A stretch of DNA of 36,576 nt from Deltaproteobacteria bacterium. Lineage in GTDB: Bacteria > Desulfobacterota > Desulfuromonadia > Geobacterales > DSM-12255. The DNA is taken from the NCBI GenBank assembly GCA_021849045.1, contig JAJZTK010000025.1, forward strand, positions 1 through 36,576, read 5' to 3'. Within the stretch, counting starts at the first letter, position 1; each line of letters starts with the position of its first letter. The translations under genes were made by a program, and so were the position numbers. Shown piece after piece: positions 1 to 36,576 of the stretch. The notes beneath the pieces were generated by a model. That model saw only the letters and a program-made list of their open reading frames with translations. It searched no databases and was not told the origin of the DNA.

Positions 1-355
1 CCGGGATATCCTTCGCCAGCTCGGCAGCCAGTGCCCGCTCTTCCGGGGTGAAGCCGGTGGAGCCGATGACGATCGACTTCCGCTTGAGGGCGCATGCCTC
101 CAGGTTCTTGAGCGACACCTTGGGGGAGGTGAAGTCGATCAGGGCGTCGCAGCCGTCGACCACCACGTTCAGGTCGTCGGAAATGGCGACGCCGATGGCG
201 CCGAGACCGGCGTTGAACCCGGCATCCTGGCCGACCATCGGGTGGCCGGGCCGCTCAAGGGCACCGGAGAGTTCGACCCCCTCGGCCTCCCTGATGGCAG
301 CGATGATGCGTCCACCCATCCTCCCGGCAGCGCCGCAGACAGCGATCTTGATCAT
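1..355 (-). CDS. dapB: 4-hydroxy-tetrahydrodipicolinate reductase, N-terminal part (cut by window edge)
   Basis: Catalyses the NAD(P)H-dependent reduction in the diaminopimelate/lysine pathway directly after DapA, in the cytosol. Reading the minus strand from the ATG at 355 gives a protein beginning MIKIAVCGAAGRMGGRI, the glycine-rich dinucleotide-binding start (GxxGRMG) of DapB. Further on come a DALIDFTSP stretch and an IVIGSTGFT stretch, both typical of the Rossmann domain. About 118 codons are visible; the catalytic and tetramerisation part lies outside the window. It is the last gene seen of the argH-lysA-dapA-dapB block, 77 bases after dapA, with a GC-rich inverted repeat in the gap. 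The start follows from the family N-terminus. Identity is secure. Confidence 0.93.
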   Translation of the reverse strand, partial: MIKIAVCGAAGRMGGRIIAAIREAEGVELSGALERPGHPMVGQDAGFNAGLGAIGVAISDDLNVVVDGCDALIDFTSPKVSLKNLEACALKRKSIVIGSTGFTPEERALAAELAKDIP

Positions 356-380
356 AGAAACCTCGATTGCTCGGGGGGCA

Positions 381-423
381 GGGCTCGGGGCAAGATCCAG
401 TCTTTACCCCCAGCCCTGAGCCC
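381..423. repeat. GC-rich imperfect inverted repeat between dapA and dapB
   Basis: GGGCTCGGGGC (381-391) and GCCCTGAGCCC (413-423) pair over 11 positions with one non-Watson-Crick position, around a 21-base loop. It lies in the 77-base dapA-dapB gap. No T-run follows on the minus strand, so it is not a clear terminator. A processing or attenuation hairpin, or a dispersed genomic repeat, are the options. Confidence 0.5.
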
Positions 424-432
424 TCAGCAGTA

Positions 433-1305
433 TTATATGAGACCGTATTCCTTCATGATGGCCGCCAGCTTCGCCTTGTTCGCCTCGCCCATGGGGCAGA
501 GTGGCAGGCGGAGTTCGTCGGAGCATTTGCCCATCAGCCCAAGGGCGGTCTTCACCGGGATCGGGTTCGACTCGATGAACATGGCGTTCCCGATCTTGAG
601 TGTGTCCAGGTGGATCTGGCGCGCATCGGCCAAGTCGCCGGCAAAGAAGGCGTCGACGAGGCTCGCCACGGTCTTCGGCATGATGTTGGCCAGGACCGAG
701 ATGACCCCTTTGGCGCCGCAGGCCATCATCGGATAGGTGATGAAGTCGTCGCCGCACAGGACGTCGATCTGGCCGTTGCAGAGAGCGATGACCTCGGACG
801 CCTGCTGGAGCGACCCGGTGGCCTCCTTGATCGCCACGATGTTCCTGTGGGGCGCCAGGCGGGCAACGGTCTCGGGGAGCATGTTGACGCCGGTGCGACC
901 CGGTACGTTGTAGAGGATCTGGGGGATGGCCACGGCGTCGGCTATTGCCGTGTAGTGGCGCACCAGACCTTCCTGGGTCGGCTTGTTGTAGTAAGGGGTG
1001 ACCAGCAGCACACCATCGGCACCCGCTTCCTTGGCCTTCTGGGAAAGTTCGATCGCCTCGGCCGTGGCATTGGAACCGGTGCCGGCGATGACCGGTACCC
1101 GCTTCTTCACCTGGTCGATGACGGTCTTGATCACCTCCATATGCTCGTCGTAGTCGAGCGTGGAGGCCTCGCCGGTGGTGCCGCACGGCACGATGGCGTC
1201 GGTACCGCCGGCGATCTGGAACTCCACCAGTTCCCGCAGTTTTTCTAAATCAACCTGGCCGTTCTTGAACGGGGTGACAATGGCGACAATGCTTCCTTGG
1301 AACAT
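433..1305 (-). CDS. dapA: 4-hydroxy-tetrahydrodipicolinate synthase
   Basis: Condenses pyruvate with aspartate semialdehyde, the first committed step to diaminopimelate and lysine. The 290-residue protein has the usual family length and a TIM-barrel start (MFQGSIVAIVTPF). Visible active-site elements are CGTTGE with the Thr-Thr pair (about 43-44), the tyrosine of ILYNVPGRTG (about 132) with the carboxylate-binding Arg (about 137), and the Schiff-base lysine of IVAIKEATGS (about 160). The ATG at 1305 is preceded by a strong AGGAGG Shine-Dalgarno. It sits 29 bases downstream of lysA and upstream of dapB, so the three are probably co-transcribed. Nothing is missing or unusual. Confidence 0.97.
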   Translation of the reverse strand: MFQGSIVAIVTPFKNGQVDLEKLRELVEFQIAGGTDAIVPCGTTGEASTLDYDEHMEVIKTVIDQVKKRVPVIAGTGSNATAEAIELSQKAKEAGADGVLLVTPYYNKPTQEGLVRHYTAIADAVAIPQILYNVPGRTGVNMLPETVARLAPHRNIVAIKEATGSLQQASEVIALCNGQIDVLCGDDFITYPMMACGAKGVISVLANIMPKTVASLVDAFFAGDLADARQIHLDTLKIGNAMFIESNPIPVKTALGLMGKCSDELRLPLCPMGEANKAKLAAIMKEYGLI

Positions 1306-1334
1306 AACGATAACCTCCTAGCGTGGAGTTTGAG

Positions 1335-2588
1335 TTACAGGAACGACGCGATTTTCTCGCCCTTGACCAGTTCTTCGACGGTCTCGCGCTCGCGGACCAC
1401 TTCGAACTTGTCTCCCTTGACCATCACCTCGGCCACCCGGGGCCGACTGTTGTAGGAACTGCTCATGGCGAAGCCGTAGGCACCGGCCGACATGAAAGCG
1501 ACCAGATCATCCTGTTTGAACATCGGCACCTCGCGTCCCTTGACCAGGAAGTCGCCCGACTCGCAGATCGGCCCGACGATGTCGGCGACGATCATGCCGT
1601 CCTGATCCCTGGTCACGGCCTGAACGCCGTGGTAGGAGTCGTACAGGGCCGGCCGGGCAAGATCGTTCATCCCGGCATCGATCATGATGAAATTCTTCTC
1701 GTCGCGGGCCTTGGTGTAAAGGGTCTTGGCCACCAGGATGCCGGCGTTGCCCACCAGATTGCGACCCGGCTCGAACACCAGATGCATTCCCAGATCCTTG
1801 GTGGCGGCAACGACCTTCTGGCCGTAGTCGGCCGGCAGAGGGGGCTCTTCGGCGTTGTACTGAATGCCGAGACCGCCGCCGCAGTCGAAATACTTGAGGT
1901 CGATCCCTTGCTCTCGCAGCTTAGCGATCATCACCTTCAGCTTCTCGATGGAGTCGACGAACGGGTTGACCTTGGTCAGCTGGGAACCGATGTGCATGTC
2001 GATGCCGATGACGTCGATGCCGGGAAGGGTCTTGGCCCGGCTGTACTCTTCCATGGCCCGGTCAATGGTGATGCCGAACTTGGCGTTCTTCAGCCCCGTG
2101 GTGATGTAGGGGTGGGTGCCGGGGTCAACGTCCGGGTTGACCCGGATGGCAATGCCGGCCTTCTTCCCCAGGCGGGAGGCGATCTCGCTGATGCGGGTCA
2201 GCTCTTGCTCCGACTCCACGTTGAACATCAGGATGCCGGTGTTCAGGGCGTACTCGATCTCGTCGTCCTTTTTGCCGACGCCTGAGTAGACAACCTTCTG
2301 CGGATCGACGCCAGCCTTGAGTGCACGGAACAGTTCGCCGCCGGAGACGATGTCGACGCCGCCCCCCAGGTTGATGAAGGTCTTGAGGACCGACTGGGTG
2401 GAGTTGGCCTTCACCGAATAGCAGATGGTGTGGGGGGCGCCGCTAAAGGCATCGTCGAACGCCCTGAAGTGGCGGGTCAGGGTGGCATGGGAGTAAACGT
2501 AGACCGGGGTGCCGACCTTGGCGACGATATCCTTCAGCGACACATCTTCGGCGAAGAGTTCGTTCCCCTTGTACTGAAAGTGATTCAT
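1335..2588 (-). CDS. lysA: Diaminopimelate decarboxylase
   Basis: PLP enzyme that decarboxylates meso-diaminopimelate to L-lysine, the last step of the pathway served by dapA and dapB downstream. The 417-residue product has the fold III alanine-racemase-like barrel with the PLP lysine in CYSVKAN (about residue 60), the HIGSQ motif, a glycine-rich phosphate-binding loop (GGGLGI) and CESGDFL, which contributes the catalytic cysteine at the dimer interface. A TTG three codons upstream (2597) is possible, but the ATG at 2588 has GGAGG ten bases before it and matches the family start (MNHFQYKGNELF). A TATACT-like -10 lies on the minus strand near 2632-2627, without a good -35. Gene order argH-lipoprotein-lysA-dapA-dapB fits Geobacter-type genomes. 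Confidence 0.96.
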   Translation of the reverse strand: MNHFQYKGNELFAEDVSLKDIVAKVGTPVYVYSHATLTRHFRAFDDAFSGAPHTICYSVKANSTQSVLKTFINLGGGVDIVSGGELFRALKAGVDPQKVVYSGVGKKDDEIEYALNTGILMFNVESEQELTRISEIASRLGKKAGIAIRVNPDVDPGTHPYITTGLKNAKFGITIDRAMEEYSRAKTLPGIDVIGIDMHIGSQLTKVNPFVDSIEKLKVMIAKLREQGIDLKYFDCGGGLGIQYNAEEPPLPADYGQKVVAATKDLGMHLVFEPGRNLVGNAGILVAKTLYTKARDEKNFIMIDAGMNDLARPALYDSYHGVQAVTRDQDGMIVADIVGPICESGDFLVKGREVPMFKQDDLVAFMSAGAYGFAMSSSYNSRPRVAEVMVKGDKFEVVRERETVEELVKGEKIASFL

Positions 2589-2741
2589 TGTGATCAATCC
2601 TCCATTTGGCTTATAAGTGCGTCCAGAGTATAGACAAACCTTGTTTTGGCTAAAGTGTTTTTACCTAACATAGGAGGGGACAAAAGTCAAAAGATTCAAT
2701 CGGGTAGAAAGGGGAAGGTACGGCGTTCCAAAGGGTGCCGA

Positions 2742-3497
2742 TCAGCGGAACTCGGGAGGGGAGAGGGAGGCGTCCACCTCATTGGAAGGTTCGCTCTCCA
2801 CCTCTTCACCATCGATGCGGACCACGGCTGTTACGGTGTAGTGATAGATAACGGTACGGTCAAGCTGCTGGTCGGTGTAGGTGGGGCCGGGGACCGGCGT
2901 GAGCGGAACAACGGGTGCGGGCTCGCCGGAACGCTGGCGGTAGATATTGAAACGCAGCCGCTCGCTGCCGCCGGTAAGGGGAGGAGTGACGAACTCCAAG
3001 GTAACAGCGGTCGGCGAGGGAATCGCCTTGAGTGCGGGAGGCAAAGGCGCGGCAACCTTTTTTCGTGGCTCGCTGAAGGCCGGGCGCCCGGCCGCACCCC
3101 GTCGGCTCACGGCAGTGACACTGTAGCGATAGGCAGTGCTGGTCTTGACATCGCGATCCATGCAGAAGAAACTGTCTCCGCTCCGCTGCACGTCACGCAG
3201 GAAGTCCAGATCAATGCTCCTGACCGGTCGCCAGCTGTCCGGGCAGGCGAGACAATCCTCTCCCGGCGGCAGGACCTCATGGCGGTAGAGCCGGAAACCG
3301 GCCAGGTCGCGCAGAGGGCGTCCCCGCTCCTCCTTGCCGGGTGCGGTCCAGGAGATGCGGAAGCCATCCCCCTGCTGCCGCACCTGCAGATCGGACGCCG
3401 GCGCAGGCACCAGCGCCTCGGGCGGGATCAGTGCCCCCTTCTTGCCGCAGCCGGCAAACAGTAGCGTACAGATTAAAAGACAGAGAATCGATTTCAT
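2742..3497 (-). CDS. Lipoprotein with fibronectin type III-like repeats
   Basis: The 251-residue protein starts with a lipoprotein signal peptide, MKSILCLLICTLLFAGC, where LFAGC is the lipobox and the Cys at about residue 17 would be lipidated. Two beta-rich segments follow that resemble fibronectin type III modules: residues about 36-130 (FRISWTAPG... GFRLYRHE... AYRYSVTAVS) and about 150-240 (VTLEFVTPP... RFNIYRQ... IYHYTVTAVV). A CLAC pair lies in the first module. It is 12 bases downstream of argH and upstream of lysA, a position typical for an uncharacterised lipoprotein in this group. No function is recognisable; a cell-envelope binding or scaffolding role is an inference from the fold. 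Confidence 0.82.
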   Translation of the reverse strand: MKSILCLLICTLLFAGCGKKGALIPPEALVPAPASDLQVRQQGDGFRISWTAPGKEERGRPLRDLAGFRLYRHEVLPPGEDCLACPDSWRPVRSIDLDFLRDVQRSGDSFFCMDRDVKTSTAYRYSVTAVSRRGAAGRPAFSEPRKKVAAPLPPALKAIPSPTAVTLEFVTPPLTGGSERLRFNIYRQRSGEPAPVVPLTPVPGPTYTDQQLDRTVIYHYTVTAVVRIDGEEVESEPSNEVDASLSPPEFR

Positions 3498-3509
3498 TAC
3501 TTATCCCGT

Positions 3510-4886
3510 CTATTTCCCCGCCTTGGCCCGCTCAATCTCAGCCTTCACCCGCTCCAGCGCCGTCCCGCCGATGGCGGACCGGGCGTTCACCGAGGCCTCC
3601 AGGGTGATGGCGTCATAGATATCCTCGCCGATCTTGTCGGAAAATCCTTTCCATTCCTCGATGGTCAGCTCCGGCAGGTCCTTGCCGTTGGAGAGACAGT
3701 AGGCCACTGATTTCCCGACAACTTCGTGGGCATCCCGAAACGGCATCCCCTTGCGGACCAGGTAATCGGCCACGTCGGTGGCGGTGGAGAACCCCTTGGC
3801 CGCGGCCTGGCGCATGGTGCCGGCGTTCACCGTCATCTCCCGGATCATGTCGGCGAAAATCTTGAGGGACCCCTTGACCGTGTCGATGGTGTCGAACAGT
3901 GGCTCCTTGTCCTCCTGCATGTCCTTGTTGTAGGCGAGCGGCAGCCCTTTCATCACCGTCAGGAGAGCCATCAGGTTGCCATAGACCCGGCCGGTCTTGC
4001 CCCGGACCAGTTCGGGCACGTCAGGGTTCTTCTTCTGGGGCATGATGCTTGATCCGGTGCAGAAGCCGTCGGAAAGGTCGATGAACTTAAACTCGCTGGT
4101 GGACCAGAGGATCAGCTCCTCGGAGAAGCGCGACAGGTGCATCATCAGGATTGAGGAGGCGGAGATGAACTCCAGGGCAAAGTCCCGGTCCGAGACCGAA
4201 TCGAGGGAATTGCGGGTCACCTCCGGGAAATCGAGCAGCTCGGCTACATGCTCCCGGTCGATGGGAAAGGTGGTGCCGGCCAGTGCCCCGGCCCCGAGCG
4301 GCAGGACGTTCACCCGCTTCAGGCAGTCCTCCATCCGCCCCTTGTCCCGCTTGAACATCTCCACATAGGCGAGCATATGGTGGCTGAAGAGGATCGGCTG
4401 GGCAGTCTGCAGGTGGGTGTAGCCCGGCATGATGACCCCCAGGTTCGTCTCCGCCTGATTGAGGAGCGAGTCAATGAGCAGGTCGAGATAGGCGGAGACC
4501 TCGACGATCTCGTCCCTGAGGTAGAGACGGATGTCCAGGGCCACCTGGTCGTTGCGGGAGCGGCCGGTGTGGAGTCTCTTTCCGGCCTCGCCGATCTTGG
4601 CCGACAGCCGCGCCTCGATATTCATGTGGATGTCTTCCAGGGAGACGGAGAAGTCGAAATGACCGGCCTCGATCTGCTCCAGGATATGCTGCAGGCCGTG
4701 GACGATCGCTTCCACGTCGGCCATGGGGATGATCCCCTGCTTCCCCAGCATCCGGGCATGGGCGATGGAACCGCGGATATCCTGGTGGTAAAGGCGCTTG
4801 TCGAAGTCGATGGAGGCGGTGAACTCCTCGACGAATTTGTTGGTGGGCTGGGCGAACCGGCCGCCCCAGAGTTTGTCCTTGGACAT
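3510..4886 (-). CDS. argH: Argininosuccinate lyase
   Basis: Cleaves argininosuccinate to arginine and fumarate, the last step of arginine synthesis. The 458-residue length is normal for the fumarase/aspartase superfamily. Visible motifs: LWGGRF at the N-terminus, [19 protein letters not shown] with the active-site Thr-His, and the flexible signature loop [12 protein letters not shown] near residue 280 carrying the catalytic Ser. The ATG at 4886 has GGGAG five bases upstream. The Bro-N gene ends only 21 bases upstream of it, so argH may be expressed by read-through from the ileS-nitrilase-Bro-N side. In related genomes argG is the more usual neighbour; that statement is from memory and needs checking. 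Confidence 0.97.
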
Positions 4887-4907
4887 AATAGCTCCCTTGT
4901 GTTGTCG

Positions 4908-5741
4908 TTAAGTCAGCTTCTTGCCCTTCTTCTGAGCCAATTCCTTGAAGTTCGAACTGCAGACCACCGGGGTGCCGCTTCGCTCTTCGATATCCCGGCG
5001 CGTCCGTCCGGCAACCGACCCGCCGTCCTGCGCATCCTTCTTCAGCGGGTCGAACCCTTGCGAATCCCGGTCCCGATGCAGCTTGGTGGTGGTCGCCTCG
5101 GCCAACATAGTGAGTATCAGTTCGATATCGGTCATGTGGTCTCGCAGGTTTTCTCGCTCCAAACCTTTCACCGCCTTATATTCATCCACCTTCAGGTCAA
5201 AGGCTCCCTGCATGATTTCGTTGGTCAGGATGGCGTACTCCAGGCTGCCCTTCGCGCCGCGGGTTCTCCACTCGTCGGTCAGGTCCTGGCGGACGGCGAT
5301 CCCCCGCAGCCGCTTGTCGATCCACTCCTTGGGGTAGCCTTTCTGCTCATAGAGCTGTTTCATCCGCTCCTGAGCCAGTTCGGGGTTTTCGATCTCCTGG
5401 ACCCGCTCATAACCTACTTGGGCGAGCCATTGCTTGAACGGTTCGGCCTTGGGGGAAGGAATTGCCTGAATAATGCGGAACAGCCCCTTTGTATTGGCGC
5501 AGTCAGTCGCATATTTTTTGCCGTCCGCGGCTGTCAGTTTCAGTTGTACCCAAACTGGGGACAACTGAAGATCGGTAAACTCTCTCTTCTTTACCTTGCC
5601 CCAGTATTGCCGTGGCGTCGGCGACTCAGTCAGAACATCGATCACATCGACAACAGCAAACCACCATTCGCCTTCATGGATGATTCGGCGAATTTCTTTC
5701 CCCTGAAACACGGCCAGTTTAATAAGCTCTTTCGCGGTCAT
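4908..5741 (-). CDS. Bro-N domain (phage antirepressor-like) protein
   Basis: The 277-residue protein begins with a Bro-N-type domain: a beta-strand-rich start (KEIRRIIHEGEWWFAVVDV), a TPRQYWGKVKKRE segment and a strand region with QLKLTAADGKKY and RIIQAIPSPKAE (to about residue 100). The C-terminal half is helical and ends with a DGGSVAGRTRRDIEERSG segment typical of bacterial Bro-N/DinD-like proteins. Such proteins bind DNA and occur in prophages and as stand-alone chromosomal genes. The start is set by the upstream gene: the nitrilase-like TGA at 5745-5743 is followed by one base and then this ATG at 5741, implying translational coupling. An open frame continues upstream, but only as a shadow of the nitrilase gene. 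Role unknown; a regulator or effector for its partner is an inference. Confidence 0.8.
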   Translation of the reverse strand: MTAKELIKLAVFQGKEIRRIIHEGEWWFAVVDVIDVLTESPTPRQYWGKVKKREFTDLQLSPVWVQLKLTAADGKKYATDCANTKGLFRIIQAIPSPKAEPFKQWLAQVGYERVQEIENPELAQERMKQLYEQKGYPKEWIDKRLRGIAVRQDLTDEWRTRGAKGSLEYAILTNEIMQGAFDLKVDEYKAVKGLERENLRDHMTDIELILTMLAEATTTKLHRDRDSQGFDPLKKDAQDGGSVAGRTRRDIEERSGTPVVCSSNFKELAQKKGKKLT

Positions 5742-5742
5742 G

Positions 5743-6873
5743 TCATAACTCCGCCAGTTTCTCCCAGCGGCCATCCTCCGTCCAGTGCATGACGCTGTGC
5801 ACCTTGAGCGGTACCCGCGAGGTGCGGGGGTCGAGCTCGTGGTGCAGCGGGAGATTGAAGTAGTAGAGCCGGGTCTCGGGGCCGAAGCGGAGCCGGCAGA
5901 CCGGCGCCCCGCCGAAGTCGTCGGTGACGAACTCCCGCTGCTGCACCTTCCCCAGCTTGTGATGGCGGTTGATGACCACGTAGGAATAGCCGTGGGCCGG
6001 CTTGCCGTCGGAGAATCCCTCGACAAAGGTTTCGTCTGAACTGTTGCCGAAGATCGTCACCGCCTCCCGGACACCCGGGAAGTCCTCCAGGTACTCGCCG
6101 TAGAAGCCGCTGATCACGTCCCGGTAGCTATGGTGTTCCGGTTTCGGGTTGCACTGGAGGACGAAGAGGGTGTCCAGTCCCTGCCTGGTGGTGAAGTAAT
6201 GCTGGTTGGCATGGTCGATGATCTGCTTGATGTTCGAGGCGTACAGGTCGCGATAAAGATAATCGAGACAGATGATTGCCATGAAGTTGAAGCAGGAGGG
6301 ACGGCTGTGGAAGAGATAGAAGTGCCGCCCCCGGTACAGGTCATGGTACTTGTCCAGGAACTCCTCGCCGTGGTACGGGTGGGACTTGGCCTCCAGAAAG
6401 ACCCGCAGCCTGCCGCTTGCCTCCTTGACCGCTATACAGCACCAGTTGACCGGCATCTCCAGGATGTCTCCGGAGTCCAGATCCCTGTTCACCAGCTCGA
6501 TCGCCTCGGCGTTATCCTCCCCAAAGCGCTCCAAGAGCTCCCGGTAGGTCTTGAGGGGCACATGCTCGATGCCGAACATGGTCACCGAATTGGGGCGAAA
6601 CCCCTGGTCGATGGCTGCCAGCATCTCGTTGAATCGGACATAGGGGATGCTGCACTCAGGAAACATGAGGAAGTGGAGCTTCTTCATGTTCCCCTCGCCG
6701 GCAGCCACCAGGTCGAGGATAGCCTTCACCTGTAGCCACTTTTCATCCGGATCGGTGATGACAAAGCCGCTCTCGTCCTTGCGCAGCCGGTTGGGCAACT
6801 GGGCGATCAGGCAGTGGAGATGGTGGCCGAGCGGGAACTCCAGGTTGACCTTTGTATCGATGATCTGGACCAT
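5743..6873 (-). CDS. Nitrilase-superfamily-like hydrolase of unknown substrate
   Basis: The 376-residue protein carries the spacing expected of the carbon-nitrogen hydrolase Glu-Lys-Cys triad: Glu in LMFPECSIPY (about 73), Lys in FLEAKSHPYHGEE (about 163) and Cys in MAIICLDYLY (about 202). The remainder resembles no named nitrilase branch that I recognise, and large stretches around the triad (YRDVISGFYGEY, NSSDETF) look lineage-specific. It starts at the ATG at 6873, with GGAG five bases upstream; a GTG two codons earlier overlaps that Shine-Dalgarno. It lies 24 bases after ileS and one base before the Bro-N gene. Nitrilase domains are known in some defence systems (certain reverse-transcriptase types), but no reverse transcriptase is present here. 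Substrate and role are not predictable. Confidence 0.72.
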   Translation of the reverse strand: MVQIIDTKVNLEFPLGHHLHCLIAQLPNRLRKDESGFVITDPDEKWLQVKAILDLVAAGEGNMKKLHFLMFPECSIPYVRFNEMLAAIDQGFRPNSVTMFGIEHVPLKTYRELLERFGEDNAEAIELVNRDLDSGDILEMPVNWCCIAVKEASGRLRVFLEAKSHPYHGEEFLDKYHDLYRGRHFYLFHSRPSCFNFMAIICLDYLYRDLYASNIKQIIDHANQHYFTTRQGLDTLFVLQCNPKPEHHSYRDVISGFYGEYLEDFPGVREAVTIFGNSSDETFVEGFSDGKPAHGYSYVVINRHHKLGKVQQREFVTDDFGGAPVCRLRFGPETRLYYFNLPLHHELDPRTSRVPLKVHSVMHWTEDGRWEKLAEL

Positions 6874-6897
6874 GGGCACTCCGCGGTTAATGCTCCG

Positions 6898-9672
6898 TTA
6901 CTTGACCGCAGCCGTGCACTTGGGGCAGATCGTCGGATGATCGCTCTCCGTCCCGAGCTCCTCGCTGTAGCACCAACAGCGCTCGCACTTCTCGCCCGGT
7001 GCGGCGGTCACCTGCAGTTGCAGGCCGGCGATCCCCTCGGCGCTGTAGCTGTCACCGGCAAGCGTTTCGGCCAGCGTCACCCGGGAGACGATGAAGATTG
7101 CCGGCAGCTCGGCGCTGTACTCCCTGAGGAAGGCCAGCAGCTCCGGCTCGGCAGTGATGGCCACGGCCGCGTCCAGGGAATGACCGATCACCTTGGCCAC
7201 TCGCGCCTGCTCCAACGCCTTGGAGACCTCGGCGCGCACCTTCATGATCCGCTCCCAGCGCTCCACCAGCCGGTCATCCTTCCATTCGGAATTGAGTGCC
7301 GGGAACTGCGCCAGGTGCACGCTCGCTTCACGCTCGCCCGGCATGTATCCCCAGACCTCGTCGCTGGTGAAGGAGAGGACCGGCGCCATCAGACGCACCA
7401 GGCTGTCCAGGATCAGGTACATGACGGTCTGGGCGCTCTTGCGCTCCACCGAGTCCTTCTTGCTGGTGTAGACCCGGTCCTTCAGGATGTCCAGGTAGAA
7501 GGCGCTCATCTCTACGGTGCAGAAGCCGTTCACCGCGTGGTAGAGGACGTGGAACTCGTACTCGCCGTAGGACTTCAGCACCTTCTCCTTCAGGAGCTCC
7601 AGCTGGTGCAGTGCCCACCGGTCCAGCTCCGGCATCTTGTCGAAGGGGACCGAGTCCTTGGCCGGGTCGAAGTCGCTGATGTTCCCCAGGATGTAGCGGC
7701 AGGTGTTCCGGATGCGGCGGTACGCCTCGGAGAGGCGGGTCAGGATCTCCTGGGAGATCCGGATGTCGTCCCGGTAGTCCTGGGCTGCGACCCAGAGGCG
7801 GAGTATCTCGCCGCCGTACTTCTTGATCACCTCTTCCGGCGCGACCACGTTCCCCACCGACTTGCTCATCTTGCGCCCCTGGCCGTCCACCACGAAGCCA
7901 TGGGTCAGAACGTTCCTGTAGGGTGCCCGGCCGCGGGTGCCGACGCTCTCCAGGAGCGACGAGTGGAACCAGCCGCGGTGCTGGTCGCTCCCCTCCAGGT
8001 ACATGTCCGCCGGGGACGCGAGCTTAGGGTTCGGTTCCAGCACGGCGGCGTGGGAGACCCCGGAGTCGAACCAGACGTCCAGGATGTCCATCTCCTTACT
8101 GAAGGTGGAGGCACCGCACTGAGGGCACTTGGTGCCGGCCGGCAGGAGTTTTTCCGCCTCCCACTCGAACCAGGCATCGGCACTCTGCTCCTTGAAGATG
8201 GCGGCCACATGGTCCATGAGGGCGCCGTCAGCCAGGTACTCGCCGCAGGCGGTGCAGGAGAAGGCGGTGATCGGAACCCCCCAGGTGCGCTGGCGTGAGA
8301 TGCACCAGTCCGGGCGGTTCTCGATCATGCCGTAGATCCGCTCCTTGCCCCACTTGGGGATCCACTGCACCTGGTCGATCGCCTCAAGCGACTGCTTGCG
8401 CAGCCCGTTCGCCTCCATGGAGATGAACCACTGCTCCGTGGCCCGGAAGATGATCGGCTTCTTGCAGCGCCAGCAATGGGGATAGGAGTGGCTGACCTGG
8501 CCGGCCCCCACCAGGGCGCCGACCTCCTGCAGCTTCTCGATCACCAGGGGGTTGGCGCTAAAGACAAACTGGCCGCCGAAAAACTCCAGATTCGAGAGGT
8601 ACTTGCCATGGTTGTCCACCGGGTTGTAGATCTCCAGTCCTTCCTTCAGGGCCAGTTCGTAGTCTTCCTGGCCGTGGCCGGGCGCGGTGTGGACACAGCC
8701 GGTGCCGGCCTCCAGGGTCACGTGCTCGCCCAGCAGCACGATGGAGTCGCGGTCGTAGAACGGGTGCTTGCAGCGCTTGCGCTCCAGGACCTGGGCCGGG
8801 AAGGTGGCCAGTACCCGGCCCTCCAGCTTGTTGGCCGCCAGGAAGGCGTCCTTCAGCCCTTCGGCAACGATGAGGACCTCGCCGTTCACCTCAAGGGCCG
8901 CATAGGTGAATTCCGGGTGCAGGGCAATGGCCAGGTTGGCCGGGATGGTCCAGGGGGTGGTGGTCCAGATCACCACCGACACCCTCTTGCCGGCCAGGGC
9001 GGGCACGGCAGTCGCGATATCGTCCTGCAGGGCGAACTTGACATAGATCGAGGGGGAGGTGTGTTCGGCGTACTCCACCTCGGCCTCGGCCAGGGCCGTG
9101 ACGCAGGAAGAGCACCAGTGCACCGGCTTCTTCCCCCGATAGAGGCTGCCGTTATGGGCGAACTTGGCCAGTTCTGCGGCGGTCTGCCCCTCGTACTCGT
9201 AGTTCATGGTCAGGTAGGGGTTGTCCCAGTCGCCCAGAACCCCGAGTCGTTTGAACTCATCCCGCTGGATGGCGATGAACTTCTCGGCGTATTTGCGGCA
9301 CTCGCGCCGCATCTCCAGCTTGGAGATCTCGTGCTTCTTCGACCCCAGGTTCTTCTCCACCTGCAGCTCGATAGGAAGCCCATGGCAGTCCCAGCCCGGA
9401 ACGTAGGGGGCGTTGAACCCCTCCATCCGCTTTCCCTTGAGGATGATGTCCTTGAGGATCTTGTTCAGGGCGTGGCCGATGTGGATATGGCCGTTGGCGT
9501 AGGGAGGGCCGTCGTGGAGCACGTATAGCGGCTTGTTCTTCCCCTGTTCTTCGATGGCTGCATAGAGCCCGTTATTCTCCCACTTCGCCAGAACCTCCGG
9601 CTCCCGCTGGTTCAGGTTGGCCTTCATGGGAAAGTCTGTAGTGGGCAGGTTGAGGGTGTCTTTATACTCCAT
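6898..9672 (-). CDS. ileS: Isoleucyl-tRNA synthetase
   Basis: Charges tRNA-Ile with isoleucine. The 924-residue protein shows the class I signatures HIGH (residues 64-67, in GHIHIGHALN) and KMSKS (601-605), the editing-domain stretch TTPWTIPANLA, and a C-terminal zinc finger with CERCWCY and CPKC near the end. The ATG at 9672 has GGAGG seven bases upstream and the family N-terminus (MEYKDTLNLP). The open frame extends a further 100 codons upstream but is not needed. A promoter with TTGACT-17-TAGTTT lies 38-66 bases before the start. Downstream come the nitrilase-like gene and the Bro-N gene instead of lspA, which often follows ileS; that points to an insertion or rearrangement here. Confidence 0.97.
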   Translation of the reverse strand: MEYKDTLNLPTTDFPMKANLNQREPEVLAKWENNGLYAAIEEQGKNKPLYVLHDGPPYANGHIHIGHALNKILKDIILKGKRMEGFNAPYVPGWDCHGLPIELQVEKNLGSKKHEISKLEMRRECRKYAEKFIAIQRDEFKRLGVLGDWDNPYLTMNYEYEGQTAAELAKFAHNGSLYRGKKPVHWCSSCVTALAEAEVEYAEHTSPSIYVKFALQDDIATAVPALAGKRVSVVIWTTTPWTIPANLAIALHPEFTYAALEVNGEVLIVAEGLKDAFLAANKLEGRVLATFPAQVLERKRCKHPFYDRDSIVLLGEHVTLEAGTGCVHTAPGHGQEDYELALKEGLEIYNPVDNHGKYLSNLEFFGGQFVFSANPLVIEKLQEVGALVGAGQVSHSYPHCWRCKKPIIFRATEQWFISMEANGLRKQSLEAIDQVQWIPKWGKERIYGMIENRPDWCISRQRTWGVPITAFSCTACGEYLADGALMDHVAAIFKEQSADAWFEWEAEKLLPAGTKCPQCGASTFSKEMDILDVWFDSGVSHAAVLEPNPKLASPADMYLEGSDQHRGWFHSSLLESVGTRGRAPYRNVLTHGFVVDGQGRKMSKSVGNVVAPEEVIKKYGGEILRLWVAAQDYRDDIRISQEILTRLSEAYRRIRNTCRYILGNISDFDPAKDSVPFDKMPELDRWALHQLELLKEKVLKSYGEYEFHVLYHAVNGFCTVEMSAFYLDILKDRVYTSKKDSVERKSAQTVMYLILDSLVRLMAPVLSFTSDEVWGYMPGEREASVHLAQFPALNSEWKDDRLVERWERIMKVRAEVSKALEQARVAKVIGHSLDAAVAITAEPELLAFLREYSAELPAIFIVSRVTLAETLAGDSYSAEGIAGLQLQVTAAPGEKCERCWCYSEELGTESDHPTICPKCTAAVK

Positions 9673-9709
9673 GGGAATTCCTCCGTGATGATCGTCAAAC
9701 AAGCGAAAT

Positions 9710-9738
9710 AAACTAGCCAGAACCCATTGAAAAGTCAA
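9710..9738 (-). promoter_or_regulatory. Probable sigma70 promoter for ileS
   Basis: On the minus strand TTGACT (9738-9733) is separated by 17 bases from TAGTTT (9715-9710). The -35 matches five of six consensus positions; the -10 is weaker. Transcription would start near 9703, giving a leader of about 30 bases before the ileS ATG. That is too short for a T-box leader. Confidence 0.55.
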
Positions 9739-9845
9739 GAAAATAAAGGCTTTCTCCGGTTGTGGCACAATCCGGGACCAACGCATATTTGGCCCGGTGA
9801 CAATCGCCTTGCCCCTGTCTCCCGGCAGCTGTGCATGGAAGATTA

Positions 9846-9874
9846 TTGATATTGACCCTGACAAGGAGTATAAG
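9846..9874 (+). promoter_or_regulatory. Probable sigma70 promoter for the kup riboswitch leader
   Basis: TTGATA (9846-9851), a 17-base spacer, then TATAAG (9869-9874). Both hexamers are close to consensus and the spacing is ideal. The start site would fall near 9881, just before the riboswitch aptamer, giving a leader of roughly 220 bases in front of kup. Confidence 0.65.
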
Positions 9875-9879
9875 AACGA

Positions 9880-10016
9880 AAATTTCAGCCGAAATCCGTT
9901 CCGTGGAACGGATGCGGGGGACCCATGCACCAAGGGGCGCATTCCGGCAGATGCCGGATAGGGAACTTCCACTCCCGAGCCCGTCAGCTAACCTCGTAGG
10001 CATCTGGAAGGGCACG
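9880..10016 (+). promoter_or_regulatory. Cyclic-di-AMP riboswitch (ydaO/yuaA class) in the kup leader
   Basis: The leader carries hallmark conserved blocks of the ydaO/yuaA aptamer in order: AGCCGAAATCC (from 9888), a 9-bp perfect hairpin (9894-9902 with 9905-9913), GCGGGGGACCCA (9914-9925), AAGGGGCGCATTCC with a GCCGGATAGGG segment (about 9933-9964), and the strongly conserved 3' block CCCGTCAGCTAACCTCG (9980-9996) followed by GGAAGGG. It begins right after a good promoter and precedes a KUP potassium transporter. Genes for K+ uptake are the classic targets of this class, which turns them off when cyclic-di-AMP binds. The 5' and 3' limits are approximate because the outer P1 helix is not obvious by eye. 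Recognition is from memory of the consensus, not from a covariance search. Confidence 0.86.
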
Positions 10017-10024
10017 AAAGCGGC

Positions 10025-10058
10025 CATGGGCCGTCGGCGGTTGCCGGCGGCCTTCATG
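10025..10058 (+). promoter_or_regulatory. Hairpin after the riboswitch (candidate expression platform)
   Basis: A long stem: CATG plus a ten-base arm (10025-10038), a GGTT loop (10039-10042), then a complementary ten-base arm with one G-U pair (10043-10052), a TT bulge and CATG (10055-10058). It stands just downstream of the c-di-AMP aptamer. No T-run follows, so it is not a standard intrinsic terminator; it may be an antiterminator-type or spacer helix. Confidence 0.55.
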
Positions 10059-10070
10059 TTCCGCAGTCAG

Positions 10071-10090
10071 CCCTGCACACAACGTGCGGG
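10071..10090 (+). promoter_or_regulatory. Hairpin that can sequester the kup Shine-Dalgarno
   Basis: CCC-T-GCAC (10071-10078) can pair with GTGCGGG (10084-10090) around an ACAAC loop, seven base pairs with one bulged T. The GGG of the right arm is the start of the kup ribosome-binding site GGGAG (10088-10092), seven bases before the ATG at 10100. This would let the riboswitch act on translation initiation. Confidence 0.5.
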
Positions 10091-10099
10091 AGACAGCAT

Positions 10100-11920
10100 A
10101 TGAAACACCATGAAGCAGGTTCCTTCTGGGGCGGTATCGTCAAGTCCATGGGACTGGTGTTCGGCGACATCGGCACCAGCCCGATCTATACCCTGACGGT
10201 CATTATGACCCTCACCCAGCCCACCCAGGAGCATATTCTCGGCATTCTTTCCCTCATTGTCTGGACCCTGATCCTCCTCGTGTCGGTGGAGTATGCCTGG
10301 CTGGCCATGAGCCTTGGGCGCAAGGGGGAGGGGGGGACCATCGTCCTCAAGGAGATCCTGGTGCGGCTCCTGAAGCCGGGGAGGCAGCTGGGTTTCGTCG
10401 CCTTTCTCTCCTACCTCGGCGTCTGCCTGCTGCTGGGGGACGGGGTCATCACCCCGGCCATATCCATCCTCTCCGCCGTCGAGGGTCTGGAACTGATTCC
10501 CGGCCTGGAGCATACCCACCAGTGGATGCTGATCCTCATTGCCGCCATCATCGCCGTCGGCCTGTTCATCTTCCAGTTCAAGGGAACCGACAAGGTAGCC
10601 AGCCTTTTCGGGCCGCTGATGGTGGTCTGGTTTCTCGCCCTGACACTGTCCGGGGCTATTTCAGCTGCCAGCTATCCGGTGGTGCTGAAAGCGGTGAGCC
10701 CCTGGTACGCCGTTGAATTCCTGGCCAGGAACGGCCTCTCCGGCTTCTTCATCCTCTCGGAGGTCATCCTCTGCGCAACCGGCGGCGAGGCGCTCTATGC
10801 CGACATGGGGCACCTGGGGCGCAAGCCGATCATCCGGGCCTGGTACTTCGTCTTTGTCGCCCTGGTCATCAACTACCTCGGGCAGGGGGCATACATCCTC
10901 AAGCATCCGGACGCCAAGAATATCCTCTTCGGCATGGTGCGCTGGGAGGCGCCGTTCCTCTACATCCCCTTCCTGCTCCTGACTGTCATGGCCACGGTCA
11001 TCGCCTCCCAGGCCCTGATCAGCGGCGTGTTCTCCATCGTCTACCAGGGTATCACCACCCGGATCATGCCGCTCCTGAAAGTGGACTACACCTCCAGCCA
11101 TCTGAAATCCCAGATTTATATCGGCTCGGTCAACTGGGCGCTGCTGGTGCTGGTCATCTTTATCATGATCGTCTTCCGGAAGTCGGAGAACCTGGCCGCG
11201 GCCTACGGCCTGGCGGTCACCGGCACCATGACCATCACCGGCATCATGATGTGCATGATCTTCGCCCGGACCACCAAGAAGTGGAAGGTGCCCATTGCCC
11301 TGTTCGTCACCCTCCTTGACCTGGCCTTCCTTATCGCCAACCTGAACAAGCTCCCCCACGGTGGCTACTGGTCCCTTATTCTGGCTGCGATTCCCTTTGC
11401 AGTCATCCTGATCTGGACCAAAGGGCAACGGGCGCTCTACCGGGCGCTACGCCCTTTGGACATCGATACGTTTCTGACCGCCTATGAGCAGATCCACGCC
11501 AAGGGGAAAAACATCCCCGGCACCGGCCTTTTTTTCACCAAGGAGTGGGAGGTGGTGCCGCCCTACGTGGTACACTGCATCATCCGCAGCAACATCATCT
11601 ATGAGCGGAACATCTTCATCTCCATCGTCCGGACCGACGAACCGTTCGGCATCCATACCTGTCTGAACCTTAACGGTGGTACCGGGCTTGACTCCTTTGC
11701 CGTCCAGGCCGGCTACATGGAGCGGATGGATATCGAGACACTGCTCAAGGAAAACGGTATTCAGGAGAAGGTCATCTTCTACGGGATCGAGGATATCGCC
11801 ACGCCGAACCCGGTCTGGAAGATTTTTTCGGTCATCAAGAAGCTCACCCCCAACTTTGTCCAGTTCAACAAACTACCGGCCAGCAAACTGCAGGGGGTGG
11901 TGACGCGGGTGGAAATGTAG
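10100..11920 (+). CDS. kup: KUP-family potassium uptake transporter
   Basis: Inner-membrane K+ importer, probably K+/H+ symport. The 606-residue protein opens with the family signature GLVFGDIGTSPIYTL (about 16-30). About twelve hydrophobic segments follow to residue about 450, including GGEALYADMGHLGR (about 230) and FILSEVIL. A soluble C-terminal domain of about 150 residues follows, as in other KUP proteins. The ATG at 10100 has GGGAG seven bases upstream. The gene is preceded by a c-di-AMP riboswitch leader, so it should be repressed when c-di-AMP is high. Two lipoproteins and an outer-membrane-like protein follow on the same strand, the first after 44 bases, so they may share the transcript. 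Confidence 0.95.
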   Translation: MKHHEAGSFWGGIVKSMGLVFGDIGTSPIYTLTVIMTLTQPTQEHILGILSLIVWTLILLVSVEYAWLAMSLGRKGEGGTIVLKEILVRLLKPGRQLGFVAFLSYLGVCLLLGDGVITPAISILSAVEGLELIPGLEHTHQWMLILIAAIIAVGLFIFQFKGTDKVASLFGPLMVVWFLALTLSGAISAASYPVVLKAVSPWYAVEFLARNGLSGFFILSEVILCATGGEALYADMGHLGRKPIIRAWYFVFVALVINYLGQGAYILKHPDAKNILFGMVRWEAPFLYIPFLLLTVMATVIASQALISGVFSIVYQGITTRIMPLLKVDYTSSHLKSQIYIGSVNWALLVLVIFIMIVFRKSENLAAAYGLAVTGTMTITGIMMCMIFARTTKKWKVPIALFVTLLDLAFLIANLNKLPHGGYWSLILAAIPFAVILIWTKGQRALYRALRPLDIDTFLTAYEQIHAKGKNIPGTGLFFTKEWEVVPPYVVHCIIRSNIIYERNIFISIVRTDEPFGIHTCLNLNGGTGLDSFAVQAGYMERMDIETLLKENGIQEKVIFYGIEDIATPNPVWKIFSVIKKLTPNFVQFNKLPASKLQGVVTRVEM

Positions 11921-11964
11921 TCTTTGGCTGCAACGGAAACGTACAAATTCATGGGGTGATCTTT

Positions 11965-12300
11965 ATGACAAAAGTAATCCGTAACATCACAATGCTCGGC
12001 ATGATAGTCATTCTCACTGCCTGCGGTTCCACCACCAGGGTTGCCAAGGATGTGCTCATCACTTCCGAACCGGCCGGTGCCACCATCTTTCTGGATGGCG
12101 ACAAAATGGGCGAGACCCCGCTCAAGGTGAAGACCTTTTTCACCTGGAACCAGGACGAATTGTACAACTCTCTGCTGCGCCGGGTCGTCCAGGTCAAGAA
12201 AGAAGGGTACGAATCCCAGACCCGTGACCTGTACCCCATCGACATGCCGACGCTCCATTTCCTGCTCAACCGGGAGAATCCGGGTGGTGGAAAGCCATGA
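11965..12300 (+). CDS. PEGA-domain lipoprotein (first of pair)
   Basis: A 111-residue protein with a lipoprotein signal peptide ending in the lipobox ILTAC (Cys near residue 20). It then has one PEGA module: VLITSEPAGATIFLDGDKMG, continuing ETPLKV. A positively charged tail with VQVKKEGYESQTRDL follows. The ATG at 11965 is preferred, as GGGGTG lies a few bases upstream; a GTG three codons earlier is possible. PEGA modules are beta-rich and are found on surface proteins, often tied to cell-wall binding, but function is not established. It overlaps the next PEGA gene by four bases (ATGA), so the two are translationally coupled. It follows kup. Confidence 0.84.
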   Translation: MTKVIRNITMLGMIVILTACGSTTRVAKDVLITSEPAGATIFLDGDKMGETPLKVKTFFTWNQDELYNSLLRRVVQVKKEGYESQTRDLYPIDMPTLHFLLNRENPGGGKP

Positions 12301-12593
12301 AGAACTGTTTTGTCTACGTTTTCATGCTGGCCCTGCTGTCCGGCTGCGGCACATCCGGACAGTACATCGTAAAGTCTCAGCCGACAGGTGCGGAGATCCT
12401 GGTCGACGGCGAGAAGCTGGGGACGACTCCAGCCACCATCTCTGTAGACTTCCCGGAAAACAAGCAGCTGGTCCGGGAGAAGCGCCTCATCAGCTTGCGC
12501 CTGAAGGGATATCGGGAGGCGAAAGAGGTCCTTTGCTATGAGGGGGACCAGGCACGGGTCCTCAACTTTGAACTCGAACCGGATCGGAACTGA
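12297..12593 (+). CDS. PEGA-domain lipoprotein (second of pair)
   Basis: A 98-residue protein with signal peptide MKNCFVYVFMLALLSGC, where LLSGC is the lipobox. A single PEGA module follows (YIVKSQPTGAEILVDGEKLG, then TTPATI), ending with RLKGYREAKEVL. It is a paralogue of the preceding gene, with the same module plan and the GY-rich end strand. Its ATG overlaps the TGA of the first copy, and the DUF3187 gene starts 5 bases after its stop, so the three form one unit. Exact role unknown; two coupled small lipoproteins with an outer-membrane-like partner suggest an envelope complex (inference). Confidence 0.85.
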   Translation: MKNCFVYVFMLALLSGCGTSGQYIVKSQPTGAEILVDGEKLGTTPATISVDFPENKQLVREKRLISLRLKGYREAKEVLCYEGDQARVLNFELEPDRN

Positions 12594-12597
12594 CGAC

Positions 12598-13629
12598 ATG
12601 ACTATTCATTTCAGGAAACCTGCTGCCCGTGTGGGCACAATTTCGGCCCTTTTCCTGGTTCTGACAACGGTTGCCTGTGGCGCTGCCGAGATCGCTGCAT
12701 TTCCCACTTCCAACCAGAGCCCGCTGGTCCAGATCTTCGGCCTGCCGCGGGCGGGAACCGCCTCGATTCTTCCGGCGGGGAAATACGCACTCACGGTTGT
12801 CGAGGATATTGCCAGCAACTTTGCCCACGACGAGACCTCACGAGAGAAGATCCTCCTGGATGGCGAGAGCTACCGGACCGTCCTGAGTTTCAGCCGGGGC
12901 ATCGGCAGCGACCTGGAATTTGGACTGGAACTCCCCTTCGTGGGGCATGGCGGAGGTATTTTCGATGGCTTCATCGAGGGATGGCACGATACCTTCAACC
13001 TTCCCCAAGGGGGCCGGAAAAGCGCCCCCCGGAACCGGCTCCTCTACCGCTACGAAAAGGATGGCAAGGTGCGGCTCCTGCTGGACGAGTCGGGGTACGG
13101 GCTCGGCGATATTCGTCTTAGCGGTGGCTGGCAACTCTACCGTGGGACCAGCGGCACGGCACGGCACGCCCTTGCCCTGCGGGGCAGCCTGAAGCTGCCG
13201 ACCGGCAGCAGCGCCTGGCTCCGGGGGAGCGGCAGTACCGACATCGCCCTTTGGCTCACCGCCAACAGCACGTTAACCCTCCCCGGGCCATGGGGGGAAC
13301 TCGGATTTTACGGAGCCGGCGGAGGGATGATCATGACGCAGGGAGACGTCCTTCCCGACCAGCAGCGGCATGTGGCCGGGTTCGGTACCGCCGGCTTCGG
13401 CTATGCACCGGCCGGCTGGATCACCCTCAAGCTTCAGCTCGATGGAAATACCCCTATGTACGACAACAGCAGCCTGCGGGAGTTGAGCAATCCGGCGCTG
13501 GAGATCCGGATGGGAGGGGACATCAATTTCTCCGACAGCACAGCACTGTCCATTGCGATTTCGGAAGACCTGGCCGTGTTCACTGCCCCGGATGTCACCC
13601 TGCATTTCTCCCTCGCCCACCGCTTCTGA
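12598..13629 (+). CDS. DUF3187-type predicted outer-membrane protein
   Basis: A 343-residue protein with an N-terminal signal peptide ending near VACGAAEIA. It begins AAFPTSNQSPLVQIFGLPRAG, and continues with alternating amphipathic strands rich in Gly and aromatic residues up to a terminal HRF. A C-terminal phenylalanine and repeated strand-turn pattern (GLELPFVGHGGG, GELGFYGAGGGMI, FGTAGFGYA) are typical of outer-membrane beta-barrels. Assignment to the DUF3187 family is from recalled sequence features. The ATG at 12598 follows the PEGA gene by 5 bases; an upstream extension of 20 codons is only read-through of that gene. VACGA resembles a lipobox, so a lipid anchor cannot be excluded. Function unknown. 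Confidence 0.75.
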   Translation: MTIHFRKPAARVGTISALFLVLTTVACGAAEIAAFPTSNQSPLVQIFGLPRAGTASILPAGKYALTVVEDIASNFAHDETSREKILLDGESYRTVLSFSRGIGSDLEFGLELPFVGHGGGIFDGFIEGWHDTFNLPQGGRKSAPRNRLLYRYEKDGKVRLLLDESGYGLGDIRLSGGWQLYRGTSGTARHALALRGSLKLPTGSSAWLRGSGSTDIALWLTANSTLTLPGPWGELGFYGAGGGMIMTQGDVLPDQQRHVAGFGTAGFGYAPAGWITLKLQLDGNTPMYDNSSLRELSNPALEIRMGGDINFSDSTALSIAISEDLAVFTAPDVTLHFSLAHRF

Positions 13630-13764
13630 TCCTATCCTTTGCCTGTCGTTGAGGTGAACGGCCGATTGGCTTTATCAGGATCATGGGTGGAAGCGTGAAA
13701 AAGGGGCTAGGCAAGGCGACCCGTTTTGGGCACTATGGGGACATTACTGCCTGAGGAGTGTTGC

Positions 13765-14193
13765 ATGGAACTGCACGACAACCTGAAATCCCTTGGCCAA
13801 GGGGCAACGCACTATCGCTACGACCAACCGGATGCCGGGCTTCTGGAATCGTTCCCAAACCCGTTCGCCATGCCGGAACGTAATCCCGCCGGGGCAGTCG
13901 GGACCATCCACATCGAGTGCCCCGAATTCACCTCACTCTGTCCCCTGACCGGCCAGCCCGACTTCGCCAAGATCGTCATTGACTACCAGCCCGACCAGCA
14001 CTGCGTGGAGAGCAAGAGCCTCAAGCTCTACCTCGGTTCCTTCCGGATGCATGGCGAATTCCACGAGTCATGCGTGAACCGGATCTGCAACGACTTGGTT
14101 CGGCTGCTCGACCCGGTCTGGCTGACGGTGCGCGGCGAGTTCACCCCCCGGGGCGGCATCCCCTTCTGGCCCACCGCCGAATACCGTCGCTAG
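13765..14193 (+). CDS. queF: NADPH-dependent 7-cyano-7-deazaguanine reductase (QueF)
   Basis: Reduces preQ0 to preQ1 in queuosine synthesis. The 142-residue protein is of the short, unimodular QueF type and shows the substrate-binding segment [18 protein letters not shown], with the catalytic Cys near residue 59, and the NADPH-binding ESKSLKLYL stretch (about 81-89). The ATG at 13765 has GAGGAG six bases upstream; an earlier in-frame ATG (13726) lacks a ribosome site and gives a non-family N-terminus. No other queuosine gene is nearby, and I see no preQ1 riboswitch in the 135 bases before it. It converges on msrB with a gap of 16 bases. Confidence 0.95.
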
Positions 14194-14209
14194 AGCTTAA
14201 GCACCTGCG

Positions 14210-14725
14210 TCACGGACTCTTGACGAACCTGAGCGCTGCCGAGTTCAGGCAGTAGCGAAGTCCGGTCGGCTTCGGCCCGTCGTCGAAGACATGCCCCAGG
14301 TGTGCGTCGCAGCGGGCGCAGAGCACCTCGGTCCGGCGCATGAACAGACTGTTGTCCGAAGCAGTCCGGATATTGGCCTTGTCGATCGGCGCAGTGAAGC
14401 TCGGCCAGCCGGTCCCCGAATCATATTTGGCCTGTGAACTGAACAGTTCCAGACCGCAGCAGATGCAGTGGTAGATCCCCTGTTCGTGACTGTTCCAGTA
14501 CTCGTTGGCAAAGGCCCGCTCGGTCCCCTTCTTGCGGGTCACCGTGAACTGCTCCGGTGTCAGTTGCTGGCGCCATTCGGCGTCCGTCTTTACCACTTTA
14601 TCCGTCATCACGTATCCCTTCGCGGCCACGGAGAACACCTTGATCTGCCCGCCCGCCTTTGCCGCCATTGTGCTCCCCATGCCGACCAGAGACAGCATCA
14701 GCAGTAGTATGCCGTATCTCTTCAT
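14210..14725 (-). CDS. msrB: Exported peptide-methionine (R)-S-oxide reductase
   Basis: Repairs methionine-R-sulfoxide. The 171-residue protein has a cleavable signal peptide ([20 protein letters not shown]), so it is probably periplasmic. The mature part has the MsrB features: two zinc CxxC pairs (Cys about 87/90 in CICCG and 136/139 in CARCD), GTGWPSF, HLGHVF, and the catalytic Cys about 159 in [13 protein letters not shown]. The ATG at 14725 has a GGAG site; the open frame extends upstream to 14854 without a ribosome site. The adjacent redox cluster (peroxidase, cytochrome) is on the same strand 239 bases upstream, which suits a role against periplasmic oxidants. The 14726-14964 gap holds nothing I can recognise. 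Confidence 0.95.
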
Positions 14726-14964
14726 GACGCTCTCCTGCGTGCCATGCCAACCTGTTGTCCAATGCCCGACTACAAGAAAAGGATACCCCTGATTACCGGC
14801 CGTGTAACGGGAGAGGGTGGTCCATACTGCCACTGCCTGCTCCATGTTCGCCATCGGCCATATCTACAGCAGCTGGTTCCTCGACATAGGACGCGGGAAA
14901 GACCATCTCGGGGATCTTCAGCGGGTACAAGGCGGTGCGGATGCCGGAGTAGGCTGTCAGACTG

Positions 14965-15357
14965 TTACGAGGGAGAGGCCGGGCAAACCAGGTTGTGGAC
15001 CTTTTCCAGATCAGAACCGGGCGAAATGGGGGCAAACTGGTCGGTGAGCCGGTAGCGGTGCATGAGCAGGTCGTCCCGGTCATAGATGAAAATGTCGCGA
15101 TACCGGTACTGGCTGCGTCGGCAGTCGATCTCAAGGGAGTCCACAGCGTAGGTCCGCTCATCCCGTACCTTGAAGAGCCGCTTCAGACGGCAAAGGACGT
15201 TGCCGTCCGGTGTACGGCGGGTAGCGGCCCGGTCAAGCAGGGTGGTGGTCCGTACGCCATCGTTGAGCATCTGCCAGTGGCCATCGCCTCCCTCGGAAGT
15301 GACAATCCCGGCCAGCACGAACAATGCTCCAACAACGACAATCCGCGCAACTGTCAT
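14965..15357 (-). CDS. Small secreted protein, surface-adhesin-E-like
   Basis: A 130-residue protein starting MTVARIVVVGALFVLAGIV, a signal peptide. The body has a beta-rich pattern with two cysteines: HWQMLNDG, YAVDSLEIDCRRSQYRYRD, FIYDRDD and, near the end, ISPGSDLEKVHNLVC. The repeating pattern W..., y.v..leidC..., ...pGS..e.l...vC resembles the surface-adhesin protein E family; the two Cys may form a disulfide. That family call is by pattern memory and is moderate. The ATG at 15357 was chosen because the signal peptide starts there; the frame is open to 15411. It lies 76 bases downstream of the cytochrome gene. No specific function. Confidence 0.6.
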   Translation of the reverse strand: MTVARIVVVGALFVLAGIVTSEGGDGHWQMLNDGVRTTTLLDRAATRRTPDGNVLCRLKRLFKVRDERTYAVDSLEIDCRRSQYRYRDIFIYDRDDLLMHRYRLTDQFAPISPGSDLEKVHNLVCPASPS

Positions 15358-15433
15358 AGTGTAATCTTTGTGATGCCGTGCATGGCAGCGGACGATCCGT
15401 CCAGCTGCCACGGAAAGCGGAAATGGTGCCTAT

Positions 15434-15844
15434 TCAGTGTTTCCCCGGCTCCAGCTTGACCCCGCGCCGTTCCCAGTGGATATACGCCTCCAGGGCGAAC
15501 ATCCGCGGGTCGTCGGCAAGCAGTGGCGTTCCTTCCTGCGGATTCTGGATGCACCAGTTGATCATGTCCCGTAACCCCACCACCTTGCCGATCTGCTTCT
15601 GGAACTTGGGGTAGGTCTCCGGGTGGGTGTTGGACGCATGGGGATGGCACATGTCGCAGGAGACGCTGTTCTTTCCCAGGGTGCCGCTGTGAAAGAGCTT
15701 TTCGCCCTCCTTCATGACACTCTGGAAGGCGGTATCCCACTTCTTCAGGTCATCCTTGGTGAACTCGTCGGCCCGGGCCGACACGGCAGTCAGCAACAGG
15801 GCGCAGATCATGGCAACTGCGCCGTTCAAGGCAAATCTCGACAT
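15434..15844 (-). CDS. Periplasmic monoheme c-type cytochrome
   Basis: A 136-residue protein with a signal peptide (MSRFALNGAVAMICALLLTA, cut near ARA) and one heme c site, CDMCH (about 63-67). After it comes a region with MINWCIQNPQEGTPLLADD, and ALEAYIHWERRGVKLEPGKH at the C-terminus. The WCIQNP...ALEAYI layout recalls SoxX/TsdA-like class I cytochromes; the Met-type distal ligand cannot be assigned by eye. The ATG at 15844 has GGAGG six bases upstream. It follows the metallophosphoesterase by 17 bases, which itself follows the diheme peroxidase by 3, so it is a plausible electron donor or partner in the same operon (inference). Confidence 0.87.
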   Translation of the reverse strand: MSRFALNGAVAMICALLLTAVSARADEFTKDDLKKWDTAFQSVMKEGEKLFHSGTLGKNSVSCDMCHPHASNTHPETYPKFQKQIGKVVGLRDMINWCIQNPQEGTPLLADDPRMFALEAYIHWERRGVKLEPGKH

Positions 15845-15861
15845 GGGTATCCTCCTTCCCC

Positions 15862-16941
15862 TCAGTAGTGCTTCTGGGGCGTAATCCGCTTTTTCGGGTC
15901 CTGGTAGGTGTCGTCGGCCGGTTGCTTCTTGCCCGACTCCTTGCGCACGGTGCGGGACGAGTTCTCCCAGAGCTCGTAGTGATGGGCAACGCCCCTGTTT
16001 CCGGCAATGTCGATTTTGCCCCAGCCGGTACCGTCCCGCTCCTTGAACGGATCGGCGCGGTTCATGAACACGGTCATGTCCGGCACCTTGTTGGGAAGCT
16101 GGTTGTAGCTGACCGGGTAGGGCCAGGGCCAGGCAGTGGCCATGAAGGCGTTGAAGGAGATGTTCCCTATCTGGTTGTAGAGCACCTGGTGGACATGACC
16201 GTGCAGCACCTGCACCGACTGAAACGGCTTGAGGAGCGCCTGCACCTTTTCCGCGTCGTCGGTCCAGAAATTCCACGGCTTGAACACCTTGTACAGCGGC
16301 GAATGGGAGAGGACCACCAACTGGGTGTCCTTCTTCACTTTTGCCAGGTCTCCCTTCAGCCAGGCAAGCTGCTCGTCCTTCACCATGAACGGGGAGCCCT
16401 CCGGGTTATCCAGGCGGGCCATCTGGTGCATCCGCTCCTCGGCAGTCGGCCAGCGTTTGTGGGTCCAGTCGTCGTGGGTGAGGATGCTGTTGAGGACCAC
16501 GAAGTGGACCCCCTTGTGGTCGAAGCTGTAGTGGAGCGGGCTCACCTTTTCCTGCCAGTATTTCCCCAGGTCCAGGTAGTAGTCGTGCTCGCCGATCACC
16601 CATTTCACCGGCACGGTCAGGTCCTTCAGGATCTCCAGGCCGTGGTCGATCTCCTCTTTCTTGCCGAGTTGGGCCAGATCGCCGCCAAAGACCACGAAGT
16701 CGGGCTTCGGGTCCATGAAGTTGACCTCCAGCACCGCCTTCTGCAGCCCCTTGTCGAAGTTCTTCACAAACTGCGGCCCGCTGATCTGGGTGATATGGGC
16801 GTCGGAGATGTAGGCAAAGGTGAACGTCTCGCCGGGCTTTTTCCCCCACGCCACCTCAACCAGTCCCACCGGGAGCGCTGCGGCCGCGGCAAGGGCTCCG
16901 GCCCCCTTCAGAAACGTCCTTCGGTCCATTCCTTTGTTCAT
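15862..16941 (-). CDS. Tat-exported metallophosphoesterase
   Basis: A 359-residue calcineurin-like phosphoesterase. It begins with a twin-arginine signal, MDRRTFLKGAG, so it is exported folded. Metal-site motifs are present in order: ISDAH (about 45), VVFGGDLAQLG (about 84), VIGEHDYY (GNHD-like, with Glu in place of the usual Asn, about 117), LSHSPLYK (about 215) and LHGHVHQ (about 245). The Glu at the GNHD site is a small departure from the consensus. It has its own ribosome site, GGAG, in the 3' end of the peroxidase gene, three bases before the start. Substrate not predictable. The pairing with a peroxidase and a cytochrome suggests a periplasmic module. Confidence 0.9.
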   Translation of the reverse strand: MNKGMDRRTFLKGAGALAAAAALPVGLVEVAWGKKPGETFTFAYISDAHITQISGPQFVKNFDKGLQKAVLEVNFMDPKPDFVVFGGDLAQLGKKEEIDHGLEILKDLTVPVKWVIGEHDYYLDLGKYWQEKVSPLHYSFDHKGVHFVVLNSILTHDDWTHKRWPTAEERMHQMARLDNPEGSPFMVKDEQLAWLKGDLAKVKKDTQLVVLSHSPLYKVFKPWNFWTDDAEKVQALLKPFQSVQVLHGHVHQVLYNQIGNISFNAFMATAWPWPYPVSYNQLPNKVPDMTVFMNRADPFKERDGTGWGKIDIAGNRGVAHHYELWENSSRTVRKESGKKQPADDTYQDPKKRITPQKHY

Positions 16942-16944
16942 CGG

Positions 16945-18057
16945 TCACTCCTTTCCGGCTGGCGCGGACTTCTGCGCGAATTGCGGGCTGGTAAGGGCCT
17001 TCATGAATTCCACGAGCTCAGCCTTTTCCTGAGGGGTCAGGTTGAGCTGACGAATGCCGCTGTCCAGGAGCGGATTTTTCTCCCCCCCCTTGTCGTAGAG
17101 CTCTATCACCTCTTCCAGGGTCTTGAGACTGCCATCGTGCATGTACGGGGCGGTCATTGCCACGTTGCGCAGGGTGGGCGTCTTGAAGGCGCCGATGTCG
17201 GCGGGCTTCAGGGTTACTGCAAAACGCCCTAGCTCCGATGCCTCCTGGCTGGTCAGGACGCTCTCGTCGACGTTCTTTCCCGCCGCTTTTGCCTTCCTGA
17301 AGGCGGTGGCAACCGGCATGAACTTGCCCTCGATCCGCTTGAAGCCGACCCCCAGGTTGTGGAACTTGTTGTCGGTGAACGTCGACTCGGTCTGGCCGAT
17401 AGTGTGGCAGTCCTGGCAGCGCCCCTTGACCCGGTAGATCTCCAGGCCGCGGATGGCAGCAGCCGACATGGCGCTTCTGTCGCCGCCGAAGAGGTAGCGG
17501 TCGAACGGCGAGTCTCCGGCAACCACGGTCCGCTCAAAAGCGGCGATGGCCTTTACCACGTGATCGATGGTGATGGCGCCGGAACCGACACCGAACACCT
17601 TTCGGAACTCGGCCGGATAGGTGGCGTCGCTGCGGATGGTGGCGAGGATCGGCTCATGACTCTTGAGGCCGTGCTCGACCGGGTTAATGAGCGGATCTTT
17701 GGCCTGTTCCTCCAGCGTCGGCCGCCGGCCGTCCCAGAACTGGGTCGTGTAGTAGGCGGCATTGATGACCGTCGGGGAGTTGCGGGTCCCCTTTTGCTTG
17801 CCGATCCCCTCGGCCACCGGCAGGCCGTCGCTGAACGCCTTGGCCGGGTCGTGACAGGTGGCGCAGGCAACGGTGCCGTCGCTGCTGAATCGCTTCTCCT
17901 CGTAGAGCCGCTTGCCCAGGGCGATCTTCTCCGGGGTCTGGGGGTTGTCGGCGGGCACCGGCACCGGCGGAAGCCCCAGGGGAGGGCTCGCGGCAAGGAG
18001 TGGCATTGCCAGGGCAACGACCAGTACGACCGCGATCAGGATCGGTTGCTTCATCAT
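16945..18057 (-). CDS. Diheme cytochrome c peroxidase family protein
   Basis: A 370-residue exported protein with two heme c sites, CATCH (65-69) and CQDCH (214-218). Family landmarks are KIALGKRLY, RNSPTVINAAYY, QFWDGRRPTLEEQA (about 106-119) and PYMHDGSLKTLEEV (about 305-317), whose Met is the likely axial ligand of the electron-accepting heme. That speaks for peroxidase over MauG, which has Tyr there. Unusual: the position of the displaceable His of the classical enzyme (GHGWQKG) reads GIGKQKG, and the usual PVEM reads PVEHG. Start: two adjacent ATGs (18057, 18054) follow GGAGGT; the ATG at 18069 precedes it and is not used. First gene of the redox cluster. Confidence 0.92.
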   Translation of the reverse strand: MMKQPILIAVVLVVALAMPLLAASPPLGLPPVPVPADNPQTPEKIALGKRLYEEKRFSSDGTVACATCHDPAKAFSDGLPVAEGIGKQKGTRNSPTVINAAYYTTQFWDGRRPTLEEQAKDPLINPVEHGLKSHEPILATIRSDATYPAEFRKVFGVGSGAITIDHVVKAIAAFERTVVAGDSPFDRYLFGGDRSAMSAAAIRGLEIYRVKGRCQDCHTIGQTESTFTDNKFHNLGVGFKRIEGKFMPVATAFRKAKAAGKNVDESVLTSQEASELGRFAVTLKPADIGAFKTPTLRNVAMTAPYMHDGSLKTLEEVIELYDKGGEKNPLLDSGIRQLNLTPQEKAELVEFMKALTSPQFAQKSAPAGKE

Positions 18058-18233
18058 CGTCACCTCCATGGTTCTCTGCAGACTGCTGCAGGGTTGATCC
18101 TGTCGGGTGGAAGATGGTTATCAATTGTCAGAATGGAGAAATACCGCCGGGGCGGGGGCGTTCGAGCCGGGGGAAAGACTGGCTCGCTCAAAGGAATCTA
18201 TACAACCGATTCTAGAAAATGCAAGTGGGGAGG

Positions 18234-18821
18234 TCAGTTAATGGGGCGCCTTCGCCGGGCCAGCACTTCGTACCCTTGCCAGACCAGCCACCCCGTAGCG
18301 GCGCCAACAACGGCGCCCGCCGCCACGTCCAGCGGGTAGTGGGCACCGACATAGACCCGGGAATAGGCCACGAGGATGGCGAAGAAGTAGAGCGGCACCT
18401 TCCAGGCCGGACCCCGGCGCCAGGACAGGGTGACGGCGGTCACAAAGGCAAAGAGTGCGTGGCCCGAGGGAAGGGAGTTTTTCAGCTTCACCTCCCCCAG
18501 GACCCGTACCTGGTCGAGCCCGATGGCAAGGGGCGGCCGTGGAACGCTGAAGAACACCTTCAGCCATTCCTCCAGGCCGATGCCGATGGCCGTGGTGAGG
18601 CAGTAGAGCCAGACGTAGCTGAGCGGTAGCGCCTCCCGCCGCGCCAGGGAGACGCAGAGGAGGATGGCGACGTAGAGGTAGACGATCCGCGAGCCGCCGA
18701 GGTAGATCATTGCCTCCATCACCGGGTCCAGGAGCGGATGATGGGCGTGGTTGATTACCATGAAGAGCTGGTGGTTGAGGCTCTGCGGGCCATAGAGAGC
18801 GTGGTGGAGGCTTGGGTTCAT
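18234..18821 (-). CDS. PAP2-family membrane phosphatase
   Basis: A 195-residue membrane protein with the PAP2 phosphatase motifs: KVFFSVPRP (KxxxxxxRP, about 88), LPSGHA (about 116) and SRVYVGAHYPLDV (SRx5Hx3D, about 154). About five or six hydrophobic segments surround them, beginning with YLGGSRIVYLYVAILLC. Such enzymes dephosphorylate undecaprenyl diphosphate or phosphatidic acid/PGP on the periplasmic side; which of these is not decidable from sequence. AAGGA lies five bases before the ATG at 18821. It is 176 bases upstream of the peroxidase gene, so probably a separate unit. The gap before that gene holds a perfect CTGCAG-ACTG-CTGCAG inverted repeat (18076-18091), unassigned. Confidence 0.9.
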   Translation of the reverse strand: MNPSLHHALYGPQSLNHQLFMVINHAHHPLLDPVMEAMIYLGGSRIVYLYVAILLCVSLARREALPLSYVWLYCLTTAIGIGLEEWLKVFFSVPRPPLAIGLDQVRVLGEVKLKNSLPSGHALFAFVTAVTLSWRRGPAWKVPLYFFAILVAYSRVYVGAHYPLDVAAGAVVGAATGWLVWQGYEVLARRRRPIN

Positions 18822-18917
18822 CTCTGTCCTTTATCCTGTATCTATTTACCCCAATACCCCGAACAGAGTATCCAGATACGTCTTCCCATTCCAGTGATGT
18901 CGCTCCATATCAGAACC

Positions 18918-18938
18918 ATGTGACATCTGCCGTCACAT
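18918..18938. repeat. Short inverted repeat just after the DUF4143 ATPase stop
   Basis: ATGTGAC (18918-18924) and GTCACAT (18932-18938) form a perfect 7-bp stem with a 7-base loop, starting four bases after the ATPase stop codon at 18942. Reading the minus strand no T-run follows, so it is at best a weak terminator or 3' stabiliser. On the plus strand a TTTTT run does follow, but no plus-strand gene precedes it. Confidence 0.45.
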
Positions 18939-18941
18939 TTT

Positions 18942-20093
18942 TCATGCAAACAGATTGCAGCCTTTGGCGCAGACCGCCGCCATCGGCACCACCTCCACCC
19001 GCTCCGCCAGCGCATACCGCCGATCTCCCGGATAGACCACCATGAGCCGGTCAAGTCTCAGGTCCTCCAGTGCCGTCCGTATGGAGGGGGTCAGCCTGGG
19101 TGCGTCGGCCCGCTTGATCTCGACCCCGATACGCCGGCCATCCTTGAAGAGGAGCAGGTCCAGCTCGGCCCCGGCGTGGGTGGCCCAGAAATAGGCTTCA
19201 TCCGGCTGGACAGAGCCGATGATTTCTTCAATCACATACCCCTCCCACGAAGCACCGCATTTCGGATGGGAAAGAAGCTCGGGTAAAGTCCTGATGCCCA
19301 GCAACTGGTGAAGGAGCCCACTGTCGCGGATATAAACCTTGGGCGATTTTACCTGGCGCTTTTTCAGGTTTTCGTGCCAGGGCTGTAGCTGCCTGACCAT
19401 GTAGACTCCTTCGAGAAGGTCCAGATAACGCCGTACCGATGTTTCACCAATCCCCAGGGACCGGGCCGGTTCCGCGGCATTCCAGACCTGGCCGTGGTAA
19501 TGGGCGAGCATGGTCCAGAAGCGGAGCAGGGTCGGAGCCGGGGTACCGAGGCCAAATGAGGGGATATCTCTTTCCAGAAGAGTCTGAATGAAATTTTTCC
19601 GCCAGGCGACGCTGTTACTGTCGTTCGTTGCCAGGAATGAAAGCGGGAAGCCGCCCCGGAGCCAATGGGTCTCGTGCGCGGCTATTCCTACATCCGCGAT
19701 GGTAAACCCGCCTATGGAGACAGTTTCCATCCGACCGGCCAGCGACTCCGAAGACTGGCGGAGCAGGTCGGGCGCGGCGCTCCCCAGAATGAGAAACCGG
19801 GCAGACAATGGGGTTCTGTCGGCAAGGACCCGCAGGATGGGGAACAGCTCAGGCCGCCGCTGTACTTCGTCGATCACCACGAGACCTTGCAGGTTGCCAA
19901 GGGCGATCATTGGTTCGTCAAGGCGGGCAAGGCTTAAGGGGTCTTCGAGATCGAAGTAGGTGGTGGAATCAGGTGGTACGAACTGACGGGCAAGGGTGGT
20001 CTTGCCGCACTGGCGGGGGCCGAGAAGGGCCACTACACGGCTGCGTCCAAGTGCCGTAACTATGGCATCGTGAGTACTGTTACGGAGAATCAT
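18942..20093 (-). CDS. AAA ATPase with DUF4143 C-terminal domain
   Basis: A 383-residue P-loop ATPase with Walker A GPRQCGKTTLA (about 25-35) and Walker B LVVIDEVQRRPELF (about 70-83). A sensor-like ILGSAAPDLL comes next, then a middle winged-helix-like region (LGIGETSVRRYLDLLEG). The C-terminal part carries GAELDLLLFKDGRRIGVEIK (about 310), a PD-(D/E)xK-like nuclease fold core with E, D, E and K in order. This architecture is typical of the widespread AAA/DUF4143 family, whose function is not known; links with mobile or toxin-antitoxin-like loci have been suggested. The ATG at 20093 lies six bases after a 22-bp perfect inverted repeat and has no clear ribosome site outside it. Downstream of uvrA, probably an insert between uvrA and the PAP2 gene. 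Confidence 0.9.
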   Translation of the reverse strand: MILRNSTHDAIVTALGRSRVVALLGPRQCGKTTLARQFVPPDSTTYFDLEDPLSLARLDEPMIALGNLQGLVVIDEVQRRPELFPILRVLADRTPLSARFLILGSAAPDLLRQSSESLAGRMETVSIGGFTIADVGIAAHETHWLRGGFPLSFLATNDSNSVAWRKNFIQTLLERDIPSFGLGTPAPTLLRFWTMLAHYHGQVWNAAEPARSLGIGETSVRRYLDLLEGVYMVRQLQPWHENLKKRQVKSPKVYIRDSGLLHQLLGIRTLPELLSHPKCGASWEGYVIEEIIGSVQPDEAYFWATHAGAELDLLLFKDGRRIGVEIKRADAPRLTPSIRTALEDLRLDRLMVVYPGDRRYALAERVEVVPMAAVCAKGCNLFA

Positions 20094-20098
20094 GCGCA

Positions 20099-20149
20099 GA
20101 TATTACCTTGAAAATCCTCCACGTCAAGGAGGATTTTCAAGGTAATATC
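20099..20149. repeat. Perfect 22-bp inverted repeat filling the uvrA-ATPase gap
   Basis: The arm 20099-20120 (starting GATATTACCTTGAAAATC) is exactly complementary to 20128-20149, around a 7-base spacer ACGTCAA. It fills nearly the whole 54-base gap, overlapping the uvrA stop codon by two bases and ending five bases before the ATPase start. It is not a classic terminator, as no T-run follows on the minus strand. The perfect pairing, longer than usual REP hairpins, suggests a recent or selected element. Confidence 0.9.
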
Positions 20150-22961
20150 ACAAAAGCTTCCGGAGGAACTGCCCGGTGTACGACCGGGTCACCAGCGCCA
20201 CCTCCTCCGGGGTGCCGGCGGCAACGATCTCGCCACCCCGGTCGCCACCTTCGGGACCCAGGTCGATGAGCCAGTCCGCGGTCTTGATGACATCCAGGTT
20301 GTGCTCGATGATGACGATGGTGTTGCCACCTTCCACCAGCTTCTGCAGCACCTCCAAAAGCTTGGCGATGTCGGCGAAGTGGAGCCCGGTGGTCGGTTCG
20401 TCCAGGATGTAGATGGTCCGGCCAGTGGCCCGCTTGGAGAGCTCCTTGGCCAGCTTGACCCGCTGGGCCTCACCGCCGGAGAGGGTGGTGGCGGCCTGGC
20501 CGAGCCTGATGTAGCCGAGCCCCACCTCCTCCAGGGTCTGGAGCTTGTTCCTGATCCGGGGGATCGCGCCCATGAACTCCAGCGCCTGGGAGACGGTCAT
20601 GTCCAGGACCTCGGCGATGGTCTTCCCCTTGTAGCGCACCTCCAGGGTCTCCCGGTTGTAGCGGGCCCCTTTGCAGATCTCGCACTGGACATAGACGTCG
20701 GGCAGGAAATGCATCTCGATCTTGATGATCCCGTCGCCGCTGCACGCCTCGCACCGCCCTCCCTTGACGTTGAAGGAGTAGCGCCCCGGCTTGTAGCCGC
20801 GCAGCTTGGATTCGGGGAGCTGGGCAAAGATGTCGCGGATGTCGGCAAAGACCCCGGTGTAGGTGGCCGGGTTGGAACGGGGGGTCCGACCGATGGGGGA
20901 CTGGTCGATGTTGATCACCTTGTCCAGCAGTTCCAGACCCAGCACGTCACGGACCGCACCGGCCCGTTCCCGGCTCCGGTAGAGCCGCTGGCCGAGTACC
21001 TTGTGCAGGGTGTCGATCACCAGGGTCGACTTGCCCGAGCCGGAGACGCCGGTGACGCAGGTCATCACCCCGAGGGGAATATCGACACTGACATCCTTCA
21101 GGTTGTTCTCGCTGGCCCCGACGATAGAGAGTTGCCTGGTGGCCTTGCGCCGCTCCTTGGGCACGGCGATGGTCAGCTCGCCCGAGAGGTAGCGGCCGGT
21201 GAGCGACGCCGGATTCCGCATGATCTCCGCCGGGGTTCCCTGCGCCACCACCTCGCCGCCGTGAACCCCGGCGCCCGGTCCCATGTCGATGACGTGGTCC
21301 GCCTCAAGGATGGTCTCCTCGTCGTGCTCCACGACCAGCACCGTGTTGCCGATGTCCCGCAGATGCTTGAGGGTCTGGAGCAGGCGCGCGTTGTCCCGCT
21401 GGTGCAGACCGATGGACGGCTCGTCCAGGATGTAGAGAACCCCCACCAGGGAGGAACCGATCTGGGTGGCGAGCCTGATCCGCTGCCCTTCGCCGCCGGA
21501 GAGGGTCCCGGCGGTCCGGTCCAGCGACAGGTAATCGAGCCCCACGTTGACCAGGAAGTTGAGCCGCTCGCGGATCTCCTTGAGGATCCGGCGGGCGATC
21601 TCCGCCTCCTTTTCCGTGAGCTCAAGCCCGGCGAAGAAGGCAAGACAGTCACGAATGGACAGGGCGGTCACCTCCCTGATGTTCCGTTCGCCGACCCGGA
21701 TGAAGAGGGATTCCTTCTTGAGCCGCGCCCCTTCACAGGTGGGGCACGGCATGACGTTCATGTACTTTTCCAGCTCCTCGCGGACATGCTCGGAATCGCT
21801 CTCCCGGTAGCGCCGTTCCAGGTTGTTCAGCACCCCCTCGAACTCTTTCTGGTAGGTGTGGCGCCGACCGCCGTCCTCCTCCCACCAGAACTCGACCTTT
21901 TTCCCCTTGGAGCCGCGCAGGATGACCTCCTGTACCGACTCGGGGAGTTTTTTGAACGGGATGCGGATGTCGAACGAAAAGGCCTTGGCCAGCGCCTCCA
22001 GGGTCTGGTGGTACCAGCCGGAGAGCCGCTTCTCCCACGGGGCGATGGCCCCTTCGCGGATGGAGAGGTCCGGATTGGGGACCACCAGGTCGGCATCGAA
22101 GTACATCCTGGTCCCCAGGCCGGTACAGTCGGGGCAGGCGCCGTAGGGGTTGTTGAAGGAGAACATGCGGGGGGTCATCTCCGGGTAGGAGATGCCACAG
22201 TCTATGCAGGCGAGCGCCTCGGAGAAGAGGATCGTCTCGCCGCCGACGATGGCCACCTTGGTCACCCCTTCGGCATGGTGCAGGGCGGTCTCGAAGGAGT
22301 CGGCCAGCCGCCGCTCGATACCCGGCTTGACGACCAGTCGGTCCACTACGATGTCGATGTCGTGCTTCTTGTTCTTGTCCAGAGGGATCTCTTCGGTCAA
22401 CTCAAACTGGACGGTGTCGACGATGACCCGGGTGAACCCCTCCTTGCGCAGATGCTGCAACTCCTTCTTGTACTCCCCCTTGCGACCGCGGATCATGGGG
22501 GAGAGGAGCTGGATCTTGGTTCCCTCGGGCAGGGCCATCACCTGGTCCACCATCTGGGAAACGGTCTGGGAGGCGATCAGCTTGCCGCACTGGTAGCAGT
22601 AGGGCTTGCCGACCCGGGCAAAGAGGAGGCGGAGGTAGTCATAGATCTCGGTGACCGTGCCGACCGTGGAGCGGGGGTTCCGGCTGGTGGTCTTCTGCTC
22701 GATGGAGATGGCCGGCGAGAGCCCCTCGATCGACTCCACATCCGGCTTCTCCATCTGCTCCAGGAACTGGCGGGCGTAGGCGGAGAGGGACTCGACGTAG
22801 CGGCGCTGCCCTTCGGCATAGATGGTGTCGAAGGCCAGCGTCGACTTGCCCGAACCGGAGATGCCGGTGATGACCACCAACTGGTCCCGGGGGATCTCGA
22901 CGTCGATGCATTTCAGGTTATGCTCGCAGGCGCCTTTGATGACGATGGTATCGTGTGCCAT
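20148..22961 (-). CDS. uvrA: UvrABC excinuclease ATPase subunit A
   Basis: Damage-recognition subunit of nucleotide excision repair. The 937-residue protein has the two ABC modules: Walker [15 protein letters not shown] (about 33) and [14 protein letters not shown] (about 637), each with a signature motif ([30 protein letters not shown]) and Walker B ([24 protein letters not shown]). Zinc-finger Cys pairs are visible in CIDCG, CPDCTG and the CEACSG/CEICKG region. The length is normal. The 48-base gap to the upstream sensor kinase gene has no obvious LexA box. The ATG at 22961 has only a poor ribosome site. The stop codon overlaps the inverted repeat described above. Confidence 0.98.
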
Positions 22962-23009
22962 GGGGTTGATCTGCTCTCTGTGGAGGGGAATTTCGTGACG
23001 CAGGGGGAA

Positions 23010-25340
23010 CTATACACCAGGAAAATCAAAATCGCTATGCCCTGGGTCCATGCTTTCGCCAAGGGTAAACCAGAAAGTTGCCCCGGCATCGGGAGATGCT
23101 TCCGCCCAGATACTGCCCCCATGCCGTTCGATGATCCGCTGCACGGTTGCCAGGCCGATGCCGCTCCCTTCGAACTCGCTGTCGTTGTGAAGCCTGGAGA
23201 AAGGCTTGAACAGCTTGTTTGCAAAGGCCATGTCGAATCCCGCTCCGTTGTCCCGGACATAATAGACATTTTCACCCGCCTTTTGCATCTGGCCAAATTC
23301 TATTGCCGCATCGGGTTTTTTCGACGTGTACTTGACCGCGTTCTCCAGAAGGTTCCGCAAGCAGATCTCCAGCATCTGACGGTCCCCCCTGGCTACGATG
23401 TTCGGGGCAATCGTGACGGTCATGGGCCGCAGCCCAACCTCTCTTCGCAGTTCGTCAACGATCTGTTGCGCCATTCCGGAAAGGTCCACCGGAGACGAAG
23501 TCATCTCTGCCCGCGAAAGCCGGTTCATCATCAACAGACTGTCGATGACGGCCCGTAGTTGCCGGCTTGCGGCCTCGATCCGTTCCACGCAGTGTACATG
23601 GGTGTCCGGGTCCGAAAGGGTATCACTTTCAATCAACATTTTGCTGAACCCTTCCAGACGTGCAATGGGGGCGCGCATTTCATGGGAGATCGAGTAGCAG
23701 AAGCTCTCCAGTTCCTTGTTCAGATCGTTCAATTTCCGGATGTGATCACCAAGTGCTTCTGCCATCTGCCTGAAATTGCCGACCAGATTGGAGAGTTCCC
23801 CGATTCTTGTTTCAGGCCAGTTGGGATTCGTGTTCGTAGCGATTGTATGAGGCAGTTCCATGGTTATGGTTTCCAGCCTTTGCAGCGAGCCGACAAAACC
23901 TTTGCTAATCAGGTAAGAAACGACAATTGTCAGGATGATCTGCTCCCAGAGCAGCATGAACTCGTCGATGGTCTTCTGGTTGACCTGGTTGAGGTAAGGG
24001 ATCAAGGAACCCTCTACCACAATGTTCCATGGCAGTTCTTCATTCAGTTTTATCTCTTTGACGAACAGCGAGCTTCGCCAGCGCTGCATCGTGCTGGTCA
24101 TTTTCCCCGGACCGGGAATCCAGTGGTAGCTGCCGTCGTCAAACTTTTGCACTTCCCCGCCAGCAGGCCTGCCGAACTGCTGCATCGGCTGCCATCTGTC
24201 GGAACTGCTAACCACAACCCTTCCCCGACGATCCAGTATTGTTATCTCGGCAAAGCGATTTTTGGCGAGGATTGTGAGTTGCTCGGCCAGTCGGTCCAGA
24301 TTGACAACGCCCGCACAGAACCCACGATATTCGTCATCCTTTATTACCGGTGCAACAAAGGCCAGCCTGGGAACGGGGGGCCCGACCCTGGCCACCTCCA
24401 GATCCGACACCAGAGGTTTGCGCAACCGCAGCAGTTCCGCAATGAACGGTCGGTAGGAAAAATCGATCCCAAGCGTCGACTTTCCCGTGACATCGACCAG
24501 AGGCGCGAACGCGACGGACTTTGCTCGACTGTTGGCAACCATCAGTCGCAGAAGCGCCGGGTTGGCCATTATCAGCGCCTCGGTATGCTGCTGCATGTGG
24601 GCAAACGGTGCGGTATTCGGGTCTCCGACCAGTTGTGCCAGTGAAATAACACTCTGCTGGTTACTGGAGATCCATACGTTCAGGATGTCCCGGGAGCTGT
24701 CCGCAATGGAATTGACCCGCCTGAGGAGATCCTTTTCCATGGCCCGTACTTCACCATTGACGCCCAGGACCACTGAAACAAATGACGGGATGATGCTGAC
24801 GGCGACCATGGCCGTGAAGACGAGCTGCGAAAGGGGGATGAGCTGCCTCTTTCCTTTACCGGCCCGACTGACCAGCTGTACGCAATAGATGACGACGGTG
24901 GCAAAAAGGGCGTTGAAGATGCCGTTGATCGATTGCTTGAGGGCAACGAACTGGGTGACTTCGGCATCCATACCCATAACCACTCTGTAGAAGAGCCATA
25001 CAAGCGGCATTCCCAGGCAAAGCCAGAAAAGGGTGTCCAGAATGACGAGTTTGCCGGGTTGTCGACGGTTGAGGAGTGATACGAAGAGCGCCTCGGCCGT
25101 GAAGATGATGATGGCCCAGGGGTGATGCCAGAGAAAGTAGGAACTGCTGCCCGCGATCACGCCGGCAGTGAGCGCCACGGCAACTCCGTAGCGCGCAACC
25201 GCCAGCATGACGAAGAATGAGCCGAAGAGAAAGTCGACATTGAAAAAGAGCTGGAGATTGAACCAGTTTCCCAAAAAACCAGCTACGCCCAGAAGAAGGG
25301 CGATGGCAAGCCCGCTAATTGAGGAGTTCCGATTTGCCAA
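23010..25340 (-). CDS. Orphan membrane sensor histidine kinase
   Basis: A 776-residue hybrid-free kinase. The N-terminus has about five or six membrane segments (LAIALLLGVAGFLG to IYCVQLV), a MASE-like sensor, followed by a further hydrophobic segment (about 170-190). A large extracytoplasmic region resembling a Cache domain (about 200-430) and another membrane segment (IILTIVVSYLI, about 470) come next. The kinase core has the H-box SISHEMRAPIARLEGF (about 550), the N-box NLLENAVKYT, G1 DNGAGFD and G2 GSGIGLA. It starts with TTG (25340), with GGGAG six bases before it; no ATG exists nearby. No response regulator is next to it. Ligand unknown. The divergent spacer has a weak promoter and a Fur-like sequence. 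Confidence 0.93.
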   Translation of the reverse strand: MANRNSSISGLAIALLLGVAGFLGNWFNLQLFFNVDFLFGSFFVMLAVARYGVAVALTAGVIAGSSSYFLWHHPWAIIIFTAEALFVSLLNRRQPGKLVILDTLFWLCLGMPLVWLFYRVVMGMDAEVTQFVALKQSINGIFNALFATVVIYCVQLVSRAGKGKRQLIPLSQLVFTAMVAVSIIPSFVSVVLGVNGEVRAMEKDLLRRVNSIADSSRDILNVWISSNQQSVISLAQLVGDPNTAPFAHMQQHTEALIMANPALLRLMVANSRAKSVAFAPLVDVTGKSTLGIDFSYRPFIAELLRLRKPLVSDLEVARVGPPVPRLAFVAPVIKDDEYRGFCAGVVNLDRLAEQLTILAKNRFAEITILDRRGRVVVSSSDRWQPMQQFGRPAGGEVQKFDDGSYHWIPGPGKMTSTMQRWRSSLFVKEIKLNEELPWNIVVEGSLIPYLNQVNQKTIDEFMLLWEQIILTIVVSYLISKGFVGSLQRLETITMELPHTIATNTNPNWPETRIGELSNLVGNFRQMAEALGDHIRKLNDLNKELESFCYSISHEMRAPIARLEGFSKMLIESDTLSDPDTHVHCVERIEAASRQLRAVIDSLLMMNRLSRAEMTSSPVDLSGMAQQIVDELRREVGLRPMTVTIAPNIVARGDRQMLEICLRNLLENAVKYTSKKPDAAIEFGQMQKAGENVYYVRDNGAGFDMAFANKLFKPFSRLHNDSEFEGSGIGLATVQRIIERHGGSIWAEASPDAGATFWFTLGESMDPGHSDFDFPGV

Positions 25341-25360
25341 GGAAATCTCCCGCTGCCCAG

Positions 25361-25390
25361 TTATTAGTCGTTATCAATAATAGCAAGCAA
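25361..25390 (-). promoter_or_regulatory. Possible promoter of the sensor kinase gene
   Basis: On the minus strand TTGCTT (25390-25385) and TAATAA (25366-25361) lie 18 bases apart, about 20 bases before the TTG start. Both hexamers match only partly. The region also contains TGATAACGACTAATA, which agrees with ten of fourteen fixed positions of the 7-1-7 Fur box by eye. Low confidence. Confidence 0.35.
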
Positions 25391-25526
25391 CGAGGTGGAA
25401 TCAAGCGAAACAATGTCCCATCAGAGAGTATTTCTGGTTGGCATTTGTAAGCAAAAACTGGACGAAGAGTGTTTCTCCGGTAAGATTGAGTCGTTCTTTC
25501 GACCGCGTTGACACCAAGGACGGCAG

Positions 25527-26066
25527 ATGCTGCTGAATGTTCCCAACACATTGACCATCATGCGGATGTTGCTGGTGCCCGGCATTATCTTTGCTCTGCT
25601 GCGGGAAAGTTATGGCATAGCCCTGGGCATTTTCCTGTTCGCCGGTGCGAGTGACGGTCTCGACGGCTTCATTGCCCGCCGTTTCGATCAATGCACTCCA
25701 CTCGGGGCGCTCCTCGACCCGCTGGCGGACAAACTCCTGGTGGTTTCCTCGGCACTGGTTCTCGGTTGGCTCGGCCGCATCCCCTGGTGGCTGGCAACGA
25801 CCATCATCGGCCGTGACCTGGTCATTGTCACCGGTGCCATTGCCTACTATAAGAGAGCCGGCCACCTTGAGATGGAGCCGAGTCTTCTTGGCAAGCTGAA
25901 TACCTTTTTGCAGATATTCCTGATCCTGGTCGTGCTTGCAGATGGTGCCGGAATTATTGGAGCCGTGCGGTGGCTGCCGATGCTGTTTTTCGTGACGCTT
26001 GTCATGGCGCTGGTATCCGGCGGGCACTATGTGGCGGTATGGAGTAGGAAGGTGAACTCCCGGTAG
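25527..26066 (+). CDS. CDP-alcohol phosphatidyltransferase (PgsA-like)
   Basis: A 179-residue membrane enzyme with the CDP-alcohol phosphotransferase signature DGLDGFIARRFDQCTPLGAL, continuing LDPLADK: D-x2-D-G-x2-A-R-x8-G-x3-D-x3-D, all acidic residues present (about 43-65). The N-terminus (LNVPNTLTIMRMLLVPG) is the usual start of phosphatidylglycerophosphate synthases. Four or five membrane segments follow. The likely reaction is CDP-diacylglycerol plus glycerol-3-phosphate to PGP, but a phosphatidylserine-type or other alcohol cannot be excluded. Divergent from the sensor kinase and converging with ftsK (gap 12 bases). The ribosome site (GGACGG) is weak. Confidence 0.9.
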   Translation: MLLNVPNTLTIMRMLLVPGIIFALLRESYGIALGIFLFAGASDGLDGFIARRFDQCTPLGALLDPLADKLLVVSSALVLGWLGRIPWWLATTIIGRDLVIVTGAIAYYKRAGHLEMEPSLLGKLNTFLQIFLILVVLADGAGIIGAVRWLPMLFFVTLVMALVSGGHYVAVWSRKVNSR

Positions 26067-26078
26067 GCGTAAAACTCA

Positions 26079-28376
26079 CTACAACTTATTGATGAACACT
26101 TCCCTGGGCTTGCTCGTCCCGTCGGAGGGGCCGACGATCCCTTCCTGCTCCATCTTCTCGATAATCCGGGCCGCCCGGTTGTACCCGATCCGCAGGCGCC
26201 GCTGGACCATGGAGATGGAGGCCTGGCGGGCCTCGGCCACCAGGGCCACGGCCGCGTCGTACTGGGGATCGTCCTCTTCCTCTTCTCCCCCGCCTCCCTT
26301 GCCGTCAGTCTCCTTCATCTCCAGGATCGACTTCTCATAGACCGGCTTGCCCTGCTTCTTCAGGAACTCCACCACCCGCTGCACCTCGGCATCGGAGACG
26401 AAGGCGCCGTGGGAGCGGAGCATCTTGGCGGTGCCCGGCGGGAGAAAGAGCATGTCCCCCATCCCCAGGAGCGATTCGGCGCCATTACAGTCGAGGATGG
26501 TGCGGGAGTCGATCTTGCTCGATACCTGGAAGGAGATCCGGGCCGGAAAGTTGGCCTTGATCAGGCCGGTGATGACATCCACCGACGGCCGCTGGGTGGC
26601 GAGTATCAGGTGGATGCCGGCAGCCCGGGCCATCTGGGCCAGGCGGGCGATCGACTCCTCGATATCGCGACCCGCCACCATCATCAGGTCGGCCAGCTCG
26701 TCGACGATGACCACGATGTAGGGGAGGTGGCCGTGCTCCAGTTCCTCCTCCTTGGCCAGGAACTCCTTGATCGCCGCCTCTTCGTCTTCCTGCAGCTCCT
26801 CGGGAACCTCCTCGACGGAGACCGTCCCCTTGGCCAGCAGTTCGGCCGACTCTTTCTCTTCCCGCAAGAGCTCCCGGTTGTACGAATCGATGTTGCGGAC
26901 CCCCTTGTCGGACATGAGCCGGTAGCGGCGGCCCATCTCCTCCACGGCCCATTTCAGGGCGAGGGAGGCCTTCTTCGGGTTGGTGACCACCGGCAGCAGC
27001 AGGTGCGGTATCCCCTCGTAGATGGAGAGCTCCAGCATCTTCGGATCGACCATGATCAGCCGGACATCCTTGGGGGTGGCAGTATAGAGGAGCGACAAGA
27101 TCATGGTGTTGATGGCCACCGACTTGCCGGAACCGGTGGCGCCGGCCACCAGCAGGTGCGGCGCCTTGGCCAGGTCGGCCACCAGCGGCTGGCCGCTGAT
27201 GTCCTTGCCCAATGCCATGGGGAGCTTCATCTTCCCCTTGTGGAACGATTCGCTGGCGAAGATCTCCTTGAGAAAGACCATCTCCCGGTCCCGGTTGGGG
27301 AGCTCGATTCCGACGACCCCCTTGCCCGGGATCGGGGCAACGATCCGGATCGCCATCGCCTGCAGCGCCATGGTCAGGTCGTCGGCCAGGCCGGCGATCC
27401 GGCTGACCTTGATCCCCGGGCCGGGCGAGAATTCGTACATGGTGATGACCGGGCCGGGGCAGATCTCCACCACCTCGCCGTCGATGCCGAAGTCCTTGAG
27501 CTTCTTCTCCAGGAGACGGGCGTTCATCTGCAGCGCCTCCTTGTCGATCTTCCGCTCGCTGGCCGGCGGGTTATCCAGCAGAGACAGGGGCGGAGTCTTG
27601 AAGTCGCCATCGCTCCTGATGAAATCGAAGGTCTCCTGGACCGGTTTCAGCTTCTCCTCTTCCTTCTTTTTCTCCTTCTTCGGAAGGGGCGGCATGGCCG
27701 GGACCGTTACCTGGAGCGGCTTGATGACCGGCTCTGACTTCTCTGTCGCTGACTTCTTCCCGTCGTCGTGTGCCCGGAGCGCCCGGTTCAGCATCCGTTT
27801 CTCGCGCCAGCGGCTCAGGCGGTCACCCATGGCGTTGATCCACCAGTCGGCATACAGGACAAAGGAGAAGCGGGAGAGGACCATGATGGCGGCGGCGAGC
27901 ATGGGTAGCAGCAGCAGCAGCGCCCCCGGCACCCCCAGGTAGCGCTTCAGCAGGTCGGCTGTCTTGTAGCCGATGGCGCCGCCGGTCGGGACCCGCTGGC
28001 CGAGGAGTTCGGTGAACTGGATGTTGAAGGCGAAGAAGGTGGCAAGGGTGACCAGGAGGCCGATGAAGGCCACGATCTTGTAGGCCCGCCAGCGGAACTC
28101 CTTGAAGCGAAGCGACCGGTAGGCCAGGTAGAGCAGGGCCAGGGGAATGGCGTAGGCTGCCAGGCCGAAGACCTGCAGCAGCAGGTCGGCCATCTCGGCC
28201 CCCACCCGGCCGCCGAAGTTGCGCACCACCCCTTCCGAGGAAAAGGTGTTAAAGGAGAGGTCGTCGGTCCGGAACGACACGAGGGCGATCAGGAGAAAGA
28301 GCCCGCTAGCTGCCAGGAGCATCCCCTTGATCTCGACGGTCAGTTTTTCCTTCTTGTCCAGTTGGTCGTCCGTCAT
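26079..28376 (-). CDS. ftsK: DNA translocase FtsK/SpoIIIE
   Basis: Chromosome-segregation motor at the septum. The 765-residue protein has an N-terminal membrane part with about four segments (residues 15-170), a short charged linker ([17 protein letters not shown]), and the translocase motor with Walker [17 protein letters not shown] (about 408-420) and Walker [17 protein letters not shown]-terminal gamma domain follows, [20 protein letters not shown] (about 700-765), the winged helix that reads KOPS/SRS. Shorter than E. coli FtsK because the linker is short, as in many bacteria. Upstream lies the RNase J gene after a palindromic repeat; the start is set by the N-terminal [11 protein letters not shown]. 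Confidence 0.96.
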
Positions 28377-28391
28377 AGGTAATGTTTATCC

Positions 28392-28450
28392 GTAGGGGCA
28401 GGCCCCCGTGCCTGCCCGAAACAAGGGCACCCACAGAGGGGCGCCCCTAC
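28392..28450. repeat. Palindromic repeat element (REP-like) between the RNase J gene and ftsK
   Basis: A nested inverted repeat. The outer ends are GTAGGGGC (28392-28399) and GCCCCTAC (28443-28450); inside lies GGGCAGGC paired with GCCTGCCC around CCCCGT. The sequence type (GTAGGGGC..., ...GCGCCCCTAC) is a recurrent intergenic repeat in many genomes, as far as I recall. It overlaps the RNase J stop codon, which lies at 28447-28449. Confidence 0.75.
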
Positions 28451-30123
28451 ATCTCCAGGATGACCGGCAGGATCACCGGCCTTCGCTCGATGGTCTTCTT
28501 GAAGAAGCGCCGCAGGACTGTCCGGACCTCCTGCTTCACCTCGTTCCAGTCCCCCAGGAATTCAGGGCTGTTCAGTGCCAGGGTGTCCAGAACGATCTTC
28601 TTGGCCTCGTCCAGGTACTCCTGGCTCTCGTCCTCGAACACGAAGCCGCGGGAGACGATGTCCGGACCGTAGATGATCTCGCCGGTCGTTTGGTTGATGC
28701 CGATGATCACCACCACCATGCCGTCCTGGGACAGGTGCTGGCGGTCCTTGAGCACCACGTCGCCCACATCGCCGACTCCCTTGCCGTCCACGAAAACCCT
28801 GCCGACCGGCACCCGGCCGAGAATGCATCCCTCGCCTTCGCTGAAGGCGATCATGTCGCCGTTTACTGCAAGGATGCAGCGCTCCTTCGGCACCCCCAAC
28901 TCCTGGGCCAGGCGGGCATGGCGGACCAGATGCCGGTACTCGCCGTGGACCGGGATGAACCAGCGGGGCCGGACCAGGTTGTGGAGCAGCTTCAGCTCCT
29001 CCTGGCTGGCATGGCCCGAAACATGGACCTCGGAGACCTTTTCGTGAAAGACCTCGGCACCGCGCCGGTAGAGGTGGTTGATCAGGTCCGAGATGGTCTT
29101 CTCGTTGCCCGGAATGAACCGGGAGGAGAGGATGACCGTGTCCCCCTCTTCCAGCTTGATCTGCTTGTGGTCGTCCATGGCGATCCGGGTGAGTGCCGAC
29201 ATCGGCTCACCCTGGGAGCCGGTGGTGATCATGCAGATCTCCTCCTTGGGGAGGCGCGGCAGCTCCTTCAGGTCGATGAGAAGCCCCTCGGGGATCTGCA
29301 GGTACCCGAGCTGCCGGGCGATCTGGACGTTAGCCACCATGGAGCGGCCGTTCAGGAGGACCTTCCGGCCGGCCCGGGCCGCGGAGTTGACCACCTGCTG
29401 GACCCGGTGGATGTTGCTGGAGAAGGCGGCAACGATGATCCGGCCGCCGCACTTGGGGAAGATCTCGTCAAAGGCGTCCCCCACCAGCCGCTCCGACAGG
29501 GTGTATCCTTCCCGCTCCACGTTGGTGGAGTCGGCCAGGAAGGCCAGCACCCCCTCCTCGCCGTAGCGGGCAAAGGTGGCCAGATCGGTCAGCTCCCCAT
29601 CCACCGGGGTCTGGTCGATCTTGAAGTCGCCGGTATGGATCACCACCCCTTCCGGGGAGCGGATGGCCAGGGCGCAGCCGTCGACGATGGAGTGGGCCAC
29701 CCGGATGAACTCCACCGAAAAAGCTCCCAGCGTCACCGTCTGGCGGGGGCGCACGGTCTCCAGCACGACCTTTTCGTCCAGGTCGAACTCCTTCAGCTTT
29801 TCCTTGACGAAGCCAAGCGTCAGGGCCGTGCCGTAGATGGGGGGATTGATCTCGGGGAGGACATAGGGGAGGGCGCCGATGTGGTCTTCGTGACCGTGGG
29901 TGAGGAGTATCCCCCTGACCCGGTCGGCCCGCTCCTTCAGGTAGGAGATGTCCGGCACCACCAGGTCGATGCCGAGCATGTAGGGCTCGGGAAACATCAG
30001 GCCGCAGTCGACGATGATGATATCGTCGCCGTACTCGAAGAGCATCATGTTGAGACCGATCTCGCCCAGCCCGCCGAGGGGGATGATCTTGAGACCGGTG
30101 ATATCGTGTTCGGGGAAGTCCAT
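28447..30123 (-). CDS. rnj: Ribonuclease J (metallo-beta-lactamase ribonuclease)
   Basis: Endo- and 5'-exoribonuclease in RNA decay. The 558-residue protein has the metallo-beta-lactamase motifs VDCGLMFP, THGHEDHIGALPY (HxHxDH, about 76-81), AHSIVDGCA, HTGDFK and, in the beta-CASP part, STNVEREG and GNEKTIS. A C-terminal segment HASQEELKLLHNLVRPRW follows. The length fits. The ATG at 30123 has only a poor ribosome site (GGA) and is preceded by a tandem heptamer repeat with an inverted arm, in the gap after the TPR-like gene. The stop codon TAG lies inside the palindromic repeat. Confidence 0.95.
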   Translation of the reverse strand: MDFPEHDITGLKIIPLGGLGEIGLNMMLFEYGDDIIIVDCGLMFPEPYMLGIDLVVPDISYLKERADRVRGILLTHGHEDHIGALPYVLPEINPPIYGTALTLGFVKEKLKEFDLDEKVVLETVRPRQTVTLGAFSVEFIRVAHSIVDGCALAIRSPEGVVIHTGDFKIDQTPVDGELTDLATFARYGEEGVLAFLADSTNVEREGYTLSERLVGDAFDEIFPKCGGRIIVAAFSSNIHRVQQVVNSAARAGRKVLLNGRSMVANVQIARQLGYLQIPEGLLIDLKELPRLPKEEICMITTGSQGEPMSALTRIAMDDHKQIKLEEGDTVILSSRFIPGNEKTISDLINHLYRRGAEVFHEKVSEVHVSGHASQEELKLLHNLVRPRWFIPVHGEYRHLVRHARLAQELGVPKERCILAVNGDMIAFSEGEGCILGRVPVGRVFVDGKGVGDVGDVVLKDRQHLSQDGMVVVIIGINQTTGEIIYGPDIVSRGFVFEDESQEYLDEAKKIVLDTLALNSPEFLGDWNEVKQEVRTVLRRFFKKTIERRPVILPVILEM

Positions 30124-30130
30124 AAAGTCC

Positions 30131-30187
30131 GTTCGAGGTTCGAGGTTCGAGGTTCGAGGTTAAAACATCGAACATCGAACCTCGAAC
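30131..30187. repeat. Tandem heptamer repeat with inverted arm before the RNase J gene
   Basis: Four perfect direct copies of GTTCGAG (30131-30158) are followed, after a short AT-rich loop, by three inverted copies with small changes (CATCGAAC, ATCGAAC, CTCGAAC; 30166-30187). On the minus strand this forms a hairpin of about 20 bp ending seven bases before the RNase J start codon. It fills nearly the whole 68-base gap to the upstream TPR-like gene. Confidence 0.85.
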
Positions 30188-30191
30188 AGGT

Positions 30192-30587
30192 TTATTGTGC
30201 CGGTCTGGTCAACTGGGCGATCTTCCCGTCGCAGCGGGCGATCCACACCTGACCGGGGGTGATGAGCCAGTGGGCAGCATAGAAGGAGCTGCGCAGTGTC
30301 CGGTAGGCGATCAGCGCCTTGTCCGTATCGCCCTGCCGTTCCAGGGTCTCGCCGATCTGCCAGAGCTTTTCCGCTGAACGGCTCACTAGGGGGCTGCCCG
30401 GGGTGTACATGTGAATGGCCGACTCAAAGCCGGCTACCGCCTGGATGTAGTCCCCGACAGCCAGGGAGTTTTCTCCCTTGCCGAACTGGCGCCACTGCCG
30501 GTACTGGATGGTAACGGCTATCATGATCAGGCCGATGACGCAGGCAGCGGCCACGTTGACGCCTAAGGTTTTGACCTTTTCTGTCAT
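30192..30587 (-). CDS. Membrane-anchored TPR-like protein
   Basis: A 131-residue protein with one N-terminal membrane segment (VNVAAACVIGLIMIAVTIQY, about 10-29). A helical region of TPR-like pairs follows: SLAVGDYIQAVAGFESAIHM and KLWQIGETLERQGDTDKALI, with the Gly/Tyr/Ala spacing of TPR helices. The rest would face the periplasm or cytosol depending on orientation. It overlaps nothing but starts one base after the stop of the small membrane protein and is followed by the heptamer repeat. Likely in an operon with plsC and the RNase J gene. Function not known; conserved position in this group is an inference. Confidence 0.8.
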   Translation of the reverse strand: MTEKVKTLGVNVAAACVIGLIMIAVTIQYRQWRQFGKGENSLAVGDYIQAVAGFESAIHMYTPGSPLVSRSAEKLWQIGETLERQGDTDKALIAYRTLRSSFYAAHWLITPGQVWIARCDGKIAQLTRPAQ

Positions 30588-30588
30588 G

Positions 30589-30771
30589 TCATCCCTTCAG
30601 GAAGCCGGGAACCGCTGTCATCAGTGTCCCGAAAATGGCGGCGCACAGCCCGGCCAGCACCGCCAGGGCGGCCACGATATCCCACGGCCGGCTAAGACGG
30701 TGCGCTGCCGGCAGTCCCCGGGCAACCAGCCCGAGCCCCACGACGATGAGTCCGATATATGCTGCGGTCAT
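30589..30771 (-). CDS. Small two-segment membrane protein
   Basis: A 60-residue protein with two hydrophobic helices (AAYIGLIVVGLGLVA and WDIVAALAVLAGLCAAIFGTL) joined by a charged loop (RGLPAAHRLSRPW), a hairpin membrane protein. Its start overlaps the plsC stop by four bases (ATGA), and the next gene begins one base after its stop, so all three are coupled. No family recognised. The tight coupling supports it being real. Confidence 0.72.
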   Translation of the reverse strand: MTAAYIGLIVVGLGLVARGLPAAHRLSRPWDIVAALAVLAGLCAAIFGTLMTAVPGFLKG

Positions 30772-31472
30772 GCGCTGTACTCCAGGCCGGCGGCAATGGC
30801 CTGCCTGACCTCTGTCATCAGTTCGTCGCGCTGCCGGCCACGCCCGGCCGTGGCAATCGGCGGGGCAAAGCGGATATGCAGCGTGCCGGGATAGAGTTCG
30901 ATCCGGTTGCGCGGGTTGATCGCCATGCTCCCGGTAATGGTGAACGGCACGATCGGCACCTCGGCCTTGCCGGCCAGGAGGAAGCCGCCCTTCTTGAACG
31001 GCAGGAGGTTGCCGTCCTTGGTCCGGGTCCCTTCCGGGAAGACGATCACGCTGGCCCCTGCCCGAATCATGCCTGCGGCCCGCTCCAGGCTACGCAGCGC
31101 CTCCCGGCCATCTCCCCGGTCAAGGGGGATGTAACCGGCTCGCCGCATGGAATGGCCGAACACCGGGACCTTGAACAACTCTTCCTTGGCCAGCCAGGCA
31201 AAGCGCTGAGGAATGGCCAGAAACAGCGCCAGGATATCGAAGTTCCCCTGGTGGTTCCCCATGAAGATGAGCGGCTCGCCCCGCGGAACATGCTCCAGCC
31301 CTTCCACCGCCACCTTTACCCCGGCAAGCCGAAGCGCCGTTCTGCTCCACCCCCGGGCGTGGGCGTGGTAGCAACTGCCGGTCGGGTCGAAAAAGGTAAA
31401 GAGAATGGCGCTGGCGGCAAAGAGAACGGTCAGCGGGATGAAGACCAGCAGGAAGAGATAGGCTCGCAGCAT
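30768..31472 (-). CDS. plsC: 1-acyl-sn-glycerol-3-phosphate acyltransferase
   Basis: Adds the second acyl chain to lysophosphatidic acid, making phosphatidic acid at the inner membrane. The 234-residue protein has an N-terminal membrane segment (LFLLVFIPLTVLFAASAIL) and the acyltransferase motifs: block I NHQGNFD (HX4D, about 73-79), block II GYIPLDR (about 113-119), block III VIVFPEGTRTK (about 142-152), and block IV VPIVPFTITGS. The ATG at 31472 has a weak ribosome site. It begins a closely packed group with the small membrane protein and TPR-like gene, and is divergent from ssb. Confidence 0.95.
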   Translation of the reverse strand: MLRAYLFLLVFIPLTVLFAASAILFTFFDPTGSCYHAHARGWSRTALRLAGVKVAVEGLEHVPRGEPLIFMGNHQGNFDILALFLAIPQRFAWLAKEELFKVPVFGHSMRRAGYIPLDRGDGREALRSLERAAGMIRAGASVIVFPEGTRTKDGNLLPFKKGGFLLAGKAEVPIVPFTITGSMAINPRNRIELYPGTLHIRFAPPIATAGRGRQRDELMTEVRQAIAAGLEYSA

Positions 31473-31542
31473 GCAGTAAACCTGGCCGATTATTCCCGGC
31501 TAACTTACTTTTTTTTCATCGTTCCGTCAAACAAAATAGCGC

Positions 31543-31571
31543 TTGCCAAGGGGTGGGGGTTTTTATAGACT
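31543..31571 (+). promoter_or_regulatory. Probable promoter of ssb
   Basis: TTGCCA (31543-31548) is followed after 17 bases by TAGACT (31566-31571); an overlapping TATAGA (31564-31569) gives a 15-base spacer. The start site would be near 31578, about 35 bases before the ATG at 31614. Confidence 0.5.
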
Positions 31572-31613
31572 GCCTCCACGTTTCGAATCCCCTAAATTGA
31601 TAAGGAGCCTGTC

Positions 31614-32057
31614 ATGGCAAGCCTCAACAAGGTCATGTTGATCGGAAATTTGGGTAAAGATCCCGAGGTTCGTTACACGGCCGCGGGTACGGCGGTGGCC
31701 AGCTTCTCCGTGGCGACGTCGGAGCGGTACAAGAGCAAGAGCGGCGACTGGGAAGAAAAGACCGAGTGGCACAACGTGGTCCTCTGGGGCCGGCAGGCCG
31801 AGGTGGCCGGCGAGTGGCTCGCCAAGGGGAAGACGGTCTACATCGAGGGGCGGCTCCAGACCCGCAAATGGCAGGACAAGGACGGCCGGGACCGCTACAC
31901 CACCGAAGTGGTGGGCGAGAAGATGCAGATGCTGAGCCCCAAAGGCGAGGGGGGCGGACGTCAGGGCGGCAGGCCGGCCGGCGAGGCGGAGAGCTTCGGC
32001 GCCGGACCGAGCTACGACGAGCCGGCCTTCAATCCCGATGACGATATCCCGTTCTAA
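31614..32057 (+). CDS. ssb: Single-stranded DNA-binding protein
   Basis: Coats single-stranded DNA in replication and repair. The 147-residue protein has the OB-fold start [20 protein letters not shown] with the continuing [16 protein letters not shown] and WHNVVLWG, then a Gly-rich linker ([13 protein letters not shown]). The acidic tip DDDIPF is the docking peptide for partner proteins. AAGGAG lies six bases before the ATG. It has its own promoter and a terminator after it, so it is monocistronic; the type I restriction operon starts about 150 bases downstream of the terminator. Confidence 0.97.
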
Positions 32058-32085
32058 GGAAAATACGTCTTCAGGTTTTGTAGAG

Positions 32086-32126
32086 AAAAAGCCGTAACCC
32101 TGTTGAGGTTGTGGCTTTTTCTTTTT
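32086..32126 (+). terminator. Intrinsic terminator after ssb
   Basis: AAAAAGCCGTAACC (32086-32099) pairs with GGTTGTGGCTTTTT (32107-32120) over 14 positions, the two innermost-to-outer G-T pairs included, with a 7-base loop. It is followed by CTTTTT. Strong by eye. It isolates ssb from the R-M operon. Confidence 0.9.
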
Positions 32127-32274
32127 GCCTGCCATGGGGCATCCGAGCATTAGAATTTCATAGTCTCCATCGGGGAAACCTGCTATATCTGTGCTCGTCC
32201 GGCTGTTACGGGGCCGCTCAGCGCGGCGCCATCCATCCGGACAACACCCGAATGACGACGAGGACAGTATTCCC

Positions 32275-34824
32275 GTGTCCGCTAAAGAAGCCACCGCCAG
32301 GATCAGGATAAACAGACTGCTCGAAGCTTCCGGCTGGCGCTTCTTCGCCGACGGTGCCAACCCGGCCAATATCAGGCTGGAGCCGGGCACCACGATCAGG
32401 ACGACCGACCTGGACGCGCTCGGCAACAACTTTGAAAAGACCAGCAAGGGATTCATCGACTTCCTGCTGCTCGACGCCAAAGGGTTCCCCCTCATTGTTC
32501 TGGAGGCCAAGTCCGAGGAGAGGAACCCGCTGGTCGGCAAAGAGCAGGCCCGCAGATATGCCCGGTCGCAGAACTGCCGGTTCGTTATCCTCTCCAACGG
32601 CAACCTCCACTATTTCTGGGACCTGGAGCGGGGCAACCCCTACGTCATCACCTCGTTCCCCACGCCCGATTCGGTGACCGGCTACCGGAAAATTGCCCCC
32701 GATCCCCAGCGCCTGATCGACGAGCCGGTTGACGACGACTACATCGTCCTGACCCAGCAACCGAATTACCGGCGCGACGCAGCCTGGCAGAGCGAGCAGG
32801 AACGGCCGGACTATATCAGGGCAAACAAACTCAGGTTCCTTCGCCCTTACCAGCTGCAGGCGGTGCACCGGCTCCAGGCGGCTGTGAAAGCAGGGCATGA
32901 CCGTTTTCTGTTCGAGATGGCCACCGGTACCGGCAAGACCCTCGTCGCCGCAGCCGCCATCAAGCTCTTCCTCCGCTCCGGCAATGCCCGGCGCGTCCTC
33001 TTTCTGGTCGACCGGCTCGAACTGGAGGACCAGGCGGGCAAAAAGTCCGACTCGCCGCTCCTTTCCCTGTCCGCCGATTTCCGCACAGTCATTTACAAGG
33101 AGAACCGGGACGACTGGCAACGGGCGGAGATCGTGGTCACCACGGTGCAGTCGCTCCTCTTCAACAACAAATACCAGCGGCTCTTTTCCCCCACCGACTT
33201 CGATCTGGTCATCTCCGACGAAGCGCACCGCTCCATCGGCGGCAACGCCCGCGCCGTGTTCGACTACTTCATCGGCTACAAACTCGGCCTGACCGCAACC
33301 CCGCGGGACTATCTCAAGCGCTTCGACAGGAAGAACCCCACGACCCGCGATCCCCGCGAGTTCGAGCGCCGGCTGCTGCTGGACACCTACCGCACCTTCG
33401 GCTGCGAGAGCGGCCAGCCAACCTTTCGTTATTCCCTGCTGGACGGCGTCAGGGACGGTTTCCTCATCAACCCCACGGTGGTGGACGCCCGCACGGAAAT
33501 TACCACCGAACTTCTCTCGGAGGAGGGGTTTGTGGTCACCTTTACCGACGATGCCGGCGAGGATCAGCAGGAGGCGTTCAAACAGCGGGAGTTCGAAAGG
33601 CGCTTCTTCGCCGACGCCACCAACCAGCTCTTCTGCAGAACCTTCCTGGAAAACGCCCTGCGTGACCCGGTGAGCGGCGAAATAGGCAAGTCCATCGTTT
33701 TTGCCGTCAGCCAGAACCACGCCGCCAAGTTGGCGCAGATTTTCAACCAGATGGCCGATCGGATGTTTCCCGGCAAGTACCGGTCCGACTTCGCCGTCCA
33801 GGTCACCTCGCAGATCGCCGACGCCCAGCAGTTCACCATCAACTTCACCAACAACCACCTGCTCGGCTCGGCCAATTTCCTGCCCGCGTACAGGACCAGC
33901 AAGGCCCGGATCTGCGTCACCGTCGGCATGATGACCACCGGCTACGACTGCCCGGACATCCTCAACCTCGGCCTGTTCCGCCCCATCTTTTCCCCCACCG
34001 ATTTCATCCAGATCAAGGGGCGCGGCACCCGCAGACACAACTTCCTCGACCAGCTCTTCGACGATGAGCTGAAGGAAAGCATAACCAGGCCACAGAAGAG
34101 CGCCTTCAAGCTGTTCGACTTCTTCGCCAACTGCGAGTACTTCGAGGAGGAGTTCAACTATGACGAGGTGCTGAAACTGCCTCAGCATGCCTCCCAGTCC
34201 ACAGCGTCCACCACCTCGTCCACAACGTCCGCCTCCGGCGAGGCATACGAGCATTTGGGAAGCGACATTATCGCCTCCATCAAGGAGGAGGAAGTCGGTT
34301 TCGAGGGGATGAAGATCGACCGGATGTTCTTCGAGAAGTTTGGCGACACGGTGCGCAGCAACGACGTCATCGTCCAGGGGATCGAGTCCGGGCAGTGGGA
34401 CCGGGTCATCGACTACGTCAACCGGGAGCTCTTCGACAAGCCCCAGGAGTACTACTCCCTGGAGAAGCTGCGCCGGGCCGCCGCCGTTGACCGGCGCCTG
34501 ACCCTGCGGGAGATTCTGGAAAAGATCTTCGGCCTCATCCCCCGCTTCAAGAACCGGGACGAGCTGCTGGAAGAGGAGTTCGCCAAGTTCGTGGCCGACA
34601 CCAGGCCGACAGAGGCCGAGGCGATCCCGGCCATCAAGACCTACTTCAAGGCCTACGTCACCAGCAACCAGATCCGCCACATCATCGAGAGCCGCCACTA
34701 CACCGATCTGGCGACCAATCCGGTCTTTTCCAGCCGCGACTTCAAGGCGGTGCCGTCGAAATACCGCACGCTGATCCCCGAGTACGTCAAGGACTACGTT
34801 CCCCTGAACCAGTTCGTCAACTAG
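32275..34824 (+). CDS. hsdR: Type I restriction enzyme R subunit (HsdR)
   Basis: ATP-dependent DNA translocase and nuclease. The 849-residue protein has an N-terminal PD-(D/E)xK nuclease core (D62 in GFIDFLLLD, then E77 and K79 in VLEAK), a helicase domain with Walker A MATGTGKTLVAAA (about 215-227) and Walker B ISDEAHRS (about 311), and GLTATP and a second RecA domain (GRGTRRHNF). The start is uncertain: GTG 32275, with GAGGA ten bases upstream, gives the family N-terminus (SAKEATARIRINRLLEASGW); the open frame begins at 32191. Near residues 641-652 lies a Ser/Thr-rich stretch encoded by GTCCAC repeats. Most like the EcoEI-type subfamily. Confidence 0.95.
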   Translation: MSAKEATARIRINRLLEASGWRFFADGANPANIRLEPGTTIRTTDLDALGNNFEKTSKGFIDFLLLDAKGFPLIVLEAKSEERNPLVGKEQARRYARSQNCRFVILSNGNLHYFWDLERGNPYVITSFPTPDSVTGYRKIAPDPQRLIDEPVDDDYIVLTQQPNYRRDAAWQSEQERPDYIRANKLRFLRPYQLQAVHRLQAAVKAGHDRFLFEMATGTGKTLVAAAAIKLFLRSGNARRVLFLVDRLELEDQAGKKSDSPLLSLSADFRTVIYKENRDDWQRAEIVVTTVQSLLFNNKYQRLFSPTDFDLVISDEAHRSIGGNARAVFDYFIGYKLGLTATPRDYLKRFDRKNPTTRDPREFERRLLLDTYRTFGCESGQPTFRYSLLDGVRDGFLINPTVVDARTEITTELLSEEGFVVTFTDDAGEDQQEAFKQREFERRFFADATNQLFCRTFLENALRDPVSGEIGKSIVFAVSQNHAAKLAQIFNQMADRMFPGKYRSDFAVQVTSQIADAQQFTINFTNNHLLGSANFLPAYRTSKARICVTVGMMTTGYDCPDILNLGLFRPIFSPTDFIQIKGRGTRRHNFLDQLFDDELKESITRPQKSAFKLFDFFANCEYFEEEFNYDEVLKLPQHASQSTASTTSSTTSASGEAYEHLGSDIIASIKEEEVGFEGMKIDRMFFEKFGDTVRSNDVIVQGIESGQWDRVIDYVNRELFDKPQEYYSLEKLRRAAAVDRRLTLREILEKIFGLIPRFKNRDELLEEEFAKFVADTRPTEAEAIPAIKTYFKAYVTSNQIRHIIESRHYTDLATNPVFSSRDFKAVPSKYRTLIPEYVKDYVPLNQFVN
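34197..34230. repeat. GTCCAC nonamer-type repeat inside hsdR
   Basis: GTCCAC occurs at 34197, 34206 and 34218, with GTCC at 34227; steps are 9, 12 and 9 bases. It is in frame and encodes a Ser/Thr-rich linker (STASTTSSTTS) between helicase and C-terminal domains of HsdR. Confidence 0.85.
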
Positions 34825-34835
34825 GGGCGACCGAT

Positions 34836-35492
34836 ATGACCGCCGATGAACAGCTGATACCGCAGCATGGCGGCTACCGGAAGCTGAGGAGTTTCCAGGT
34901 AGCCCAGCTGGTCTACGACCTGACGGTCAGGTTCTGCGACCGCTACATCGACCGGCGGAGCCGCACCCATGACCAGATGGTGCAGGCGGCCCGGTCGGGG
35001 GTGCAGAACATCGCCGAAGGGAGCCAGGCCTCGGGCACATCGAAAAAGATGGAGCTGAAGCTGACCAATGTGGCGCGGGCCAGCCTGGAAGAGCTCAGGC
35101 TCGACTACGAGGATTTCCTGCGCCAGCGGGGACTGCCGCTCTGGGAGCGAAGCGACCCCCGCCGGCAGCGCCTGATCGACCGGCGCTGCGCCACCGCCGA
35201 TGCGGTGGCACTGTGGGTCAAAGATGAGCATCAGAACCCTGGTGGACTTCGTGGACAAAACAGTGGACGGAGTGGACAACACGACCTGTCCACTTCGTCC
35301 ACACCGTCCACCTTTCCCGAAATTGCCGCCAATGCCGCCCTAACACTCCTGGCGGTGGCCTGCAGCCTGCTCGACCGCCAGCTGGCGGCCCAGGCGCAGG
35401 CCTTTGAAACCGAAGGGGGCTTCACCGAACGCCTCTACCGGGTTCGTTCTCAAAAGCGGTCCAATAAGTCCACCAAGTCCACCAAGGATTAA
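34836..35492 (+). CDS. Four-helix-bundle (S23-type) protein with suffix domain
   Basis: A 218-residue protein. Residues about 15-128 are a four-helix bundle of the S23/avd type, with the landmark SGVQNIAEGSQASG (about 54-67) and LEELRLDYEDFL. A low-complexity insert follows (about 130-159, NPGGLRGQNSGRSGQHD, then LSTSSTPST), encoded by GTGGAC/GTCCAC repeats. A helical suffix (FPEIAANAALTLLAVACSLL, about 160-205) and a KSTKSTKD tail, also repeat-encoded, complete it. This matches what I remember as the four-helix-bundle suffix family. It lies 11 bases after hsdR and 6 before hsdM, so it is part of the R-M operon. The bundle is known in ribosomal and retroelement contexts, but no reverse transcriptase is here. 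Function unknown. Confidence 0.85.
   Translation: MTADEQLIPQHGGYRKLRSFQVAQLVYDLTVRFCDRYIDRRSRTHDQMVQAARSGVQNIAEGSQASGTSKKMELKLTNVARASLEELRLDYEDFLRQRGLPLWERSDPRRQRLIDRRCATADAVALWVKDEHQNPGGLRGQNSGRSGQHDLSTSSTPSTFPEIAANAALTLLAVACSLLDRQLAAQAQAFETEGGFTERLYRVRSQKRSNKSTKSTKD
35242..35311. repeat. GTGGAC/GTCCAC nonamer repeats with hairpin, inside the four-helix-bundle gene
   Basis: GTGGAC at 35242, 35251, 35263 and 35272, then the inverted form GTCCAC at 35288, 35297 and 35306; steps within groups are 9, 12, 9 and 9, 9. The stretch 35263-35278 pairs with 35287-35302 over 16 positions with one G-T. The frame is kept throughout. Confidence 0.9.
35459..35485. repeat. Three nonamer repeats at the end of the four-helix-bundle gene
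   Basis: GTCCAATAA, GTCCACCAA and GTCCACCAA follow each other with no gap (35459-35485), just before the stop codon at 35490-35492. They encode the SNKSTKSTK tail. Confidence 0.9.
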
Positions 35493-35498
35493 TCAATA

Positions 35499-36576
35499 AT
35501 GCTCGACACCGAAACCAAGCGCCGCATCGACACCGCCCGTGACATCCTCGTCGGCAAAGTGCCTGACCCCAAGAGCCAGGTGGAACAGATCACCATCGCC
35601 CTGATCTACAAGTTCATGGACGACATGGACGCCGAGAGCGAGGAGTTCGGCGGCGAGCGCAAGTTTTTTGCCGGCGACTTCGCCCGCTACGGCTGGGCCA
35701 GGCTGATGCGCGCCGGTCTCGGCGGCCACGAGACCCTCAACCTCTATGCCGAAGCGATCACCCGGATGCCGGAGAACCCCGGCATCCCGCTCCTGTTCCG
35801 CGACATCTTCAAGAATGCCTATCTCCCCTACCGCGACCCGGAGACCCTGCGCGCCTTTCTCAAGGTCGTCGACGAATTCGAGTACGACCACTCCGAGCGG
35901 CTCGGCGACGCCTTCGAGTATCTACTATCGGTGCTCGGCTCCCAGGGGGACGCCGGCCAGTTCCGCACCCCGCGCCACATCATCGATTTCATGGTGGAGA
36001 TCGTCGCCCCGCAGAAAAACGAGACCGTCCTCGATCCGGCCTGCGGTACCGCCGGCTTTCTTATCTCTTCCTACAAGCATATCCTCCGCACCAACACCGA
36101 CGCACAGGGCAACAGCACTTTGACGCCCGACGACCGGGGGCGGCTGGCGGGCAACTTCAAGGGGTACGACATCTCGCCGGACATGGTGCGACTCTCCCTG
36201 GTGAACCTGTACCTGCACGGCTTCGCCGACCCGCAAGTGTTCGAGTACGACACCCTCACCAGCCAGGAGCGCTGGAACGAATACGCCGACGTCATCCTCG
36301 CCAATCCCCCCTTCATGTCGCCAAAGGGGGGGATCAAGCCCCACAACCGCTTTTCCGTGCAGTCCAAGCGCTCCGAGGTGTTGTTTGTCGACTACATGGC
36401 CGAGCACCTGACGCCGACCGGCCGGGCGGCCATCATCGTGCCGGAGGGGATCATCTTCCAGAGCCAGACCGCCTACAAGCAGCTGCGCAGGATGCTGGTG
36501 GAGGAGTACCTGGTGGCCGTGGTGTCGCTCCCGGCCGGGGTGTTCCAGCCCTATTCAGGCGTCAAGACCTCCATCC
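35499..36576 (+). CDS. hsdM: Type I restriction-modification methyltransferase (HsdM), cut by window edge
   Basis: N6-adenine methyltransferase subunit of the type I system. The visible 359 residues begin MLDTETKRRIDTARDILVG. They have an N-terminal helical domain (to about 170) and the methyltransferase core: motif I LDPACGTAGFLISSY (about 178-190), the GYDISPDMVRLSLVNLYLHG stretch, and motif IV ILANPPF (about 266-272), the adenine-specific N-P-P-F. The start ATG at 35499 is six bases after the stop of the four-helix-bundle gene; AAGGA lies ten bases upstream. The C-terminal part and hsdS are expected beyond the window. Confidence 0.96.
   Translation, partial: MLDTETKRRIDTARDILVGKVPDPKSQVEQITIALIYKFMDDMDAESEEFGGERKFFAGDFARYGWARLMRAGLGGHETLNLYAEAITRMPENPGIPLLFRDIFKNAYLPYRDPETLRAFLKVVDEFEYDHSERLGDAFEYLLSVLGSQGDAGQFRTPRHIIDFMVEIVAPQKNETVLDPACGTAGFLISSYKHILRTNTDAQGNSTLTPDDRGRLAGNFKGYDISPDMVRLSLVNLYLHGFADPQVFEYDTLTSQERWNEYADVILANPPFMSPKGGIKPHNRFSVQSKRSEVLFVDYMAEHLTPTGRAAIIVPEGIIFQSQTAYKQLRRMLVEEYLVAVVSLPAGVFQPYSGVKTSI

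What the first reader, a model, noticed from the sequence alone, without database searches (positions are those of the whole stretch)
34197..35485. In-frame GTCCAC-N3 nonamer repeats at three places in one restriction operon
GTCCAC (or its complement GTGGAC) recurs with 9- or 12-base steps in hsdR (34197-34230), in the middle of the four-helix-bundle gene (35242-35311) and at its end (35459-35485). In each place the reading frame is kept and a flexible Ser/Thr or Lys/Ser/Thr linker or tail is coded. I did not notice such clusters elsewhere in the window. Independent appearance of the same unit in two adjacent genes suggests an active process, such as targeted repeat expansion, insertion by a mobile agent, or use as protein or DNA tags. 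A four-helix-bundle protein in the same operon makes it a candidate participant.
Basis: partly seen in the sequence, partly recalled or inferred. Interest (0 to 1): 0.78.

Follow-up and report, generated by a model that had tools for sequence, protein, structure and literature searches.

The report
Tiny gene with its own repeats
A small bacterial gene sitting in a DNA-restriction operon belongs to a widespread family whose members each carry their own short repeated DNA word around and inside them, which looks like a very small, so far undescribed kind of selfish genetic element.

Summary
The gene at 34836-35492 encodes a four-helix bundle plus suffix domain (TIGR02436, TIGR04258). Of 119 loci of this family, 90 have period-9 arrays at the gene; other periods are nearly absent there. 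The repeated word follows the protein clade and not the genome, also across phyla; a distant branch uses period 10. Plain bundle genes, meant as controls, turned out to have period-7 arrays at their ends (22 of 26 loci; 18 of 20 cyanobacterial plasmid loci), mostly inverted. Plasmids with about 98% identical flanks lack just [array-gene-array], and two homologous operons carry bundle cassettes with different words in different slots. In hsdR homologues without the gene the array is missing, and small DUF559 or GxxExxY genes follow hsdR instead. Best reading: minimal gene cassettes with cognate repeats, working like REP-RAYT pairs but without a transposase. Arrays, word-clade link, cassette gain, probable loss and repeat turnover are seen; that the protein recognises or spreads its repeat is inferred.

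The parts
32191..34824 (+). hsdR, type I restriction subunit R
   Evidence: Pfam ResIII, HSDR_N; NF046051 (EcoAI-like) below cut-off
34197..34232 (+). cluster of GTCCAC (9- and 12-base steps) in a variable loop of HsdR, residues about 669-683
   Evidence: no array in the same loop of L448, L449, L450, L452; a different one in L451
34836..35492 (+). four-helix-bundle + suffix gene between hsdR and hsdM
   Evidence: TIGR02436 35 bits, TIGR04258 74.7 bits; PF05635 32.2 bits, just under its cut-off 33.8
34887..35099 (+). four-helix-bundle domain match
   Evidence: AlphaFold helices 18-37, 43-62, 70-97
35242..35277 (-). left arm of linker array, 4 x GTGGAC
35288..35311 (+). right arm of linker array, 3 x GTCCAC, inverted to the left arm
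35316..35462 (+). suffix domain TIGR04258
   Evidence: helices 160-193, 196-217
35459..35485 (+). array at the 3' end of the gene: GTCCAA then 2 x GTCCAC, period 9
35499..36575 (+). hsdM, N6 methyltransferase subunit, cut by the window end

Best explanation
The four-helix-bundle gene is a small mobile or formerly mobile cassette that carries cognate short repeats. Each protein clade has its own repeat word and period (7 for plain bundles, 9 for most suffix-type, 10 for a distant suffix branch). Repeats lie at the gene's ends, often inverted, and in suffix-type genes also in the linker. Cassettes settle between genes, mostly just behind a stop codon, so that the operon goes on. I propose that the protein binds its own repeat, probably as a hairpin of single-stranded DNA or RNA, and hands it to host replication or repair enzymes; arrays then grow, shrink and seed new sites. 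Here such a cassette sits in the hsdR-hsdM slot, and the copies in hsdR are a secondary seeding into a loop that tolerates them. SHOWN: arrays, period, association, word-clade link, inversion, filled and empty sites (plain bundles), copy-number change. PROBABLE: loss of a suffix-type gene leaving a remnant. INFERRED: binding, agency of the protein, form of the nucleic acid, how the hsdR copies arose.
For: Period-9 arrays at 50 of 61 suffix-type loci; lags 4-8 and 10-17 give 0-2 segments each there; 90 of 119 in the larger set. Word follows protein: Mantel r 0.675 on 76 loci, 0 of 2000 shuffles reach it; 22 of 22 same-genome pairs differ. RTGGAC/GTCCAY pairs in 42 of 61 relatives from many phyla (loci); period-10 words in 14 more distant loci. 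Arm order GTGGAC before GTCCAC in 20 of 20 and 18 of 18 two-armed linkers, sets that share at least one locus. Plain bundles: period-7 arrays within 200 bp of the gene ends in 22 of 26 loci (39 segments, 13 elsewhere) and 18 of 20 plasmid loci; words on both sides in 37 of 46, inverted in 28 of the 37, direct in 4. Filled and empty plasmid sites. Copy number 10 versus 1 at a 97%-identical site; arrays present or absent at one spacer in 19 species. Same logic as RAYTs in PMC2817692 (abstract and one section).
Against: The cassette encodes no nuclease, integrase or polymerase that the family models see, so the moving enzyme is unknown. Clean empty sites were found only for plain bundles; for the suffix type I saw a probable loss. 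Short direct duplications appear at 2 of 4 aligned sites, one of them imperfect; at the other two the empty site holds bases that the filled one lacks. Gene and repeat are linked, so co-inheritance gives part of the word-clade correlation; same-genome pairs are all below 70% protein identity, where pairs from different genomes differ as well. Solo arrays exist in genomes without any suffix gene (4 of 35 array-bearing genomes for GTCCAC, 10 of 35 for GTCNGAC). 29 of 119 loci have no array at my threshold. Free bases of the arms are mostly not complementary.
Confidence: 0.6

Rival explanations
1. Neutral minisatellites: replication slippage makes short arrays wherever a flexible linker or spacer tolerates them; the same word recurs because gene and array are inherited together.
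For: Arrays are longest where copies are identical; 9 bp keeps the frame; arrays sit in loops and spacers; linkage alone makes word follow gene.
Against: Plain bundles have period 7 and distant suffix relatives 10, which would break a frame; arrays also lie outside the reading frame at gene ends; the word is kept across phyla while the free bases vary; arm order is fixed; sequence 0.8-8 kb away has almost no strict arrays; whole array-gene-array units are present or absent.
Confidence: 0.15
2. Regulatory or RNA-processing sites: the arrays are hairpins in mRNA that the protein or RNase III uses to insulate or autoregulate the gene inside foreign operons, as intervening sequences are cut from 23S rRNA; solo arrays are a regulon.
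For: The window's two-armed linker folds strongly (z -5.7); relatives of plain bundles are the ORF of 23S rRNA intervening sequences, which RNase III excises (abstract of PMC4990558); cassettes sit inside operons.
Against: Free bases of the arms are not more complementary than shuffled ones in most linkers (mean z -0.64; 8 of 38 below -1.65); solo arrays come and go between species at the same site.
Confidence: 0.2
3. One reading: the bundle protein is an active repeat-expansion or tagging machine acting on neighbouring genes such as hsdR.
For: The hsdR array goes with the gene; copy numbers change quickly.
Against: Strict arrays of three or more cognate units are almost never found 0.8-8 kb from the gene (2 in 786 kb); the two arms code unlike peptides, so no tag.
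Confidence: 0.05

Closest known systems
REP-RAYT (repetitive extragenic palindromes and their Y1 transposases)
   Same: Gene flanked by cognate repeats in inverted orientation; repeats coevolve with the protein; repeats dispersed and fast-changing (abstract and section 8 of PMC2817692)
   Different: Protein is a four-helix bundle without transposase match; repeats are tandem 7-, 9- or 10-mers; in the suffix type also inside the ORF
23S rRNA intervening sequences with S23 protein ORF
   Same: Same protein family (PF05635/S23); small insert moved by horizontal transfer (abstract of PMC4990558)
   Different: Not in rRNA; tandem arrays of clade-specific words; suffix domain
Avd of diversity-generating retroelements
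   Same: PF05635 proteins resemble Avd (passages of PMC10053308)
   Different: No reverse transcriptase noticed beside the gene; not searched for as such
STRR heptamers of filamentous cyanobacteria (recalled, from no call)
   Same: Period 7 and the same hosts; heptamers found here at the ends of bundle genes
   Different: No link to a gene is known to me; the one search for it gave 0 papers

Membership tests
TIGR04258 four helix bundle suffix protein | model score above cut-off | tested here: met
   74.7 bits, cut-off 40
TIGR02436 / PF05635 four-helix bundle (S23/IVP) | model score above cut-off, fold | tested here: met
   TIGR02436 35 bits, cut-off 24; PF05635 32.2 bits, just below its 33.8; best Foldseek hit 2rld, S23 family, prob 0.98 but E 0.6, none at E<=0.001
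REP-RAYT | Y1/HUH transposase gene | tested here: not met
   only PF05635, TIGR02436 and TIGR04258 match P0001
REP-RAYT | gene flanked by two cognate repeats in inverted orientation | tested here: inconclusive
   plain bundles: both sides in 37 of 46, inverted in 28 of 37; suffix type: arrays at the gene in 90 of 119, but often in the linker, so not the same layout
REP-RAYT | repeat class coevolves with protein | tested here: met
   with the linkage caveat
REP-RAYT | repeat abundance in the genome depends on gene presence | tested here: inconclusive
   strong when linked arrays are counted; with linked ones set aside the place lists are incomplete and the effect weaker
REP-RAYT | palindromic repeats of some 20-40 nt (recalled) | tested here: not met
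   units are 7, 9 or 10 bp in tandem
23S rRNA intervening sequence | lies in a 23S rRNA gene | tested here: not met
   lies between hsdR and hsdM
23S rRNA intervening sequence | excised by RNase III | not testable with these tools
   -
DGR Avd | adjacent reverse transcriptase and template/variable repeats | not tested
   not searched for; none among the annotations of the 20 plasmid loci (one of them, L502, is unannotated)

The most novel reading that the evidence does not exclude
Four-helix-bundle proteins are the makers of a large share of short tandem repeats in bacterial genomes: heptamers (including those long known in filamentous cyanobacteria), nonamers and decamers. Protein sequence sets both the word and the period, and the whole unit is a mobile element of about 430 bp (plain type) without its own transposase, one of several small repeat-flanked cassettes (GxxExxY, DUF559) that compete for slots behind stop codons.
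Probability: 0.4. Interest if true: 0.94.

Novelty: categorically new. Interest (0 to 1): 0.86.

Why it matters
It links a common but unexplained protein family (annotated 'four helix bundle protein' or 'S23 ribosomal protein') to a common but unexplained kind of bacterial DNA repeat, with a sequence rule (word and period follow the protein) that can be tested at the bench. If right, it adds a new class of minimal mobile element, offers an origin for cyanobacterial heptamer repeats, and explains why small odd genes sit inside restriction, CRISPR and conjugation operons.

Tried and rejected
Complementarity of the free bases between arms as a sign of selected hairpins: mostly not above shuffled. 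A distance gradient of arrays around the gene: none, strict arrays are at the gene itself. The etfA slot as an empty site: it looks like a loss, since the last ~18 bp of the gene seem to remain. CACGRAG nonamers as a mark of suffix or plain bundle genes: 0 of 30 loci of about 3 kb or less; 2 of 30 have a GxxExxY homologue. Restriction operons as the usual home: 12 of 61 loci matched HsdM; the script printed 14, but two of those rest on a query ('M75') that proved not to be HsdM, one of them (L075) has HsdR and HsdS matches all the same. Plasmids and phages as vehicles of the suffix type: 1 plasmid record, 0 phages, 1 IMG/VR contig. Solved relatives by sequence: none at E<=0.01. Period 10 (30 segments) looked like noise; one search showed decamers in most of those 18 loci, and one artefact: L322 is a run of N, which also makes its period-9 row false.
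Full report
What is there. hsdR ends at 34824; eleven bases later a 218-residue gene starts, and it ends six bases before hsdM. It scores as a four-helix bundle (TIGR02436) followed by a suffix domain (TIGR04258). GTCCAC or its complement lies at 12 places within 1.3 kb: 3 in hsdR, 7 in the linker between the two domains (GTGGAC arm, then GTCCAC arm), 2 at the gene's end. Elsewhere in the genome the 9-spaced pair occurs twice; the backward control pattern occurs 13 times.

Is it tied to the gene family? TIGR04258 was found in 86 of 244 genomes of the class, 130 matches. The first 61 loci read with wide flanks (the best-scoring ones and the window) have period-9 self-matches at the gene in 50 cases, 73 segments in 85 kb; every other period from 4 to 17 gives 0-2 segments, period 18, its double, 45. 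More than 1.5 kb outside that zone, period 9 gives 28 segments, periods 7 and 12 give 17 and 21, so there it does not stand out. With further loci, 90 of 119 have arrays; 11 of the 130 matches were not fetched, and 23 of the 119 lack a readable bundle core. The words differ: RTGGACNNN, GTCNGACNN, GATCNGNCN, ATGGGANNN, ATAGGWCNN, ATGGGACNN, ARGGACNNN (strict units in 28 of 35, 22 of 22, 16 of 17, 15 of 17, 5 of 8, 5 of 12 and 8 of 8 loci of the seven clades). In the long loci, strict arrays of three or more cognate units number 53 within 800 bp of the suffix start and 2 in the 786 kb beyond; the six non-cognate words together 7 and 3.

The word follows the protein. On 76 loci with a bundle core and recurring hexamers, protein identity and word similarity correlate (Mantel r 0.675; best of 2000 shuffles 0.084). 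All 22 pairs of loci in one genome have different words (similarity at most 0.18); none of these pairs exceeds 0.7 protein identity, where pairs from different genomes differ too, so the point is that sharing a genome adds nothing. Of 438 pairs from different genomes with identity above 0.8, 78% have word similarity above 0.1. Gene and array are linked, so descent explains part of this. But words stay while free bases and copy numbers change. Fourteen more loci have period 10 instead, mostly CACGGACNNN. In all two-armed GTCCAC linkers the GTGGAC arm comes first (20 of 20 and 18 of 18; at least one locus, L234/L259, appears in both sets), and each arm always uses one reading frame, so coding also constrains them.

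The control became a second finding. Twenty-six plain bundle loci (TIGR02436 matches without TIGR04258), taken as a negative control, have 2 period-9 but 52 period-7 segments, in 22 of 26 loci; 39 of the 52 lie within 200 bp of the gene ends. Suffix-type loci have 3 period-7 segments near the gene and 21 far. A plain bundle query matches 31 plasmid records, 25 of them cyanobacterial. I read 20 cyanobacterial ones, some of them near copies of each other; 18 have heptamer arrays within 200 bp (32 segments in 8 kb against 17 in 70 kb elsewhere). By a looser test (one pair of heptamers with at most one mismatch), 44 of 46 loci of both sets have heptamers at the gene, 37 on both sides; the two sides are inverted in 28 of the 37, direct in 4, unrelated in 5.

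Insertion. A bundle gene of Trichormus variabilis (L498) and Scytonema (L505) sits in a conjugation operon; Tolypothrix and Nostoc plasmids with about 98% identical flanks lack just the stretch from array to array. The empty site reads GTAATTAA once; the filled one has GTAATAAA before and GTAATTAA after. At a second site TTCTA is repeated. At the third and fourth sites the empty version also holds bases that the filled one lacks, and no duplication is clear. Two homologous Nostoc operons, 97% identical over the matched part, carry bundle cassettes in different slots with different words: L501 (AGGAGTC) behind a 441-bp gene, L497 (GGGAAAA) behind the next, 288-bp gene; each slot is empty in the other, and both are empty in L509 and L510. 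In four of these five slots the cassette starts within about 15 bases of a stop codon. The left array of L505 is 14 bases, two heptamers, shorter than that of L498. At two of the sites other plasmids hold arrays without the gene (L508, L512). For the suffix type I have probable loss, not gain: at the etfA slot of one genus five genomes lack the gene, and the four whose junction I printed keep a stretch like its last ~18 bases.

Solo arrays turn over. At one spacer across 19 species there are nine GTCNGAC units in one species, two to six in five others, 2-4 bases only in three, and a different, G-rich inverted repeat in at least four. At another site there are 10 GTCCAC copies against 1 in a 97%-identical relative. 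Of 40 array regions of about 8 kb or more, 37 showed a period-9 segment at my threshold, and only one (L187, chosen because it is at the gene) has a suffix-type bundle gene.

The restriction operon. In 141 genomes of the order, 8 hsdR genes besides the window's match at E below 1e-100. In L451 (69% identical, another family, one stop codon in its hsdR) a bundle-suffix gene follows and the same HsdR loop carries a related but different array; L448, L449, L450 and L452 have none in that loop. Behind hsdR, L448 has a DUF559 gene between inverted G-rich repeats and L450 a GxxExxY gene between inverted ACAGGATNN nonamers, both followed by hsdM; L449 has a GxxExxY fragment after CACGGA words and no hsdM within the 0.9 kb read; L452 ends too early. 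So the slot is shared by several small repeat-flanked genes, and the hsdR array goes with the bundle gene.

Trans effects are weaker. Genomes with any suffix gene have GTCCAC triple arrays more often (31 of 86 against 4 of 158), GTCNGAC arrays too (25 of 86 against 10 of 158), CACGRAG arrays not (7 of 86 against 13 of 158); clade and word match also outside the array-rich genus. These counts include arrays at the gene itself. Solo arrays also occur without the cognate gene, in places listed incompletely. One genome, G216, has at least 17 dispersed GTCNGAC sites in the part listed.

Structure. AlphaFold gives a confident bundle with long suffix helices and a loose linker where the array is coded (mean pLDDT 88); the best solved match is the S23-family protein 2rld, at a weak E of 0.6.

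Reading. The set works like REP-RAYT pairs, whose genes are flanked by inverted cognate repeats that coevolve with them, but the defining transposase is absent, so it is not a member. It shares its protein family with 23S rRNA intervening sequences and resembles Avd. My searches for the link in print covered open-access papers only: searches listed none; two searches listed three papers, of which I opened one (PMC10053308, passages). I therefore call the system new, the protein family known, and the mechanism unproven.

Noticed in passing
window 30131-30188: Solo inverted heptamer array, GTTCGAG x4 facing CGAACAT/CGAACCT units, of the kind that flanks plain bundle genes.
   Followed up: partly
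L448, L449, L450, behind hsdR: DUF559 and GxxExxY genes with their own short repeats occupy the slot that the bundle gene fills in the window.
   Followed up: partly
class genomes (for example G124, G073, G062): CACGRAGNN nonamers, often as two inverted arms about 40-90 bp apart, dispersed in 20 of 244 genomes; 2 of 30 loci lie near a GxxExxY homologue, none near bundle genes.
   Followed up: partly
L098, L099, L101, L102, L107, L108, L111, L113, L128: Some suffix-type proteins go on after the downstream array into a Cys-rich, zinc-ribbon-like tail (CPxCGKPM...FWGCxGYPxC).
   Followed up: no
L489, L493 (and L492): Plain bundle genes with heptamers lie between cas6 and cas4 of type I-D CRISPR operons; one between cas10 and cmr3 (L492) has no array above threshold.
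   Followed up: no
L363, L367, L370, L372 (shorter in L358, L368): A G-rich GGGAGAGGG-type inverted repeat takes the same spacer that holds nonamer arrays in sister species.
   Followed up: no
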